Shown one piece after another: positions 1 through 62,926 of a stretch of DNA of 62,926 nt. The stretch comes from Pirellulales bacterium. Its GTDB lineage: Bacteria > Planctomycetota > Planctomycetia > Pirellulales > JAEUIK01. The stretch spans positions 1 through 62,926 of the forward strand of contig JAIESQ010000065.1 of the NCBI GenBank assembly GCA_019745975.1. Reading direction: 5' to 3'. The notes under the pieces were generated by a model. That model was not told where the DNA came from, searched no databases, and saw only the letters and a list, made by a program, of their open reading frames with translations. A program made the position numbers and the translations under genes. How positions within the stretch are numbered: position 1 is the stretch's first letter; each line of letters starts with the position of its first letter.

Positions 1-97
1 GGAAGTTGTCTTTCATTAACAACTTCAACCCCGCAGGAGGCCTTCTTGTTTCACATGCCATGAATAATCCGGGCTAGACGAGGCCTTAGCAATCGTG

Positions 98-403
98 ATG
101 GCCAAGATTGACAGCGTTTGGTTTTGCCGGCTGGGCGATCCCAAGATACTAACGGCGCAGTTCCATGGCGAGGGATTCGATCGTGGGTACGCGAGTGCCG
201 GCAAGACATCATTAACAGTTTACTCCGTCCCATCGGCGAGCCGCCCTTTGGTCGAGCAGTCGCTGACTCATATAGTAATTCCCAAGTTGATTAAGTGGAT
301 CGAAGAGATCGATCGTTCTTGCGAAACGCTGCGGGATTCCCATAAGTTGTTTGTAGCAGAATGGAGCAACGACACGGTATTGATTTCGATGAAGAGCTTT
401 TAG
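98..403 (+). CDS. Small hypothetical protein, 101 aa
   Basis: I do not recognise a family. The protein has a natural composition, with a mixed hydrophobic/charged C-terminal half (VIPKLIKWIEEID, then KLFVAEWSNDTVLIS) that looks like a helix followed by a strand, and no signal peptide or membrane segment. An ATG at 98 is preceded by an in-frame GTG at 95; the ATG is preferred. It lies 100 bp upstream of the RAYT transposase on the same strand. The first 97 bases of the window hold no recognisable gene. Confidence 0.5.
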   Translation: MAKIDSVWFCRLGDPKILTAQFHGEGFDRGYASAGKTSLTVYSVPSASRPLVEQSLTHIVIPKLIKWIEEIDRSCETLRDSHKLFVAEWSNDTVLISMKSF

Positions 404-503
404 CGAACGATCGTCTGGCGGCAAGCAAGGCAAGTGAGCTTTGTTCGACAGTAACTATGAAGCCCACGCGCGCCGTGAGCGTGCCGAAGTGGCTCAATCA
501 ACC

Positions 504-1085
504 ATGAAGTCACCGCCAGATGCACGCAAGCGATGCAAGCGATTCAATGACCCAGGTCATGCACATGCCTTGACCTTTTCCTGCTTTCAGAGACGGGCGT
601 TTCTGTCGAAGGACCGAAGTCGTCGCTGGATGATCGAGGCAATTGAAGCTGCAAGGCAACGACATGCCTTCGACCTGTGGGCATGCGTAATTATGCCCGA
701 ACATGTGCATCTGATTCTCTGGCCAACTCGACCGGATTACTCGATCAGTTCGATTCTCACGACTTTGAAGCAGTCGGTCTCCAAGCGCGCAATGCTATTT
801 GTGCGCGCTCGCGTGCCAGGATTCCTCAAGCAGATGCGGGACGAACAACCCAATGGCCGAGTCCATCATCGCTTCTGGCAGCGAGGCGGCGGCTACGATC
901 GCAATCTTACCGAACCGGAGACAATTTGGTCCGAGATTGAGTACGTCCACGCAAATCCAGTCCGTCGACGATTGTGCGACTCGGCAGTGGCCTGGCGTTG
1001 GTCGAGCGCGCTGGAGTATTCCTCGCCGGGAAGTGGACTTTTGCGAATCGATACGTCTTCGCTGCCACGGACCAGCAAAGGATGA
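504..1085 (+). CDS. REP-associated tyrosine transposase (RAYT, IS200/IS605-like Y1 family)
   Basis: A single-strand DNA transposase of the Y1 HUH superfamily; RAYT members process or spread REP-type hairpins in their host genomes. With the ATG at 504 the protein is 193 aa, the usual family length. The HUH metal-binding motif is HVH at residues 67-69 in the context VIMPEHVHLIL. FWQRGGGYDRN at 125-135 carries the candidate catalytic Tyr131, and YVHANPVRR follows at 148-155, both typical of the family. An upstream in-frame GTG/TTG-type start at 441 would add 21 residues with no family match. No flanking insertion-sequence ends are visible; instead a perfect hairpin begins 3 bases after the stop, as expected for a domesticated RAYT with its cognate REP. 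The frame is intact, so it may be active. Confidence 0.88.
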   Translation: MKSPPDARKRCKRFNDPGHAHALTFSCFQRRAFLSKDRSRRWMIEAIEAARQRHAFDLWACVIMPEHVHLILWPTRPDYSISSILTTLKQSVSKRAMLFVRARVPGFLKQMRDEQPNGRVHHRFWQRGGGYDRNLTEPETIWSEIEYVHANPVRRRLCDSAVAWRWSSALEYSSPGSGLLRIDTSSLPRTSKG

Positions 1086-1087
1086 CA

Positions 1088-1111
1088 CATGCCCACGCAA
1101 GCGTGGGCATG
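1088..1111. repeat. REP-like hairpin next to the RAYT gene
   Basis: A perfect 11-bp inverted repeat (CATGCCCACGC / GCGTGGGCATG) with an AA loop begins 3 bp after the transposase stop codon. RAYT enzymes are known to recognise hairpins of this kind beside their own gene. No second copy of this palindrome was noticed in the window. Confidence 0.7.
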
Positions 1112-1163
1112 GCACCCCGGACGGTTGGAGAAGTTCGGGGCGTGAGCGAGGTGGAATACGAAC

Positions 1164-1236
1164 GGGGACGGGAGTCGTTTCTGGAATTACGCCAGCTAAC
1201 TACGAACGAAGACGGCCAGAAACGACTCCCGTCCCC
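1164..1236. repeat. 73-bp inverted repeat, copy 1 (21-bp arms, 31-nt loop)
   Basis: The left arm (1164-1184, starting GGGGACGGGAGTCG) and right arm (1216-1236) are perfect 21-bp reverse complements around a 31-nt loop. A second copy with the same arms and the same loop length but an unrelated loop lies at 17863-17935. This copy ends 20 bp beyond the stop codon of the minus-strand NPCBM gene, so it would form a strong stem at the 3' end of that transcript. There is no U-tract. Confidence 0.85.
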
Positions 1237-1256
1237 CTGATCGCCGCCGTCCCCCA

Positions 1257-2519
1257 CTACCGCACGAGCCGGGCGGCGAGCCAGTCGGCATAGTCCAATT
1301 CGTCGGCGCGATCGGCGAAGTCGACGATCAGGCTGACGCGCTTGCCGCCGCGCACATCGACCGACACGCTGACCGGCGCGGCGCCGCCGCGCAGCACTTC
1401 GCTGACGAAACGCTCCTTATTGTCGACGTACACACGGCACACAACACTGCCGCGCGGCCCGGCCGCGGCATCGATCGCCAGCTCGGCCTCGAAGCGCGCG
1501 TGCTCTGGCTTAAGGTCATAAGTGAGCCGGGCGGCGCTGTGCATGCCGAGGCCCTTGGGCCACCAGCGATTGGCGGCGCGGAGCCAGTTGCCCGATGCCG
1601 TGCGATCGGCCTGGTACGGCCAGGCGACACTCAGGTAGGGAATGTGACGATAGCTTTGCGGTTCGAGGTCCGACAGGTAATCGACCCGCCCTCCCAACGG
1701 TTGCAGATAGACCAGTTCCGACGCGGCGGCATGCCCTGTGATGCCGCTGGCGGTCTTCAGCGTGGCCAGGCTCGACTTGCCCTTGGCGGCCGGCGCGAGC
1801 ACCAACTCGTTGACAACGAGCAGACTGCCATCAGCAAGTCCGACGAGCGCCACGAGCGCGGTCGCCCTGTGCCGGGCGGCCAGCGCCGGATTGAAGACGA
1901 TGCCGGCCACGCGCGCGATCTCGATCGTGGCGGGGCCGATCTCGGTCTCGAGCTCGATGGCCTCGGGGCGGACCGCCTTGAGCGTTCCCTTGAGACGGTC
2001 GCCATTGTCGAGCCACAGTTCGTCGGCGTCGCCGGTCACGCCGCGCAGCTCGTCGAGCCAGCGATCGCGCCGCGCGGCGCCCCCCGGCGGGGCCAAAGCC
2101 ACGGCGGCGACTTCGGCGAGCTTTAGTTCGAGCGGCCCGAACGTCGGCGATTCGACCGTCAGCTTCTCGCGACCGACCGATTCGACGGTGGCCGCCAACA
2201 ATCCGCCATCGGCCAGCATCACCAGCGGACCGCGCGCGGGTTCGACCGGAGCACCCCACCAGGCCAGATCAGCGGCGTTGAGAGCAACCGTCCCCTTATC
2301 GGTCGCGAAGTTGAGCTTCCAGCCCACGTCGCAGGCCAGCAAACGCCCGGTTGTGCGCGGACCATCGACAGGGACCAAATCGGCCGGCGATGCCGCGCTG
2401 GGACCAGCGGCCGGCGCTTGTGCGTGCGCTATTGCCGCGCCGCAGCCCAGCAGCCACCACATGACCGCGATCAGCGGCGCATTGGCATAAGCAGCACAAA
2501 ACAAAGCACGCTTGAACAC
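1257..2519 (-). CDS. Secreted NPCBM/NEW2-domain protein
   Basis: 420 aa with an N-terminal signal peptide (hydrophobic stretch about residues 12-33, ending AIAHAQA). Residues about 60-260 are repetitive beta-rich sequence with short DG-type turns (LADGGLLAATVES, LDNGDRLKGTLKAV, LADGSLLVVNELV). The C-terminal ~150 residues (from about YLSDLEP at 275) match the NPCBM putative carbohydrate-binding module, including WPKGLGMHSAARLTYDL, FEAELAID and the closing VDFADRADELDYADWLAARLV. It is probably exported and binds polysaccharide or glycoprotein. It is the last gene of the minus-strand array, 18 bp after the alpha/alpha-toroid gene, and is followed by the 73-bp inverted repeat. Confidence 0.8.
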   Translation of the reverse strand: MFKRALFCAAYANAPLIAVMWWLLGCGAAIAHAQAPAAGPSAASPADLVPVDGPRTTGRLLACDVGWKLNFATDKGTVALNAADLAWWGAPVEPARGPLVMLADGGLLAATVESVGREKLTVESPTFGPLELKLAEVAAVALAPPGGAARRDRWLDELRGVTGDADELWLDNGDRLKGTLKAVRPEAIELETEIGPATIEIARVAGIVFNPALAARHRATALVALVGLADGSLLVVNELVLAPAAKGKSSLATLKTASGITGHAAASELVYLQPLGGRVDYLSDLEPQSYRHIPYLSVAWPYQADRTASGNWLRAANRWWPKGLGMHSAARLTYDLKPEHARFEAELAIDAAAGPRGSVVCRVYVDNKERFVSEVLRGGAAPVSVSVDVRGGKRVSLIVDFADRADELDYADWLAARLVR

Positions 2520-2537
2520 GAAACCGCCCGTTGTCGC

Positions 2538-3575
2538 CTAGCGCTGAAAGATCGGCAGGTAGTTGTTGGGCATTTGCAGCACGATGCAGGCCATCGCCGT
2601 GCCGTATTCGACGCAGATCGAATCCATCCATGAGCCGTCGGCGTGCTGACGCGACAAGAGCTCGTCGCGGATCGCCGGATACCACGACTTCCAGTGCTTG
2701 CCGCCGGCGTGCCACATCGCCTGCACGGCATAGTAGTGCCCGTAAAAGTAGTGCGTCTCGCGGCTAAAGGCATCGCCGCGCGGCAGGTGGTGCATCAGGT
2801 ATTCGAGCCCCTTGGTCACCTCGGGCCCCTCATAGATGCCGGCGCTGTACAAGGCGACTACGCCCGCGGCGGAGCGCGGAAAGGCGCTGTCGCCGCCGGT
2901 GAGCATGTACATGAAGCCGCCGTCGGGGTTCTGGCTGCGCTTGACGTAGTCGATGCAGTGGTCGATCGTTTCGCGCGGCACGTGCAAGCCGGCATTGCGC
3001 GCGGCGCGCAGCGCCATCACCTGGCAAATCGTGACCGAAATGTCGGCGTCGTGCCGGCGGGGTTGATAGCGCCAGCCCCCCTCCTGGTTCTGCGTGCCGA
3101 CGATCAGTTTGACGGCGTCGGCGAGCTTGTCGCGGATCTCGCCACGGCGGGTCATGCCGTAGGTTTCAGCCAGAAACAACGTGGCGAAACCGTGGCCATA
3201 CATGGGCCCGTGTGTGGCCGCCCCTTCGAGATTGATGAAGCCGGTCGAATCGGTGTGCGCCAAGAGAAAGTCGACGCACTTTTCGACCTCGCTGCCGTAG
3301 GGCCCGCGGCTGGGCGTGCTCCCCGAGGAGAGAAACGCCATGCCAGCCAGCGCGCAGATCGCCACGTTGCGGCTGGGCCCGCCGGGGCCAAACGAGCCAT
3401 CCTCGGCCTGTCGCGAAGCGAGGAACTTGAGCCCTTCGTCGACCGCCTGACTCGTGGCGGGCGTGATCAGTTCGCTGGCCTTGACTTCGACGTCATCCGG
3501 CTCAGCGGCGCTAGCGCACGCGCCGCACCACGCCACGGCGGCCAGCAAGGTTGTCGCCAAGAGCATCGCTCGCAT
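2538..3575 (-). CDS. Secreted prenyltransferase/squalene-oxidase-repeat (alpha/alpha-toroid) protein
   Basis: 345 aa with signal peptide MRAMLLATTLLAAVAWCGACASA. At least five QW-like repeats follow: LASRQAEDGSFG, AHTDSTGFI, VGTQNQEGGWRYQ, KRSQNPDGGFMYM and LSRQHADGSWMDS. These define the alpha/alpha barrel of squalene cyclases and prenyltransferases. It is far shorter than squalene-hopene cyclase (about 630 aa), and I do not see the catalytic DxDD motif, so enzymatic cyclisation is unlikely; a structural or binding role at the cell surface is more plausible. It sits between the acidic secreted protein (83-bp gap) and the NPCBM protein (18-bp gap) in the MoxR-VWA array. Confidence 0.8.
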   Translation of the reverse strand: MRAMLLATTLLAAVAWCGACASAAEPDDVEVKASELITPATSQAVDEGLKFLASRQAEDGSFGPGGPSRNVAICALAGMAFLSSGSTPSRGPYGSEVEKCVDFLLAHTDSTGFINLEGAATHGPMYGHGFATLFLAETYGMTRRGEIRDKLADAVKLIVGTQNQEGGWRYQPRRHDADISVTICQVMALRAARNAGLHVPRETIDHCIDYVKRSQNPDGGFMYMLTGGDSAFPRSAAGVVALYSAGIYEGPEVTKGLEYLMHHLPRGDAFSRETHYFYGHYYAVQAMWHAGGKHWKSWYPAIRDELLSRQHADGSWMDSICVEYGTAMACIVLQMPNNYLPIFQR

Positions 3576-3658
3576 GGAACGCCTCCCTGATCTCGTTGCG
3601 GGGCGAGCAGTGCACGCTGCTGCGAGCCCCCGCGGCGCGGCCGCTTGTGCATGGCAGT

Positions 3659-4555
3659 TTATGGTTGCGCGCGGGTCGCCTCGCTTAGCCGCTTGAAGTA
3701 TTCCTTGATCAGCGATTCGTACTTCGGCACGAATTTCTCAATCGTCGAGTTGATCACCTGCTGCCGCTCGTGCTCGGGCAAATGGCCCCACAGTTCGCGG
3801 AGCAAGTCTTGCATCTGGCCAATGTCGGGCTCGGCCGTAGCTTCCGGGCGCAAGCGCGCCGTGCTGTCGCGTGCCGGATCGTTCCCGCCCTCATCGGGTT
3901 GACCGCCCGCGGGTTCTTGCTGTTGCGGCTGGTCGGCCTGGTCGCGACGCGATTGCTGCCGCTGCTTATTGGCCGACGATTGCTGCTGCGAGCGTTGGCG
4001 GCGCGCTTCCTTGAGCAGTTCGTCGATCTCGGTGACGATATCGCGCTGCAACTTTTGGGTTGGCTCGCCGGGCTCGAGTTGGGCGATCAACCGTTCGACT
4101 TCCTGCATTTTGCGGCCGATGCGCACCAAAGGATCGTCGGCCTCGTCGGTTTCGCCCTCGGCGGGACCCAGATCGCGCAGCAACTCGTCGTCCAGCGAAT
4201 CGTCGAGCGAATCGGCGGACGGCTTGTCGCGATCGGCATCTTCCTGGTCGGCATCTGGCGGGCTGTCTGCTTTTGCCGGCGGAGCACGTCGCGCTGGCGC
4301 CGGCGCGGCGTCGTCCGCGGAATCCCGCGCCTCGTCCAGGCTCTCCAGCAGCGCCCGATCGAGGTCGCTCGTTGTCGGCGGGGTCGGCTCTTCGGCCTCG
4401 GGCGTGTCAGATTCAGTGTCGGCAGATGCCGGCGGCGCGGCGCCGGGCGATTGTTCGTCGGCGGCAAAGATCGGCTGCGCGGAGAGGAAGGCCCCCGCGA
4501 CGGTCGCCAACAAGAACGCTCCACCTCGCAGCGCGCAAGTACGTGTCACGATCAT
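3659..4555 (-). CDS. Secreted acidic, disordered protein of the MoxR-VWA array
   Basis: 298 aa. A signal peptide (residues 1-31, ending SAQPIFAA) is followed by a long Asp/Glu/Pro-rich low-complexity region to about residue 150, then a predicted helical segment (IGRKMQEVERLIAQLEPGEPTQKLQRDIVTEIDELLKEARRQ in part), a Gln/Arg-rich stretch, and a conserved-looking C-terminal helix (MQDLLRELWGHLPEHERQQVINS to FVPKYESLIKEYFKRLSEA). I know no family name, but similar small C-terminal partners follow the giant coiled-coil protein in planctomycete clusters. It overlaps the coiled-coil gene by 4 bp (ATGA), implying translational coupling and probable joint function. Confidence 0.7.
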   Translation of the reverse strand: MIVTRTCALRGGAFLLATVAGAFLSAQPIFAADEQSPGAAPPASADTESDTPEAEEPTPPTTSDLDRALLESLDEARDSADDAAPAPARRAPPAKADSPPDADQEDADRDKPSADSLDDSLDDELLRDLGPAEGETDEADDPLVRIGRKMQEVERLIAQLEPGEPTQKLQRDIVTEIDELLKEARRQRSQQQSSANKQRQQSRRDQADQPQQQEPAGGQPDEGGNDPARDSTARLRPEATAEPDIGQMQDLLRELWGHLPEHERQQVINSTIEKFVPKYESLIKEYFKRLSEATRAQP

Positions 4556-7500
4556 GGCGTACGCTCCGGAGTTTCGTTCGGCTCATCCTCGAGAGGCAAC
4601 TCGGGGACTGCTTCAGGATCGTCGGCCGCCTGCTCTTTGGCGGGTTGCGAGAGATTGCGAACCAGATCGGCCAGCTTGCCCTGCTCGACGCTCAATCGCT
4701 CGAGCTCCCGTGCCGCGTCGCCTTGTGCATCGCGGCCACCCTGCATGCGCTCGGCGACACCGCGCGTGCGCTCGTTGATATCCAATTGCAACAACTTGAG
4801 CAGCTTGAGTTGCGCGGTATCGGGGAGCATTTCACCTTGCTGGCCGCCGGCTTGCTGGCCGCCTTCGCCCGCGCCTTCCTGACCTCCCTGTTGATCTTCG
4901 GGCTTATCGGGCTCGAGGGCCGCGAGCAGTTGCTCGAGCCGCGCCAAGGCGTGGCGCTGCACGGCCTGCGTCGCCGGACCGGTATCGAGCTCGCGAATCT
5001 TTTCGACCGCGGCGATCATGTCGTCGAATGCTCCGTCGAGCGCCAGCGCGAAGGCGGCGGCCGCCGCCAGCTTTTTGGCCAGCGCCCCGGTCTGGTCGGC
5101 AAGCCCCAACTGCGTGCGCGCCAGTTCGAGTACGCCAACTTGCTGCCCGCGCGTCAGGTTGCCGGTCGGTTTGCGAAGCTCGTCGTAACGGACGGTCTCT
5201 GAATTGACCTCGCGCTGACGATCGCGCAGGCTCTCCAGCCCGCTCTGCAACTTGGCGAGTTGCTCGGCGGCGAGATCGGCTTCGGCCTGACGACGACGCT
5301 CGGCCAGTTGCTGCTGCGCTTCGTCGAGATCGCGCTGCGCTTGATCGGCGGCATCGGCCGACTCGCCAGCCTGACCCTGATCGGCTTGCTGCCCGGCTTG
5401 ACCGAGCGATTGCCCGGCACGCGCCAGTTGCTTGGACGCGGAGGCGGCCTGCAGACGTTGCAGCCGCTTGGCCAGCCGCTCGGCCTGTTCTTGCAGCTTT
5501 TGTTCCTGGCGTGATAGCCGCTCAAGCTCGCGGCGTCGCGCCGCGGGATCGGCCAGCTTTTCGGCGTCGCGCGCCTGGCGGCGCAGTCCGTCCTGCTCAC
5601 GTCGCATTTCCGCCAACTGCGCTTCGCTCTCGCGGAGCTTGCGCACCAATCGGGCCAACTCCTGTTCGCGGCGCGAGTCGAGAGCGTCGAGCATCTGGGC
5701 AAGTTGCTCCGCGACACGCCGCTGCGTTTCGAGCGCCTGGCCCATTTGATTGCGCTCGACCTGCTGGCCGGCCTGCCGCAGGGCCGAAGCAGTTTGCGAT
5801 TGTCGCGCGAGTTGCGCCGCCTCCTCAAGGGCGGCGGCGCCGAGCGGGTCTTCTTCGTCGAGCCGCTGCGACATGTCGGCCAGGCCCTGCTCGATCTTCT
5901 GCAGGCGGCGAGCCAACTCCTGCTCGCGGCCGGCAAGCTTCTTCAATTGGGCGCGCTCGTTCGTGTCGAGCGCCTCGGCGCCGCGCGACAGCGTCTCGCG
6001 CGCCAGTTCGGCGGTTTCCTCGGCGACCTGCTTTTGCTCCTCGCCGAGCTCGGCCAAGGCTCGAGCGGCGCGCCAACGGGTATCCCATTGACCGAGATCC
6101 GCGACCACCTGTTCGAGCGCGGCGATCACTTCCTTCTGCTGCCGGCCGGCATCGGCCAGGTGCTGGGCCATTTCGCGATCGCGCGGCGGATTGGCCCCAT
6201 CGGGGGGCGACGCCTTCGCGGCGGCAGCACCTTTCTCGGCGGCGGTCAGCTCGCGCTCGATCGCCGGCAACTGCGCTTGCCCGAGCCGTTGCAACTCGCC
6301 GGCCACTTGCTCCATGCGACGCTTGATGTCGGGGCTGTCGAGCGCATTGTTCTCCAGATCGGCCAGCAGGCCGGCGATCTGCGTGTTGACTCCTTCTTCA
6401 GGGCCAATCAGCCCTTGCTGCACCTTGCGCTGGGCGAGATTGGCTGCTTGCAGCCGATCGATATCTTCCTGCGCCAGGCGGCCTGCCTCGGAAATCTGCA
6501 CGTCCAGGCCAGCAACTTGCGTGTGGGCATCTTGCTGCAGCTTCAGCACGCGACTGAGCTCGGCCAGGATGGCCGTTTGACGCTCGGCGAGCCGCACTTC
6601 GAGCTCGGCCGGTGCGACGACCGCGATCCGCCGCGCCGGGCTCTGGCTCGTGGCCGGCTGAAAATCGCTCGCCGTCGCCCGCAAGTCAATCAGCACGCCG
6701 GGGCGCAGCTCCATGCTCGCCAGCTCCAGGCGATGCTCGAAGACCCGGCTTTCCCCTTCGCCGCCGAGCGGCAACGTCGATGCCGTGGCCGCCGCGCCCG
6801 GTGCTCCCGCGGCCGAGGTCTTCGCGGGTCCGGGGGCAGGCTGTGCGGGTTGTTCGGCCGCAAACAGCGAGATCACCTGGTCGGGCTCACCCGAGCGATC
6901 ACTGCGCGAGTAGACGAGCTCGACCGCACGAAGCGCCAAATCCTCCCGCGCGCTGACGCGCACCGGGATCGTGGCTTGCGGCGTGACGAACAAGTTGGCC
7001 TCGGGGCGATCGAGCGATACGACGGGCGGCATGTCGGCCACGGCCTGCATCTCGTAGCGCAGGTCGCGACCCCCTTGCAGCCCTTCGCGATCCTCGAACT
7101 CGAACCAGTAAGCGCACGTGCGCTCGACCACCAAGGCCTGCTCGGTTGCGGCCGAGAGCGAAAAATGATAGCCGTCGCGATCGATCGAGAGCGGAAACGC
7201 CTGGCCGCCGTCGAGCGCCAGGCGCGCGGCGCGAAGTGGCTTCGTGGTCGTGCCTTCGAGTGCCACTTTCGTCCCGGCTAGCGCCCTGAGATGCTTCTCG
7301 CCAGGTTGGGCCGGCCAGCCTGTGTACGCGGGCGGATGCAGCGTAACCGACAGACTTTCGAGCGCCGGGGGCTCGACGACTTCGAGATCGATCCACGCCA
7401 TCGAGCTGTCGTCGCCCCCGACGACTCGATAGGAGAAGGGGCGCGCGACCGCGTCGCGATGCGCCACGCGCAACGAGCCGCTGCCGGCGGCTTGCACGAC

Positions 7501-8241
7501 CGGGACCGGCTGACGATCTTCGACCAGGTCGCCGCTGGGCGACTCCTGGCGGTACACGATCCACAAGTCTTCGGGAAGGGGGACGCCGGCCGAGTCGACC
7601 ACCTCGACTTCAAAGGTTTGCCCCAGCGCGAGGCGGCGGACCTCCTGCCGGAAGCGGAGATGATTCCGCTGCGGCCAGGCGGCGGCGCTCCAGGGATTGG
7701 CCAGTCGGCGCGCGGCGATGCCGAGTAATTGCGGCTCGAGTAACGCGAAGATCGCAATGCCGGTCAGCAAGACACCGGCTACGGCGAGCGCGCGTTTCGC
7801 CGGCCGGCGATCGAGGGCCGCGCGAAAGTCGAGCGTTTCGGCGGCCAGATCGGTTTCGTGCACTACCGCGCGGCGCAGCTCGGCCGAGCCGCCGTAGGCG
7901 TCGTCGGCCGGTTGCCGCAAGAAGGAGACGGCGCTGGCCAACTGATGCTGCAACTGCGGGAACTGCCGCTCGATACGCTGGGCCACGGCGACCGCCGAAA
8001 GCCGCTGCCGCCAGGCTGGCCACAGGAATCGCCAGCCGCAGGCTGCGGTCACCAGCGCTAGTGCGATCGTGAGCAGGATGCGCACGCCGCGGTCCTGCAA
8101 GCCGACGAGGAAGTCCACTCCGGCCAAGGCGGCCGCGGTCAAGAGCACGACGGTCGTCAGCCACGCCCCGGCGTGCACCAACTGCAAGCGGTGAGCGCTG
8201 CGGCGAACGAGGGCCACGCGTTGTTCGAGTCGATGCGGCAC
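4552..8241 (-). CDS. Giant coiled-coil integral membrane protein (DUF4175-like)
   Basis: 1229 aa with a GTG start. Two membrane helices lie near the N-terminus (about 27-47 and 53-75) and a third at about 155-172 (ALAVAGVLLTGIAIFALLEPQLLG). Residues about 190-540 form an extracytoplasmic beta-rich region with PPAYTGWPAQPGEKHLRALAG, resembling Ig-like folds in DUF4175-type proteins. From about 560 to 1180 the chain is almost continuous Gln/Glu/Arg/Ala heptad sequence (coiled coil). The last 60 residues are acidic and Pro-rich. It is co-transcribed with two VWA membrane proteins and MoxR, which suggests a large envelope scaffold whose assembly or turnover is chaperoned by the MoxR/VWA machinery. 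The function itself is unknown. Confidence 0.75.
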   Translation of the reverse strand: MPHRLEQRVALVRRSAHRLQLVHAGAWLTTVVLLTAAALAGVDFLVGLQDRGVRILLTIALALVTAACGWRFLWPAWRQRLSAVAVAQRIERQFPQLQHQLASAVSFLRQPADDAYGGSAELRRAVVHETDLAAETLDFRAALDRRPAKRALAVAGVLLTGIAIFALLEPQLLGIAARRLANPWSAAAWPQRNHLRFRQEVRRLALGQTFEVEVVDSAGVPLPEDLWIVYRQESPSGDLVEDRQPVPVVQAAGSGSLRVAHRDAVARPFSYRVVGGDDSSMAWIDLEVVEPPALESLSVTLHPPAYTGWPAQPGEKHLRALAGTKVALEGTTTKPLRAARLALDGGQAFPLSIDRDGYHFSLSAATEQALVVERTCAYWFEFEDREGLQGGRDLRYEMQAVADMPPVVSLDRPEANLFVTPQATIPVRVSAREDLALRAVELVYSRSDRSGEPDQVISLFAAEQPAQPAPGPAKTSAAGAPGAAATASTLPLGGEGESRVFEHRLELASMELRPGVLIDLRATASDFQPATSQSPARRIAVVAPAELEVRLAERQTAILAELSRVLKLQQDAHTQVAGLDVQISEAGRLAQEDIDRLQAANLAQRKVQQGLIGPEEGVNTQIAGLLADLENNALDSPDIKRRMEQVAGELQRLGQAQLPAIERELTAAEKGAAAAKASPPDGANPPRDREMAQHLADAGRQQKEVIAALEQVVADLGQWDTRWRAARALAELGEEQKQVAEETAELARETLSRGAEALDTNERAQLKKLAGREQELARRLQKIEQGLADMSQRLDEEDPLGAAALEEAAQLARQSQTASALRQAGQQVERNQMGQALETQRRVAEQLAQMLDALDSRREQELARLVRKLRESEAQLAEMRREQDGLRRQARDAEKLADPAARRRELERLSRQEQKLQEQAERLAKRLQRLQAASASKQLARAGQSLGQAGQQADQGQAGESADAADQAQRDLDEAQQQLAERRRQAEADLAAEQLAKLQSGLESLRDRQREVNSETVRYDELRKPTGNLTRGQQVGVLELARTQLGLADQTGALAKKLAAAAAFALALDGAFDDMIAAVEKIRELDTGPATQAVQRHALARLEQLLAALEPDKPEDQQGGQEGAGEGGQQAGGQQGEMLPDTAQLKLLKLLQLDINERTRGVAERMQGGRDAQGDAARELERLSVEQGKLADLVRNLSQPAKEQAADDPEAVPELPLEDEPNETPERTP

Positions 8242-8277
8242 TTGCCCGGCTCCGGCGAAACTCGGTAACTCTAGAAA

Positions 8278-10647
8278 TTATACGAGACCCATGCGTTTGC
8301 GCAGCAGCCATTCGCCGCACAATAGCACCAGTAGGACGACCAGCACGGGCCAGCGGTTCCACAGCGAAATGGGGGGCAACGTGTCGATCGGCACCTGTTG
8401 CCCGGCAGGCAGCGCGCTCGCCAGCTCGCGCAGATTGGCCAACGTGTAAAGCCGCCCGCGCGTGGCGTCGGCAGCGCGTTCCAGCTCGGGGCGATCCATT
8501 TCGATTCGTTCGAATTCGCCCGGCGGCGCCACCACCTGAAAGTCGACGGCGGGCGCCCGGCCTTCGAAGGCCGGCGCGACGAGCCAGGCGTGGAAGCGAC
8601 CCTCAGGCGCCTGCGGCAGCAACCCTTCGAAGACCCCCTGGCTGGCGGCGTCGCGATGCAGCGTGACGCTGCGGCGCTCCTGGCCATCGCGTTCGACCAT
8701 CACGGCCACGCCGTCGTCGGCCGGCGGAGCCAGGCGCTCGTCGACGAACCGCACGCGCAGCCGCACCGGCTCGCCCCGGCGATACGATCGCCGATCGACC
8801 GACAGCTCGGCCGAGCGATCCTTGCCCAGCAGTTTCGAACGGCTCAAGTAGCGAATCGACTGGACCCAGTAGCGGGCGAAATACAAATCGCCCACCTGGT
8901 AGCGCCAGCGCCAAGTTTCGTCGATGGCGTGAAACAGCACCTTGCCGGCGCCCACATACTCGAGCGTGATCAACGGGGCGCGGTGCCCATCGGGCATGAC
9001 GCGCGTGGGGTGCTCGGCCAACACGCGGGCGGCGGGGCGCAGCCTGGTCGCTTCGCAGAACCAGTAGAGCGGCGGCAACTGGCTCCAAATGCGGCGCGTT
9101 TCGTCGGGCGTGTCTCCCAATTGAAACGCCGGGCAATCGAGCCCCAGCGCGGTGGGCACGACCTGGAACCCGTCGCGCCAGGGGCCGTTGTCGGCGGCGC
9201 GCGATTGCATGGGGACGAGCCGCGCTAGCGGCGTCCCCTGGAAAGCTTGCGGATTGAACTCGGGCCCGGCGACCATGATCACGCCGCCCCCTTTTTCCTC
9301 GACGAAGGCCGCGACATTCTCCAGCACGCCGCTGCTGAGATAGCCCGGGTTCACGTCGGCCAGCACGATCACGTCGTAGGCAAACAGCTCGTCGCGGCGG
9401 TGCGGCAGCAGCCGCAGCGCGGTCTTGTCGGCCGAAGCGTACTCGGGGTCGGAATCTTGCAGCACCGAGTGAAACTCGATGGTGCCGTCACGCTCGAGCA
9501 TCGTTTTGAGGTAGCGGAACTCGTAGTTCGGATACGCCTGCGCCAACAAGACGCGGATTTGCTCGCGGCGCACGCTCACCAGCCGCGTTTCGTGATTGTT
9601 GTCGTCGGTCGATTCCCCCTCTTGCGGCTCGATTTCGATCGTGTATTCGAACTCGCCGACTTCGGTCGGCCGGTAGGGAACGCGCACTTTCTGCGGCTGG
9701 TCGTCGGCCGCGACCTGCACGTCGATGCGGGCCAGCGGCTCCGATTCTCCCTTTTCGCGCAAGACGACCGGCACGCGCTGGCCGGCATAGCCCGAGCCGG
9801 CGAGCGTGAACTCGAACTGGACGATGTCGTCGACGAACACGACTTCGTCGACCAGGAGGTCGTGCAGTTCGAGGTCGCGGACGCGCTTTTCGTCCCCCAA
9901 CCCCACAACGAAGAACGGCACGCCGCGACGGCGCGCGTAGGCGGCCACATCGGCCAGCGGTTCTCCCTCGGTCGTGACGCCATCGGTCAGCAGCACCAGC
10001 GCGGCGGGAGGCGTGCCGCGCAAATCGGCCAGCACGCTTCGGACGCCGCGCCCCAGGGCCGTCGCCTCACCGGAGGGTGCCAGGTCGCGCAATTGCTGTT
10101 CTAGCGCCGCGCGCGAACCGGTTTGCAATCGCGCGGCGCCTGCCAGCAAATAGAGTCGCAGGTTGTAGTCGCGTTCGATCTTGCGCAACAGCGCCGCGTT
10201 GTCGCGCAAGAGCACGCTCTTGGCTACGTTCAAGCGCGTGGGCTCGTCGAAGCCGGCGGCCTTGGCTTGTTCGGCGGCTTTGTTGGCCAACGTTTCATCG
10301 CGATAGCGGTCGGCGACCCCCATGCTGCCCGAGTCGTCGACAATCACGGCCAGGTGCGGCAGGCCGGTTCGCTCGAGCGACAAGGTCAGGCCGGCGAGCA
10401 TCAAGAGCACGAGCGCGACGGCGGACAGCCGCAGCCCGATCAAGAGCATCTTGAGCCAGCGGCGTCCCGGCCCGGCGTCGTACTGATAAAGCGCCACAAC
10501 CCAGGCGATTGCTCCCAGCGTCAAGAGCAGCGTGAGCCAAGGGGCCAAGGGCCACGACGCCTGCAAGCGCCAGGCGGTCCCTTCGCCGGCGGCCGCCTGC
10601 TCGAGGCCGAGCAATCGTTCGAGCCATGCTGGCAGGGTCCCGGTCAT
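8278..10647 (-). CDS. VWA-domain membrane protein with GATase-like domain
   Basis: 789 aa from the ATG at 10647, which overlaps the preceding stop by 4 bp (ATGA); an in-frame start at 10671 exists but is less likely. Two membrane helices (about 37-55 and 66-88) precede a von Willebrand factor A domain whose MIDAS is AVIVDDSGSMG (DxSxS), spanning about 98-270. A beta-rich middle (about 270-370) follows, then a class I glutamine-amidotransferase-like fold (from YPNYEFRYLKTML through VIVLADVNP to GGVIMVAGPE) without an obvious catalytic Cys. The C-terminus is a final membrane helix (WPVLVVLLVLLCGEWLL) with a short basic tail. VWA proteins of this type bind metal through MIDAS and act in complexes with MoxR ATPases. 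Confidence 0.85.
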   Translation of the reverse strand: MTGTLPAWLERLLGLEQAAAGEGTAWRLQASWPLAPWLTLLLTLGAIAWVVALYQYDAGPGRRWLKMLLIGLRLSAVALVLLMLAGLTLSLERTGLPHLAVIVDDSGSMGVADRYRDETLANKAAEQAKAAGFDEPTRLNVAKSVLLRDNAALLRKIERDYNLRLYLLAGAARLQTGSRAALEQQLRDLAPSGEATALGRGVRSVLADLRGTPPAALVLLTDGVTTEGEPLADVAAYARRRGVPFFVVGLGDEKRVRDLELHDLLVDEVVFVDDIVQFEFTLAGSGYAGQRVPVVLREKGESEPLARIDVQVAADDQPQKVRVPYRPTEVGEFEYTIEIEPQEGESTDDNNHETRLVSVRREQIRVLLAQAYPNYEFRYLKTMLERDGTIEFHSVLQDSDPEYASADKTALRLLPHRRDELFAYDVIVLADVNPGYLSSGVLENVAAFVEEKGGGVIMVAGPEFNPQAFQGTPLARLVPMQSRAADNGPWRDGFQVVPTALGLDCPAFQLGDTPDETRRIWSQLPPLYWFCEATRLRPAARVLAEHPTRVMPDGHRAPLITLEYVGAGKVLFHAIDETWRWRYQVGDLYFARYWVQSIRYLSRSKLLGKDRSAELSVDRRSYRRGEPVRLRVRFVDERLAPPADDGVAVMVERDGQERRSVTLHRDAASQGVFEGLLPQAPEGRFHAWLVAPAFEGRAPAVDFQVVAPPGEFERIEMDRPELERAADATRGRLYTLANLRELASALPAGQQVPIDTLPPISLWNRWPVLVVLLVLLCGEWLLRKRMGLV

Positions 10648-12833
10648 CGGCGATACCTTCCCATGCGCCATGCCAAGAGCGGCTCGAACAACAAGAGTGA
10701 CAGCGCCGCGGCGATCAACCAGCCGTTGAGCCGGCCGCGACCACCCAGTTGAGGCGACACCCCGCCGAGGGCGTTTCGCCAGCTCGTCTGATGATGAAAT
10801 GCGATGCCGGGCCAGACCTCGCTGCGCAGTTCGTCGACCGACAGCGGCGTGAGATCGCTTTCGGCAGTGTTCGTGTTGACGGCGAACTGCTGCTCATTAC
10901 CTTGGGCGCCGAAGCGCACGGTGTAGATGCCACTTTGAAACGTGTCGTCGAACTGCCACAGACCGCTGCCAGCGGTTGTGGACGCCGACGCCGGCTCCCC
11001 CTGCGGAGGCGCGACAACGATGGGCAGCTCGGCGGCCGACGCGGGAGACTCGCCGGTTAGCGGCTGGCCGACTTCGATGTTTCGCTCCTCGAAGCGACCG
11101 CTGGCGGCCAGCGCCAACAACTCATGCACGAGCGGCACGAAGCTCGACCACATCGGCAACACCGTCCACGAGACATCGGCCGAGGTGGCCACGACGATCG
11201 AGCGGCCGTGGCCGATCGGCTCCTCGACAATCGCCGGGTCGCCACCCGCAAAACCAAGCGCCACCTTGGCCGGCGCGCCCTCGACCGGCGTGAGCTTTAA
11301 GTACTGCGAGATCGGCGTCGTCAACAGCCCCGACTGTTCCTGACCGCGAAACACCGAGATCAAACCGTGCTGATAATCCAACGGGTCGAAGCGATACTGT
11401 CCCGGCGCGGTTGCCGCCCCCACCAGCGCGGGCAACACGCGCGGCACGCCGCGCTCCTGGCCACCGAGGTAGCGGTTGTAGCTGTCGGCCCGCACCTGGT
11501 CGCCGAGAAAGAACACCAGCCCACCACCCTGCTCGACGTAGGCGTGCAGCAGCCGCGCTTCGGCGGCCGTGAATTGCGGCACGTTGCACAAGAAGATGGC
11601 GTCGTACTTCGGCAAGTCGAGCTCGCGCAAAGCGCCCTCGGTCACAACCTCGACGTGGACGGGTCGACCCTGCCCGGCGGACTGGGGCGCCAGCGCCACT
11701 TTGAGATAGTCGGTGGCCGAGCCGAATTGGCTACCGCCAGGGCGGCCGTCGACGCACAGCACGGCAAGCGTTTCTTTGACCGGCAGCGCCAGGAAGCGAT
11801 GATTGTCGCAGTCGAGCAGGTCGGCGTTGAGCCGCGCTTCGACCTGGTGCTCGCCGATGCCCTCGAAACGGAACGGAAACGACACGGCCGCTTCTTCTTG
11901 CGGGCGCAGATCGACGCGGCCCTCGGCCACGCGGCGGCCATCGACGAACAGCTCGATCAACTGCTGGGCCACTGCCTGACGTCCGAAATTGCGCACGGTG
12001 ACATCGGCCGACAACTCGCGTCCGGTCGTCGCGATGGCTTCGCTGGGGCGGATGCCGGTCACGGCCAGGTTTTCGGTTTCTCCGGCACCGAGATCGATCA
12101 CCGCCAGCGCCGCGCGCTGGCTGAGTCGGCGACTGCGCTCGCGAAACTCGGCGCCGGCCGCGCGATCGAGCTCGGGCAGCCAGCCGACGCGCTGCAAATC
12201 GGTCAGGAAGTAGATTTCGTGCCGACTGATGCGGGGCTGTTCTTGCCGGGCTTGCGCCAGCGCGTTTTCGATCGCGACGATTGTCGCCGGCAGGTCGGCC
12301 GAGCCGTGCGACACGGCTAGCCCCGAAATCTCGTCGATTAGCTCTTCGCCCGCGAACGCTGGCTTGCCGACAACGACGCGCGGCGGCGACCCCATCAAGA
12401 CCAGGCTGAACGCGTCGCCATGCGGGCTTTCATCGATGATTTGCGCGGCGACTTCCTTGGCGCGATCGAAGCGGCTGGCTTCGCCGGGACGGTAGGCCAT
12501 CGAGTACGAAGCATCGAGCACGAGCACTTTGTGCGTGCGCTCGCCGCCGACGAACGGCAGCCCGACGCGCTCCAGGTACGGCTCAGCCATCGCCAAGACG
12601 ACGCAGACGATAATCAGCGTGCGGACGGCCAAGAGCAGCCATTGTTCGAGGCGAATGCGCCGGCTGTTGTTGCGCAGCGCCACCAGCAGAAACTCGACGG
12701 CGGCCCAGGGGACCTCGCGATGTCGACGGCGATTCCACAGGTGAATCAGGATGGGCGCCGACGCGGCCGCCAGCCAGGCGAGCATCGCCGCCTGACCGAA
12801 ACCGAACGCCAGCGGAACCTGAATCGACTGCAT
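10644..12833 (-). CDS. BatA-type VWA membrane protein (aerotolerance-like)
   Basis: 729 aa from the ATG at 12833; a TTG at 12863 would extend it by 10 residues. The N-terminus carries the BatA signature: membrane helix, then HLWNRRRHREVPWAAVEFLLVAL, RRIRLEQWLLLAVRTLIIVCVVLAMAEPYL. A VWA domain follows with a degenerate MIDAS, VLDASYSMAY. The middle part has a GATase-like segment (KYDAIFLCNVPQFTAAEARLLHAYVEQGGGLVFFLG), and the C-terminus ends in a membrane helix (LNGWLIAAALSLLLFEPLLAW) and a basic tail. In other bacteria Bat proteins work with MoxR and DUF58 proteins in envelope stress tolerance. Here the gene overlaps the second VWA gene by 4 bp. Confidence 0.87.
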   Translation of the reverse strand: MQSIQVPLAFGFGQAAMLAWLAAASAPILIHLWNRRRHREVPWAAVEFLLVALRNNSRRIRLEQWLLLAVRTLIIVCVVLAMAEPYLERVGLPFVGGERTHKVLVLDASYSMAYRPGEASRFDRAKEVAAQIIDESPHGDAFSLVLMGSPPRVVVGKPAFAGEELIDEISGLAVSHGSADLPATIVAIENALAQARQEQPRISRHEIYFLTDLQRVGWLPELDRAAGAEFRERSRRLSQRAALAVIDLGAGETENLAVTGIRPSEAIATTGRELSADVTVRNFGRQAVAQQLIELFVDGRRVAEGRVDLRPQEEAAVSFPFRFEGIGEHQVEARLNADLLDCDNHRFLALPVKETLAVLCVDGRPGGSQFGSATDYLKVALAPQSAGQGRPVHVEVVTEGALRELDLPKYDAIFLCNVPQFTAAEARLLHAYVEQGGGLVFFLGDQVRADSYNRYLGGQERGVPRVLPALVGAATAPGQYRFDPLDYQHGLISVFRGQEQSGLLTTPISQYLKLTPVEGAPAKVALGFAGGDPAIVEEPIGHGRSIVVATSADVSWTVLPMWSSFVPLVHELLALAASGRFEERNIEVGQPLTGESPASAAELPIVVAPPQGEPASASTTAGSGLWQFDDTFQSGIYTVRFGAQGNEQQFAVNTNTAESDLTPLSVDELRSEVWPGIAFHHQTSWRNALGGVSPQLGGRGRLNGWLIAAALSLLLFEPLLAWRMGRYRR

Positions 12834-12866
12834 GACAACTCGCCGCGAGGGCTCCTCAGTCAACGA

Positions 12867-13769
12867 TCATTTGATTCTGGCCGCACGAGCAGCCAGGTAC
12901 CCGGCTAACACGCGATCGAGCGATTCATCGGTGCGCAAACGCAAGTAGTCGAAGTGCTGATCGCGACAGCCGGCCTCGAGCGCTTTGGTGAATTGACCGA
13001 ACTCCTGCAGGTATGCCCGCCGCAGCGACACGGGATCGGTGAGGAGGTCGGGCAAACCTTCGAGTCCTTTGAAGAGCGTCGGCCGATCAAACGGAAACTC
13101 GATCTCGGCTGGATCGAGAATGTGCAGCACGATGACCTCGTGGCGACGATGCCGGAAGTGCTTGAGCCCGGCGAGCACCGAGCGGACGTCGTCGAACATG
13201 TCGCTGAGGATGACCACGACGCCGCGCTTCTTGAGCCGCTCGGCCAGGTCGTGCAAGAGCGGGCCGACCGATGTCTTGCGGCGCGCGGGAGATTCCTCGA
13301 GCACGTGCAGCACTTGCTTGAGGTGCGACGGATGGCTGCTGGGTCGCACCATCGTGCGCAGGCGATCGTCGAACGTCAGCAGGCCGATGCTGTCCTGCTG
13401 CTGCAGCACCAGATAGGCCAGGGCCGCGGCTGCCGTCTTGGCGTATTCGAGCTTCGACCAGGGGGCCGCCGCGCTCTGGTAGGCCATGCTCTCGCTGGTG
13501 TCCAAGAGCAGGTAGCCGACGAGGTTCGTCTCGGCTTCGTACTGCTTGAGATAGAACTTGTCGGTCTTGCCGAAGACCTTCCAATCGAGATAGCGCAGGT
13601 CGTCGCCGGGCGCATACTCGCGATGCTCGGCGAACTCGATCGAGAAGCCGTGATACGGGCTCGCGTGCATGCCCGACACATAGCCCTCGACGATATGCCG
13701 GGCGCGCAGCTCCAGACCCTGGATGCTAGCCAGCGTCTGCGGATCGAAATACTTCGGGTAGGCTTCCAC
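12867..13769 (-). CDS. DUF58 domain-containing protein
   Basis: 300 aa with a GTG start. The DUF58 signature is intact: IEFAEHREYAPGDDLRYLDWKVFGKTDKFYLKQYEAETN, followed by a VWA-like fold with the MIDAS-type motif LLLDTSESMAY. No membrane segment is present, unlike many DUF58 proteins, so this is probably the cytoplasmic short form. DUF58 genes nearly always follow moxR. Here the start overlaps the end of moxR by 44 bp, indicating translational coupling. Confidence 0.92.
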   Translation of the reverse strand: MEAYPKYFDPQTLASIQGLELRARHIVEGYVSGMHASPYHGFSIEFAEHREYAPGDDLRYLDWKVFGKTDKFYLKQYEAETNLVGYLLLDTSESMAYQSAAAPWSKLEYAKTAAAALAYLVLQQQDSIGLLTFDDRLRTMVRPSSHPSHLKQVLHVLEESPARRKTSVGPLLHDLAERLKKRGVVVILSDMFDDVRSVLAGLKHFRHRRHEVIVLHILDPAEIEFPFDRPTLFKGLEGLPDLLTDPVSLRRAYLQEFGQFTKALEAGCRDQHFDYLRLRTDESLDRVLAGYLAARAARIK

Positions 13770-14802
13770 GACTGGCGGACTCTTGCTCCTCGGCGGGGAT
13801 CACTTCGATCAGGCGGCGGACGATCTCGTCGGGGCGGACCCCTTCGGCCTCGGCATTGAAATTCGTGAGAATGCGGTGTCGCAGTACCGGGGCCGCCACC
13901 TTGCGCACGTCCTCGCAGGTGGCGAAAAACCGCCCGTGCAACACGGCCCGCGCCTTAGCCCCCAGCACCAGATACTGGCTCGCCCGCGGCCCGGCCCCCC
14001 AGCTCACGAATTCCTGAATAAAGTCGGGCACTTCGCCCTTCTCCTTGCGCGTGAGCCGCGTGAATTGCAGCGCATAGCGCACGACGTGATCGGCGACGGG
14101 GACGCGCCGCACGATGTGCTGCAGCGCCATTATCTCCTCGCCTGAAAGCGTCGCCATGATTCGCCCGAGGGCGTCGGTGGTCGTGCGGCGCACGATCTCG
14201 AACTCTTCGTCCTCGTCGGGATAGTCGACAAAGATATTGAACATGAAGCGATCGAGCTGGGCCTCGGGGAGCGGATAGGTCCCTTCTTGCTCGATGGGGT
14301 TCTGCGTCGCCAGCACGAAGAACGGTTCTGGCAAGCGATGCCGGTTGCCGCCGACCGTGACCTGGTGTTCTTGCATGGCCTCGAGCAGCGCCGCCTGCGT
14401 CTTGGGAGGCGTGCGGTTGATCTCGTCGGCGAGGATCACGTTGGCGAAGATCGGACCCTGCAAGAAGCGGAATGTCCGCTGGCCCGACGCTTTGTCCTCC
14501 TGAATCACTTCGGTGCCGGTGATGTCGGCGGGCATCAGGTCGGGCGTGAATTGAATGCGATTGAATTTCAGCGACAGCGAATCGGCCAGCGAGCGGATCA
14601 TCAGCGTCTTGGCCAGCCCCGGCACGCCGACCAATAGGCCATGCCCGCGGGCGAAGAGCGCGATCAATAGTTCTTCGACGACGGCGCGCTGGCCGACGAT
14701 CACTTTGCCAAGCTCGCTGGTGATCCGTTGACAAGCGGCGTGCAGCCGTTCGACGGCTTGGATGTCGTCCTGGGGCGCACCGTGTTCCGAGGTGTTTTCC
14801 AT
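13726..14802 (-). CDS. MoxR-family AAA+ ATPase
   Basis: 358 aa, ATG start. The Walker A motif is GVPGLAKT (about 59-66), Walker B is VILADEINRTPPKTQAALLEAM, followed by sensor 1 VLATQNPIEQEGTYPLPEAQLDRF and the C-terminal lid (ASQYLVLGAKARAVLHGR). MoxR ATPases act as chaperones that insert metals or mature VWA-domain partners; here three VWA-fold genes follow directly. It starts 14 bp after the PQQ-repeat gene. A cytoplasmic location is expected. Confidence 0.95.
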   Translation of the reverse strand: MENTSEHGAPQDDIQAVERLHAACQRITSELGKVIVGQRAVVEELLIALFARGHGLLVGVPGLAKTLMIRSLADSLSLKFNRIQFTPDLMPADITGTEVIQEDKASGQRTFRFLQGPIFANVILADEINRTPPKTQAALLEAMQEHQVTVGGNRHRLPEPFFVLATQNPIEQEGTYPLPEAQLDRFMFNIFVDYPDEDEEFEIVRRTTTDALGRIMATLSGEEIMALQHIVRRVPVADHVVRYALQFTRLTRKEKGEVPDFIQEFVSWGAGPRASQYLVLGAKARAVLHGRFFATCEDVRKVAAPVLRHRILTNFNAEAEGVRPDEIVRRLIEVIPAEEQESASRGSLPEVFRSADAG

Positions 14803-14816
14803 GCGGGTCTCAACAA

Positions 14817-17093
14817 CTATCGAGGCTGGGAAGGCGTGGCCGCGGCGGCGCCGCCCGGACGAGGTACATGGCTGAACTGACCGAAGGCCAACAGGCGATC
14901 GGCCGCGGCAACCAGCAGTCGCTCGTGCGTCACCAGCAGGTTGCCGCCGGTGCCGTGTTCGTCGCGCTGCCGCAGATCGATTTTACGCAGCAGTTCAGCC
15001 GTCTGCTGCGAGAAGACGTACACGCCGTCGCGCGTCGGCCAGTAGACGACGTCGTCGGCCAGCACGCCGCGGCCGTAGCCTTTGGGTTCGGGACCGTCGG
15101 GCCAGTAACGAACGAGCTTACCGCTTTCGACGTTGATCCAATAAATGCGGTCGCCGCTGGCCAGCAGGTGGCCGCCGCCGACTCCCAATAGATGGAGCGC
15201 GTCGGGGGCGTAGCGCGTTTCCCACTGCAACTCGCCCGTCGCCGCGTCGAGCGCCAAAATGCGCTCGGTGTCTGAGGGCGCGACAAATACTCTTCCCTGC
15301 TGATAGATGCAAGGAGTGAGGTCGCGGTGGAAGTGAGCCAGCGGCTGATTCAAGTCGCCGGTTTGCGGCTGACGATACACGTGAATCCAGCGGACCTGTC
15401 CGTCGGCGGCGGCGATGGCAGCGATCGCGCCCAAGTTGGAATTGAAGTACAGCACTCCTTCGTGCAGCGTGAGCAGGTTGGAGGTGGTCTCGTCGACCTG
15501 GCCGGGGGCGAGCGTATCAGCGCCGGCGATCTCGCGCACCCAACGGCGGCGTCCGCTCGCCAACTCGTAGGCGGCCACGAGCGCGTGCGGCCGGGCTTCG
15601 CCGCCGCGCCGCTGCGCCACGTAGACGCACTCGTCGTCGGCAACCGGAGTCCCCTCGAACGACCACTTTTCGTCGCGCTCGGGCGCGATCTTCCAGTGCA
15701 ATCGGCCTTGCGCCGCCAGATCGAGGCACACCAGGTAACCGGGCTTGTCTCCCAGCCCGCCTTGATTGACGCTCGACGTGACCGGCGAGCCCATCCGCGC
15801 GAGCAAGTACTGCCCGGCGACCGTGAGGGTATAGCGCGGCACGCCGAACCCGCCGCGCTGCGGCGCGCGCGGAGAGAGTCCCTCGTCGCTATCGCGAAAC
15901 ACGGTGGGCGAGGTCTGGCCCCAAGCGGGCCGGCCCGTGCGCACGTCGTAGGCGCGGACTTCGTCGCGCGTGTTCAAGAACATCAAGTTGCCGACCACGA
16001 CGGGATGATGGCTCAACAGCAGCGGGCTCTTCTTGGCGAGCGGACCATCGCCATACCGCCGCCAGGGGGTGATTTGCGGATAAGCGTAGGGTGGATCGTC
16101 GGCCACGACTTCCGGGAGGGTGATTTCCCAGTCTTTGGCCCCGACATCGACGGACTTCGGCAGCCGCTTGGCGCGCTGGTTCGAGCCGGCGAAGGTTGGC
16201 CAGTTATCGTCGGCCGCCGGTTGTTGCCATTGCCGGCTGGCTTCGACCTGCGAGGCCAACACCGGCCCCAGCTTGACGCGTCGGCCCCCTAGTTGCCCTT
16301 CCGCGGCCGGATGCAAGCGCTGGAAATCGGCCAGTTCCCGCTCGGCTCGGCTCGTCGAGCCTTCGAGCACCGAAACTAACACAAGCCGCGCGTTGACTTC
16401 GGCCGCGGGAAACTCGCTGTCGGGGTAGACCAGCCGCGTGCTCGCCAGGTCGGCAGCTTCGGTCGCGGCCCCGACGCGCGCGGCGGTCGGCAAAAGCGCC
16501 TGCCACGCCAGGCGCGCCGCTCCGTAGCACCCTTGCTCGAGCGACAACTCGCCTAGAGTCCAGAGGGCGTCGTCGCCCCAACTGCTGGCGAAGAACTCGT
16601 CGACCACTGCCTGTAGTTTGGCGACGTCGCGCCCCGCCAGGCCGTCGCGATAGGCGGCCTCCGCCTGGGCGTCGACTCGCTGGCGATACAACGCACGAAC
16701 TTCCAGGGGCAACTCCACGCGACGCGCGTGACAATACTCCCGCAAACTGACGTAACGCCGGGGGCTGGCCAGCACGACTTTGTCGCCGTAGTCGTGCGAC
16801 AGGGTCGTCAGCACATCGAGCGCGTCTTCCCACTGCTGGGCCTTGGCGTATTCCTTGAACTGCTCTTCGAGCGTGCGGGCCTTGTGATCGGGCGTGTCGA
16901 GATGGACCGAGTCGGAAAGTTCGAACCGGCTGGTATAGCCGAAGGGCATCGCACCCTGGCCGAACTGTGCCCGCGCGTGCGACCCAACCACCACAGCCAG
17001 CGCGAGCGCCGCACAGCCGGCGGACAGTCTCGATCGGAACGAGAGCCGGGTGTACCACCCCCTGGGCCGTGCTGAGCGGCTGACAGGGGCCAT
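14817..17093 (-). CDS. Secreted PQQ-like beta-propeller repeat protein
   Basis: 758 aa from the ATG at 17093. This start places a signal peptide (basic n-region, then AGCAALALAVVVGSHARAQ) at the N-terminus; the longer reading frame to 17219 adds 42 residues of unlikely sequence. Residues about 60-280 are helical and TPR-like (LEEQFKEYAKAQQWEDALDVL, DDALWTLGELSLEQGCYGAARLAW). From about 300 the chain has PQQ/quinoprotein-type blades: NLMFLNTRDEVRAYDVRTGRPAW, YLVCLDLAAQGRLHWKI, GVLYFNSNLGAIAAIAAADGQVRWIH, RILALDAATGELQWE. No PQQ ligands can be assigned, so it is probably a scaffold. It is the first gene of the MoxR-VWA array. Confidence 0.85.
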   Translation of the reverse strand: MAPVSRSARPRGWYTRLSFRSRLSAGCAALALAVVVGSHARAQFGQGAMPFGYTSRFELSDSVHLDTPDHKARTLEEQFKEYAKAQQWEDALDVLTTLSHDYGDKVVLASPRRYVSLREYCHARRVELPLEVRALYRQRVDAQAEAAYRDGLAGRDVAKLQAVVDEFFASSWGDDALWTLGELSLEQGCYGAARLAWQALLPTAARVGAATEAADLASTRLVYPDSEFPAAEVNARLVLVSVLEGSTSRAERELADFQRLHPAAEGQLGGRRVKLGPVLASQVEASRQWQQPAADDNWPTFAGSNQRAKRLPKSVDVGAKDWEITLPEVVADDPPYAYPQITPWRRYGDGPLAKKSPLLLSHHPVVVGNLMFLNTRDEVRAYDVRTGRPAWGQTSPTVFRDSDEGLSPRAPQRGGFGVPRYTLTVAGQYLLARMGSPVTSSVNQGGLGDKPGYLVCLDLAAQGRLHWKIAPERDEKWSFEGTPVADDECVYVAQRRGGEARPHALVAAYELASGRRRWVREIAGADTLAPGQVDETTSNLLTLHEGVLYFNSNLGAIAAIAAADGQVRWIHVYRQPQTGDLNQPLAHFHRDLTPCIYQQGRVFVAPSDTERILALDAATGELQWETRYAPDALHLLGVGGGHLLASGDRIYWINVESGKLVRYWPDGPEPKGYGRGVLADDVVYWPTRDGVYVFSQQTAELLRKIDLRQRDEHGTGGNLLVTHERLLVAAADRLLAFGQFSHVPRPGGAAAATPSQPR

Positions 17094-17415
17094 GCGGTAC
17101 ACCCTTTCCGTGGCGCTTAGATAATTGTTCGATGTGCTGTTGCGACGCCGGCTGGCGGACATCGGTTCCCCAGCACATCCTATGCCGGCCATTCGTCGCG
17201 GTGCGTAGCGTCCGGCCAAGCCTGGCGCCTGTGGCCGGAGGGCAGTTGTCGAGTGCTGTTAAATCCCTTCGAGCTATAACCTAACAACGAAAACAACCCG
17301 CGGTGATTTGGCGCCATGGGCCACGCTTCAGTATAGGGATGCCCACAAACCGGGGAAAGAACAGAATGGCCACCCCCCGAGTGGGCGGTGATAGCAGACT
17401 GGCGCGCTGCTTTGT
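17094..17415. other. Intergenic leader of the MoxR-VWA array
   Basis: 322 bp without a supported gene. It separates the 3' end of the 145-aa hypothetical gene from the PQQ-repeat gene and must hold the promoter of the minus-strand array unless transcription reads through from upstream. AT-richer sequence lies around 17260-17300 (AAATCCC...TATAACCTAACAACGAAAACAA on the plus strand, read in reverse by the array). No confident -35/-10 pair can be assigned. Confidence 0.3.
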
Positions 17416-17853
17416 TTAGGGGCACTCACCTGCCCAAGCCCGAAACACCGGCTCCGCAAGCCAAACTCCTTCGCGACGCAGATGGAAGGCGATCGGCATG
17501 GACGGCCAACCAAGCGGCACCAGCAACTGATCGAACTGGGTTTGCGGACAGTTGCCCGCCAGATCGACATACACGAGCCGCCCTGCTCGATCGTAGAGAT
17601 TGCCGTCGACTTGCCAGCGGCCGCATTTATCGTCGCCGGTCCAGACGAACGAACCGTCGGGCTCGACGAACATCCGCGGCAGGGCCGCCAGTTTGTCGGC
17701 TGCTTCTTCGAAAGTGACTTCGAAGGGGAGGGCCTGCGACGCATCCGGCACGGCGAGCGTTTCGACGACACGACCGGCGAGCGTCATCGTCTGGCCTGAC
17801 CGTGCATCGGCCGGCCGCACGTGCAGCGAGATGTCGAAGCGATAGCGCGCCAT
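17416..17853 (-). CDS. Hypothetical protein, 145 aa
   Basis: No family recognised. The composition is that of a compact cytoplasmic beta-rich protein (SLHVRPADARSGQTMTLAGRVV, LPRMFVEPDGSFVWTGDDKCGRWQVDGNLYDRAGRLVYVDLAGNCP). Two cysteines occur in the middle and one near the end (AGECP). There is no signal peptide. The motif of a dimensionless DGSFVWTG strand followed by W-x-V-x-G-N-L-Y-D looks conserved rather than random. It lies just downstream of cutA on the same strand, separated by the second copy of the 73-bp inverted repeat, and may share its transcript. Confidence 0.65.
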   Translation of the reverse strand: MARYRFDISLHVRPADARSGQTMTLAGRVVETLAVPDASQALPFEVTFEEAADKLAALPRMFVEPDGSFVWTGDDKCGRWQVDGNLYDRAGRLVYVDLAGNCPQTQFDQLLVPLGWPSMPIAFHLRREGVWLAEPVFRAWAGECP

Positions 17854-17862
17854 GTCGTCAAT

Positions 17863-17935
17863 GGGGACGGGAGTCGTTTCTGGGCATCGACAATTTCAAG
17901 TGTGCAGGCTGCGACCAGAAACGACTCCCGTCCCC
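17863..17935. repeat. 73-bp inverted repeat, copy 2 (21-bp arms, 31-nt loop)
   Basis: The arms at 17863-17883 and 17915-17935 are identical to those of the copy at 1164-1236 and perfectly complementary to each other. The 31-nt loop has the same length but a different sequence. This copy starts 13 bp beyond the stop of cutA (minus strand) and ends 9 bp before the start of the 145-aa gene. Position and symmetry fit an RNA 3'-end structure or a MITE/REP-like element. Confidence 0.85.
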
Positions 17936-17948
17936 TTGCGTGCGCCGA

Positions 17949-18272
17949 TTACGCGCCCTGCGTTTCGGCCGCGATCCAATCGAGGTACTTCTGGCTGCCC
18001 TCCACGATCGGCACCGCGATGATCTCCGGCGTGTCGTAGGGATGCAGCCGCGCGATTTCGGCCGCTGCCCGATCAAACAATTCGGCGCGCGTCTTGGCCA
18101 CCAGCACGAACTCTTCGGCCGACTCGACCGCGCCCTGCCAGTGATACGTGCTGGCGATCGGCCCGCCGACCTGCGCGCAGGCGGCAAACCGCAACTCGAC
18201 CAGCGCGCGAGCGATCTGGTCGGCCAGTTCGCGCGTGGGGCACGTGGCGACGATTTGGATGAAAGACGACAT
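17949..18272 (-). CDS. cutA: Divalent-cation tolerance protein CutA
   Basis: 107 aa, the normal length for the trimeric ferredoxin-like CutA1 family. Diagnostic features are IQIVATCPTRELADQIARALVELRFAACAQV (conserved Cys in the AACAQV strand), STYHWQGAVESAEEFVLVAKT, and the C-terminal RLHPYDTPEIIAVPIVEGSQKYLDWI. CutA is linked to copper and other divalent-metal tolerance, though its biochemical role is unsettled. It is followed by inverted-repeat copy 2 and preceded by a bipartite palindromic repeat that separates it from ilvD. Confidence 0.96.
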   Translation of the reverse strand: MSSFIQIVATCPTRELADQIARALVELRFAACAQVGGPIASTYHWQGAVESAEEFVLVAKTRAELFDRAAAEIARLHPYDTPEIIAVPIVEGSQKYLDWIAAETQGA

Positions 18273-18337
18273 CGACCGATTCTCGCTCGTCGGTACTTCG
18301 CAGAAGTCGTGCGCTCGTCGATTTCGCTGCGGCGCTC

Positions 18338-18424
18338 GTTAGCCGCGGGATTTATCCCGCGCGCTAGCTTGCGCGATCGAGCATCGAACCCGCTAGCGCG
18401 CGGAGCAAGCTCCGCGGCTAACAA
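18338..18424. repeat. Bipartite palindromic repeat (GTTAGCCGCGG family), convergent pair
   Basis: Two copies of one palindromic unit face each other: GTTAGCCGCGGG...CCCGCGCGCTAG at 18338-18367 and its reverse-complement relative at 18391-18424 (GCTAGCGCGCGGAGC...CCGCGGCTAAC). Each unit can form its own hairpin. The same unit pair occurs at 27925-28010 in the opposite (divergent) arrangement. The element lies between the start of cutA and the end of ilvD. Confidence 0.8.
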
Positions 18425-18471
18425 CCTATCCAATCGCACTGCGGATCGTACGTGTCGTACAATCGCTCGTG

Positions 18472-20148
18472 CTACGGCTTCGCCACGGTCACGGCCCCCT
18501 CGCACGCCGGGCCGACGATCGTCGCATACTTGGCCATGGCGCCCGACGTGTACCGCGGCGGCTTTGCCTTCCACGCCGCGCGACGCTTGGTCAGTTCCGC
18601 CTCGGGCAGTTCAACATCGAGCGTGCCTGCCTCCGCGTCGATCTTGATCATGTCGCCGTTCTTAACGAGCGCCAGCGGGCCGCCGATGTAGGCCTCGGGG
18701 CCGATGTGACCAACCATCAGACCGCGCGTGGCCCCGCTGAAGCGGCCATCGGTCAACAAGCAGACGTCGTAGCCGAGCCCCTGCCCGACCAGCGCCGCCG
18801 TGACCGCCAGCATCTCGGGCATGCCCGGCGCGCCGCGCGGCCCTTCGTAGCGGATGACCACCGTGTCGCCCGCCTTCACTTCGCGGCGAGCGATCGCCTC
18901 GAACGTCTCCTGCTCGCTGTCGAAGCAGCGCGCCGGCCCGCGATGTTGCAGCTTCTTGACTCCAGCCACTTTGATCACGCCCCCCTCGGGCGCGAGATTG
19001 CCGCGCAAGATCACCAGGCCGCCGGTCGGGCTGATCGCTTTTTCGACTGGCACAATCACATCCTGATCCTTGGGCAGCTTGACGTCCTTGAGGTTCTCAC
19101 GGTGAGTCTTGCCGGTCACCGTGAGGCAATCGCCGTGCAACAGGCCGGCGTCCAATAGCACCTTGAGCACAACGGGGATGCCGCCGACGCGGTGCATATC
19201 GAGCGCGACGTAGCGGCCGCCTGGCTTGAGATCGGCGATCGTCGGCGTGCGCCGGCTGACGCGATCGACGTCGTCGAGCGTGACCGTCAGCCCGCATTCC
19301 TTGGCCAGCGCTGGCATGTGCAGCGCGATGTTCGTGCTGCCGCCGGTGGCCGCCGCGATGGCGATCGCGTTCTCGAATGCTTCCATCGTGAGGATGTCGC
19401 GCGGGCGGATGTTCTTTTCGAGCAAATCCATCACCGTGCGGCCGGCCAATTCGGCGTAGCGATCGCGCGTTTCGTCGACGGCCGGGGCCGAACCGCTGCC
19501 GGGGAGCGCCAGTCCGATCGCTTCAGCGACACAAGCCATCGTGTTGGCAGTGAACTGCCCGCCGCACGAGCCGGCCACTGGGCAGGCGGCGCACTCTAGT
19601 TCGTGGAGTTCGGCCTCGGTCATTTTGCCTGCTTCGTAGGCGCCGACCGCTTCGTAAACGTCCTGGATCGTGACATCATGGCCGCGAAACTTGCCGGGCA
19701 GGATCGTGCCGCCGTACAAGAACACCGCCGGCAGATTCAAGCGCGCCATGGCCATCAGCGTGCCGGGCAAGCTCTTGTCGCAACCGGCCAGCCCGACCAA
19801 GGCGTCGTAACGATGGGCGTGCATCATCAGCTCGATCGAGTCGGCGATTACCTCGCGGCTCACGAGCGAGGCCCGCATCCCTTCATGCCCCATGGCGATG
19901 CCGTCAGAGACACTGATGGCGACAAACTCGCGCGGCGTGCCGCCCGCTTCGCGCACGCCGCGCTTGGCAGCCTGAGCCTGACGATTGAGCGTGATGTTGC
20001 AAGGCGTGGCTTCATTCCAGGTGCTGGCCACGCCGACGAACGGCTTCTTCAGATCGTCGTCGGTCAGGCCCATCGCGCGTAAGAACGCACGGGCCGGGGC
20101 ACGGCTTGGTCCTTCGGTCACTTCCTGGCTGCGAATCTTGTTGGGCAT
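18472..20148 (-). CDS. ilvD: Dihydroxy-acid dehydratase
   Basis: 558 aa from the ATG at 20148 ([13 protein letters not shown]); the reading frame to 20283 adds 45 residues that overlap a palindromic repeat and is rejected. IlvD dehydrates 2,3-dihydroxy-isovalerate and -methylvalerate in branched-chain amino-acid synthesis. Family signatures are clear: [22 protein letters not shown] (Fe-S Cys), [34 protein letters not shown], and [23 protein letters not shown] near the C-terminus with [18 protein letters not shown]. No acetolactate synthase or ilvC lies beside it, so the pathway is split in this genome. Confidence 0.97.
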
Positions 20149-20207
20149 GCGAACACCTGAAACGAATAAAACGAGTTGAGCGAATTTCGATGTGAGTGGA
20201 GCCGCGC

Positions 20208-20280
20208 CGGGTGCCACTGGCTCCGCCAGTGCTTCATGGCTGATCGACGTCGATCGGCACTGGCCGCAGCCCTTGGCACG
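20208..20280. repeat. Palindromic repeat of the GTGCCACTGG family
   Basis: GGGTGCCACTGGC-TCC-GCCAGTG contains a 7-bp stem (20215-20221 / 20225-20231). A degenerate second unit (GGCACTGGC...TTGGCAC) follows near 20256-20279. The unit is related to the CACTGCTGG hairpins at 23681-23752 and 31457-31488. It fills the spacer between the end of purK and the start of ilvD. Confidence 0.6.
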
Positions 20281-20298
20281 CATGAGCGTGGCGACACT

Positions 20299-21456
20299 TC
20301 ACCGCCGCGCGAGCGCCTCGCGGGCCGCCAGCACGCGGCGCAACGCTTCGTCAGCCGTGTTGGCCAGCGCTGTCAGGTGACCCATCTTGCGCCCCGGGCG
20401 CGCGACGGCCTTACCGTACAAATGGAGCTTGACGTCGGGCATCGCCAGGGCTGCGGCCCAGTCGGGTTCGCCACTAGCCCACACGTCCCCCAGCAGATTG
20501 GCCATCGCGGCCGGCCGCAACAGCTCGGTCGAACCGAGCGGCAATCCGCAAATCGACCGCAATTGTTGTTCGAACTGGCTGGTGACACAAGCGTCGAACG
20601 TGAAATGCCCGGAGTTGTGCGGCCGCGGGGCCAGCTCGTTGACGAGCAATTGACCATCGCGGGTGACAAAAAACTCCACGCACAACACGCCGACGACACC
20701 GAGCGCTTCGAGCACGCCGCGGGTGATCTCGTGGGCCGACTGCTCCAAGCCTGGCGGCCAGGCGGCCGGGGCGTGCGTCGTGTCCAGAATGTGCCGCACG
20801 TGGTGGTTGGCGACCAGCGGATAGGCAACGAACGAGCCATCGACGCCACGGGCCGCCACGACCGACGCTTCGGCTGCAAAGTCGATGAAGCCTTCGAGAA
20901 TCGATTCATCCGTGGCCAGCTCCCGCCAGGCTGCGGCGGCCGACGACTGGTTCTCGACGCGGGCCTGTCCCTTGCCGTCGTAGCCCCAGCCGGCGGTTTT
21001 CAAGATCGCCGGCGTGCCGATCTGGGCGAGCGCCGTCATCAGTTCGTCGTAGGAACGGACCGCGGCAAATGGCGCGACCGGAAAGCCTCGCTCGCGCAAG
21101 AACGTCTTCTCGCGTAGTCGATGCTGGGTGACGTGCAGCACGCTGCCGGCGGGGCGAACCTGCGCCAGCTCGGCCGCCGCTTCGGCCGTGCCCGCTGGCA
21201 CGTTCTCGAATTCGAACGTCACGACCGACACGCCGCGGGCGAAGTTGCGCACCGCGTCGAGATCGAGGTAACTGGCTTTGATTTCCAGGTCGGCGACTTG
21301 CCCGGTCGGCGTGTCGTCGTCGGGCGAAAACGTGTGGACGCGATAGCCCATCCGCCGGGCGGCGATCGCGAACATCCGGCCCAACTGGCCGCTCCCCAAC
21401 ACGCCGACCGTCGCGCCGGGTAACACCGGGCCGTCACCTTGGCGGCCACGCGTCAT
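20299..21456 (-). CDS. purK: N5-carboxyaminoimidazole ribonucleotide synthase
   Basis: 385 aa from the ATG at 21456, which overlaps the purE stop by 4 bp (ATGA). PurK is the ATP-grasp enzyme converting AIR and bicarbonate to N5-CAIR in purine synthesis. Visible are the N-terminal Rossmann-like [24 protein letters not shown], the ATP-grasp segment [39 protein letters not shown], and the metal/ATP site [27 protein letters not shown]. The C-terminus [20 protein letters not shown] is also typical. The reading frame continues to 21918, but that part is only antiphase purE sequence. Confidence 0.97.
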
Positions 21457-21986
21457 GATGACTCGCCTGCGGGTGGCTCTGGCAACGCGTCTTCGCGCAC
21501 ACGGCGCGCCTGCTCGTCGACAAACTCGTGCAACTTGCGGCGCAGCTCCGGCCGGCTGCCTGAGAGGATGCGCACGGCCAACAGCCCGGCGTTGGTCGCC
21601 CCCGCCTTGCCGATCGCCATCGTGCCCACTGGCACGCCGCCCGGCATCTGCACGATCGACAATAGGGAGTCGAGCCCTTGCAGCGCGTGACTCTGCACTG
21701 GCACGCCCAGCACCGGCAGCACCGTGTGCGAAGCGACCATGCCGGGCAAATGCGCCGCGCCGCCGGCGCCGGCGATCAGCACTTCCAGCCCGCGCGCTTC
21801 GGCCCCGGCAGCGTAGTCGCGCATCCAGTCGGGGGTGCGATGGGCCGAGACAATCTGACATTCGTGCGGCACGCCGAACTGCGTGAGGATGTCGGCCGCA
21901 TGGCGCATCGTCTCCCAATCCGACCTGCTCCCCATAATGACGCCAACCAAGGGCGCGGCGGCTGCGGATGGGAGTTTAGCTGCCAT
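21453..21986 (-). CDS. purE: N5-carboxyaminoimidazole ribonucleotide mutase
   Basis: 177 aa. PurE converts the PurK product N5-CAIR into CAIR. The class I signature is complete: [39 protein letters not shown] (active-site His in SAHRTP), [27 protein letters not shown], and [28 protein letters not shown]. It is translationally coupled to purK through an ATGA overlap. The upstream 260 bp contain a bipartite palindromic repeat rather than a gene. Confidence 0.97.
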
Positions 21987-22009
21987 GGGGAAAGTTTAGC
22001 TTTGACTCA

Positions 22010-22144
22010 GGGTGGCCCGGCTGCTCGCCAGCCGGGTGCCGCAGGCACAAGAATCTGTTGCTGTCGCGTCGCGAAACCTGCCGCAGCGATTCCAGCAGGT
22101 TTCTTGTCGCTGCGCGACCCGACCGGCAAGAGGTCGGGCCACCC
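22010..22144. repeat. Bipartite inverted repeat (GGGTGGCCCGG family), about 48-bp arms
   Basis: The stretch 22010-22057 and the reverse complement of 22096-22144 are diverged copies of one unit. Both contain GGGTGGCCCG, an internal hairpin (GGCT...AGCC in one, GACCT...AGGTC in the other), then GCAGGCACAAGAA / GCAGCGACAAGAA. The two face each other across a 38-bp spacer. It occupies the gap between purE and the RelE-like toxin gene. Confidence 0.7.
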
Positions 22145-22247
22145 GATCGAACCTTTTGCCAACGAGCGGCAAGCCCTTGATTGCACTCACCGGGCCGCAG
22201 GCTGTCAATGAGCGGTCTCACCGCCGCGTGAAGATACCTCGTGAGCG

Positions 22248-22547
22248 TTACATTCTGCCGACAAAGTTGTTGTAGTCTTCGTGCGAGCCAATCCAGTACC
22301 AGACGTTCGTCGATCCGTCGACCACATAAATGGCCCGATAGCGCCGCGTCACGGTAATCGACCGGCTCACCTTGCGATGCCGCCCCTTTTTCGTGTCGAC
22401 CAACTCGTGGTTGGCGAGCGCTGGGTGGAACGGATCGCGCCGAAACAGCACGAAGGCAGCTTCCGCGGCGGCTTGAACCTCAACGGGCAAGCGCGCCAAC
22501 ATCTGCTTGAAGCGCACCGTACGGACGTTAGGTTGCCCCGAACTCAA
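22248..22547 (-). CDS. RelE/ParE-superfamily toxin-like protein
   Basis: 99 aa. The fold signature of small RelE/ParE toxins is visible: VRTVRFKQMLARLPVEVQAAAEAAFVLFRRDPFHPALANHEL, then basic strands RHRKVSRSITVTRRYRAIYVVDG and the terminal WYWIGSHEDYNNFV, which resembles the HDxYxx end of RelE-type toxins. Toxins of this fold cleave mRNA on the ribosome or poison gyrase. The start overlaps the upstream 166-aa gene by 20 bp, as in toxin-antitoxin pairs. The toxic activity is inferred from family, not shown. Confidence 0.75.
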   Translation of the reverse strand: MSSGQPNVRTVRFKQMLARLPVEVQAAAEAAFVLFRRDPFHPALANHELVDTKKGRHRKVSRSITVTRRYRAIYVVDGSTNVWYWIGSHEDYNNFVGRM

Positions 22548-23028
22548 GCGTCTCGCCCCGTGCGTGTTCTTCGAGCGCGGCGTCGCGCAGCTCGATCAAC
22601 TTGGAATGATTGAAGAACTCGCTGTCGGCCATGGCGATGTCGCGCGCCTCGCGCAAACGCCGTCGAAATTCCTCGGCATGGGCAACGCCAAGCTCCTGAC
22701 TGTCGAACTCACTCAACAGCTTCTCGTACGTCGCGGCGGCTGCCAACCACTCGGCAAACATCGCATCGAGCTCTTGATGAGCACGCGCGTCGTACGACTC
22801 TGGCTTGGCGGCAATCGCGGCGCGCCACTGTTCGTCCAATTGGATCAGCATGTCGTAAACGACGACGTGTGCCGACAGCAGCGTTCCCAACCAGCGGCCA
22901 CGCGCTTCACGGTCGGACGGGCCAGTCGCCGTGTCGCTGGCGGCCTCGGCGCAGAGACTGACCCAGCGGTGAACGAAATCGGCGTTGGGAAGCGGAAGTG
23001 ATTCAGTAGTCGCCACGTACGGTCTCAA
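22528..23028 (-). CDS. Unknown protein overlapping the RelE-like gene (candidate antitoxin or partner)
   Basis: 166 aa, mostly helical, no signal peptide. No classical antitoxin DNA-binding fold is evident. Residues about 15-125 form an all-alpha region (FVHRWVSLCAEAASD, LSAHVVVYDMLIQLDEQW, LDAMFAEWLAAAATYEKLLSEF). The C-terminal segment ARDIAMADSEFFNHSKLIELRDAALEEH is the most conserved-looking part and resembles a short toxin-binding helix. It precedes and overlaps the RelE-like gene by 20 bp, the order typical of antitoxin then toxin. It is long for an antitoxin, so the role is an inference from position only. Confidence 0.55.
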   Translation of the reverse strand: MRPYVATTESLPLPNADFVHRWVSLCAEAASDTATGPSDREARGRWLGTLLSAHVVVYDMLIQLDEQWRAAIAAKPESYDARAHQELDAMFAEWLAAAATYEKLLSEFDSQELGVAHAEEFRRRLREARDIAMADSEFFNHSKLIELRDAALEEHARGETLEFGAT

Positions 23029-23064
23029 TCGGCAATTCGAAATCCGTGACCCGAACCAACAGGA

Positions 23065-23385
23065 CTATGCAACAAGTATAACAGCCTCCGTGTCCGAAAT
23101 CCCCGAGTGCGAGATTTGCTCTGCAGTTGTCACTTGCTCCGTCGTTTCGCCGCATACGACGAGAAACACTATCGAATTAATTAGTGCAAGAATTGGCCAC
23201 GGGTGTGTTCCTGCTAACGGACGACGGGGCAGCGTCAAGCCAATCAGGATCAACGCGGTCAACATCGTTGCGGAGAACAACAGCCCGAGTCGACCTATCA
23301 ATTGCAGTCGGTCTTTCTTAACCGGCCGACGCTTGGGGCGCGAAGGCTCCAACTGTTCCGGCGGCTCATACGGATTGCCTTCCAT
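23065..23385 (-). CDS. Small two-helix membrane protein with NPYEPP start
   Basis: 106 aa from the ATG at 23385 (MEGNPYEPPEQ); an in-frame start at 23424 adds 13 residues. The N-terminal NPYEPP motif followed by a basic linker (RPKRRPVKKDR) is a recurrent beginning of small planctomycete membrane proteins. Two hydrophobic helices follow: LIGRLGLLFSATMLTALILIGL and WPILALINSIVFLVVCG. The topology suggests a small inner-membrane protein of unknown function. It is divergent from the secretin gene. Confidence 0.6.
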   Translation of the reverse strand: MEGNPYEPPEQLEPSRPKRRPVKKDRLQLIGRLGLLFSATMLTALILIGLTLPRRPLAGTHPWPILALINSIVFLVVCGETTEQVTTAEQISHSGISDTEAVILVA

Positions 23386-23680
23386 CTCCGCCAGCATACT
23401 GTCGCTAGCAAACAAAATACGCACCCAGTCGCCGGAATAACTTCAGACCGACCCACAGGCCGCCGATACTGCTGCCACGATACGGGCGCATCCCGCAGGC
23501 TGGGGCTGCGCCGTTGTCGGGTTAGCAGGGGGGAAACCATGCTAGCCGAATTGAATAAGTGCGGGCGTTTGTTGCACTTCTGAATTCGACGGCGCTGGCG
23601 GCCAATCGAGCCGCCCGGCTGCTGGCGCTACTATGCGCGCTAGTCAACGCAGTTTCAAAACCTGAATCGTACCGACGTCG

Positions 23681-23752
23681 GGTGCCACTGCTAGCTCGCC
23701 TAGCAGTGCCTCCTCGCACCTGGCACTGCTGGACAAGCCAGCAGTGGCACAC
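23681..23752. repeat. Tandem pair of CACTGCTGG-family hairpins
   Basis: Two palindromic units stand side by side: CACTGCTA-7 nt-TAGCAGTG at about 23685-23708 and CACTGCTGG-ACAAG-CCAGCAGTG at about 23723-23748. The family recurs at 31457-31488 and, more diverged, at 20208-20231. The pair lies just upstream of the probable TTG start of the secretin at 23763 and is inside the longer reading frame that opens at 23559. Confidence 0.8.
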
Positions 23753-23762
23753 GGCACTGGTT

Positions 23763-26700
23763 TTGAAACTACTCCTGATCACGACATTTATCGCGCTGGA
23801 TTGCCGCGCCGCCGAGCCGCCAAATTCCAGCTACACCGCGTACCGCTTGCAGCACGTGCGCGCGGCCGATCTCGAGCGGACACTCTCGCCGCTCTTGGCC
23901 CGCGAGCCTGGTGCGCGGGTGCTCGTCGACTCCGACGCGAATCAACTACTTGTTAGCGGCCCGGCGCCTGCCCACCGCATTGCGCGCGAACTGATTTCGC
24001 GACTCGATCGCGTCACGCGCGCGGACCATGCGGCGCCCCCCGCGCAAAATCGAACAGCGACTCGTCCGGCGGCGGCTCCAGCACGTCAACTCAATCTCGC
24101 GCCCACTGCGACACGTCCAACGGCAACCGCACAGCGCCCCGCGGCCGCCACGCGCTTCGCCACCGAAGCGGTCGCGGTCGAGAACGCCCCGGTCGCCAGT
24201 ATCGAAAAGCTGTTAATCGAACTATTTGGCCCGCGGCTGGTCGCGATTCCCGAAGCACCGGCCTACACGCTGGCGCTGGGCCGCTCGCGGGCGGAACTCG
24301 AAATCGACTCGCGCGGCAACCGCGTGATCGTGCACGGCACGAGTACGGTGGTCTGGCAGTTGTCGCGGCTGATCGCGGCGCTCGACAGTCCCCCGCCCCA
24401 AGCCGGCTCGACGGTGCGCGTCATGCCGCTGGTGAAATCCGATCCGCGCAAGGTGCAGCAGGCGATCGAAGCCTACGGCGGGCGGCTCACCAAGACCGGT
24501 CAAAGCCAGCGCGGGCGGCAGCCGGGAGCAACGACCGGCGACGGCGCGCAGCGCTCCGGCAGTCGCGGCACAACCCCCGCGACCCAAGCCGGTGACTCGC
24601 GGGTGCGTCCCGCGTCGGCACAAGCTCCAACAGGCGCGCGGCAGCCGCTGGCGCTGGCGCAGTTTCAGGAACCAGCCGACGCACCCGATGGCGCGGCCCC
24701 GCCCGAGCAATTGGGCGATCAACTACCCGCCGACGCCGCTCAACCCGGTGCGGGGCAACTTCCCGGCGCGGCCGAGGAGCGCCCCGCCAACTTGCGCGAG
24801 CAACTGCGCGAGCTGGGGGCGGATGTCGACGTCGAGGCGCTTGAGGATCTCGATATCCTGATCCTCCGGGGCCGCGAGCGCGACGTGCAGGAGCTGATGC
24901 GCATCATTCAGGAGATCGAGCGCATCAGCGCCCAGATCGAGCCGACCATCCAGGTCTATGAGCTCAAACACGCCGGCAGCGACGCGGTCGCCAAAGTGAT
25001 CGCGCAGATTCAGCCCGAGCTGCTCACCGGCCGGCAGGGGCGCGTCAGCGTCACCGCCCTCGTGCAGCCCAATGCCCTGCTGTTGATCGGCTGGGGCGAA
25101 GCGATCAAGGCGGTCACCGAGCTGGTGGAAAAGCTCGATCAGCCCGTGAGCCCCGAGACGCAGTTCCGCGTGTTCCGACTGGAACACGCGGCGGCGGGCG
25201 CTGTGCGCACGACGCTCGAAGACTTCTATAAGACGCGCACGGGGCTGGGGGCCAAGGTGACCGTCACGGCCGACCAGCGCAGCAACTCGCTGGTCGTGCA
25301 GGCCAGTCCGCGCGACCTGGCCGAAATCGAGCTCTTGGTGAAGCGGCTCGACACGCCCGGCAGCGAAGCGGTCAACCAGTTACGAGTGTTCCGCTTGCAG
25401 AACACGCTGGCCGCCGATTTGGCGCCGGTCATTGAAGAAGCGATCAGCGGACGCGGGCGCCCCGGCGTTGCTCCCGGTGGCGCGGCAGCCGCCAACGAAC
25501 GGGCGGCGGTGCTCGAGTTCTTCACGGTCGACCAGAAGGGGCGGCAACTGCTGAAGTCGGGCGCGCTGGCCGACGTGCGGATCACGCCCGACCCGCGCGC
25601 CAACACGCTCTTGGTGTCGGCCCCGGCCGAAAGCATGGCATTGTTGGAGGCCTTGATCGAAGCGCTCGACAGCCTGCCGGCCACGACCGCGCAGATCAAG
25701 GTGTTTCACATCGAGAATGGCGACGCGGCTCGCCTGATGGAAATGCTGCAAAACCTCCTGGGCGTGCAGTCCGTGGGGCAGGGAGGTCCGCAACTGGCCG
25801 GCGCCGAAGGTGAGGGTTCGCTGGCCCCGCTGCGGTTCTCGGTCGATACGCGCACCAATTCGATCATCGCCACCGGCGCGGCGGGCGACCTGACCATCGT
25901 CGAGGCGATCCTGCTGCGGCTCGACGACAGCGACGTGCAGGAGCGCAAGAGCGCCGTCTATCGGTTGAAGAACTCGCCGTCGATCGACGTCGCCCGCGCC
26001 GTCAACGACTTCCTGCGTAGCGAGCGTCTGGTGGAACGGGCTGCTCCGGGGGGCGCCAGCCCGTTCCAGCAGATCGAACGCGAAGTGGTGGTCGTCGCCG
26101 AGCCGGTGAGCAACAGTCTGATTTTGAGCGCCACGCCGCGCTATTTTGACGACATCCGCGAACTGATCGAACGGCTCGACGCGCAACCGCCACAGGTGAT
26201 GATCCAGGTGCTGATCGGCGAGGTGCGCTTGTCGAACACCGAGGAATTCGGCGTCGAGCTCGGCTTGCAGGATTCGATCCTCTTCGACCGCAGCGTGCTG
26301 CAGAACATCTCCGGCGGCGTGACCAGTACCGCCACTACCGTGCCCGCCGGGCAGCTTTCGCCGGGCTACAACTTCAACCAGTCGCAAACGACTGGGCCGC
26401 CACTCTTGGGCAATGCCGGCACGATTCCGTCGCTCATCACGGCGCCTTTATTGGGCGCGCAAGGGGTGACGAACTTCGCCACGAACCGCGCCAATGGCGA
26501 CTTGGGCTTCGGCGGCCTGGTGCTCTCGGCCTCGAGCGAAAGCGTCAGCATCCTGGTGCGCGCGCTGCGCGAGAGCTCGCGGCTGCAAGTTCTCAGCCGC
26601 CCGCAAGTGATGACACTCGACAATCAGCCGGCCTTCATCCAGGTTGGCCAGCGCGTGCCGCGCGTGACCAACGTGGTGTCGAATGCGTTGACGGGCATCA

Positions 26701-27863
26701 ACAGCGCCATCGAGCTGATGAATGTCGGTTTGATCCTCGGGGTGACGCCGCGCATCAGCCCCGATGGCACCGTCGTCATGGAGCTGGATGCCGAACGCTC
26801 GGCCCTGGGCCCGATCAGCGAGGGCATCCCGATCGCCGTCTCGCCGCTCGGCATCCCTGTACTCTCGCCGCGCGTCGATACCACGGTCGCGCAAACCACG
26901 ATCAGCGCCGCCGACGGGCAAACGGTCGTGCTCGGCGGTTTGATCACCAAGACCATCACCAAGAAAAGCCGCCGCGTGCCGTATTTGTCCGACATACCGT
27001 TGGTCGGCATGCTGTTTCGCTACGACTTCGACCAGGTGTTGCGCAGCGAGCTGTTGATCATCCTGACACCGCACGTGATTCGCAACGAAGCCGACGCCAA
27101 CGCGGTGAAGCAGGCCGAAGCCGCCCGCATCAGTTGGTGCCTGGCCGACGTTGAACGGATTCAGGGGCCGACCGGTATTTATCGGCGCGGCGAAAGCGAA
27201 ATCGACGGCGACGGCACGGTCGTCGTGTATCCCGATCAGGACTTGCGGGGCACGGTCGATCGACCGGTCATCTTGCCCGATCTGATTCCTGAAGGGCCGA
27301 ACCTGGTCATGCCGGAAGAAGGTATGTTGGTTCCCGGCGAGGAACTGCTGGTGCCTCCCGCGCAAGTGCCGCCGGGCATGGAAGCTCCCGTAACTCCCGT
27401 GCCGATGGGGCCGATCATCCCCGGTCCGAGTGGCGCTGCTCCCGGCGGCGGCCCCGGCATGGGAGCGATGCCGCGAACCGGCGGGCCAACGGCCAGCGCC
27501 GCGCCGCGGAGTGCCGCGACCGGGTCGCCGGGAATCTTGTCATTTGGCGCGCCGGCGGAATCGAACTCCCCCGTTTACACGCAAGTCACGCTGGGCGCGC
27601 CGCGACCGCGCACACCCGGCAGCACACAGTTCGTCAAACCCCGCGCCACGCCCCCCGCCGCGCGGAGCACGTACGTCGTGCCGGGCGCGCCGCACGTCGC
27701 CGCCCCGATTGGCACGCTCGGCGCCCGCGCAGGGCTGCCGACACAGCGACCACCGGTCATGCAGGCCGACGGGCGGATCATGGTCTCGGGCCGTAGCGAT
27801 TCCGCGCTGCGTCCCGATGCCGGGCGCTACCTGCCGAAGCCAACGGCCCCCGGCGGACAATAG
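23763..27863 (+). CDS. Giant secretin (GspD/PilQ superfamily) with about eight N-domains
   Basis: 1366 aa if it starts at the TTG at 23763, which gives an ideal signal peptide (MKLLLITTFIALDCRAA); a GTG at 23559 would add 68 residues, partly repeat-encoded. About eight secretin N-type modules follow, recognisable by recurring YxLxxA...D.RSNSLVV...LIERLD patterns beginning near nucleotides 23830, 24180, 24410, 24945, 25165, 25381, 25698 and 25948. The third is interrupted by a Pro/Gln/Ala-rich insert. The secretin beta-barrel (26198-27080) contains VLIGEVRLSNTEEFGVELG, SRPQVMTLDNQPAFIQVGQRVPRV and VVLGGLITKTITKKSRRVPYLSDIPLVGMLFRY. The last 200 residues are Pro/Gly-rich. Usual GspD has four N-domains. 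It should form an outer-membrane gate for type II-like secretion; other components are not in the window. Confidence 0.9.
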   Translation: MKLLLITTFIALDCRAAEPPNSSYTAYRLQHVRAADLERTLSPLLAREPGARVLVDSDANQLLVSGPAPAHRIARELISRLDRVTRADHAAPPAQNRTATRPAAAPARQLNLAPTATRPTATAQRPAAATRFATEAVAVENAPVASIEKLLIELFGPRLVAIPEAPAYTLALGRSRAELEIDSRGNRVIVHGTSTVVWQLSRLIAALDSPPPQAGSTVRVMPLVKSDPRKVQQAIEAYGGRLTKTGQSQRGRQPGATTGDGAQRSGSRGTTPATQAGDSRVRPASAQAPTGARQPLALAQFQEPADAPDGAAPPEQLGDQLPADAAQPGAGQLPGAAEERPANLREQLRELGADVDVEALEDLDILILRGRERDVQELMRIIQEIERISAQIEPTIQVYELKHAGSDAVAKVIAQIQPELLTGRQGRVSVTALVQPNALLLIGWGEAIKAVTELVEKLDQPVSPETQFRVFRLEHAAAGAVRTTLEDFYKTRTGLGAKVTVTADQRSNSLVVQASPRDLAEIELLVKRLDTPGSEAVNQLRVFRLQNTLAADLAPVIEEAISGRGRPGVAPGGAAAANERAAVLEFFTVDQKGRQLLKSGALADVRITPDPRANTLLVSAPAESMALLEALIEALDSLPATTAQIKVFHIENGDAARLMEMLQNLLGVQSVGQGGPQLAGAEGEGSLAPLRFSVDTRTNSIIATGAAGDLTIVEAILLRLDDSDVQERKSAVYRLKNSPSIDVARAVNDFLRSERLVERAAPGGASPFQQIEREVVVVAEPVSNSLILSATPRYFDDIRELIERLDAQPPQVMIQVLIGEVRLSNTEEFGVELGLQDSILFDRSVLQNISGGVTSTATTVPAGQLSPGYNFNQSQTTGPPLLGNAGTIPSLITAPLLGAQGVTNFATNRANGDLGFGGLVLSASSESVSILVRALRESSRLQVLSRPQVMTLDNQPAFIQVGQRVPRVTNVVSNALTGINSAIELMNVGLILGVTPRISPDGTVVMELDAERSALGPISEGIPIAVSPLGIPVLSPRVDTTVAQTTISAADGQTVVLGGLITKTITKKSRRVPYLSDIPLVGMLFRYDFDQVLRSELLIILTPHVIRNEADANAVKQAEAARISWCLADVERIQGPTGIYRRGESEIDGDGTVVVYPDQDLRGTVDRPVILPDLIPEGPNLVMPEEGMLVPGEELLVPPAQVPPGMEAPVTPVPMGPIIPGPSGAAPGGGPGMGAMPRTGGPTASAAPRSAATGSPGILSFGAPAESNSPVYTQVTLGAPRPRTPGSTQFVKPRATPPAARSTYVVPGAPHVAAPIGTLGARAGLPTQRPPVMQADGRIMVSGRSDSALRPDAGRYLPKPTAPGGQ

Positions 27864-27924
27864 ACGCTTCGACCACTGGAGAACCAAAAGCTCGTGTCGT
27901 ACGTCGCTCCCAGAACGTCGAGCA

Positions 27925-28010
27925 AGCTAGCGCGCCGAGCAAGCTCGGCAGCTGACAACATGTTCGCAGCAACGTATTCGTTAGCCGCGGGACTTGTCCC
28001 GCGCGCTAGT
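27925..28010. repeat. Bipartite palindromic repeat (GTTAGCCGCGG family), divergent pair
   Basis: A diverged unit at 27925-27957 (GCTAGCGCGCCGAGCAAGCTCGGC) and a second at 27980-28010 (GTTAGCCGCGGGACTTGTCCCGCGCGCTAG) belong to the family seen at 18338-18424, but here the two units point away from each other. The second unit lies inside the probable leader of the lipoprotein gene and is read as SLAAGLVPRAS. Confidence 0.8.
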
Positions 28011-29180
28011 TCGCGCTGCGCGGCCTCGCGGCATTGGCTCGCGACCCTGCTGATGATGCTGCTTTCCGCCGGCGGCTGCGCGCAGTTGGAAGTCGACAAA
28101 TTGGGCTGGCCCGGCAAACCCCAACCGCAAAAGCCCGATCGCATCGCCGTGATGTGGACCGACGCGGTGATGAACCAGCCGGGGTTGCCCGGCGTGCGTG
28201 GCTTCGGCGCGCGGGTGATGTTCCACGATCAACTCCATAAGGCGCCGATCGCCGTGGCCGGCCGCTTCACGGTCTACGCGTACGACGACACCGATGATCC
28301 GAACGAAGCGCAGACCGCCGCCGACCGCAAATTCGTCTTCACCGCCGAACAACTCGACGATCACTACAGCAAGAGCCGGCTGGGACACTCGTACAGCTTC
28401 TGGATTCCCTGGGACGAAGTCGGCGGCCCGCAGCGCACGGTCACGCTGGTCTGCCGCTTCGAGTCGCTGCAAGGGGGGATGGTCGCATCGGAGCCGGCCA
28501 AACAGCTTCTGCCTGGAGCGCCCACGGCGACGAAGCCAGCCGTTGACATGGCCCAGCGCCGCGCCGCGCACGAGCCGACTGTGCAAGCGATCGGGGAGCA
28601 GCCGCGTATGGAGCCCGACGTGCAACCTGCGGCGTACGCCCCGGCCAGTGCACTCCAGGAATCGCGCCGCCGGATGAGGACGACCACGATCGAGCTGCCG
28701 CCGGCAGCCGCCCAGCGCGCGGCCGCCATCAGCCGCGCTCAATACCTGGCAGCGCCCGGTGGCGCGGCCGTAGTCGCGCCGGCAGGCGCCCAGATGCCGG
28801 CGGCCGTTGAAACGGCACGCTCAGGTCAGGCCATGAGCGCAGTTTACGCCGAGCCCGTTAGAACTCCCGCGGCCCCTGCCGCGGCCGACGATCCGGCGAG
28901 TCTGGCGATGGCATCACAGATCCTGGCCCAGGCGATGGCCCAGCGACAGGCTCCGGCAGCGGCGCCGCCAGCCGCAAGCGGTTTTCGACGGCCGCGACTC
29001 CGGGCTCTAGGCGCGCCAATTCAGCAGCCAAGAGACGATCGTGCTCCGACGCGACGACACCCTCCAGGATGGCCGTCCGATTCGATACCTGCACCCGCAC
29101 CCGCTGTGCCAATTGGCGCCGGGCCAGGGCACGCTCCGTCTGCGATACCGGCAATGGCGCCGCCGCCGGCGGGAGCCTGA
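27960..29180 (+). CDS. Lipoprotein of unknown function following the secretin
   Basis: 406 aa from the ATG at 27960; a GTG at 27894 is an alternative. The leader ends in a lipobox-like segment, LATLLMMLLSAGGC, with Cys as the likely lipidated residue. Residues after it (KPDRIAVMWTDAVMNQPGLPGVRGFGARVMFHD, IAVAGRFTVYAYDDT, LGHSYSFWIPWDEVGGPQRTVTLVCRFESLQGG) form a well-built beta domain; then comes an Ala/Pro/Gln-rich low-complexity part. The last ~100 residues are encoded antisense to the BON-protein gene and look unnatural (RRPRLRALGAPIQQPRDDRAPTRRHPP), so the true end may have been lost or the gene really overlaps. Position after the secretin suggests a pilotin-like or pore-associated role, which is only an inference. 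Confidence 0.65.
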   Translation: MFAATYSLAAGLVPRASSRCAASRHWLATLLMMLLSAGGCAQLEVDKLGWPGKPQPQKPDRIAVMWTDAVMNQPGLPGVRGFGARVMFHDQLHKAPIAVAGRFTVYAYDDTDDPNEAQTAADRKFVFTAEQLDDHYSKSRLGHSYSFWIPWDEVGGPQRTVTLVCRFESLQGGMVASEPAKQLLPGAPTATKPAVDMAQRRAAHEPTVQAIGEQPRMEPDVQPAAYAPASALQESRRRMRTTTIELPPAAAQRAAAISRAQYLAAPGGAAVVAPAGAQMPAAVETARSGQAMSAVYAEPVRTPAAPAAADDPASLAMASQILAQAMAQRQAPAAAPPAASGFRRPRLRALGAPIQQPRDDRAPTRRHPPGWPSDSIPAPAPAVPIGAGPGHAPSAIPAMAPPPAGA

Positions 29181-29622
29181 GCTGTTCGTGCAGTACCAGG
29201 CGCGGGCGATAGAGCTGCTGCCGCGTGACAGGCGCTTCGAAGCGCGGGCGATTCACGTTGGCGTCGCGCGCCGGCAGCAGATCGCCTAACGACGTGCCAA
29301 CCGCCCCGCCGATCGCTTGCGTAGACCCGACGAATCCCCCCGCATCTTGCTGGTCGCGGCCCACGAACGCGTTTGGGTCGCGATTATTGCGCATGAAGCG
29401 CGGATTGGGCCCCAGCGCCGAACCCATATTCGCGCCCAATCCTCCTACCATGCCGGCGGGATTCGATGCACCGGTGCTCCCCGGCTGCGCTTGAGGCGTG
29501 AGTGTCTGGCCGACGGTGCGCTGGCCGAACATCTGTGCGGCGGCAGGCCGGGTTGAGGTCGCCCACGCCGAGATCGCGGCGACGGTGAGCAAGAGTGTGC
29601 GGTGCCTCGGTAGTGACCACAT
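28858..29622 (-). CDS. Secreted BON-domain protein
   Basis: 254 aa with signal peptide MWSLPRHRTLLLTVAAISAWATSTRPAAAQ. A Gly/Asn/Pro-rich linker (about 30-120) is followed by a basic segment and a BON domain at about 175-220: RVRVQVSNRTAILEGVVASEHDRLLAAELARLEPGVAAVENRL. BON domains bind membranes or phospholipids and occur in osmotic-shock proteins and secretin-associated factors. The tail after the BON domain is Pro-rich. The gene converges on the lipoprotein gene and overlaps it by 323 bp on the opposite strand. Confidence 0.75.
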   Translation of the reverse strand: MWSLPRHRTLLLTVAAISAWATSTRPAAAQMFGQRTVGQTLTPQAQPGSTGASNPAGMVGGLGANMGSALGPNPRFMRNNRDPNAFVGRDQQDAGGFVGSTQAIGGAVGTSLGDLLPARDANVNRPRFEAPVTRQQLYRPRLVLHEQLRLPPAAAPLPVSQTERALARRQLAQRVRVQVSNRTAILEGVVASEHDRLLAAELARLEPGVAAVENRLRLAAPLPEPVAGPSPGPGSVMPSPDSPDRRPRQGPREF

Positions 29623-29931
29623 CGCGATGAACTTCCCCCGGGGGGCAGGGCGAACGAAGTCTGACCCGTCCAGCTATTGTTAAACCATAAGTCGCCCGGC
29701 GCCGCCAACCCAAGACGCGGTTGCCCTAACGCGAGCGTCAGGCAACTGTTGGGCGCTGCCGCGCCGGTAGGCAAGCGGCCGAAATACCCGCCCAGCGTTC
29801 GGGCAACAACGATTATGTCGATGTTGCCGCACCCCCTAGGTCGGGTCGTTGACGACACGCGCTAAGCCGTTTACTTTAAATGAGTTGAATGCGGTTCTTG
29901 GTTACTCGACCTCTCCACGCGGCGACCGAAC
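29623..29931. other. Divergent promoter region between BON gene and argH
   Basis: 309 bp with no supported gene. It must serve the divergent BON-protein (minus) and argH (plus) transcription units. AT-richer segments occur near 29675-29695 and 29865-29900 (TTTACTTTAAATGAGTTGAATG). No confident promoter hexamers or riboswitch were recognised, and the ARG boxes of other bacteria were not seen. Confidence 0.3.
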
Positions 29932-31407
29932 GTGACTGACCCGGCCGTGCACAAACCTTGGAGTGGCGTCTTTCGCGAGGCGACCGACTCGCGGCTCGAG
30001 CAGTTCACCGAAAGCATCAGCTTCGATCGCCGGCTCTACGAGCACGATATCGCGGCATCGATTGCCCATGCCCAAATGCTAGCCAGCGTCAGTCTCCTTT
30101 CGGCCGACGAGTGCCAGCAGATTGTGCAAGGGCTGGAAGCGATTCGCCAGGAGATTGAGCAGGGGCAGTTCCCCTTCTCAGTCGAGCTGGAAGACATCCA
30201 CATGCACGTCGAACGCGCGCTGGTGGAGCGGATCGGCGATGTCGGTCGCAAGCTGCACACGGCGCGCAGCCGCAACGACCAGGTATCGACCGATGTGCGG
30301 CTCTGGGTGCGCGCCGCGATCGACGAGCTTGACCGGCTGCTCGTCGAAGTGCAGCGGGCCTTCGTCGAACGATCGACGCGCGACCGCGACTGCATTCTGC
30401 CCGCCTATACACACACCCAGCGGGCGCAACCGGTGCTGGCGCCGCACTATTGGCTGGCCTACTGTGAGAAATTCGAGCGCGATCGGGGCCGATTGGCCGA
30501 CTGCCGACGCCGCGTGAACGTTTCGCCGTTGGGCACGGCGGCCGTCGCCGGGACGTCACTGGCGATCAATCGCGAGGAAACGCGCACGCGACTGGGCTTC
30601 GACGCGGTGGCCGCCAACAGTCTCGACGCGTCGAGCGACCGCGACTTCGCGTTGGAGTTCGCCTTTGTCTGCGCGCTGATCGCCACGCATCTTAGCACCT
30701 GGGCCGAAGAGTGGATTCTCTGGAGCACGATCGAGTTTCGCTTCTTGAAGTTGCCCCAGGCGTTCTGCACCGGCTCGTCGATCATGCCGCAAAAGATCAA
30801 CCCCGACGTGCTCGAACTGGTGCGCGGCAAAACCGCCCGCGTGGTCGGCAATTTGCAAGCCTTGTTGGTGCTCGTCAAAGGGTTGCCGCTGGCCTACAAC
30901 CGCGACCTGCAAGAAGGGCAGGAGCCACTGTTCGATACCTTTGACACGGTGCGCTCGTGCGTGGAAATCGCCATTCCGGTGGTCGCGGGAGCCGAGCTGA
31001 ATCGCGAGGCGATCGCCGCGCGGCTGGAGTTGGGTTATCTCGACGCCACTACGCTGATGGAATTGTTGATCGCGCGCGGCGTGCCGCAGCGCACCGCGCA
31101 CGAGCTCGTCGGCCGCCTGGTGCGTTTGGCCATGGAGCGCAGCGTGCCATTGGCCGAGCTCAAGCCTGCCGACTTTAGCGCCGCGCACCCGGCGCTCGAC
31201 AACAGCGTGTATGACGTGTTGGGGGTCGAGCGAGCGGTGACAGCGTTTCGCAGTTACGGCTCAACCGCCCCGGCCGAAGTCGATCGTCAGTTAGCCCGCT
31301 GGCGGATGCGACTGGGGCTCGATCGACGGAGCGCCGCGGCCGACGACGGTAGCGACGGCTTCGAGCTCGATAGCGTGTTGCCCCCCGAAGAGGGAAGACA
31401 TTCATGA
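29932..31407 (+). CDS. argH: Argininosuccinate lyase
   Basis: 491 aa with a GTG start. ArgH cleaves argininosuccinate to arginine and fumarate. Family motifs are present in order: ESISFDRRLYEHDIAASIAHAQML, EDIHMHVERALVERIGDVGRKLHTARSRNDQVSTDVRLW, the catalytic His region PAYTHTQRAQPVL, SPLGTAAVAGTS, and the flexible signature loop GSSIMPQKINPDVLELVRGKTARVVG with the catalytic Ser. The C-terminal end is about 25 residues longer than usual and acidic. Its stop overlaps the start of the HEAT-repeat gene (ATGA), so the two are probably co-translated although functionally unlike. Confidence 0.97.
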   Translation: MTDPAVHKPWSGVFREATDSRLEQFTESISFDRRLYEHDIAASIAHAQMLASVSLLSADECQQIVQGLEAIRQEIEQGQFPFSVELEDIHMHVERALVERIGDVGRKLHTARSRNDQVSTDVRLWVRAAIDELDRLLVEVQRAFVERSTRDRDCILPAYTHTQRAQPVLAPHYWLAYCEKFERDRGRLADCRRRVNVSPLGTAAVAGTSLAINREETRTRLGFDAVAANSLDASSDRDFALEFAFVCALIATHLSTWAEEWILWSTIEFRFLKLPQAFCTGSSIMPQKINPDVLELVRGKTARVVGNLQALLVLVKGLPLAYNRDLQEGQEPLFDTFDTVRSCVEIAIPVVAGAELNREAIAARLELGYLDATTLMELLIARGVPQRTAHELVGRLVRLAMERSVPLAELKPADFSAAHPALDNSVYDVLGVERAVTAFRSYGSTAPAEVDRQLARWRMRLGLDRRSAAADDGSDGFELDSVLPPEEGRHS

Positions 31408-33980
31408 TTGCGGTTGTGCGACAACCTTCGCTTATCAGCGCAAATCGGTCGATGTCGGGTGCCACTGCTGGCTTGTCCAGCAGTGCCCGATTGAAATTCG
31501 CGAGTGCGTCGTACTTCGCGGTTGTGGTGCTGTTAACGGCGATCGGGGGCGAGAGCGCGGCTCGGGCGTGTGATTTGTCGGCGTCTTCGTGCCAGGAGCA
31601 AGCCGGCGCGGCGGACGACACCTTCGATGCAGCCGAACCCGTCGCCGGGGAAGGCGCCGACGAACCTGGCGCTGGCGAAGCGGCCGAAGCGGCCGCCGAG
31701 CCGGCTGATGGCGCTCCTGTCGGCGCCGACGGCGCCGCGGCCGGCGACGGCGCCGGAGAAGCCCCCCCTGCCGAACTTGAGGACCCTGCCGAGCAACAGG
31801 CGCTGGCCCTGGCCGAGCGCGACCAGACCGTCCAAGCGCTGCTCGAAACCAAGCCGTCGACGCCCTCCGAACTGCTCCGCGTCACGCAAACGCTGATCGA
31901 TCTGGGGCACCCGATTGCGGCCCGGCCGCTGGTGAAACAACTGATCGCCGCTCAGCTCGACGGCGAAGCTGCGGCAAGTTTGTTGAACAGCGTCGGCAGC
32001 GCCTGCCTGCTGAAACTCTCGCGCGCGGCGTGGCTGCAACCCGACGGCGAGACGTCGGCCGAGTCGATCTGGAACGCCGCCAGCAAGTATCACCAGGACC
32101 CCAAACGCATCAACGACCTGGTCGCCAGGCTGGGCCGTGGCACGCCGCACGAGCAGGCCTGGACGATCGAGAACTTGCGACGCGCGGGGGACGCCGCCGC
32201 GGGACCGCTGTTGGCCGCGTTAGTTCGCGCAACAGACGAAGCGGCGCTGGCGCAGGTTTCGTCGGCGATCACGGCAGTCGGCCGGCCCCTGGTTCCGGCG
32301 TTGCGCGGCGCCGTCGATGCGTCACCCGAACCAGCCGCACAAGTTCCAGCCACAGCCGCCACGTTACTCGGCGAGCTCGAAGCCGACGAAGCCAAGCCGG
32401 ACCTGGTCGCCCTCTGGCTGCGCTCGGCCGACAGTTCCGCGGCACAGGTTGCTGCCGAACAGGCACTCGCGCAACTGGGATACCGCATCGGCACGCGCGA
32501 CGATGCGATCGGATACCTCGAAGAGGTCGCTCGCCAGTTTTATCACGATCGACCGCAAGCCACTGTTTCGTCCGACGACGGCGACGAAGCGGTCGTCACG
32601 CTCTGGCAGTGGCAAGGGGCCCTCAAGCGCTTCGCGTCGCGACGCGTGCCGGTCGCCACAGCTAACTTGATCGCGGCCCAGCGCAGCGCGCGGGCAGCGT
32701 ATTGGGCAACCATCGATGGTCAACATGACGACGATGGCGGCTCCGCTAGCGAAACCACGGTTGCCGCTCGCCGCCGACTGCTGCTGGCGGCAATTGATCT
32801 GGCGCTCGCGCCGCCTCCGGCGGCCGGGCCGGCGCCCCTGCGGCCCGCTGGCTCGCCGCGCGAGCTGGAAGAAGCGGCCTGGCTGCAAGATCCTGCACTG
32901 GTCAACGCGGTGCTTCGCGAGGCCCTGGCCGCTGGCGAGCTGGCGACCGCCGAAGCCGCCGCACGTACGCTTGGAACAATCGGCAGCGTCGAACTGCTCG
33001 ATGGCACGGCCGCCTTGTCTCCGTTGGCCGCGGCCGCCGGACATGGCGACCCGCGCGTATCGGCCGCCGCGATCGAATCGATTCTGAGGCTAGGACCAAC
33101 AGCTCCCTTCGTGGGCGCAAGCTACGTCTCGCGCGGATTGAAGTATCATCTCTCCGCGCTGGGCTTGCGGCGCGCCGTGGTCGCTTCGCCCAACCGAGAA
33201 GAAGCTTCGCGACTCGTCGGCTTATTGGCACTGTTGGGTTACGAAGCGGAGGCCACGACCAGTGGACGTATCGCCGCCGCGTTGGCGGCCGAGTCGGTCG
33301 ACTTCGAATTGGTCGTGCTGGACTTCCGACTTTACGACCCGGCCGCATGGGAAGCTTTGGCCGAAATTCGCCGTAACGCGCGAGCCCGCGTGTTGCCGGT
33401 GGCGATCATCGAGCTGTTCGAGTTCGAGGAGCCGGCCCGGCGACTGGCGGCTCATGATCCGCGGGCGGCAGCCTGGATTCGCCCGCACGATGCGCACGGT
33501 GTCGCGGCACAACTGGCGCCGCTGGTGGCGCGTGTTGATCGCGATCGAGGCGGCGACCCCCGACAGCGCTTGACCGCGGCGGCGGCAATTCTGGAACAAC
33601 TACTGGCATTACGCCCCGAGTCGCGTCGGCTATTCGATTTGGCGCTGCTGGTTGAGCCCCTGGAACGCGCCTTGACGGTCCCCGAGTTGCAGCCGCGGGG
33701 CGCGACGCTCTTGGCCACGTTGGCCAGCCCGCCGGCGCAGCAGGCGCTCGTCGATCTGGCCGGCCTGTCGACCGCGCCGATGCCGCTGCGGAAAACCGCG
33801 GCGCAAGCGTTCGCCGAAAGCGTGGAGCGGTTCGGCGTTTTGCTGACGTCGGTCGAAGTGCTTCATCAATACGACCGCTACAACGACAGCGAACAACGGC
33901 CACGGGCCGAACAACAGATTCTGTCGCACCTGTTGGACGTGCTTGAAGCGGGTCGCGACCCGCGTCGCGCGGCGGAATAA
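31404..33980 (+). CDS. Exported HEAT-repeat protein with a receiver-like domain
   Basis: 858 aa. The ATG overlaps the argH stop. The leader (residues 1-54) contains a hydrophobic core SYFAVVVLLTAIGGESAARA; its n-region GATAGLSSSAR is encoded by a palindromic repeat, and an ATG at 31452 is an alternative start. An Ala/Glu/Pro-rich linker follows (60-130), then HEAT/ARM-like alpha repeats (about 135-570: IENLRRAGDAAAGPLLAALVRA, QVPATAATLLGELEADEAKPDLVALWL). Residues 590-705 look like a response-regulator receiver (RAVVASPNREEASRLVGLLALLGYEAEATTSG, then ELVVLDFRL with Asp640 at the phosphoacceptor position, then VLPVAIIELFE), but the N-terminal acidic pair is missing. More helical repeats end the protein. 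Function unknown. Confidence 0.75.
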   Translation: MIAVVRQPSLISANRSMSGATAGLSSSARLKFASASYFAVVVLLTAIGGESAARACDLSASSCQEQAGAADDTFDAAEPVAGEGADEPGAGEAAEAAAEPADGAPVGADGAAAGDGAGEAPPAELEDPAEQQALALAERDQTVQALLETKPSTPSELLRVTQTLIDLGHPIAARPLVKQLIAAQLDGEAAASLLNSVGSACLLKLSRAAWLQPDGETSAESIWNAASKYHQDPKRINDLVARLGRGTPHEQAWTIENLRRAGDAAAGPLLAALVRATDEAALAQVSSAITAVGRPLVPALRGAVDASPEPAAQVPATAATLLGELEADEAKPDLVALWLRSADSSAAQVAAEQALAQLGYRIGTRDDAIGYLEEVARQFYHDRPQATVSSDDGDEAVVTLWQWQGALKRFASRRVPVATANLIAAQRSARAAYWATIDGQHDDDGGSASETTVAARRRLLLAAIDLALAPPPAAGPAPLRPAGSPRELEEAAWLQDPALVNAVLREALAAGELATAEAAARTLGTIGSVELLDGTAALSPLAAAAGHGDPRVSAAAIESILRLGPTAPFVGASYVSRGLKYHLSALGLRRAVVASPNREEASRLVGLLALLGYEAEATTSGRIAAALAAESVDFELVVLDFRLYDPAAWEALAEIRRNARARVLPVAIIELFEFEEPARRLAAHDPRAAAWIRPHDAHGVAAQLAPLVARVDRDRGGDPRQRLTAAAAILEQLLALRPESRRLFDLALLVEPLERALTVPELQPRGATLLATLASPPAQQALVDLAGLSTAPMPLRKTAAQAFAESVERFGVLLTSVEVLHQYDRYNDSEQRPRAEQQILSHLLDVLEAGRDPRRAAE
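31457..31488. repeat. CACTGCTGG-family hairpin inside the HEAT-protein leader
   Basis: CACTGCTGG-CTTGT-CCAGCAGTG, a 9-bp perfect stem within GGGTGC...GCCC, lies inside the coding sequence just after the alternative ATG at 31452. It is the same family as the pair at 23681-23752. In frame it encodes GATAGLSSSA at the front of the signal peptide. Confidence 0.85.
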
Positions 33981-34084
33981 GCCAAGGACCGACAACGAAC
34001 GCGACGAATTGGATCAAACGCCGAACAACCCATCGACACGTCTAGCCCAACCGCCCCGCCGTCCTTAGACCCCCGCCCCCTGCA

Positions 34085-35161
34085 ATGAGCCGCGGCTTCA
34101 ACCCAATTCACGCCAAAGAGAACGGACCGCCGATTCCGAGCATCATCGGTTCGTCGCCGGCGATGGAGAAGGTCTACGAAATGACGCGCCGCGTCGCGCG
34201 GCGCAACGCCTCGGTCTTGCTGGTCGGCGAAACCGGCACCGGCAAGGAGTTGATCGCCAAGGCGATCCATCAGCTCAGCCCACGCTCCAACGGACCGTAT
34301 GTACGGGTCAATTGCGGCGCCCTGACCGAGAGTCTGCTGGAGAGCGAATTGTTCGGCCACGTGCGAGGCGCGTTCACCGGCGCCATCGACAACCGCACCG
34401 GACGTTTCGAGGCGGCCCACACTGGCACGGTTTTTCTCGACGAGATCAATTCGACCACCCCCAAGTTGCAGGTCAAACTGCTGCGCGTATTGCAGGAGCG
34501 CGAATTCGAGCGCGTGGGAGACACGCAGACGATCCGCGTCGATACGCGCGTGGTGGCGGCCAGCAATCGCGATCTGCAGGAAGAGGTCGCCGCCGAACGC
34601 TTTCGCGACGACTTGTACTACCGGCTCAATGTCGTGTCGATTCTGCTACCTCCGTTGCGCGAGCGGCGCGAGGACATCCCGGAGCTGGTCGCCAACTTTC
34701 TGAATGTCTACAACGAAATCAACGACAGTTACGTCGTGCACATCGATCGCCGCGCCATGCAGGCCTTGCAGGATTACCATTGGCCCGGCAACGTGCGCGA
34801 ACTGCAGAACGTGATCGAACGGGCCGTGGTGCTAGCGCCCGGCGACGAACTGACCTGCGACCTTTTGCCCGACAGCGTGCTGGGGAACGAGCGCCCGCGC
34901 AGCGCGCGCTTCCGGCCGGCCGACCTCGACACGTTAACGTTCGAACTCGTGCAACAGGGGCTGGCCACCGCCGGACCGCAAGAAGACAACCTGCACACGA
35001 AGATTGTCAACCGCGTGGAACGCGAGCTGATCGCCCAGGTGCTGGTTTCGTGCGACAACGTGCAGATCAAGGCGGCCGCTCGTCTGGGGATCAACCGCAA
35101 TACGCTGCACAAGAAACTCAAGGAGTATGGGCTCGACGCCGAGAACAACGGAGCCCCTTGA
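34085..35161 (+). CDS. Sigma-54-dependent transcriptional activator without a receiver domain
   Basis: 358 aa. The AAA+ domain is complete: Walker A GETGTGKE, the sigma-54 contact loop GAFTGA (within FGHVRGAFTGAIDNRTG), Walker B GTVFLDEI, the arginine fingers region RFRDDLYYRLNV and the sensor II segment WPGNVRELQNVIERAVVL. The C-terminal Fis-type HTH is ERELIAQVLVSCDNVQIKAAARLGINRNTLHKKLKEYGL. The N-terminal regulatory domain of NtrC-type proteins is replaced by only about 20 residues, so it may be constitutive or controlled in trans like PspF. It follows the HEAT/receiver-like gene by 104 bp and is followed by a long inverted repeat. Confidence 0.94.
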   Translation: MSRGFNPIHAKENGPPIPSIIGSSPAMEKVYEMTRRVARRNASVLLVGETGTGKELIAKAIHQLSPRSNGPYVRVNCGALTESLLESELFGHVRGAFTGAIDNRTGRFEAAHTGTVFLDEINSTTPKLQVKLLRVLQEREFERVGDTQTIRVDTRVVAASNRDLQEEVAAERFRDDLYYRLNVVSILLPPLRERREDIPELVANFLNVYNEINDSYVVHIDRRAMQALQDYHWPGNVRELQNVIERAVVLAPGDELTCDLLPDSVLGNERPRSARFRPADLDTLTFELVQQGLATAGPQEDNLHTKIVNRVERELIAQVLVSCDNVQIKAAARLGINRNTLHKKLKEYGLDAENNGAP

Positions 35162-35176
35162 GTTGAAAAACCAATC

Positions 35177-35242
35177 AAGCCCAGGGAAGGTCGTCGAGCG
35201 CTTGGCCACGGCGTGAAGCCACCGGCGACCTTCCCTGGGCTT
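35177..35242 (+). terminator. Long inverted repeat after the sigma-54 activator gene
   Basis: Perfect 17-bp arms (35177-35193, AAGCCCAGGGAAGGTCG, and 35226-35242) flank a 32-nt loop and begin 15 bp after the stop codon. There is no U-tract, so this is not a canonical intrinsic terminator. Its design (long arms, about 31-nt loop, just 3' of a stop) matches the 73-bp elements at 1164 and 17863 although the arm sequence is different. Confidence 0.55.
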
Positions 35243-35274
35243 TGCACCTGAAAAGCGTCCTCGTGTCCGGCGCC

Positions 35275-36162
35275 ATGATCGAACGTATTCAAATTCTCTG
35301 TTTCGCCGCCAGCTACGGAGTGGCCCTGGCACTGGAGATATCGCGGCTGGGGTTTCGCAGCGCCGTGCGCGGTGTGCTGCTGTGGGGATTCTCCGTCGCG
35401 GGCTTTCTTGCTCAGACGTTGTACCTTTGGCATCGCACGCGGCTCGCCGACGGCCCGCTTTCCAGCCCGTTCGACTGGTATTTGCTGGCGGCCTGGTTGC
35501 TGGTGTTGGCGTACCTGGTGCTGGCTTATTGGCGGCCGGCCAGCGCCATCGGCCTGTTCTTGCTGCCGCTTGTGCTGGGACTGATTGTCGTCGCGGCGCT
35601 GCTTGCCGATCGCACGCCGCTGGCCGTCAACCGCGCCACCCGGGCCTGGGGCGCGCTGCACGGCGGCTTTCTGCTCTTTGGCACGGTGGCCGTGTTCATC
35701 GGCTTCGCCACCGGTGTCATGTACCTGGTGCACGCCTACCGCCTGAAACACAAGCTGCCGCAGCGGCGCGGGCTGCAGTTGCCAAGCCTCGAATGGCTCG
35801 AGCGCGTCAACAGCCGGGCGATCTCGCTGGCGATCGTGATGCTACTTTTGGGCGTGATATCTGGCGCGGTGCTCAACACGGTGCGGCCCGAGCTTCCCTG
35901 GAGCGACCCGATTGTCGTTAGCTCCTTGGTGACCGTCGCCTGGCTGGTGATCGTCACCTTGTTCGTCGTTGTCTACAGGCCGGCCCGGCAGGGTCGCAAA
36001 GTGGCCTATCTGACCGTGGCTAGCTTTCTGTTCCTGGTGTTTTCGCTCGGCGCGGCGTTGGTGCTTAACACCAAGCACGCCGGCTTGCCCGAACAGCCGA
36101 CGGACCCCGCCCGCGCCGCGCGATCCGCACCCCTCGAGTTCGAACGACGAGGTGCCGCATGA
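35275..36162 (+). CDS. CcsA/HemX-type cytochrome c assembly membrane protein
   Basis: 295 aa from the ATG at 35275. Seven to eight hydrophobic helices are visible (IQILCFAASYGVALALEI, VLLWGFSVAGFLAQTLYL, YLLAAWLLVLAYLVLAYW, AIGLFLLPLVLGLIVVAALLA, LHGGFLLFGTVAVFIGFATGVMYLVHAY, AISLAIVMLLLGVISGAVLN, IVVSSLVTVAWLVIVTLFVVVY, VAYLTVASFLFLVFSLGAALV). WGALHGGFLLFGT is the CcsA/ResC family region with a conserved His. Because its stop overlaps the hemA start (ATGA), the HemX role, modulating glutamyl-tRNA reductase or handling haem, is more likely than full cytochrome c synthetase function. Confidence 0.85.
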   Translation: MIERIQILCFAASYGVALALEISRLGFRSAVRGVLLWGFSVAGFLAQTLYLWHRTRLADGPLSSPFDWYLLAAWLLVLAYLVLAYWRPASAIGLFLLPLVLGLIVVAALLADRTPLAVNRATRAWGALHGGFLLFGTVAVFIGFATGVMYLVHAYRLKHKLPQRRGLQLPSLEWLERVNSRAISLAIVMLLLGVISGAVLNTVRPELPWSDPIVVSSLVTVAWLVIVTLFVVVYRPARQGRKVAYLTVASFLFLVFSLGAALVLNTKHAGLPEQPTDPARAARSAPLEFERRGAA

Positions 36163-37433
36163 AGGTGCGGATGGTTGGCTGCAGCCACCACAACGCCTCG
36201 CTCGAGCTGCGCGAACGACTGGCGTTCAACCCCTTGCAAACCAAGGCGGCGCTGCAGCGCTTTCGCCTGACGTTTCCGCAAACCGAAGCCGTGCTGCTCT
36301 CGACCTGCAACCGCGTCGAGGTTTACACGGCGGTCGACGCCCCCGACGAAGGGCCGAGCCACGAGCAAGTCGCCGAATTCCTGGCCGGTTTCCATGGCGT
36401 GTCGCTGTACGAAGTGTTCGACGATCTCTTCGAGCGCACTGGGGATGATGCCGTGCGGCACTTGTTCTCGGTGGCGGCCAGCCTCGACAGCATGGTGCTA
36501 GGCGAGCCGCACATCCTCGCGCAGGTCAAGCAGGCCTATCAGCTTGCCATGCAAGAGAACAGCACGGGCCCGTTGACCCACGCGATATTTCAGGCCGCGG
36601 TGAAGGTCGCCCGCCGCGTGACCAACGAAACCTCGTTGCATCAGAAGCGGGTGAGCATTCCCAGTGTGGCGGTCGCGGAGTTCGCCGCCCAGGTGTTCGA
36701 GCAGTTCGACGACAAGCGGGTGCTGGTGATCGGCGCCGGCGAAATGGCCGACGAAACGTTGCGTTACTTGCGCGAGGCGGGCGCGCGTCAGGTGACGATC
36801 GTCAATCGCAGTTACGAGCGGGCTCGCGAGCTGGCACAGCAGTGGGAAGGGCGGGTCGCGCCCTGGGACGATCTGCTCTCCGAGCTGGTGCGCGCCGATC
36901 TGGTGGTCAGCACGACCGGCGCGGCCCAACCGGTGGTCACGCTGGCCAACTACCAGCAGATCGAGGCCCAGCGCTTTCAGCGACCGCTGTTCGTGCTCGA
37001 CCTGGCGATTCCGCGCGACTTCGAGCCGGCGATCGGCCAGTGCCTGCAAGTCTACCTCTACTCACTCGACGACTTGAAGGCGGCCTGCGACCGCAACCGC
37101 CGCGAGCGCGACGCCGAGATGCCCCGGGCGCTGGCGATCATCGAAGATGAAACTGCCCGCTTCATGGCCGACCTGCACCACCGCAGCACCGGCCCGATCA
37201 TTCAGCAATTGAAACGGGGTTGGCAAACGCCCAAGGAAGAAGAACTGCGGCGGCTATTCAACAAGCTGCCGCAACTCGACGAGCGCGGCCGGGCCGAGGT
37301 CGAACAAGCGTTCGATCGGCTCCTCAACAAGCTGCTCCACCCTCCGCTGGAAACCCTTCGCGACGAGTCTCGGCACGGCATCCCGCACGCGCTGTTGGAT
37401 GCCTTCAAGCGGCTCTTTCAACTGATGGATTGA
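36159..37433 (+). CDS. hemA: Glutamyl-tRNA reductase
   Basis: 424 aa. HemA reduces glutamyl-tRNA to glutamate-1-semialdehyde, the first step of C5 tetrapyrrole synthesis. The catalytic Cys is in LLSTCNRVEVYTA (residue about 50); SVAASLDSMVLGEPHILAQVKQAY is the signature region; the NADPH domain is VLVIGAGEMADETLRYLREAGARQVTIVNRSYERA; and the C-terminal dimerisation helices end RHGIPHALLDAFKRLFQL. The start overlaps the HemX-like gene. Length and motifs are normal. Confidence 0.97.
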   Translation: MKVRMVGCSHHNASLELRERLAFNPLQTKAALQRFRLTFPQTEAVLLSTCNRVEVYTAVDAPDEGPSHEQVAEFLAGFHGVSLYEVFDDLFERTGDDAVRHLFSVAASLDSMVLGEPHILAQVKQAYQLAMQENSTGPLTHAIFQAAVKVARRVTNETSLHQKRVSIPSVAVAEFAAQVFEQFDDKRVLVIGAGEMADETLRYLREAGARQVTIVNRSYERARELAQQWEGRVAPWDDLLSELVRADLVVSTTGAAQPVVTLANYQQIEAQRFQRPLFVLDLAIPRDFEPAIGQCLQVYLYSLDDLKAACDRNRRERDAEMPRALAIIEDETARFMADLHHRSTGPIIQQLKRGWQTPKEEELRRLFNKLPQLDERGRAEVEQAFDRLLNKLLHPPLETLRDESRHGIPHALLDAFKRLFQLMD

Positions 37434-37528
37434 ACGCCGCCGCCGATTCTGAGGCGCGGCAACCAGGACGGGAAACGAACACTCCCGCGTCGCCAGGATA
37501 TCTGGCCGTAGCGCCAGCGGCGAGTCCG

Positions 37529-37966
37529 CTATTCAGCATCCGCGTCGTCTGTTTCTTCGTCGTCTTCATCCTCGTCGTCGTCCCAATCGTCTTCATCCTC
37601 GTCGTCTTCTTCCCACTCTTCTTCCTCTTCTTCCTCGTCGTCCTCTTCCTCGTCTTCCTCTTCGTCCTCGACTTCTTCCCACTCGGCGTCTTCGAAGTCG
37701 TCTTCCTCGTCCAGATCGTCGTCCTCGTCGTCGTCCAGATCATCATCGTCGTCGTCATCATCGTCGTCGTCATCGTCGTCGTCGTCGTCGTCGAAGTCGT
37801 CGTCGTCGTCGTCAGGGCCGGCCACGGGATGGAGGGTCGACGGACGAGCGCTCGCCACCGCGGCCAGCCTGCTCGCAGCCGCCCCCAGGCGCTCGGTCAA
37901 CTCCGGGCTCTCCAGTTCCGCGCACGATGAAATCTTCACGTCAAACTCCTCTACCAAGCGAGACAT
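37529..37966 (-). CDS. Extremely acidic low-complexity protein (poly-Asp/Glu tail)
   Basis: 145 aa. The first 50 residues are ordinary (SSCAELESPELTERLGAAASRLAAVASA). Of the last 94 residues, 82 are Asp or Glu, including one run of 18 Asp; four aromatic residues, mainly Trp, are spaced through the tail. An internal GTG at 37939 has a good Shine-Dalgarno sequence (GAGGAG, 6 nt away), so the true start may be there. No family is assigned; acidic tails of this kind occur in histone-chaperone-like or cation-binding proteins. It lies between hemA (convergent) and scpB (same strand, 53 bp). Confidence 0.6.
   Translation of the reverse strand: MSRLVEEFDVKISSCAELESPELTERLGAAASRLAAVASARPSTLHPVAGPDDDDDDFDDDDDDDDDDDDDDDDDDLDDDEDDDLDEEDDFEDAEWEEVEDEEEDEEEDDEEEEEEEWEEDDEDEDDWDDDEDEDDEETDDADAE
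37718..37815. repeat. GTC/GAC trinucleotide microsatellite in the acidic gene
   Basis: On the plus strand this stretch is almost continuous TCG/TCGTCA triplets (GAC/GAT on the coding strand), with uninterrupted runs of five to six identical triplets. Being in frame, slippage would change only the length of the Asp run, not the reading frame. Confidence 0.8.
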
Positions 37967-38019
37967 CCGAATTACACCATAATTTCTTTGTGGGCCGTCG
38001 GTGCATTGCCGAGTTTCGA

Positions 38020-38586
38020 CTAGCCGGCCGAACCCTCGTGGGTAGCGGTCAGCGCGCGCCGCGCGCCGGAAGCCACCACGGCCAAGGTCCGTAGTTGTGC
38101 TGCCCGCGGCAACTCATCGAGCGATTTCAATCCAAAGGTCTCGAGAAAGGACCGCGTCGTAGCATACAGAAACGGGCGGCCCAAATCGGCCGACCGCCCC
38201 GCGATACGCACCAAGTCCCGATCCATCAATTGCCGCAACATTTCGCCGCATTGTACGCCGCGAATCGCCTCGATCTGTGCCCGCACGCATGGCTGACGAT
38301 AGGCCACGATGGCTAACGTTTCCAGGGCCGGAGTTGACAGCCGCGCCGTCGCCGGCAGCTGATGGAGCCGCCGCAGCCACACGCCGAACTGCGGTCGGGT
38401 CAGCAAGCGATAGCCGCCGGCCACTTCCTCGACGCGAAACGCCGTCTGAGTCGCGTCGTAACGCTCGTTCAGTAGGCGAACTAATGTACGTGCTTCGGTG
38501 CCATCCGCCAAGCTAGCCAAAACGGCCAGGCGGCGGGCCGGCAGCGCCTCGCGCGCCAGGAATAGCACCGCTTCGAGCCGCGCCAT
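38020..38586 (-). CDS. scpB: Segregation and condensation protein B
   Basis: 188 aa from the ATG at 38586 (MARLEAVLFLAREALPARRLAVLA); the frame is open up to 38763. ScpB forms a winged-helix dimer that binds the ScpA kleisin of the SMC complex. Signature: EAVLFLAREAL at the N-terminus, TRPQFGVWLRRL, the central LSTPALETLAIVAYRQPCVRAQIEAIRGVQCGEMLRQLMDRDLVRIAGRSADLGRPFLYATTRSFLETFGL, and SLDELP. No scpA is nearby. Confidence 0.93.
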   Translation of the reverse strand: MARLEAVLFLAREALPARRLAVLASLADGTEARTLVRLLNERYDATQTAFRVEEVAGGYRLLTRPQFGVWLRRLHQLPATARLSTPALETLAIVAYRQPCVRAQIEAIRGVQCGEMLRQLMDRDLVRIAGRSADLGRPFLYATTRSFLETFGLKSLDELPRAAQLRTLAVVASGARRALTATHEGSAG

Positions 38587-39069
38587 GCGAGGGTTGCGGA
38601 TCGCGGCGCCAACGGCTGCCGCCGGCGACGACTGCAATCGACGGCCCGGCGGCCAATGGAGCAACGACGGCCAAAACGCCGCTCCTCTGAGCGCAACCAG
38701 CGGGTGCGAGCCGACAGTGGCCTTCGTTCGCGAACTCCAGCTTGTAGCATGCGTCGAGCGCATGGTGGCTATTGATGAATCTGTCGTTGGGGTTTGCCGA
38801 TCCCACGGTGGGCGGCGCCTTGAACTGGTGCCTCAAGCTAGGAAGTCTTACTTGTTTACGCAAGCCACTTTGCGGCACGAAAATGGCTTCTGTGCGGACC
38901 AACCCACCTGGTCGCACACCCCTGTGGCACAAGAATTCGCTCCAGGGCCGCCTGCGGGCTCGAACGAGAGCTGCGCCCGGCCCAACTTGGCCAGCACGGA
39001 CGGGCACTGAGGCCGATGGAAGGCGAGACAGGGGGCTGGAAATCCCCGGTCAGAAGCTGTCGCGCCGCG
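38587..39069. other. Intergenic region upstream of scpB
   Basis: About 480 bp if scpB starts at 38586. Reading frames here are shadows with unnatural composition; no RNA gene, clear palindrome or promoter was recognised. An AT-richer patch lies near 38840-38880. Confidence 0.3.
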
Positions 39070-39807
39070 CTATGGCGTCCGGCCGGCACGCCATGCTTCG
39101 ACGTCGCGCAACACGCGACCGACCGCCTGCAGCGGCGTGCGGTCCGTGGCCTCGAAATGGCGCGTGTAGCGCGAATTGCCGGCGATCGCCATCTTGCAGT
39201 GGAACCGATAAAGCGCGCCGTCGGTCCCCCAGTTCTCCAGCAAGTAGTACGTAGCCCCGAGCTCGCGCAACCGATACTGCATTGCCGTGAACTGATCGAC
39301 TGCGGGCGCCGGCATTGGTTCTTCGATCGAGCCGGGAGCCTGGCCGCGCACCACGGGTTCGTTGTAGGCGGCCGGACGAACGGCACTCGCGGCCGGGGGC
39401 GCCTGGCCGAACGCTGCTGGGCGCACGCCTGGCGCATGACCTGCGTTACTCTGGGTAGTGTTCCGACTAACGGGTGTCGCTCCAGGCGCCGCGGTAGGCT
39501 GCGCCGCGACGCTGACTGACGCGGCGACGCCGGGCGGTTCAATGCCCGGCGGAGCCGAACCGGTTGGCTCGTAGCGCGGCGCTTCGTGCAAGGGCGAAGA
39601 GGCGTCGGTCGCCGCCGGCGCGCTCGCCCAAGCAGGGTTGAGCGGATCGTTTTGTGCGACCGCACCCCCACGATGTTGTTCGATCGCCAGCCACAGCCGA
39701 TCGACCGCGTCGGGAATCTGATTCCAGAACAGGGCAATCGCCGGTACTGCCACCAGCGAAATGAGCATCACCAACGCCCGAAACATCACGACGATCGGCG
39801 ATTGCAT
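39070..39807 (-). CDS. Membrane-anchored hypothetical protein
   Basis: 245 aa from the ATG at 39807, which puts a membrane anchor or uncleaved signal (VMFRALVMLISLVAVPAIALFWNQIPDAVDRLW) at the N-terminus; the frame to 40050 adds 81 unlikely residues. A long Pro/Ala/Thr-rich linker (about 50-170) leads to a compact C-terminal domain: AVDQFTAMQYRLRELGATYYLLENWGTDGALYRFHCKMAIAGNSRYTRHFEATDRTPLQAVGRVLRDVEAWRAG. That domain pattern is recurrent in planctomycete secreted proteins but has no name I know. It is divergent from the cysteine desulfurase gene. Confidence 0.7.
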   Translation of the reverse strand: MQSPIVVMFRALVMLISLVAVPAIALFWNQIPDAVDRLWLAIEQHRGGAVAQNDPLNPAWASAPAATDASSPLHEAPRYEPTGSAPPGIEPPGVAASVSVAAQPTAAPGATPVSRNTTQSNAGHAPGVRPAAFGQAPPAASAVRPAAYNEPVVRGQAPGSIEEPMPAPAVDQFTAMQYRLRELGATYYLLENWGTDGALYRFHCKMAIAGNSRYTRHFEATDRTPLQAVGRVLRDVEAWRAGRTP

Positions 39808-40114
39808 GATCGTGGACCGTTCCCTGGTCAATCGGTGGCGACCCGCCTGCGACCAGTACGCTCGTTCGCCGGCGAGGATTCGCGCCCGAGAAATCCCTTC
39901 CCGAACCGGGCGGGGATCATAGTCGCGTGCCGCCGGGCCGGGCAATGTCAAATCGCCGGTTCCGCAGGTGGCTGACCGACGCCAATTGATCGGCGTGGGA
40001 ATCGTCCGAAGTGCCGAATGCTGGTTGACTTCGGACGAATCGTGCGTCATTTTGCGCGTCTAGTACGGGCGCGACGATTTGCCCCGCGGTTCCGATCCTT
40101 CCGGCGACGCAAAC

Positions 40115-41308
40115 ATGCAAGCCATCAATCTCGATCACAACGCCACCACCCCGCTTCACCCACAGGTGTGCAAAGCGCTCGACGCGGCGATGCGTGCCGA
40201 ATATGCCAATCCCGCCAGCCAGCACGCCGCGGGGCGCCGTGCCCGCCGCGCGCTCGAAGACACTCGCGAACGCATGCTCGAACTACTTGGCGCCCGGCGC
40301 TCGGGCGTTCACCTGTTGCTGACCAGCGGCGGCACCGAGGCCAACAACCTGGCGTTGTTCGGTCTGGCTGGGCAGACACCCGGTCGCATCATCGTATCAT
40401 CGATCGAACACCCGAGCGTGCTCGCCGTCGCGAAGCGGCTCGAGCAACGCGGTTGGGACGTCGTGCGCCTGGCGGTGTCGAGCGATGGAGTCGTCGATCT
40501 CGATCAACTCCGTGATGCACTCAAGCTATCGACGCGACTCGTCAGCCTGATGTGGGCCAACGCCGAAACGGGCGTGCTGCAGCCGATCGCCGCTGCCGCC
40601 GAGCTTTGCTGCACGGCGGGGGTGACCTTGCACACCGATGCCGTGCAAGCGGTCGGCAAGTTGCCCGTGGATTTCGATCGCCTGGGGGCCGGCGCGTTGA
40701 GCGTGGCCGCCCACAAGTTCCAAGGTCCGCGCGGCATCGGTGCGCTGCTGGTCGACGCCAGCCTACCGCTAGAGCGCGTGCTCTGCGGTAGCGTTCAGCA
40801 ACAAGGATTGCGCCCCGGCACGGAGTCGGTCGAGTTAGCGCTGGCCATGTGCCAGGCACTCGAAGTATGGGCGGCCGAGGTTACCCAGCGCGAGGATCGG
40901 CTGACAACACTGCGCGAGCGGTTTGAGAGCCTGCTTCGCGCCGCGCGACCCAAACTCGTCGTCAATGGTGGTCGCGTTGGGCGGCTACCAAACACCTCGA
41001 ACGTGTCTTTCCTGGGCTTCGATCGACAGGAGCTGTTTGTCGCCCTCGATCTCGCCGGTGTGCAATGTTCGACTGGCTCAGCCTGTGCTAGCGGATCGAG
41101 CGAACCATCGCCTGTCTTGCGCGCGATGGGCTTGGCGGACGAGGTTCTGGCCAGTGCTTTGCGATTCAGCCTTGGCGCCACGACCACGCCGGCTGAAATC
41201 GATGAAGCGGCTGCCCGCATCTTGCAAGTTTGCAACGACTTGGAGCGTTCGAATCGGTGCCGAAAAATCGCCGCGACGCCTCCCGTCGGGACGGCAAATT
41301 CTCTATAA
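40115..41308 (+). CDS. Cysteine desulfurase (NifS/IscS family)
   Basis: 397 aa from the ATG at 40115 (MQAINLDHNATTPLHP). A PLP enzyme that moves sulfur from cysteine for Fe-S cluster and tRNA thiolation pathways. Motifs: LLTSGGTEANNLALFG, SSIEHPSVLAVA, MWANAETGVLQPI, HTDAVQAVGKLPVDF, the PLP lysine in LSVAAHKFQGPRGIGAL, and the sulfur-accepting Cys loop QCSTGSACASGSSEPSPVL. No iscU or mnmA lies nearby, so iscS versus nifS cannot be chosen. It lies 56 bp upstream of dnaA on the same strand. Confidence 0.94.
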   Translation: MQAINLDHNATTPLHPQVCKALDAAMRAEYANPASQHAAGRRARRALEDTRERMLELLGARRSGVHLLLTSGGTEANNLALFGLAGQTPGRIIVSSIEHPSVLAVAKRLEQRGWDVVRLAVSSDGVVDLDQLRDALKLSTRLVSLMWANAETGVLQPIAAAAELCCTAGVTLHTDAVQAVGKLPVDFDRLGAGALSVAAHKFQGPRGIGALLVDASLPLERVLCGSVQQQGLRPGTESVELALAMCQALEVWAAEVTQREDRLTTLRERFESLLRAARPKLVVNGGRVGRLPNTSNVSFLGFDRQELFVALDLAGVQCSTGSACASGSSEPSPVLRAMGLADEVLASALRFSLGATTTPAEIDEAAARILQVCNDLERSNRCRKIAATPPVGTANSL

Positions 41309-41364
41309 TTCTGGTTTGCTTCGGCGACCGATTTGCCAACCCCAAAAGCGACGCGTAGCGCGGC

Positions 41365-42513
41365 ATGGTTTCGCAGGTTCTACCAGCACTTTCCGGCGTG
41401 CTTACGCTCCCCTTTGGGGAGGCCGCCCCCGCGCGGGGAAAGTCAGAATCGCGCGCGGCGGTGTTCGTCGCTGGCCCTGAGAACCGCGTGGCAGCCGCTG
41501 CCGCCCTGCAGCTCTTGGCCGCAGAGCAAGCCGCTGCCACCGAGGCTCAGCCAACATTCAGCCTGCTGGTGCTTTGCGGCCAAAGTGGCGTCGGCAAGTC
41601 GCATCTGGCGACAGGCTTGGCTGCCGAGTACCGCCGCCGCACGGCCGCCGAGCGGAGTGACGACGTCATTGTGCTGGCCGCGGCGGACTTCGCCCGACAG
41701 TATGCCGATGCGATCGACACGCAATCGACGAGCGAGCTAACGAGCCGCTGGCGGTCGGCCCGCTTGTTGGTGATCGAGGATGTGCAGGAGATTGTCGAGC
41801 GGCCGTGGGCTCAGCTCGAGCTGGCGCGCACGCTGGATGCCGTGGAACTGGCGGGTGGCCAGGTTGTCGTTACGGCGCGGAATCTCCCCGGCGAGTTGGG
41901 GCTGCACCCCACGCTCGCCGGTCGCTTGCTGGCGGGACTTGTCGTGCGGATTGCTCCGCCGGCGCCCGCGGCGCGCGAACAGTTGACGGCTCAATTCGCC
42001 AAGCGTCATGGCCTGGTGCTGTCGGAAGGCGACGTTGCGCGGCTGGCGGCTGGCATCGCCGGCACCGCACGCGATCTGTCGGCCGCGGTGGCCCGGTTGG
42101 CCGTGCTGCGGCGCGAGCGCTGCGAGCGGCGTGTCCCGACGGCATCGGAATCACGCGAGACGGTTTCCAGCGCGGTGCGCGTCGTCATCGCCGCATTTGG
42201 CCGACAAAGCGCGCCGACACTCGAGGCGATCGCCAGCGCGTCAGCCCGTCATTTCACTCTGCGACCCGCTCAAGTGCGCGGCTTGTCGCGCCGGCGGCAC
42301 GTGGCGCTGGCCCGCGCCGTGGCGATGTACGTGGCGCGCGAACGGACAACGCAGAGTCTCGAGAAGATCGGTCGCTTTTTTGGCGGCCGCGACCATACCA
42401 CGGTGTTGCACGCCTGGCGGAAGATTCAGCGGCAACGCGAAGCCGACCCGCGCGTGCGGGCGGCGGTCGATCGTGTGCGCGAATTATGCCAACCAACCGG
42501 AAAAACGGAGTAG
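41365..42513 (+). CDS. dnaA: Chromosomal replication initiator DnaA, divergent and short
   Basis: 382 aa, lacking the usual domain I/II. Domain III has Walker A CGQSGVGKSHLATG (about 71-84), the initiator-specific region VIVLAAADFARQYADAIDTQSTSELTSRWRSARLLVIEDVQ with Walker B IED instead of IDD, and sensor II ARDLSAAVARL. Box VII, normally DRL.SRFxxG, reads AGRLLA--GLVV (185-192): the stretch with the arginine finger is missing. Domain IV is canonical, with GGRDHTTVLHAWRKI (from residue 340) for DnaA-box recognition. Followed by dnaN, a DciA-like gene and gyrB, confirming identity. Confidence 0.92.
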   Translation: MVSQVLPALSGVLTLPFGEAAPARGKSESRAAVFVAGPENRVAAAAALQLLAAEQAAATEAQPTFSLLVLCGQSGVGKSHLATGLAAEYRRRTAAERSDDVIVLAAADFARQYADAIDTQSTSELTSRWRSARLLVIEDVQEIVERPWAQLELARTLDAVELAGGQVVVTARNLPGELGLHPTLAGRLLAGLVVRIAPPAPAAREQLTAQFAKRHGLVLSEGDVARLAAGIAGTARDLSAAVARLAVLRRERCERRVPTASESRETVSSAVRVVIAAFGRQSAPTLEAIASASARHFTLRPAQVRGLSRRRHVALARAVAMYVARERTTQSLEKIGRFFGGRDHTTVLHAWRKIQRQREADPRVRAAVDRVRELCQPTGKTE

Positions 42514-42951
42514 CGAGCCCCCCCAGTCCGTCGCCGCGCGGCGCGAACATCGATGCGGCCGGGCGATCCACTGCAGCCGCTTTGTCGATCGTTCTGTCGA
42601 TGACCGGTGGGCGGCGGCCGCCGACGAGTGTCGGCAGAGATTGATCGGCTGATCCGAGAACATTCGCGGCGCAGAAACGACATTCCAAACAAGGACCCAC
42701 AACAGTTTGTGCACCAGCCGGTTTGACGTTGCAGCAGCGCGCAAACAACGCCTCAAAAATAACTTGTGGCTAGCTTGATCGCGGTTATCGACAAACCTGG
42801 CCGACACTTTATTACGACTACTGTTCTTAAAGAGTTTGGAAATACCAGCAGCAATAACTAGAGCGTTTGCCACCACACGATCGAACTCTTGGCCACGCCA
42901 TTGCAATTGGCCTGGTCGCCAGGCGGCACACGCAGAAAGGGATCAACGGGC
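42514..42951. other. Candidate replication origin (oriC), dnaA-dnaN spacer
   Basis: 438 bp without a gene, between dnaA and dnaN. Its right half is clearly AT-richer than its surroundings (about 42755-42860, including TTTATTACGACTACTGTTCTTAAAGA in part). A DnaA-box-like TTATCGACA (one mismatch to TTATCCACA) is at 42785-42793, and a weaker reverse match, TGTGGCTAG, is at 42765-42773. The dnaN promoter must also lie here. Box density is low, so the origin assignment rests mainly on gene context. Confidence 0.5.
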
Positions 42952-44067
42952 ATGAAAGTCGTGTGTCAGCGCGACAAGCTCCTGGCGGCCTTTCAAACCG
43001 CTAGCGCCGTGGCCCCGGCGCGGAGCACTAAACCAATCTTGCAAAATGTGAAGCTCGAAGTGCGCGATGGCCTGGCCACGCTTGTCGCCACCGACTTGGA
43101 GATCGGAGTCCGCGTCGATGTCCCCGGTGTCGACGTGGATGCGGCCGGGAGTGTGATTCTTCCCACGGGGCGGTTCGGCTCGATCTTGCGCGAGAGCAGT
43201 GATCAAATGCTGCGGCTCGAGGCCGAGGCGCGTGGCACACTGGTGCGAGGGGAACGCAGCGAGTTCCACCTGCTGGGGGAAAACCCCGACGAGTATCCCG
43301 CCGTCAGTGGTTTCCAGGAATCGGCCTATCAAGAAGTTTCCGCGCGGCTCTTCCGCGAGATGATTCGCCGCACGGTATTCGCCACCGATAACGAAAGCAC
43401 GCGCTACGCGCTCGGAGGCGTGCTGCTGGAGTTCGCGGCCGATCAGCTCACGGCCGTGGGAACCGACGGTCGCCGGCTGGCCACCATGCACGGTCCCGCG
43501 AAAGCGGTCGGCGGCCATCAAGTCGCCGATGGCACCGCTATCGTGCCGACCAAGGCCATGCACTTGCTGGAGCGAGCGCTCGTTGATCCGGACGCCGAGA
43601 TTCGCTTGGCCGTGAAAGCCGGCACTGTGCTCGTGCAGGCGGGGGCCAGCACCGTTTCCAGCAGGCTGGTGGAAGGGCGCTTTCCGCGCTGGCGTGACGT
43701 CTTCCCGCAACGGCAAGACGCCTCGCGAGTCGAAGTGATGGTCGGCCCGTTTTACGCGGCGGTGCGGCAGGCGGCCATCCTCACCAGCGACGAAACGCGC
43801 GGCGTCGATTTCACCTTCGGCGAAGGGCGTGTCGTGCTCACGGGGCGCGCGGCCGAACTAGGCCAGTCGCGCGTCGAGCTGCCAATCGGCTACGACGGGC
43901 CCTCGATCGGCATCACGCTCGACCCGCGCTTCGTCACCGATTTTCTGAAGGTGCTCGATCCCGAGTCAAACTTCAAGATTGAGCTGAAGGATTCGGCCAG
44001 TGCCGCGGTCTGCTCGACCAGCGACGGCTACGGCTACGTGATCATGCCGCTGGCACGCGAGCATTAA
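42952..44067 (+). CDS. dnaN: DNA polymerase III beta sliding clamp
   Basis: 371 aa from the ATG at 42952 (MKVVCQRDKLLAAFQTA), preceded by AAAGGGA; the frame back to 42889 is not supported. The clamp keeps polymerase III on DNA. Three repeated domains are visible, with PILQNVKLEVRDGLATLVATDLEIGVRV in the first, SARLFREMIRRTVFATDNESTRYALGGVLLEF in the second, and the C-terminal hydrophobic pocket and end (SDGYGYVIMPLARE, the MPL/MPM motif) in the third. Confidence 0.97.
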   Translation: MKVVCQRDKLLAAFQTASAVAPARSTKPILQNVKLEVRDGLATLVATDLEIGVRVDVPGVDVDAAGSVILPTGRFGSILRESSDQMLRLEAEARGTLVRGERSEFHLLGENPDEYPAVSGFQESAYQEVSARLFREMIRRTVFATDNESTRYALGGVLLEFAADQLTAVGTDGRRLATMHGPAKAVGGHQVADGTAIVPTKAMHLLERALVDPDAEIRLAVKAGTVLVQAGASTVSSRLVEGRFPRWRDVFPQRQDASRVEVMVGPFYAAVRQAAILTSDETRGVDFTFGEGRVVLTGRAAELGQSRVELPIGYDGPSIGITLDPRFVTDFLKVLDPESNFKIELKDSASAAVCSTSDGYGYVIMPLAREH

Positions 44068-44139
44068 CGGAGGATCGTGCAAACACTGGCGGACGGTACC
44101 GCGACTGTTCCACGCGGTGCTTTCGCAGGAAGGACAAGG

Positions 44140-44445
44140 ATGGCCGAGAGTCGACCGGTCAAGCTGGCTGACTTGATGACCGAGTTGATGGCCCGCCGCG
44201 GGTTCGCCCGGCAGCAGGCGGGTATCGCGCTCGACGAAGCCTGGCAGCAGGCGGCTGGCGCACTCGTGGCCCAGCGCAGCCGCGTCGGCGCCATTAACCG
44301 AGGAGTGCTCGACGTGGTGGTCAGTAGTTCGAGCCTCGTGCAGGCAATCGCGCTGGACCGCGCGGCCCTGTTGGCCAGGCTGCAAGCGGCCTTGCCCGAA
44401 CAAAACGTGGTCGATTTACGAGTCCGAGTGGGGCGAATCGACTGA
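44140..44445 (+). CDS. DUF721 protein (DciA-like helicase-loader candidate)
   Basis: 101 aa from the ATG at 44140. DUF721 signature: VKLADLMTELMARRGFARQQAGIALDEAWQQAAGALVAQRSRVGAINRGVLDVVVSSSSLVQAIALDRAALLARLQAAL. DciA proteins, the DUF721 group, load the replicative helicase DnaB in bacteria that lack DnaC. Its place between dnaN and gyrB supports that role here. Cytoplasmic, normal length. Confidence 0.88.
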   Translation: MAESRPVKLADLMTELMARRGFARQQAGIALDEAWQQAAGALVAQRSRVGAINRGVLDVVVSSSSLVQAIALDRAALLARLQAALPEQNVVDLRVRVGRID

Positions 44446-44520
44446 CCGCACAACCGCGCCGGCAAGATGTCGGGCGCCGCGTATCGTAGCAGCACGGATG
44501 TTCGTTACAGGGATATTGAA

Positions 44521-47112
44521 ATGATGGCAGACCCAGCCGACAAACCAGACAAGAAAAACCAACCGCCAGCGAGTCCGGAGGGTGAGCCACAGGCCGCCAG
44601 CGGCGCGCCCGACGCGGCCAGCAACACTCCTTCGGATTTCGCCCGCCTCGAAGAGCAGCGCGGCAGCGACGAATACGGCGCCGAGGATATCAACCTGCTC
44701 AGCGACCTGGAGCACGTCCGCGAGCGGCCGAGCATGTACATCGGCGACACGACGGTGCGCGGCCTGCACCACATGGTCTACGAAGTCGTCGACAACTCGA
44801 TCGACGAAGCGATGGCCGGGTTCGCCACGCAGGTCGAGGTGACGATCAACGTCGACGGTTCGGCCACGATCGAAGATAACGGCCGCGGCATTCCCGTCGA
44901 AACGCATCCCGACATCGGCGTCTCCACGCTCGAAGGGGTGATGACTTACCTGAAGTTTGGTGGCAAATTCAAGAAGGGGGCGTATCAGACTTCCGGCGGT
45001 TTGCACGGCGTCGGTGTCACCGTCGTCAATTTCCTCTCCGAATGGTGCGAGGTCGAAGTCTCGCGCGAAGGGCACGTCTATCAGCAAGAGTACCAGCGTG
45101 GCGTGCCGCAGGGCGAAGTCCGCCGCATCGGCGCCACCGACAAGCGCGGCACCAAAACCACCTTCAAGTCCGACCCGCAGATCTTCCCCGTCACCAAGTT
45201 CAATTACAGCACCTTGCAGCGCCGTTTGCAGGAGCTGGCCTTCTTGAACCGCGGCGTCAAGATCATCTTCAAGGATGAACGCTCCGGCCAGAGCGAAACA
45301 TTCCACTACGAGCGCGGGCTATTGCAGTTCATCGAGCACCTGAATCGTGCCAGCGAGCCGGCCCATGCCGACATCGTCCATTTCGCCGGCCAGGTCGAAG
45401 GCGTGGGAGTCGAATTGGCGCTGCAGTACTCGGCCGAGTACACCGAGAATTTTCACTCCTACGTCAACAACATCAACACGGTCGAGGGGGGGACGCACGT
45501 CTCGGGCTTTCGCGCCGCGCTCACGCGCTGCCTGAACGCCTACGGCAAGAAAGCGAATCTGTTCAAGGACCTGGTTCCCGCCGGCGACGACTTCCGCGAG
45601 GGGCTCACGGCCGTGCTCTCACTGCGCGTGCTCGAACCGCAGTTCGAGGGGCAGACCAAAACCAAGCTCGGCAACGGCGAGATCGAAGGCATCGTCAACT
45701 CGGCCGTCGGCGATTTCCTCGCCAAGTATCTCGAAGAGCATCCCCGCTCGGCCCAGGCCATCGTCAAGAAGGGCCTGTTGGCGGCCGAAGCCCGCGAATC
45801 GGCCCGCAAGGCCCGCCAACTCATCCGCGACCGCAAGGGGGCGCTCTCGCACGGCGGGCTGCCGGGCAAGCTGCGCGACTGCACCAGCCGCGAAGTCGAG
45901 AAGTGCGAAATCTACCTCGTCGAGGGAGATTCGGCCGGCGGCAGCGCCGAAGGAGGCCGGTTGCGCGAGTATCAGGCGATCCTTCCCTTGCGCGGCAAGA
46001 TCATCAACGCCTACAAATCACGCGAAGACAAGGTGCTGGCCAACGAAGAGGTGCGCAGCATCATCGCCGCCGTGGGCGCAGGCATCGGCGAAGACGCCGA
46101 TCTCAGCAAGCGTCGCTATAACAAAGTCGTCATCATGACCGACGCCGACGTCGACGGCTCGCACATCCGCACCCTGCTCCTGACGTTCTTCTATCGCCAG
46201 ATGTTTCAGCTCGTCAGTGGCGGGCACGTCTACGTCGCCCAACCGCCGCTGTTTCGGGTGAAAGCCAAGAAACAGACCTACTACGTACAGACCGACGACG
46301 AGATGAAACAGCAGTTGCTTGAACTGGGCCTGGCCGACTCGGTGCTCGTCTTCGAAGACGGTCGCACTGTCGCCGGCGAGGACATGGGCCGATTGTGCCG
46401 TACGCTGGCGGGCCTCGTCGACGCGATCACCACGCTCGAGCGCCGCGGCATCAGCCTGCGCTCCTTGGCGGGCCGCCGCGATCCAGCCGTGGCCGGCGGC
46501 AAGCTCCCCGTTTATCACGTCTACCTCGGCTCGCAAGAACATTGGTTCCACACTCGCGACGAGCTCGATCGCTTCTTGCGCGAGAACGAACAGGCGACCA
46601 AGCAGGAAGCGCGCGTCAGCGACGCCCCACTCCCGGTCGCGGCAACGGGCGCGGCGACCAACGGCAACGGCCAGGCCGGCCCGCGCTTGCACATCGTCGA
46701 ATTGCACGAAGTTCGCTCGCTCAACAGCGGTCTGGACGAATTGGCCAAGGTCGGCCTGTCGATCGAAGCCCTCTTGCCGCAGCGCCGCACCGGCATCCAG
46801 GAGCCGCCTTTTGCCCTGCGCCGCGGCGAAAACTCAACGCCCTTGGACGATTTGCGCGGCTTGCTGCCGGCCATTCGCTCGGCGGGGGAGCGCGGGCTGA
46901 CAATCACCCGTTTCAAGGGTCTCGGCGAGATGAACGCCGAAGAGTTGCGCGAAACCACCCTCGATCCGAAGAACCGCACGCTGCTGCAGGTGACGATGGA
47001 GGACGCGGGCGCCGCCGACGAACTGTTCCGCGTGCTGATGGGAGACAAAGTCGAGCCGCGCCGCGACTTCATCGAAACGCACGCCCTCGAAGTGCGCAAT
47101 CTCGACGTGTAA
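44521..47112 (+). CDS. gyrB: DNA gyrase subunit B
   Basis: 863 aa from the ATG at 44521; a frame back to 44467 is less likely. The GHKL ATPase contains VYEVVDNSIDEAMAG and IEDNGRGIPVETH, with the loop SGGLHGVGVTVVNFLSE. The TOPRIM domain has YLVEGDSAGGSAEGGR and MTDADVDGSHIRTLLLTFFYR. Between TOPRIM and the C-terminal tail ITRFKGLGEMNAEELRETTLDP is an insert of about 200 residues, similar in place to the extra domain in Escherichia coli GyrB but including a low-complexity linker. The N-terminal ~60 residues are disordered and Pro-rich. Confidence 0.96.
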   Translation: MMADPADKPDKKNQPPASPEGEPQAASGAPDAASNTPSDFARLEEQRGSDEYGAEDINLLSDLEHVRERPSMYIGDTTVRGLHHMVYEVVDNSIDEAMAGFATQVEVTINVDGSATIEDNGRGIPVETHPDIGVSTLEGVMTYLKFGGKFKKGAYQTSGGLHGVGVTVVNFLSEWCEVEVSREGHVYQQEYQRGVPQGEVRRIGATDKRGTKTTFKSDPQIFPVTKFNYSTLQRRLQELAFLNRGVKIIFKDERSGQSETFHYERGLLQFIEHLNRASEPAHADIVHFAGQVEGVGVELALQYSAEYTENFHSYVNNINTVEGGTHVSGFRAALTRCLNAYGKKANLFKDLVPAGDDFREGLTAVLSLRVLEPQFEGQTKTKLGNGEIEGIVNSAVGDFLAKYLEEHPRSAQAIVKKGLLAAEARESARKARQLIRDRKGALSHGGLPGKLRDCTSREVEKCEIYLVEGDSAGGSAEGGRLREYQAILPLRGKIINAYKSREDKVLANEEVRSIIAAVGAGIGEDADLSKRRYNKVVIMTDADVDGSHIRTLLLTFFYRQMFQLVSGGHVYVAQPPLFRVKAKKQTYYVQTDDEMKQQLLELGLADSVLVFEDGRTVAGEDMGRLCRTLAGLVDAITTLERRGISLRSLAGRRDPAVAGGKLPVYHVYLGSQEHWFHTRDELDRFLRENEQATKQEARVSDAPLPVAATGAATNGNGQAGPRLHIVELHEVRSLNSGLDELAKVGLSIEALLPQRRTGIQEPPFALRRGENSTPLDDLRGLLPAIRSAGERGLTITRFKGLGEMNAEELRETTLDPKNRTLLQVTMEDAGAADELFRVLMGDKVEPRRDFIETHALEVRNLDV

Positions 47113-47114
47113 GA

Positions 47115-47137
47115 CCGCGGTTCTTTGGTGACCGCGG
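47115..47137 (+). terminator. Hairpin after gyrB
   Basis: CCGCGGT (47115-47121) pairs with ACCGCGG (47131-47137) around a 9-nt loop, 2 bp after the gyrB stop. No U-tract follows. It could terminate or protect the gyrB transcript, which converges with the sulfatase gene. Confidence 0.4.
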
Positions 47138-47197
47138 CGGGCGGCCAAGGCAAGGCGCCTCGGACCACGAAGCGCCTCGCTTCGGCGAGCCTCTTGA

Positions 47198-48967
47198 CTA
47201 CTGCCCCTCAGCGGTCATCCGTTTGATTTGCTGCTCGAGCGTCGACAGACTCCAGTCTCCCGGTGTCTGGCTCGGCGGAAACTCCTTCATGGTCAAAAGG
47301 AAGCGGCTGGCGACCATCTGCATGGGCCCCAGCACATACGCTCGATCGATCACCCAATCGTGGTAGGTGTTCGAGTTGTGCTGCGATTTTTCGAACGGAT
47401 CGCGCCGCAGATTGAACAGGAGCGGCAGGCGCAGGTGCACGAACGGTTCACGCCACACATCCAACTGATGCGCGCGGTTCTCAAGATAGACCGCCTTCCA
47501 CTCGTTGACGCGAATGGCGACGATCTCGCCGGCATCGTTCACATACATGAACTCGCCGCGCGGCGACTTTTCGGCTTTGCCACCCAAGTAATCGAGCAGG
47601 TTGTAGCCGTCGACGTGGTTCTTGTAGGTGCGGCCGTTCAGTTCGACCCCCTGGAGCAGCTTCTCCTTGATATCCGGCGCCCCCGCGGCAGCCGCAAAGG
47701 TCGGCAGCCAGTCCTCGTGGGCGACGACGCCGTTGAGCGTGATGCCCTTCTGGAACTGTCCAGGCCAGCGGACAAAGCACGGCACGCGGTAGGCCCCTTC
47801 CCAATTCGAGTTCTTCTCGCCGCGGAACGGCGTCGTGCCGGCGTCGGGCCAGGTGTTGTAGTGCGGTCCGTTGTCGGTCGAATACTGCACGATCGTTGCC
47901 TCAGCGATTCCCAGATCGTCCAGCAGCTTCAGCAGCTCGCCGACCATCGCGTCGTGCTCGATCATGCCGTCGGTGTATTCGTCGTGCCCCTTATGGCGAT
48001 GCTCCGACTTCACGTGCGTGCGAAAGTGCATCCGCGTGGCGTTCCACCAGCAGAAGAACGGCTTGCCCGCCTGGTGCTGACGGGTGATGAACTCCTTGGC
48101 CGCGGCCAGGGTTTCCTCGTCGATCGTCTCCATGCGTTTCTTGGTCAGCGGACCGGTGTTCTCGATCGTCTGGCCGCCCTTGCCGTCGGCCTTGCACTTA
48201 AGCACCCCGCGCGGCCCGAATACTTCGCGGAACGTCTTGCCGCTCGGCAACACCATGTCACCCGGATAATCTTCGTTTTCGGGTTCTTCTTCGGCATTGA
48301 GGTGGTAAAGATTGCCGAGGAACTCATCGAAGCCGTGCATCGTCGGCAGATGTTCGTCGCGGTCGCCTTGATGGTTCTTGCCAAATTGCCCCGTGGCGTA
48401 ACCAAGGCTTTTGAGAACCGTGGCCATCGTCACGTCGGTTTTTTGCCAACCTTCTTTTGCGCCAGGCATGCCGACCTTCGTCATGCCGGTCCGCACCGGC
48501 ACGCTCCCGCTGATGAACGCCGCGCGACCCGCCGTGCAGCTCTGCTGCCCGTAGTAGTCGGTGAAGGCTACGCCTTCGCGCGCGATGCGGTCGATGCTCG
48601 GCGTCTGGTAGCCCATCATGCCGCGGCTGTTGAAGCTGATGTTCCAGGTGCCAATGTCGTCTCCCCAGATCACAAGAATGTTCGGCTTCTTGCCCGCAGG
48701 ACGTGGTCCTCGCGGGGTCGTGCCCTGCCCAACCTTGGTATCCGCTTGTGCCAGCAGCAAACCTCCGCGACCGCCGACCTGGCAGCAGGGCGCGACGGGT
48801 TGATCGCCGGCCGGCAATACCGTTGCGCTCCCATTGCTCGGCGCGGCCGCACTACCGGCGTCGAGCGCTCGAACCTCCCCACTCCAGTCGCTGTTGGCCA
48901 CCAGGTATCCGAGTGCTATCCCCAGCGCCGTTAGGGCCCAGGGTTGAAGTCGAAAACTTCTCGACAT
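47198..48967 (-). CDS. Secreted sulfatase (arylsulfatase family)
   Basis: 589 aa from the ATG at 48967, which starts a signal peptide (MSRSFRLQPWALTALGIALGYLVANS). Metal ligands are in NILVIWGDDIGTWN. The formylglycine signature is QSCTAGRAAFISGSVPVRTGM, a C-x-A-x-R core of the type matured by anaerobic or FGE-type enzymes. Further landmarks are YATGQFGKNHQGD (FGKxH, the catalytic Lys) and VQYSTDNGPHYNTWPDAGTTPFRGEKNSNWEGAYRVPCFVRWPG. Planctomycetes carry many sulfatases for marine or plant sulfated polymers; the substrate cannot be read from the sequence. No maturase gene is adjacent. Confidence 0.95.
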   Translation of the reverse strand: MSRSFRLQPWALTALGIALGYLVANSDWSGEVRALDAGSAAAPSNGSATVLPAGDQPVAPCCQVGGRGGLLLAQADTKVGQGTTPRGPRPAGKKPNILVIWGDDIGTWNISFNSRGMMGYQTPSIDRIAREGVAFTDYYGQQSCTAGRAAFISGSVPVRTGMTKVGMPGAKEGWQKTDVTMATVLKSLGYATGQFGKNHQGDRDEHLPTMHGFDEFLGNLYHLNAEEEPENEDYPGDMVLPSGKTFREVFGPRGVLKCKADGKGGQTIENTGPLTKKRMETIDEETLAAAKEFITRQHQAGKPFFCWWNATRMHFRTHVKSEHRHKGHDEYTDGMIEHDAMVGELLKLLDDLGIAEATIVQYSTDNGPHYNTWPDAGTTPFRGEKNSNWEGAYRVPCFVRWPGQFQKGITLNGVVAHEDWLPTFAAAAGAPDIKEKLLQGVELNGRTYKNHVDGYNLLDYLGGKAEKSPRGEFMYVNDAGEIVAIRVNEWKAVYLENRAHQLDVWREPFVHLRLPLLFNLRRDPFEKSQHNSNTYHDWVIDRAYVLGPMQMVASRFLLTMKEFPPSQTPGDWSLSTLEQQIKRMTAEGQ

Positions 48968-49012
48968 GACAGGTCTCTCCAAGTTGAGTGTCGCCTCGAC
49001 GACGCGAGGCAC

Positions 49013-49352
49013 AGTGATTTGCCTTAACTCGGTCGCCCGCGGCGCCCGACGAATCGCCCGCCAGCGCGCGGCGAGCAGGTCAGAGCAAAGCCCCCAAGGC
49101 AGCCGGCATCATACCGCTCTCGGTAGTCGGATGCTCTAGTACGAATTCGTGGCATTGCGTCGGGCATCACTGAGCCGCCACTCAGCGTGCATCTCGGCTG
49201 GGGACTCACGCCCGACGCGCCGAAGTTCTTCTCCAACGTCGGTATCGGCTGGCGTTTCTGATTTCCGTGGCCGGTGATTCCCGAGGACGAGCGCGACCCG
49301 AGGGGGCGCAGCGATCGTATCCCCGTTCACTCCCCGCGCGGCGAGAAACTCG
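49013..49352. other. Intergenic region upstream of the sulfatase
   Basis: 340 bp on the 5' side of the sulfatase gene, carrying its promoter and the 3' end of the 565-aa secreted protein gene. On the plus strand it holds a short fragment that resembles the end of an outer-membrane protein (listed separately). No palindromic repeat of the five families was found here. Confidence 0.35.
49127..49261 (+). pseudogene. Possible remnant of an outer-membrane beta-barrel C-terminus
   Basis: After an in-frame TAG at 49124, the frame ending with TGA at 49259-49261 reads, toward its end, HLGWGLTPDAPKFFSNVGIGWRF. Alternating hydrophobic/aromatic residues and a terminal Phe are the hallmark of outer-membrane barrel C-termini. 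It is only about 44 codons long with no start, so it is at most a relic. Chance similarity is possible. Confidence 0.35.
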
Positions 49353-51050
49353 TTACTTCACCACCGGGCGCAGCGTGTAGCCGCGGATAGCTGGCGTGCT
49401 GTCAGCGGCCCAGCGGCTATCGCGCCGTCCACTGCGTCCGCTGCATTCCATTCCGGCGGCCACGTCGATCGATTGGCCCAACGATACTGTGGGGCGCCCC
49501 GCGGCGCCCTTCAAGAAACCGCCCAAGTCGGAAACGACTTCAACTTCGCGACCGTCGGGCGACACGGCCAGGCGAATCGTGTCGCTCGTGCCCAGCTTGA
49601 GATCTGCGGTGATCTCGGTCGCGCCCTGGCGATAGATGTACTCCGATTTGTAGTTGGCGCGCTCGCGTCCGGCGTCGTCGAGCCGGCCGTACTGGCTCTT
49701 GCCGAGCGAAACGATTTGCTTGAGCACGTTGTCGTCGCCACCCAGTCCGCAGAAGCCGTAGAACGTCTTGCGAAAGCGGCCATCGACGAACTCGAACTGC
49801 ACCTCGCAATCGTCGCCGATATCGACCCCAAAATAGCAGTCGTCGTCGCGCGTCGGCAGAAAGCCCGTCTCCGCGTTGCGGTCGACATCCATATAGGCGT
49901 AGAAGTAACCGCGGCCTCCGGGGGCATGCGCCTGGCCGATCTGACCTGCGACGCGCGCGTACAGATAAACGTGCTCGTCGTCGTTAGCGACTTTGAATTC
50001 CAACAGATCGACGTCCGGGTCGTAGTCAAGATACGGGGCCACGTCGCCGCGCGGGTCGTCGACTCCGCCCACGTTGCGCCAATCGTCGAAGTTGCCGTCG
50101 ATCGTGATCTTGGCTGGCCCGGCAACTCCGGCAGCCGCGTCAATCGGTTCGGTCAGCACCAACCGCGGCTGGTCGACGCGCTGGGAGCGCGTGATCGAAA
50201 ACGTCACGCTGGGCTCGCCTGGTTCCTGCGAGCCGCCAGCGATCGTCTTGGCGCCCGGGCGGTAATCGCGTTCGGTCCAGTACGCGCCCCGCTGATTGTC
50301 GAACGAACCGAGCTGCACTTCGCCGCGGCGAAACGTTGCCGGCACGTCGACCGTGGCAACCGTCACACTCTCGTTTGTACCGCGCAGCGTGAGTGAGACT
50401 TTGCCCGATTGGTGGTTCGGTTCGGCTGCCGGCTCGTAGGCGATTTGGTATTCCCCACAGACTTCGCGCCCCTGGGCGTCGGCGACTGAGAGCGGCAAGA
50501 AGTCGAGCGACTCGCTGATCTGCGGGCCGGCCGCGTCGACGACGTAGTACAGCACGTTTTGCTCAGCGTCGTACTTCAGGATCGACGCGTCGGCGGGCCA
50601 CGTCGGCAAGAGCGCCCCGTTCTGCCGATAAAAATCGTTGGCCGTGAACTGTCCTGCCGCGTCGATCTTGCCGATTGCCTTCTCGCGCTCTCTGGTGAAT
50701 GCCAGCACGGTGCGCGAGTCGCCCGCGGCGACGATCCGCGCCTCGCGCATGGTGCGCCGGTACGTCGAGCGATACTCTTCCGTCTGCGTCCGCACGCACA
50801 CGTCGGTCGCAATCGGCCGCGCGCCCGGCTTGATCGAAACCAGCGTGTTCGGCGAGCCCGGGTCACCCTGCCAGACGAGTTCGCTGTTGGCAAACGTCAG
50901 TTCGAACGTTACCTGCCGAGTAATCACCGGCGGCGGCAATACCGCGCCGGCATTGTCCGCGGCTTCGGCAACGCAGGCCGCAACGAGCGGCCCCACCAGC
51001 GCGCACGCCCAGATCGATCGTGTCATGCCGCGCCAATTGGGCCGTCTCAT
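49353..51050 (-). CDS. Secreted protein with CBM9-like C-terminal domain
   Basis: 565 aa with a signal peptide (MTRSIWACALVGPLVAACVAEAAD, from residue 9). I do not recognise the N-terminal 290 residues, which are beta-rich (TRQVTFELTFANSELVWQGDPG, VSLTLRGTNESVTVATVDVPATFRRG). Residues about 310-400 (ITIDGNFDDWRNVGGVDDPRGD, DLLEFKVANDDEHVYLYARVAG) resemble the family 9 carbohydrate-binding module. The following Asp-rich stretch (YMDVDRNAETGFLPTRDDDCYFGVDIGDDCEVQFEF) may bind calcium. It ends at 49353 without a clear terminator. Confidence 0.7.
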   Translation of the reverse strand: MRRPNWRGMTRSIWACALVGPLVAACVAEAADNAGAVLPPPVITRQVTFELTFANSELVWQGDPGSPNTLVSIKPGARPIATDVCVRTQTEEYRSTYRRTMREARIVAAGDSRTVLAFTREREKAIGKIDAAGQFTANDFYRQNGALLPTWPADASILKYDAEQNVLYYVVDAAGPQISESLDFLPLSVADAQGREVCGEYQIAYEPAAEPNHQSGKVSLTLRGTNESVTVATVDVPATFRRGEVQLGSFDNQRGAYWTERDYRPGAKTIAGGSQEPGEPSVTFSITRSQRVDQPRLVLTEPIDAAAGVAGPAKITIDGNFDDWRNVGGVDDPRGDVAPYLDYDPDVDLLEFKVANDDEHVYLYARVAGQIGQAHAPGGRGYFYAYMDVDRNAETGFLPTRDDDCYFGVDIGDDCEVQFEFVDGRFRKTFYGFCGLGGDDNVLKQIVSLGKSQYGRLDDAGRERANYKSEYIYRQGATEITADLKLGTSDTIRLAVSPDGREVEVVSDLGGFLKGAAGRPTVSLGQSIDVAAGMECSGRSGRRDSRWAADSTPAIRGYTLRPVVK

Positions 51051-51092
51051 CCGCTCGATTCTCTCTAGGCACTAGCCACTGACAACTAGCCA

Positions 51093-51941
51093 CTACTTCT
51101 TCCCGAACGCTCCTACGAGCAACGATTGGTCGAACGCCTCGGGCACGCGATCGGTTGCGGCGTACATGTACAGCGCCGCCAGCACAATCGCGGTCATCGC
51201 AGACGAAACGAGCGAAACCGCCAAGATCCACAGCAAGCCGGCGCCGATCATCACACCACCGACAACCGGGTTCTCGATCCCGGCCACGACGATGCCGGCC
51301 ACGAGCAGGAAGATCGCCGGAATACTGAACAAAAACGTGAAGCTGCTCACGCTGAAGTTGGCAGTGAGCGATTCACCCCACGTCTTCTTCAAAATGGCGG
51401 TCGACCGCTTCACGGCCTGCACGGGCCCGGCCCGCTCGATCACGATCACCGGCACGACGAAGAACGTCACGATCGACCAGCCCATGCCCAACAAGCCCGC
51501 CACAAACGCGCCGACCTTTTCGCTGCGAGACTCGATCGCGCGCAGGATCACCCCCACGCTGGCGGCGACTAGGGCCCAGCCGAGGATTTGCGGCAGCCGC
51601 GCCATGGCGGCGCTCAGCCCATCGCGCAACGTCGGGTTCTCGCCGTTGAAGCGCAGCACGGCGCAGGCCACCAGCGCCGAGTTGAAGAACACGATCACGA
51701 AGTAGTTGGCCAGGTAGAACGCGAACAGCACGATCCACCCCAGCACATTCGCCTGGCGGTTCTCGTCGCGCGCCACCTCTTCGGCGAAGCCAGTCGCCCA
51801 CAGCGGCACGGCGAAGCTCGCCAGCACCAGTAAGCAAGCCAGGCCGCTGAGCGCCGGAAAGAGCAGCAGCTCCTTGTCCATGCGCAGGACGTTGAAACTT
51901 TGTTTGGTGAGTTGCCAACCGCTGGAGATGCGTTCGAACAT
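51093..51941 (-). CDS. DUF6159-family multi-pass membrane protein
   Basis: 282 aa from the ATG at 51941 (MFERISSGWQLTKQSFNVLRMDKELLLFPALSG), the characteristic family N-terminus. Five to six membrane helices follow: LACLLVLASFAVPLWATGF, VLGWIVLFAFYLANYFVIVFFNSALVACAVL, ILGWALVAASVGVILRAI, WSIVTFFVVPVIVIE, FTFLFSIPAIFLLVAGIVVAGI and MIGAGLLWILAVSLVSSAMTAIVLAAL. The motif VIERAGPVQAVKRSTAILKKTWGESLTANF between helices is conserved in the family. Function unknown; it appears to be an inner-membrane protein. Confidence 0.85.
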   Translation of the reverse strand: MFERISSGWQLTKQSFNVLRMDKELLLFPALSGLACLLVLASFAVPLWATGFAEEVARDENRQANVLGWIVLFAFYLANYFVIVFFNSALVACAVLRFNGENPTLRDGLSAAMARLPQILGWALVAASVGVILRAIESRSEKVGAFVAGLLGMGWSIVTFFVVPVIVIERAGPVQAVKRSTAILKKTWGESLTANFSVSSFTFLFSIPAIFLLVAGIVVAGIENPVVGGVMIGAGLLWILAVSLVSSAMTAIVLAALYMYAATDRVPEAFDQSLLVGAFGKK

Positions 51942-52085
51942 GTCGCTGCTCCCTGTAATGTGTCGGTGATTCAAGCCGGGCGTACCGGCGATTATGGCCG
52001 CGCCGGTAGTATACGTCGAGCTTCAGCTACCACCCGCCCGCGTCGCGCTCGGCTACTGGAGCAGTGCCAGCGCGAGGGGGGTGTT

Positions 52086-53408
52086 TTACGCGAACATTGC
52101 GGTCAGCTTCTGCAGCTGATGGCGGTAACTGAAATGTTCGACTTCCAGCAGGTGGCGCGACGAGTTCAGGTACTTGATCTTACCCGTGTCGACATGCCCG
52201 GCCGACTTGATCCGTCGAAAGCGCTCGGCCAGGTCGGGCCGCCGCCCCTGCGCCGCCACGAACCGCGCGATCAGCCGCGCTTGCCATTCGACCAGCCCAA
52301 ACTGCCCGCTGTCGGGCTGAATCATCCCGACCACGAACACGTTGTCGCGCCGCGGATGAAACACGTTGAGATAAAAATCGGGGCGCCCATCTTTCCAGGC
52401 CAGGTGCTCGCGATCGATGAACGGAAAGCTGATCTTGTAGCCCGTCGCGTACACGATCACGTCGATCGCTTCCTCGCTGCCGTCGACGAAGCGCACACGA
52501 TCGCCGCATAGGCGCTCGACGTCGGGCTTCGCCGTGATGTCGCCGTGCCCCACGTAGTAGAGCATCTGCGAGTTGACGATCGGGTGCGTTTCGAACAAGC
52601 GATGATCGGGCTTGCGCAGTCCGTAGTCTTGCGGCCAGCCCAAGATCATCTTGGCCAACAGCGACGCGGTCGCCCGCCGCAACCAAAGTGGCGCGCGCCA
52701 GCGCAGCATGGTCTCGCCGAGCACGTCGGCCGGCATGCCCATGAAGTACTTCGGCATATAGTGGTAGCCGCGCCGCACGCTGTGAAACGTGTTCGCGGCA
52801 TTTTGGGCCGACTCGACCGCGATGTCGCAGCCTGAGTTGCCCGCCCCCACGATCAGCACGCGGCGCCCGCGCAACACGTCGGGGGTCTTGTAATGCGCCG
52901 CATGCAGCGAAGTGCCGGAAAACTCGCCGGGGAAGTCGGGATACTTCGGGTCCCAGTTATGTCCGTTGCCGATCACCACGCCGGCATAGCGCCGCCGCTC
53001 GCCGTCGGCCAGTTGTACCTCCCATAAGTCTCCCACTGGCTCGATGCGTTCGATCGTCGTCCGAAACTCGATCCGCGGATAGAGATCGAAGTGCCGCGCG
53101 TACGCACGCAGGTAGTCGCACACCTGTCGGTGGTTGGGGTAGTCGGGCAGGTTGTCTGGCATGGGAAAATCTTTGAACTCGGTCATGCGCTTCGACGAAA
53201 TCAGATGCGTCGAGGCGTAAACCGTGCTCCCGCCCGTGCCGAAGTACCAGTTCCCGCCGACTTCGTCCTCGCGCTCCAACACGTCAAAGGCAATGCCCTG
53301 GTCGGCAAACTGCTTGGCCATGACCAGCCCGCTCGACCCGGCGCCGAGGATGCAATAACGATCCCAACGGTCGATTGCCTGGTGGCGGGCGGTATCAGAG
53401 GTGGTCAT
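52086..53408 (-). CDS. Flavin-containing monooxygenase (FMO / Baeyer-Villiger type)
   Basis: 440 aa. FAD-binding Rossmann motif YCILGAGSSGLVMAKQFADQG near the N-terminus, the FMO-identifying sequence FSGTSLHAAHYK (FxGxxxHxxxY), and the NADPH site VLIVGAGNSGCDIAVESA. Further family signs are VGGNWYFG, YPNHRQVCDYLRAYARHF and DVIVYATGYKISFPF. The enzyme should oxygenate a soft nucleophile or ketone using NADPH and O2; the substrate is not readable. It is divergent from the alpha-CTD-like gene across a long spacer. Confidence 0.94.
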   Translation of the reverse strand: MTTSDTARHQAIDRWDRYCILGAGSSGLVMAKQFADQGIAFDVLEREDEVGGNWYFGTGGSTVYASTHLISSKRMTEFKDFPMPDNLPDYPNHRQVCDYLRAYARHFDLYPRIEFRTTIERIEPVGDLWEVQLADGERRRYAGVVIGNGHNWDPKYPDFPGEFSGTSLHAAHYKTPDVLRGRRVLIVGAGNSGCDIAVESAQNAANTFHSVRRGYHYMPKYFMGMPADVLGETMLRWRAPLWLRRATASLLAKMILGWPQDYGLRKPDHRLFETHPIVNSQMLYYVGHGDITAKPDVERLCGDRVRFVDGSEEAIDVIVYATGYKISFPFIDREHLAWKDGRPDFYLNVFHPRRDNVFVVGMIQPDSGQFGLVEWQARLIARFVAAQGRRPDLAERFRRIKSAGHVDTGKIKYLNSSRHLLEVEHFSYRHQLQKLTAMFA

Positions 53409-54084
53409 GAGGCGAAACTCGGAATTCTGAGAAGAAAAAAGTGATCAGATCGAGTTGTCAGAATACGAGAAATGCGTAGATCGCGCGGCCAGAATCCACT
53501 AGCTGGCATCATTTTTGCTCAATTGTGCACGCTAATGGAAACTCGCTCGCCGGCGGCTGAGTATAACAGTTGCCACCCGCCTTCCCGATTTCAATAAGTC
53601 GTTTATCTCTGGACACTTCGTATTGACCATCACAGCAGGTATGGTTTAGAACCTAGCCGGCTTGGTTTTTAGATTTGTCCAATGAAGCGGCAGCTTTTGC
53701 AAGGTTCGCGCAGCGGATTCGGGCAGCGACGGCCAAAAAAAGTTGCTCACTTCGCAGAAAAAATAGCTACACAAAGCGAAAACTTTTGCCTCGACCCACG
53801 TAGTAAGGAGTGCAACAGCGCGTGCCGGGTACGACAACGTTGATCCGGCCGCAGGGATCGTTTTTGGACTGCTAGGGGTAGATCTCCCACCTTTTGGCAT
53901 GCAACCACCCTTGCAATGCGTGAACCAGTCGAGCGGACCGAAGAACGGTCCGTCTGCGACAACTCCTATAGCCCGCCACGACGGAGTTCGTAACTCCGGA
54001 CGTACGAGCTGGGAGCGATCGGCTGCCAAGGTGCCGGGTCCGTCGGCCGTAATGAATGCGGCCGCTGATTCTGGGAGGACAGCA
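53409..54084. other. Long AT-richer leader between FMO and the alpha-CTD-like gene
   Basis: 676 bp without a supported gene, the largest gap in the window. It is AT-richer than average between about 53480 and 53790 and includes homopolymer runs (AAAAAAA near 53736, AAAAAA near 53759, TTTTT near 53514). A Shine-Dalgarno GGGAGGA at 54073-54079 sits 5 nt before the downstream ATG. A regulatory 5' leader or small RNA is possible, but no known riboswitch was recognised. Confidence 0.45.
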
Positions 54085-55209
54085 ATGCACTTGAATCGAA
54101 CGTCGTCCATCGCTGAGTTTCGTCTTAATTCGCGGTTCGGTGAGCTGCGCGACCAACTAAGCAACGAGCGCTTCGCCTGCCGCTTGGAGAAGCCGTTGGC
54201 GTATTGGGCTTTGCCCAAGGATCGCCGCTTGCCGCTGGCCTTTATGGGTCGCACGGTCCACGACCTGCTGTCGACCCCCTTCGAGGACCTGCTGGCGACG
54301 CCGGGGGTCGGCGAAAAGAAAATCCAGTCGCTGCTCGATCTCTTGGATCGCGTGGCCGTCGATCCCTGCCCTGGCGACGACGAACTGCCCGCTACAAGCC
54401 CCATTCAGCCGCCCGTCCCAGCAACCAGCACGACGACAGACGGGGACATTTTCAACGCAGTCGCGGTGTCCGAAGTCATGTGGAGCCTCTGGCGCCAGGC
54501 CGTCGAGCGCTACGGCCTTGGCCACGAATCGCTCGGCCGTTTCGCGCCGTCGCTCGAGCGCTTGCCGCGCGTGCTGTGGCATACACCGCTGTCGACCTAT
54601 TCGCACCTCACGTTGGCCGAGATCCGTGGCTTGAAAACCCACGGCGAAAAGCGGGTCGCGGCCGTGCTCGAGGTCTTTCATGAGCTCTACCAGGTCCTGT
54701 CCCGGCTAGGGCCACCCGGGCATCTCTCGGTGCGCATCGTTCCCCGCGTCGCCAACGCCATCGAAGAATGGCTGCTGGCCACCCTCGAGCGCCCCGAGCT
54801 ACCCAGCTCCAGCGAGTTGTTCGACCACGTCGTGCTGCCGCTCGTCGACCAGGTCCGCATCGACGCTGGCGCGCCGATCGCCCATCTCGTCGAAGAGCGT
54901 TTGGGCATCGTCGGCGATGGCTCGAGCGTGCGGCAAACCGCCAGCAATCTCGGGCTCACCCGTGCCCGTATTTATCAGTTGCTAGCCGACGTCGGTGAGA
55001 TCGTATCGGTCCGTTGGCCCGAGGGTCAGTACCTCGTAGGCCACCTGGTCGAGCGTCTCCACCAGCAGCACGAAGACGACCCGATGCATGGCCGATTGTT
55101 GGCGGCGATGGAGCTCTTCTTTCCCGGCCATCGCGGTATCACTACGGGGGCCGAGGGATTAGCCGACGATGACGGCGCCGAAAGCGCCACGCGTCGCCGC
55201 GCCGGTTAA
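54085..55209 (+). CDS. Orphan protein with alpha-CTD-like HhH and sigma-4-like HTH modules
   Basis: 374 aa from the ATG at 54085, supported by GGGAGGA at 54073; the frame back to 53899 is not. Residues about 54-90 (MGRTVHDLLSTPFEDLLATPGVGEKKIQSLLDLLDRV) match the helix-hairpin-helix fold of the RNA polymerase alpha C-terminal domain. A second such unit is at about 168-205 (YSHLTLAEIRGLKTHGEKRVAAVLEVFHELYQVL). Residues about 268-310 (LVEERLGIVGDGSSVRQTASNLGLTRARIYQLLADVGEIVSVRWPEG) resemble sigma-factor region 4. No signal peptide. It could bind DNA or RNA polymerase. I do not know a named family. The Pro/Thr linker at 95-125 separates the modules. Confidence 0.75.
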   Translation: MHLNRTSSIAEFRLNSRFGELRDQLSNERFACRLEKPLAYWALPKDRRLPLAFMGRTVHDLLSTPFEDLLATPGVGEKKIQSLLDLLDRVAVDPCPGDDELPATSPIQPPVPATSTTTDGDIFNAVAVSEVMWSLWRQAVERYGLGHESLGRFAPSLERLPRVLWHTPLSTYSHLTLAEIRGLKTHGEKRVAAVLEVFHELYQVLSRLGPPGHLSVRIVPRVANAIEEWLLATLERPELPSSSELFDHVVLPLVDQVRIDAGAPIAHLVEERLGIVGDGSSVRQTASNLGLTRARIYQLLADVGEIVSVRWPEGQYLVGHLVERLHQQHEDDPMHGRLLAAMELFFPGHRGITTGAEGLADDDGAESATRRRAG

Positions 55210-55284
55210 CCGAGCAGTGCATCCCGCAGTGGCACCGAGCAGCGCACCGTCGAGCGCCCATGCTGCGCTGGTGTTGCGCCGCCG

Positions 55285-55653
55285 CTACGCCAGCCCATCC
55301 TTGATCCAGCGGTGGGCCTCCCCCTCCTTGGTCAGCTCAAAGTACTTGATTTTCGCCTTCGTGAATGGCTTGCAGAACGCCGCCATTCCTTCTTCCCACT
55401 TCGAGTCGCCCACCAGCGCCAGCCGCTCGATGTCGCCGAAGTGCTTCCAGTCGAACTTCAGGTCTTCCCACAGCGCGCCAAGCGTCCAGCCGTGGAAGTC
55501 GACCAGCTCGACGAGCATGCGAACCGGGCCGTGTTGCTTCACTGCCCGCTCGACGATCGGCGTGAACCGCTCGTAGTCCTGTTTCTCGAGCTTGCCGCTG
55601 AGCTTGATGGCCAGCAGTTTGCCGCCCGCTTCTTCGCGCACTTCGACCGACAT
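55285..55653 (-). CDS. SpoIIAA-like (STAS/SEC14-type) protein
   Basis: 122 aa, the usual length for SpoIIAA-like DUF3478 proteins. Diagnostic order: VREEAGGKLLAIKLSGKLEKQDYERFTPIVERAVKQHGPVRMLVELVDFHGWTLGALWEDLKFDWKHFGDIERLALVGDSKWEEGMAAFCKPFTKAKIKYFELTKEGEAHRWI, all typical of the lipid-binding-like STAS fold. The role in the cell is unknown, possibly membrane-surface association. It is 37 bp downstream of the gamma carbonic anhydrase gene on the same strand, and a shared transcript is likely. Confidence 0.93.
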   Translation of the reverse strand: MSVEVREEAGGKLLAIKLSGKLEKQDYERFTPIVERAVKQHGPVRMLVELVDFHGWTLGALWEDLKFDWKHFGDIERLALVGDSKWEEGMAAFCKPFTKAKIKYFELTKEGEAHRWIKDGLA

Positions 55654-55690
55654 CGGACACCTCCTGGGTGATGCAGGTGAATCTCGAATC

Positions 55691-56239
55691 CTAGTGGGTT
55701 TGCTCGCGCCTCGTGCCGCGCAGCGTTTGGCCCGTTGTGGCCGCGAAGCGACGCGCGTTTTCGACGTAATGTTCGGCCCCCAGCCGGTTGCGATCGATCT
55801 CGTGCGGCTCCAAGGGGCGCTTGATCTTACCGGGGAGCCCCATCACCAGCGAGCCGGGGGGAATCTGGGCCCCTTCGGGCACGACCGCTCCGACCGCGAT
55901 GAGCGAATTCTCGCCAATCGTGGCCCCGTTCTGCACCACGGCTTTCATACCGATGACGACGTTGTCGCCGATCGTGGCTCCGTGGACGATCGCACCGTGC
56001 CCCACGGTGACTCCCGCGCCGAGCGTGCACGGAAAGCCGTAGTCGGCGTGGACCACCGCATTGTCCTGGATGTTCGTGCGCTCGCCGACGCGGATCGCTT
56101 CGCAGTCTCCGCGCAGCACCGCGCCGAACCAGACGCTCGCCTCGGCCGCCAGGCTGACATCGCCGGCGACCACGGCCGTGGGGGCGATATACACGCTTTC
56201 GTCTACCTGATGGGGACGGAATTCCGGCTTGTCAAGCAT
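55691..56239 (-). CDS. Gamma carbonic anhydrase family protein
   Basis: 182 aa from the ATG at 56239 (MLDKPEFRPHQVDESVYIAPTAVVAGDV); the frame to 56335 is not supported. Left-handed beta-helix hexapeptide repeats are clear, and the three zinc-ligand histidines are in NIQDNAVVHAD and VTVGHGAIVHG. The family includes true carbonic anhydrases and the YrdA/PaaY acyl-binding relatives. The C-terminal helix (LEPHEIDRNRLGAEHYVENARRFAA) is standard. Cytoplasmic trimer expected; activity is uncertain. Confidence 0.94.
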   Translation of the reverse strand: MLDKPEFRPHQVDESVYIAPTAVVAGDVSLAAEASVWFGAVLRGDCEAIRVGERTNIQDNAVVHADYGFPCTLGAGVTVGHGAIVHGATIGDNVVIGMKAVVQNGATIGENSLIAVGAVVPEGAQIPPGSLVMGLPGKIKRPLEPHEIDRNRLGAEHYVENARRFAATTGQTLRGTRREQTH

Positions 56240-56331
56240 CGGTGTACGGCCTGCGGATACGCTGCTTTCGAGCAATTTTGCCGCCCGGGGAGCAAATGCC
56301 GACACGCCCGCCCGACTCGCGGCCGTGGCCG

Positions 56332-56670
56332 TCACATCGTCGACCGCTCGACCACCTGCGATTCGGGCGTAAGGGCCCCCGTATTAGGGCACAGCGGCGG
56401 CCGGATATCGGGGGACAGATGCACCAGCGTCGTGGTCCGGTCCGCCTTGGTGACAATCATCAACCGTTCGCCGTTGCCGGTGCGATAGGCCGACACCAGA
56501 TTGAATCGCTTGGTTACGCCTTCGTCGTTGAGCCGCCGCTCGTCGACGGTCACCTCGCCCCAATCCCCCGACTGATGCCGGGCCAGCAACTCTTCGATCG
56601 ACTGGCTGCTGGCAGCCAGCGCCTGCCTGGCACGCGGCGTGACGAGGATTTCACCCAATGGGAACTTCAT
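56332..56670 (-). CDS. Hypothetical protein of the family often seen on mobile elements
   Basis: 112 aa. The pattern FPLGEILVTPRARQALAASSQSIEELLARHQSGDWGEVTVDERRLNDEG...RFNLVSAYRTGNGERLMIVTKADRTTTLVHLSP is that of a widespread small protein family frequently found near plasmid or integrative-element genes, with no established activity. Here there are no other mobile genes beside it. The C-terminal 25 residues are Pro-rich and lack similarity. It overlaps only the extended, unsupported frame of the carbonic anhydrase gene. Confidence 0.75.
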   Translation of the reverse strand: MKFPLGEILVTPRARQALAASSQSIEELLARHQSGDWGEVTVDERRLNDEGVTKRFNLVSAYRTGNGERLMIVTKADRTTTLVHLSPDIRPPLCPNTGALTPESQVVERSTM

Positions 56671-56958
56671 GCATCCGCTCGATCGCTTGCCTGGCCCGTT
56701 AATCAGCGTGCGGTCTCCATCCCTGCCCGAAAAGGGGGGGCGCCCGCCGGCGATCTAACCTCGATTGTCGGTGCGTTGGCTCGCGATTGCAACTAAATCC
56801 TGCCAAATACCTAGCAGCCTGGTGACAGATTGTCGTCCGCCTCTGCGAGGCCAGATTCTGCCGTAGATTTCCGGGTCGCAGAAGCCGCCTACGACAGCCG
56901 CGAAGCGCCGCACGGCCGCTCGCCAGCGCCAAGCAGATCTCCGCCGAAAGTTCGCGCG

Positions 56959-58533
56959 CTACGCCGGTTGCACGCCCGCGCGGCCGTTCTCGACCACGAA
57001 GCTCGCCCGCGTGACCATCGGCGCGCCAGGCGTGGTCACGAACTCCACAACCTGATAGTCGCTGCGCCACGACGACGGCGTCACCGTGCAGCTCACGTAA
57101 CCGCGCTCGTTGTTCTGGAACTTGACGAACGGGTTTTCGGCCAGCACCCCCGAGCGGGCATCGGCCACGCGCCCACCACCGTTGCCCCCCGAGGAAATCG
57201 AGGTTCCCACGAACTCGCTGGCGACCGGCTTGCTCTCGCGGTCATCGAAGTTCACCAAGAGGTCGTTGCACCAATTCGAGTGGATGTCGCCCGTGAGCAC
57301 GATCGGGTTGGCGACCCGACGCGTGGCGATGAAGTCGAGCAACCGGTTGCGGGCCGCGTCGCACCCCGACCACTGGTCCATCGAAAACGTGCCGCCGTCG
57401 CCAGGCTTGAAATCGACACGCGCCATCATCACCTGCTGCGCCAGCACGTTCCACCGGCATGGCGATTGAATCATCCCGCGGCAGAGCCAACCTTCTTGCT
57501 TGCGGCCGAGCATCGTCTGGTTGGGATCGAGAGCGCCGGGTTTGAGTGGCTTGCCACCGTCGCCATTGGGTTGATCGCTGCGATACTGGCGCGTGTCGAG
57601 CACGTTGAACTCAGCCAATTGCCCGAACCGCACGCGGCGATACAAGGCCATGTCGGGTCCCGTTGGCACGGCCCGATGCCGCAGCGGCATGTGCTCGTAA
57701 TAAGCCTGGTAGGCACTGGCCCGCTGCCGCAGAAAGGCGTGCGGATCGACTCCTTTGTCTTCGGCAATGTCCGCGGCGTAGTTGTTGGCCACTTCGTGAT
57801 CGTCCCAGGTGACGAGCCAAGGGCAGCGGGCGTGCATCGCCTGCAAGAGTGTATCGGTCTTGTATTGCGCGTGGCGCGTGCGATAGTCCTCGAGCGAACG
57901 CAGCTCGCCGCCGATGTGTTGGCGCACGCCGCCGGGCTTGCCGGCCCCTTCGTAGATGTAATCACCCAGATGAATCACCAGGTCGAGGTCTTCCTTGGCC
58001 ATGTGCTCATAAGCGGTGTACAAGCCCGACTCGAAGTGCTGACACGACGCGAAGGCGAACCGCAGCTTCTCCGGTGCGGCGTCGACAGCCGGCACCGTGC
58101 GCGCGTGGCCCACCGGGCTCGTGTCGCTCCCTACGTGAAAGCGATACCAGTACCAGCGATCGGGCTCGAGGCCATCGACTTCGACGTGTACCGCGTGGGC
58201 CAATTGCGGCACGGCGATCGACTCGCCGCGGCGCACGACCTTGCCAAACCCCTCGTCCTCGGCGACTTCCCAGCCCACGGCCACGGCATCCCGGGGCATG
58301 CCACCTCCTTCGAGCGGCTTGGGCGCCAACCGCGTCCAGAGTACGAACCCGCGCGGATCAGGATCGCCGCTGGCCACACCCAGCGTGAACGGCGTCGCGC
58401 CCAGGCTTGGCCGGCGCACCACGATCTCATCGCCGCACCAGCCGCGCGAAGCCACCAGCAGGCTCGACGTGCTGGCCGCTAGAAAGCTGCGGCGGCTCAG
58501 CAACCAAGGTCGCGGCAAGTCGTGGCGTGCCAT
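56959..58533 (-). CDS. phoD: PhoD-family alkaline phosphatase/phosphodiesterase
   Basis: 524 aa from the ATG at 58533. A twin-arginine signal (LLSRRSFLAASTSSLLVASRG) directs export of a folded metalloenzyme. PhoD hallmarks: FTLGVASGDPDPRGFVLWTRL, the N-terminal Fn3-like domain, then FAFASCQHFESGLYTAYEHM, LVIHLGDYIYE, the metal site VTWDDHEVANNYA, and VLTGDIHSNWCNDLLV. PhoD uses Fe(III) and calcium to hydrolyse phosphodiesters and monoesters, typically under phosphate limitation. No pho box was recognised upstream. Confidence 0.95.
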   Translation of the reverse strand: MARHDLPRPWLLSRRSFLAASTSSLLVASRGWCGDEIVVRRPSLGATPFTLGVASGDPDPRGFVLWTRLAPKPLEGGGMPRDAVAVGWEVAEDEGFGKVVRRGESIAVPQLAHAVHVEVDGLEPDRWYWYRFHVGSDTSPVGHARTVPAVDAAPEKLRFAFASCQHFESGLYTAYEHMAKEDLDLVIHLGDYIYEGAGKPGGVRQHIGGELRSLEDYRTRHAQYKTDTLLQAMHARCPWLVTWDDHEVANNYAADIAEDKGVDPHAFLRQRASAYQAYYEHMPLRHRAVPTGPDMALYRRVRFGQLAEFNVLDTRQYRSDQPNGDGGKPLKPGALDPNQTMLGRKQEGWLCRGMIQSPCRWNVLAQQVMMARVDFKPGDGGTFSMDQWSGCDAARNRLLDFIATRRVANPIVLTGDIHSNWCNDLLVNFDDRESKPVASEFVGTSISSGGNGGGRVADARSGVLAENPFVKFQNNERGYVSCTVTPSSWRSDYQVVEFVTTPGAPMVTRASFVVENGRAGVQPA

Positions 58534-58720
58534 GATGTCACTGCTCCTGTCAGTCAAGCGAATTGCGGCAAGTACACGGCCCGGCGTCGCGCTGCAGCCG
58601 CCAGGCTTTACGATCCCTGGCAGCATAACCAAGGGGCTCGCGACTGCAAACAACGCGCGGCCGGCTTCATCAAATACTCATCGCCGCGGTGACCTGCGGC
58701 GCCACGTCATACTTGGCTGT

Positions 58721-58750
58721 CGCGACCGGGGTCGCAGACCGGGCTACAGA
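58721..58750. repeat. CCGGGGTC-family palindromic repeat, copy 1
   Basis: GACCGGGGTCGCAGACCGGGCTACAG on the plus strand; its reverse complement begins CTGTAGCCCGGTCTGCGACCCCGG and matches the copy at 60711-60736. It sits between the end of the signal peptidase gene and the phoD start. Confidence 0.6.
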
Positions 58751-58766
58751 GTACGGCAACACTCAG

Positions 58767-60632
58767 CTACCGGATCGCCCGCATGTCCCAGAAGTTCGGG
58801 TAGAACGGCACGCCGATATCCCGCGTGCGCAGCGAGATCGTGAAGTGCGGATACGTCTCCCAGGCGTGCGGCCAATAGACGAAGAACGCCTTGCCGATCA
58901 ACAGTTCGCGCGACACGTAATAGCGCTCCCGATTGCTGTCGTCTTCCCAGAAGCGGCTGTCACTGCTCGAGGGGCTGTTGTCCCCCAGCATCAGGTACTG
59001 ATCGGCCTCGAGCGGAAAATCGCGGATCGCCAGCGACCCCATCGCCGCCCAGCGCCCAGGCTCGGTGAAAAACTCGGTGATCTCCCGCGCACTGCGAATA
59101 CTGAACGGGTCATTAACATAATCGCAGAGATAGTAGCTGATCTGACCCTCCGGCCTGTGCACAGCGATGTAGTAGATGTCGCGGCGGACGCGCAAGTGCC
59201 GCAGGGTGACGGGCAACCTGCTCGACGCGATGCGAACCGGCGCCAAGTCGGCCTCGGTTGGCAACAGTTGATTGGGTAGCACGCCGCCCGGCGCTGCCTG
59301 ACTCGTGGCCGGCGGATCCAACGAGTATTCGGTCTTGCCGTCGAAGGCAATCGGCTCGTCGTCAACCCACAAGAGCAACTGATCGTCGACGTTCGCGAAG
59401 CGCAGTTCGTACTTGCCCGGCCCCTTGATGCCGGTCGTCCCCTTGGGGGCAAAGCCCGTCATCCCGTCGATGCTCAACGTGGCCAGGCCCGTCGCCACGT
59501 CGATCTGGCACCTAAGCAGTCGCCCTGCCTCGACGATCGCCAGCGTCAGTCGGCCCTGGTTGCCGCGAATCTCGGCCTCGCACTCGACCGCCAGGTCGCT
59601 CACCCAGTGAATCCCCAGCGAGCGCGGCTCGGGCTCCGGGGCTGAATACTGCTCCGTCGCGGTATCGTACGCGCAGAAGTCCGTAATCAATTGTGGGCGC
59701 GGCTGACTGCCAGCGGGCAAGCGCTGCCCGGCGGCAAAACGCTGCCAATCGTTCCAGCCCGGCACGATATGCCGATAGGCGAGCCACGCCCCGTCGAGTT
59801 GCCCGTCGATCGCGTACGCACGCCCCTCGTCTTGCGGTTGCCAGTGGTGATCGGCCTGCGACGCCTCGGCATCCAGCCCTTGCCAGCGCAGCGGCCAACC
59901 AAGTTTCGTCAGCTCGGGCAACAGATAATCGTTGTCGTACACCGGCTGCAGCGTGGCGAGCACTTTGTGCGCGGGTTTGCGGGCGATCGTGAACTCGCTC
60001 ATCGATAGGTTGGTTTCGGCCGAGTCAGCCGAAGACTCATCCGGACGCGGCATCGTGAACAGATCACCGCGGAAGATTCGCACCGCTTCGTCCGGCATGC
60101 CAACCAGGCGCTTGATGTAGTTCTGATCGGCGCCCAACGGATACTTGAAGACCGCGACATCCCAGCGTTTCGGCTCCGACACCTCGTACGACGCCTTGCT
60201 CACCCAAATGCGATCGCCGGCGTACGACAGGGTGTGATCGGGCAGCTTTAGCGATCCTTCGCGATCAGGATTCACCGATGCCGTGTAGCGGCAATTGGGG
60301 CAAGTGCACGTCTGCGCGAGAATCAATTGCCCATCGAGCGGTCCACCTTTGAAGCGCTTCCGCACCCCGGCGATATCGTCGGCCTCAAAGCTCACCCCCG
60401 CCTGGTAACGAAAGCCACACTGCGGACAGTCGACGTCCTTGTGCAGCCCCATCAGCGTGGGGCCCATCGAGCCGGTCGGGATCACGAAGGCTTCGGCTTC
60501 GAACGCCTTGAACAGAAACGCCAGGATCAGCGCGATCACCACCGATTCGATCGTCTCGCGCCAGCCGTCGATGTGCGGGGCGTCGGCCGGAGCGGCCTCG
60601 CCGGCGGCAGGTTTCTTGGCGGGTTTGTTCAT
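58767..60632 (-). CDS. lepB: Signal peptidase I with zinc ribbon and large inserted domain
   Basis: 621 aa from the ATG at 60632; ordinary bacterial enzymes are 180-330 aa. Membrane helix at 29-45 (ESVVIALILAFLFKAF), catalytic Ser55 in VIPTGSMGPTL, general-base Lys174 in NYIKRLVGMP, and box E LGDNSPSSSDSRFW (from residue 550). Between Ser55 and Lys174 lies a zinc-ribbon-like insert, VDCPQCGF...CTCPNCRY (Cys69, 72, 111, 114). From about 230 to 500 is a further insert with beta-strand character (SDLAVECEAEIRGNQGRLTLAIVEAG, YELRFANVDDQLLLWVDDEPIAFDG), like a concanavalin/LamG fold. It cleaves signal peptides at the membrane; the inserts may select substrates. Confidence 0.92.
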   Translation of the reverse strand: MNKPAKKPAAGEAAPADAPHIDGWRETIESVVIALILAFLFKAFEAEAFVIPTGSMGPTLMGLHKDVDCPQCGFRYQAGVSFEADDIAGVRKRFKGGPLDGQLILAQTCTCPNCRYTASVNPDREGSLKLPDHTLSYAGDRIWVSKASYEVSEPKRWDVAVFKYPLGADQNYIKRLVGMPDEAVRIFRGDLFTMPRPDESSADSAETNLSMSEFTIARKPAHKVLATLQPVYDNDYLLPELTKLGWPLRWQGLDAEASQADHHWQPQDEGRAYAIDGQLDGAWLAYRHIVPGWNDWQRFAAGQRLPAGSQPRPQLITDFCAYDTATEQYSAPEPEPRSLGIHWVSDLAVECEAEIRGNQGRLTLAIVEAGRLLRCQIDVATGLATLSIDGMTGFAPKGTTGIKGPGKYELRFANVDDQLLLWVDDEPIAFDGKTEYSLDPPATSQAAPGGVLPNQLLPTEADLAPVRIASSRLPVTLRHLRVRRDIYYIAVHRPEGQISYYLCDYVNDPFSIRSAREITEFFTEPGRWAAMGSLAIRDFPLEADQYLMLGDNSPSSSDSRFWEDDSNRERYYVSRELLIGKAFFVYWPHAWETYPHFTISLRTRDIGVPFYPNFWDMRAIR

Positions 60633-61085
60633 CGGTACGTCGCTGCTTGGCAAGTTGCGTCAACAATCGGCGGGCTAGCCATCCGGTGCAGGCTGTAGCC
60701 GCGATCAATTCCTGTAGCCGGGGTCAGTGACCCCGGAAAACTCGCGGCACCCCTTCCGCCTCACCCGCTACAGCAGTTATTCGCCCGTCCGCGGCGCTGC
60801 TTGGATCCGTCACGGCCCGCATGTACGGCCTTATCTCGGCAGTTTGCCCAAGCGTTGGATTACGGCGCAGGCGTTCAAGCCGCGATTTCGGCCCGTATTG
60901 TGCCCCGACCGAGCGAACGTGTCGAGGCGGGACTGCCGTTCGGGGCGCGCATCACTTGTCTGAGTTGCATTCCCCCGCGCCGTCCCCCAGAATCTGCCCG
61001 GTCGCTGGCACGATGTAGTCTCCACACGCCGCCTCCGGGCGGCGCCATCGCCCAACAGCGCCCAGAAGCACGAACAGGCGACGCC
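60633..61085. other. Intergenic region between lepB and the Nramp-like gene
   Basis: 453 bp with no supported gene. It contains the promoter regions of both divergent genes and repeat copy 2 of the CCGGGGTC family. The open frame from 60801 to 61085 upstream of the transporter start is low quality (MDPSRPACTALSRQFAQ) and rejected. Confidence 0.4.
60711..60736. repeat. CCGGGGTC-family palindromic repeat, copy 2
   Basis: CCGGGGTCA-G-TGACCCCGG (60718-60736) is a perfect 9-bp palindrome preceded by CCTGTAG. It shares the CTGTAGCC[G/C]GG core with the copy at 58721-58750. Confidence 0.75.
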
Positions 61086-62789
61086 GTGACGAGCTCCCTC
61101 AATCCGCAGCCCGAAGGGACAACGCCACACGACGCGCCGGAGCACCCCTTCAGCATGGTGCAGTCGCCGCCGCACACCGTGCGCGGCATCCTGGGGCGGC
61201 TCGGGCCCGGGCTGATCATCGCCGCTTCGATCGTCGGCTCGGGCGAACTGATCGGCACGACCAAGACCGGCGCCGAGGCCGGCTTCTGGCTCCTCTGGCT
61301 GATCGTGATCGGCTGCGTGATCAAGGTCTTCGCGCAGATCGAATTCGGCCGCTTCGCCATCGCCGAGGGACGCACCAGCCTCGAAGGCATGAACCTCGTG
61401 CCGGGGCCTCGCCTGCGCGTCAATTGGCTCTTGTGGTATTGGCTCGTGATGTTCCTGGTCGGCCTCGGGCAGTTGGGGGGCATCGTCGGCGTCGTCGGCG
61501 AGTCGATGGCCATCGCCGTCCCCCTCACCGGTGACAAGCAAGAGAGCCTGCGCCGCGAACACGACGCTGCCGTGTATCGCCGCGAACTGCGCAAGGAACT
61601 TGCCGCGGCGGGCCTGAGCGAACAGGCCGATGCCGACGATCCGGCCGCCGCCATCACGCGCGCCGAGATCGTCGCCCGTCTCACCGACCGGCTCGGCCCG
61701 CCCCCCGACCCCGCCCACAAGCGTCAGCCTACCTTCGACGAATTGTATTGGAGCTGGATCATCACGATCTTCACCGCCGTGCTGCTGGTGAACGGGCGCT
61801 ACAACCTGATTCAACACGTGGCCACGCTGCTCGTCGCCGGCTTCACCGCCGTCACGGTGTTCAACGTCTTCGCCCTGCAGAGCCGGCCCGAGTGGTCGCT
61901 CGGTTGGGCCGAGCTGCGCGATGCGTTTTCGTTTCGCTTGCCTCCCGCCGAGACGGCCGGCGCCGCCGCGCCGCTGGCCACGGCGCTGGCCACGTTCGGC
62001 ATCATCGGCGTCGGCGCCAGCGAGTTGATCGCCTATCCGTATTGGTGCCTCGAACGCGGCTACGCCCGCTTCACCGGGCCCTGCGATCCGTCTGACAGTT
62101 GGGCCGCGCGGGCTCAGGGCTGGATGCGCGTGATGCGCTGGGACGCCTGGCTCTCGATGGTCATTTACACCTTCGCCACGATCGCCTTCTACCTGCTGGG
62201 CGCCGCCGTCTTGCATCGCGAAGGCTTGAACATCGCCGGCAGCCAGATCGTCTACACCCTATCGCAGATGTACGAACCCGTCTTCGGCAAATGGGCTGGC
62301 CCCGTGTTTCTTGTGGGCGCCTTCGCCGTTTTGTATTCGACCTTCTTCGTGGCCACGGCCGGCAACGCGCGGATCGCGGGCGATGCCCTGCGCATCTTCG
62401 GCATCGCTGCCCACACCGACGACGACCGCCAGTGGTGGGTGCGGTTGTTCTGCGGGGTGTTTCCCTTCCTGTCGGTGACGATCTACACGCTGGTAAAAGA
62501 GCCGGTGGCCCTGGTGCTGGTTAGCGGCATGATTCAATCGTTGATGCTGCCCATGTTGGGGGGCGCGGCGCTCTGGTTCCGTTACCGCCGTGGCGATCGC
62601 CGCATCGCCCCGGGCCGCCTCTGGGACTTGCTGCTCTGGGCCTCGTGTCTGGGGCTGTTGGTGGCCGCGATCGGCGGCGGCTACGAAGCGGGCCTGAAGA
62701 TCATGCGCAGTTTGCGTTCGCCGCCAGCGCGCGAGCTGCCCGTCGGCGATGCGATTTCCAGCCCATCATCGCCCGCTTCCCGGCCATAG
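61086..62789 (+). CDS. Nramp-superfamily transporter lacking the canonical metal motifs
   Basis: 567 aa from the GTG at 61086 (VTSSLNPQPEG); the ATG at 61155 is the alternative, 544 aa. About eleven membrane helices are visible. The first (GPGLIIAASIVGSGELIGTTKTGAEAGFWLLWLI) is where Nramp proteins carry DPGN, here SIVGSGE. The sixth, normally MPHN, reads GIIGVGASELIAYPYWCLERGY. The large loop between helices 3 and 4 (about 145-215) is charged and helical. The fold is Nramp, but the substrate is probably not Mn/Fe in the usual way. Inner membrane. Confidence 0.85.
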   Translation: MTSSLNPQPEGTTPHDAPEHPFSMVQSPPHTVRGILGRLGPGLIIAASIVGSGELIGTTKTGAEAGFWLLWLIVIGCVIKVFAQIEFGRFAIAEGRTSLEGMNLVPGPRLRVNWLLWYWLVMFLVGLGQLGGIVGVVGESMAIAVPLTGDKQESLRREHDAAVYRRELRKELAAAGLSEQADADDPAAAITRAEIVARLTDRLGPPPDPAHKRQPTFDELYWSWIITIFTAVLLVNGRYNLIQHVATLLVAGFTAVTVFNVFALQSRPEWSLGWAELRDAFSFRLPPAETAGAAAPLATALATFGIIGVGASELIAYPYWCLERGYARFTGPCDPSDSWAARAQGWMRVMRWDAWLSMVIYTFATIAFYLLGAAVLHREGLNIAGSQIVYTLSQMYEPVFGKWAGPVFLVGAFAVLYSTFFVATAGNARIAGDALRIFGIAAHTDDDRQWWVRLFCGVFPFLSVTIYTLVKEPVALVLVSGMIQSLMLPMLGGAALWFRYRRGDRRIAPGRLWDLLLWASCLGLLVAAIGGGYEAGLKIMRSLRSPPARELPVGDAISSPSSPASRP

Positions 62790-62926
62790 AGCGCCGCGGA
62801 CTTCCCCGTTTTCGGTGTCATCCGGGTGTGCCACTGCTTGGTAGTCGGTCGTTCGTGCGTTGCCTCGGCACATGCGATCCGCCGACGAACAAGCAGTGCG
62901 AAGTCGTCGTATTTCATTGGCCGCGC
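62790..62926. other. Right-end non-coding stretch
   Basis: 137 bp with no gene. GGGTGTGCCACTGCTTGG (from 62827) resembles one arm of the CACTGCTGG repeat family and may be a degenerate half-unit. Reading frames on both strands here are short and unsupported. Confidence 0.4.

Follow-up and report, generated by a model that had tools for sequence, protein, structure and literature searches.

A 374-residue protein encoded in the analysed window, a stretch of 62,926 nucleotides from a Pirellulales bacterium, joins a fold of the RNA polymerase alpha C-terminal domain (alpha-CTD), a second helix-hairpin-helix (HhH)-like unit and a sigma region 4 (sigma4) fold with an extra helix on one chain. It is read here, with a probability of about 0.45, as a DNA-binding transcription regulator of Pirellulales that copies the upstream promoter face of the holoenzyme and is not a sigma factor. 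The gene is conserved, its folds come from models and structure comparison, and its recognition helix is near-invariant; the protein would bind DNA, at an altered target, cap itself and exert a regulatory effect. The probability is no higher because every step from DNA binding onward is inferred. Coordinates are collected in Table 1.

Table 1. Features of the 374-aa gene and its surroundings, in window coordinates.
Feature	Position	Strand	Basis or remark
Flavin-binding monooxygenase-like gene (PF00743), divergent neighbour	52086..53408	-	Pfam; translated upstream comparison
Upstream non-coding region, 676 nt	53409..54084	+	between the divergent monooxygenase gene and the 374-aa gene
Ribosome-binding-site-like GGGAGGA	54073..54079	+	5 nt before ATG 54085
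Alpha-CTD/HhH/sigma4 protein gene, 374 aa	54085..55209 (stop included)	+	open reading frame, homologue starts, dN/dS
Alpha-CTD fold (helix-hairpin-helix), residues 28-92	54166..54360	+	model, structure comparison, profile comparison
Low-confidence variable linker, residues 96-123	54370..54453	+	pLDDT <50 at 96-119
Second HhH-like unit, residues 130-206	54472..54702	+	model; weak assignment
Sigma region 4 fold, residues 235-325	54787..55059	+	VIA, profile comparison, distant relatives' sequence matches
Helix-turn-helix, recognition helix T-R-A-R-V/I-Y-Q-L-L, residues 282-300	54928..54984	+	residue counts
Extra helix after sigma4, residues 333-353	55081..55143	+	chimera alignments, model, residue counts

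The frame, its ATG start and the 676-nt gap before it were all confirmed by the frame list, the sequence and the homologue alignment. Among 42 homologues, the start codon closest to where the alignment begins is ATG in 38, at or adjacent to the aligned position, and GTG or TTG in four (L019, which lies at a contig edge, L031, L048 and L049). Purine-rich stretches similar to GGGAGGA precede many of these starts. A 436-aa frame from the in-frame ATG at 53899 was rejected, since the homologues align from 54085. The protein is retained at full length in relatives and dN/dS is 0.03-0.29 in the seven homologue pairs computed, which indicates purifying selection; judged by these comparisons, its conservation is more than chance.

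By sequence alone the window protein falls below every curated cut-off. Its genome yields 49 Sigma70_r4 matches at E 0.01, and the protein is not one of them; a profile search of solved structures returned two rows, both unrelated. An AlphaFold model built with 19 aligned sequences reached a mean pLDDT of 79.6 and a pTM of 0.58. A Foldseek search of the model against the PDB gave no match with E <0.001, and its candidate list was dominated by sigma factors; after re-alignment with VIA, the 50 rows listed comprised 44 native sigma chains, five sigma4-beta-flap-tip chimeras and one unrelated chain. A profile of residues 213-352 compared with 18 sigma4 sequences of the same genome gave an E value of 5e-5 (probability 67%, 27 columns). 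Four longer relatives scored 27.3, 28.1, 33.2 and 24.0 bits against Pfam Sigma70_r4, so that three of the four reach the cut-off of 24.1, and the best matches of two of them among solved structures are sigma4 chains (E 0.00046 and 2.9e-6). The sigma4 fold is thus supported by structure comparison and, via distant relatives, by sequence. Neither a sigma region 2 nor an alpha N-terminal domain was matched in Pfam, NCBIfam and PHROGs scans of the protein (for region 2, at E values up to 10), and in the models the residues outside sigma4 are occupied by the two HhH-type units and the linker. The protein is therefore read as neither a sigma factor, for want of a region 2 match, nor an alpha subunit, for want of an N-terminal domain match; rpoA itself is encoded elsewhere in the genome, in a frame of 334 aa. 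The unusual pairing of alpha-CTD-like and sigma4-like folds, in a protein that is neither polymerase subunit nor ordinary sigma factor, had been proposed in an initial annotation made from the DNA letters and is supported.

The C-terminal boundary of the structural match differs between the two kinds of sigma chain. The 44 native chains stop at model residue 318-325, while the five chimeras reach residue 346-352, with 88 of 89 (8cyf_B), 95 of 97 (8d5v_B), 94 of 96 (7kug_D), 84 of 85 (7kuf_B) and 85 of 86 (6ido_A) chimera residues aligned; their Z values, 8.9 to 7.3, are middling, and the unrelated chain 7pw8_A (Z 6.7) also aligns, over residues 219-353. As described in passages of PMC10245118, such chimeras imitate the holoenzyme contact by fusing sigma4 to the flap-tip helix, and in one chimera crystal the flap tip is swapped between neighbours. 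Because the extension to 346-352 came only with flap-tip chimeras, the modelled helix 333-345 seems to be placed in the core-docking groove of sigma4, where the beta-flap tip would dock. Residue counts in homologues show a conserved E/D-L-F-F/Y-P in the extra-helix segment. A sequence copy of the flap-tip helix was considered and dropped: the RpoB tip of the same genome, PEEKLLHAIFGRAG, shares only a loose LLxA-like pattern with helix 333-345. The suggestion that the protein contacts polymerase becomes less likely, since the extra helix seems to fill the groove by which sigma4 binds the flap.

By residue counts the recognition helix is nearly uniform in the family, with eight of nine positions identical in 40-42 of 42 homologues. 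T292 is invariant, R293, A294, R295, Y297, Q298 and L299 are each kept in 41 and L300 in 40, and residue 296 is V, I or L in 41. The short family carries TRARVYQ where eight longer relatives have [S/T][R/K]ER[I/V]RQ, which is also the sigma70 pattern in alignments of two long relatives with solved sigma4 chains. The E and second R of that pattern, replaced by A and Y in the short family, would correspond to E585 and R588 of sigma70. Because the helix was altered at two positions and then kept fixed, we infer one conserved DNA target unlike the classical -35 box. The near-invariant helix fits the proposal that the protein contacts promoters, but with two positions differing from sigma70 the classical -35 element is probably not what it reads. 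Two divergent family paralogues lie side by side in genome G017 (L148:2742-5108); their sigma4 recognition helices are degenerate, and neither gave a Sigma70_r4 match in a Pfam scan.

For the N-terminal half, modelled alone with a pLDDT of 80.1 and a pTM of 0.43, the two HhH units differ in how firmly they can be placed. The six top VIA rows for residues 28-92 are all RNA polymerase entries (Z 5.9-4.3), the four best superimposing at 2.0-3.0 A over 59-63 residues with 24-27% identity; that the matched chains are alpha subunits follows from chain length and the residue numbers 239-329. The unit also matches a profile of 48 alpha-CTD sequences from these genomes (E 0.0027). Residues 124-212 matched the same profile at E 0.13, with two unrelated controls at 0.39 and 0.11, and the best structural row for the second unit is a NusA C-terminal repeat (VIA, Z 3.3). 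Compared with each other by profile, the two units gave E 0.012. The whole sequence scored E 0.053 against HHH_5, below the curated cut-off, and 12.3 bits against RNA_pol_A_CTD, whose cut-off is 23.8. One alpha-CTD fold is therefore supported by structure comparison, whereas the second, described initially as alpha-CTD-like too, is weaker than stated: it is HhH-like in the model but not firmly an alpha-CTD, because its profile E value is no better than that of a control. The refuting outcome named in the initial annotation, unrelated folds in a structure prediction, did not arise for the first HhH or for sigma4, and the second HhH is weakly placed. Residues invariant in all 42 homologues are D46, R47, P50, G74, G76, K78 and K79 in the first unit and L150, G151, L157, T185, G187, K189 and R190 in the second. 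By motif they may be likened to the DNA-contacting residues R265, G296 and K298 of alpha-CTD.

Beyond rpoA, the same genome holds further alpha-CTD genes at G000:C165:48861-49310 (L066, L067), where two alpha-CTDs end a 458-aa frame whose first part resembles TPR repeats by eye, and at G000:C185:65868-66053 (L068), where one alpha-CTD lies in a 164-aa frame. Across the 20 nearest genomes searched, the number of alpha-CTD matches per genome ranges from 1 to 6, and 4 is the commonest value.

The family is widespread within the order. For the source genome (~7 Mb) and its nearest relatives, matches were found in 43 of 57 genomes, own included, at E 0.001, and at 1e-5 in 89 of 297 genomes of the order with the single sequence and 89 of 294 with a profile, spanning 54 of 123 genera; the profile search left 205 of the 294 sampled genomes (~70%) without a match. 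Several of the genome searches scored only the best 6-10 first-look candidates per genome, so absences are soft. Most genomes have one copy, and G017 has five matches. A phylum-wide draw matched in 4 of 294 genomes, own included, all within Pirellulales, and a more permissive class-wide draw (E 0.01) in 37 of 198, with three strong matches from outside the order (G603, G634 and G647). Weak class-wide rows were dropped: those of G050 and a second G028 match (E ~0.001) look like unrelated helical proteins, and that of G625 stood at E 0.003. Relatives among named records (18 loci) are all planctomycete, most labelled Pirellulales, and include Blastopirellula marina DSM 3645. Whole-protein identity of homologues to the window protein is ~40-60%. 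A mobile origin of the gene led nowhere: the family protein has no plasmid match, and one viral contig carries a 46-residue match (L137). Literature titles and abstracts, searched with several narrowly phrased queries, returned no description of the family. The label of orphan thus needs amending, as the family is spread over the order and longer relatives occur in the class, some beside defence genes.

The upstream region, put forward initially as the largest intergenic region of the window, is by our own gene calls the second largest, after 746 nt at 23017-23762, a rank that depends on the start codon assigned to the next gene. Its length recurs in relatives. With a home-made gene caller, an upstream gene could be called in 35 of 42 loci, or 28 once near-duplicates had been removed. 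The median gap is 651.5 nt, whereas 145 other genes of these loci have a median of 263 nt (Mann-Whitney p 8e-8); the 4,400 nt recorded for L047 is an artefact. Upstream neighbours differ between loci, so the long gap belongs to the gene itself and is characteristic of the family. These findings support a long regulatory region.

The proposal of a leader RNA finds little support. Length is conserved and all 20 shuffled versions fold less well than the leader (z -3.21), but no RNA family was matched and no sequence is shared outside close relatives: Rfam gave nothing at gathering for the window or 12 related loci (two chance-level rows, E 2.5 and 8.8), and the window leader has no sequence similarity to the other 40 upstream regions. 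A hidden small gene was rejected, as translated comparison of the upstream regions revealed no shared peptide and recovered just the neighbouring genes. A shared operator was also rejected: in 33 upstream regions no word was commoner than the maximum reached after shuffling, hence no DNA site emerged, and the most enriched 8-letter words, AAGAGGCA and GAAGAGGC, look like ribosome-binding sites. Scans of the leader found no promoter (0.4 expected) and one terminator (0.8 expected), and it contains one two-copy 12-nt repeat. Four loci (L037-L040, the same genes as L011, L038, L014 and L015) share a block ~240-450 nt upstream, present in no other upstream region; the stretch L037:3679-3853 and its counterparts in L038, L039 and L040 have an invariant TGACTCCC...AGCACT.CAACGG core, and the block could be a promoter or leader element.

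Gene neighbourhoods vary. The monooxygenase-like gene is also divergent upstream in L028, L029 and L031, and elsewhere a sugar-transferase or lactamase-fold gene stands there instead. The four window neighbours scanned encode the monooxygenase, a SpoIIAA-like protein, a DUF6159 protein and a hexapeptide protein; none is sigma-like or sigma2-like, and no Pbe or Dnd genes adjoin the window gene. The SpoIIAA-like protein (PF11964; 55285-55653, minus strand) is the downstream convergent neighbour. A different convergent gene of ~330 aa follows in 7 of 19 public loci; one copy, scanned at 1e-5, had no Pfam match. Farther off in the window, a 145-aa frame (37529-37966, minus strand) carries a long aspartate run.

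Longer relatives, with open frames of 518 to 998 aa, share the core and mostly add ~400 C-terminal residues; they come from other orders of the class and from a single Pirellulales genome (G564). A search with the long C-terminal part matched in 7 of 397 genomes of the class and found nothing in the genome of the window. Counting G564, there are eight extended-form loci, of which seven are informative, G810 lying on a 4-kb contig. Homologues of PbeA, PbeC and PbeD, which belong to phosphorothioation-linked defence, lie within a few kb in four of the seven (G564, G647, G775 and G731), three of which run long form-PbeA-PbeC-PbeD along a single strand, and are absent from the stretches examined in G603, G744 and G780. 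The linked frames are 779-998 aa long, and 775 in G564 (L142/L149 in G647, L145/L150 in G564, L160 in G775, L161 in G731). DndA-like genes follow in G564, G647 and G731, with DndB-, DndC- and DndD-like genes also in G564 and G647. The Pbe and Dnd names were assigned by scanning two loci with NCBIfam and PADLOC; PbeA scored 615 and 704 bits, DndB, DndC, DndD and dnd_assoc_4 lay above their NCBIfam cut-offs, and dnd_restrict_1 and DndA lay slightly below theirs. No protein like the long form is named for these loci in section 16 of PMC10853773 or in its other passages that were searched, and the long relatives are a possible undescribed component of them. When a tree that includes 10 longer or divergent relatives is rooted at its midpoint, the 42 short forms make up one clade (support 0.936).

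How the protein would work can be set out from these parts. A regulator conserved in Pirellulales, usually in single copy, would grip DNA upstream with its alpha-CTD and second HhH, on the minor groove side, and its sigma4 helix-turn-helix would recognise one constant sequence that has departed from the classical -35 box. The C-terminal helix would fill the groove where a real sigma4 docks on the beta flap, and from this filling we propose that the protein sits on DNA by itself. There it would chiefly occupy or mark promoter sites upstream, most probably repressing transcription or competing with the holoenzyme. The protein may still work on promoters as sigma and alpha do. A more far-reaching version, which we consider unlikely, makes the chain a replica of the upstream promoter-recognition face, with the alpha-CTD, the second HhH in place of the other alpha-CTD, sigma4 and a stand-in for the beta-flap tip; it would be an order-wide promoter occluder or marker with rewritten -35 specificity, whose core is common with the DNA-recognition part of a phosphorothioation-linked defence. 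Taken as a whole, the initial observations mostly hold (gene, gap, sigma4 and one alpha-CTD), and the interpretation built on them stands in part, for the fold combination but scarcely for the leader RNA.

The intact sigma4 fold would also suit a polymerase-bound co-factor, in which sigma4 docks on the flap once the helix is displaced, as half of a split sigma or in the manner of gp33, with the HhH units in contact with alpha or with DNA upstream. Passages of PMC8103513 and PMC2988020 describe core-binding sigma4-like proteins of both the split and the stand-alone kind (SigO-RsoA and phage T4 gp33), and the weak best match of the second HhH is to a repeat of NusA, a polymerase-bound factor. 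A conserved helix that seems, in the model, to occupy the docking groove and the lack of a sigma2-like gene among the four tested neighbours nevertheless make this account rather doubtful. Another alternative is control of the divergent monooxygenase gene or of the gene itself, for example: an ordinary local regulator with no global role, its likeness to polymerase reflecting only shared fold ancestry. Long upstream regions suit local control, and the divergent monooxygenase-like gene recurs in three other loci, yet it is missing from most loci while the recognition helix stays the same, and of the alternatives this one appears the least probable.

The longer relatives raise a further alternative, that the long form serves PbeA-PbeC-PbeD/Dnd loci as their DNA-recognition or control part, and that the short form is a domesticated relative whose retained DNA-sensing core has a role outside transcription, for instance to sense or guard DNA. 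Its appeal lies in the four of seven loci where long forms adjoin PbeA, PbeC and PbeD, co-directionally in three, and in the single clade of short forms, under midpoint rooting. It is nonetheless distinctly unlikely: three of the seven loci lack the association, the window gene has no Pbe/Dnd neighbours, a search of its genome did not find the long C-terminal part, and PADLOC found nothing in the window protein. If the preferred reading of a promoter-occupying regulator is true, polymerase's promoter-reading modules have been built into a regulator with the enzyme link disabled, which would act by simple competition for promoters. The recognition helix varies so little that any single species would serve for a direct test of the DNA target. 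Through the link of the long relatives to Pbe/Dnd, a defence system in which target recognition is not settled would gain a DNA-binding component that has gone undescribed.

Among known systems, the long relatives resemble the PbeABCD or CxC-ABC-ATPase-DndE loci in adjoining PbeA-PbeC-PbeD, unlike the window gene; in passages of PMC6459918 and section 16 of PMC10853773, the published systems have a 66-aa PbeB at that place instead of this protein. The best NCBIfam row for the four long relatives tested is MzaA (NF041931), a sigma-70-like protein of the MZA anti-phage system, but the match covers the C-terminal sigma4 only, at 25-30 bits against a cut-off of 800; the window protein has no NCBIfam match. 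To RNA polymerase alpha (PF03118) the window protein is alike in the fold of residues 28-92 and the conserved hairpin G-x-K motif, and unlike it in scoring below the Pfam cut-off, in being without the alpha N-terminal domain and in being joined to sigma4. With the sigma70 family (PF04545) it shares the fold at 235-325 and a T-R-x-R-V-x-Q helix, with long relatives that reach the Pfam cut-off; the family differs in having region 2, in a helix of the TRERIRQ type, as in eight long relatives, where TRARVYQ stands here, and in a flap-docking groove that the extra helix of the window protein appears, in the model, to fill. SigO-RsoA and T4 gp33, as described in passages of PMC8103513 and PMC2988020, likewise keep a sigma4-like unit apart from sigma2. 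The SigO-RsoA split sigma has a sigma2 partner of a kind not seen among the four scanned neighbours; SigO-RsoA and gp33 bind core polymerase, whereas the window protein adds two HhH-type units and its docking groove looks occupied.
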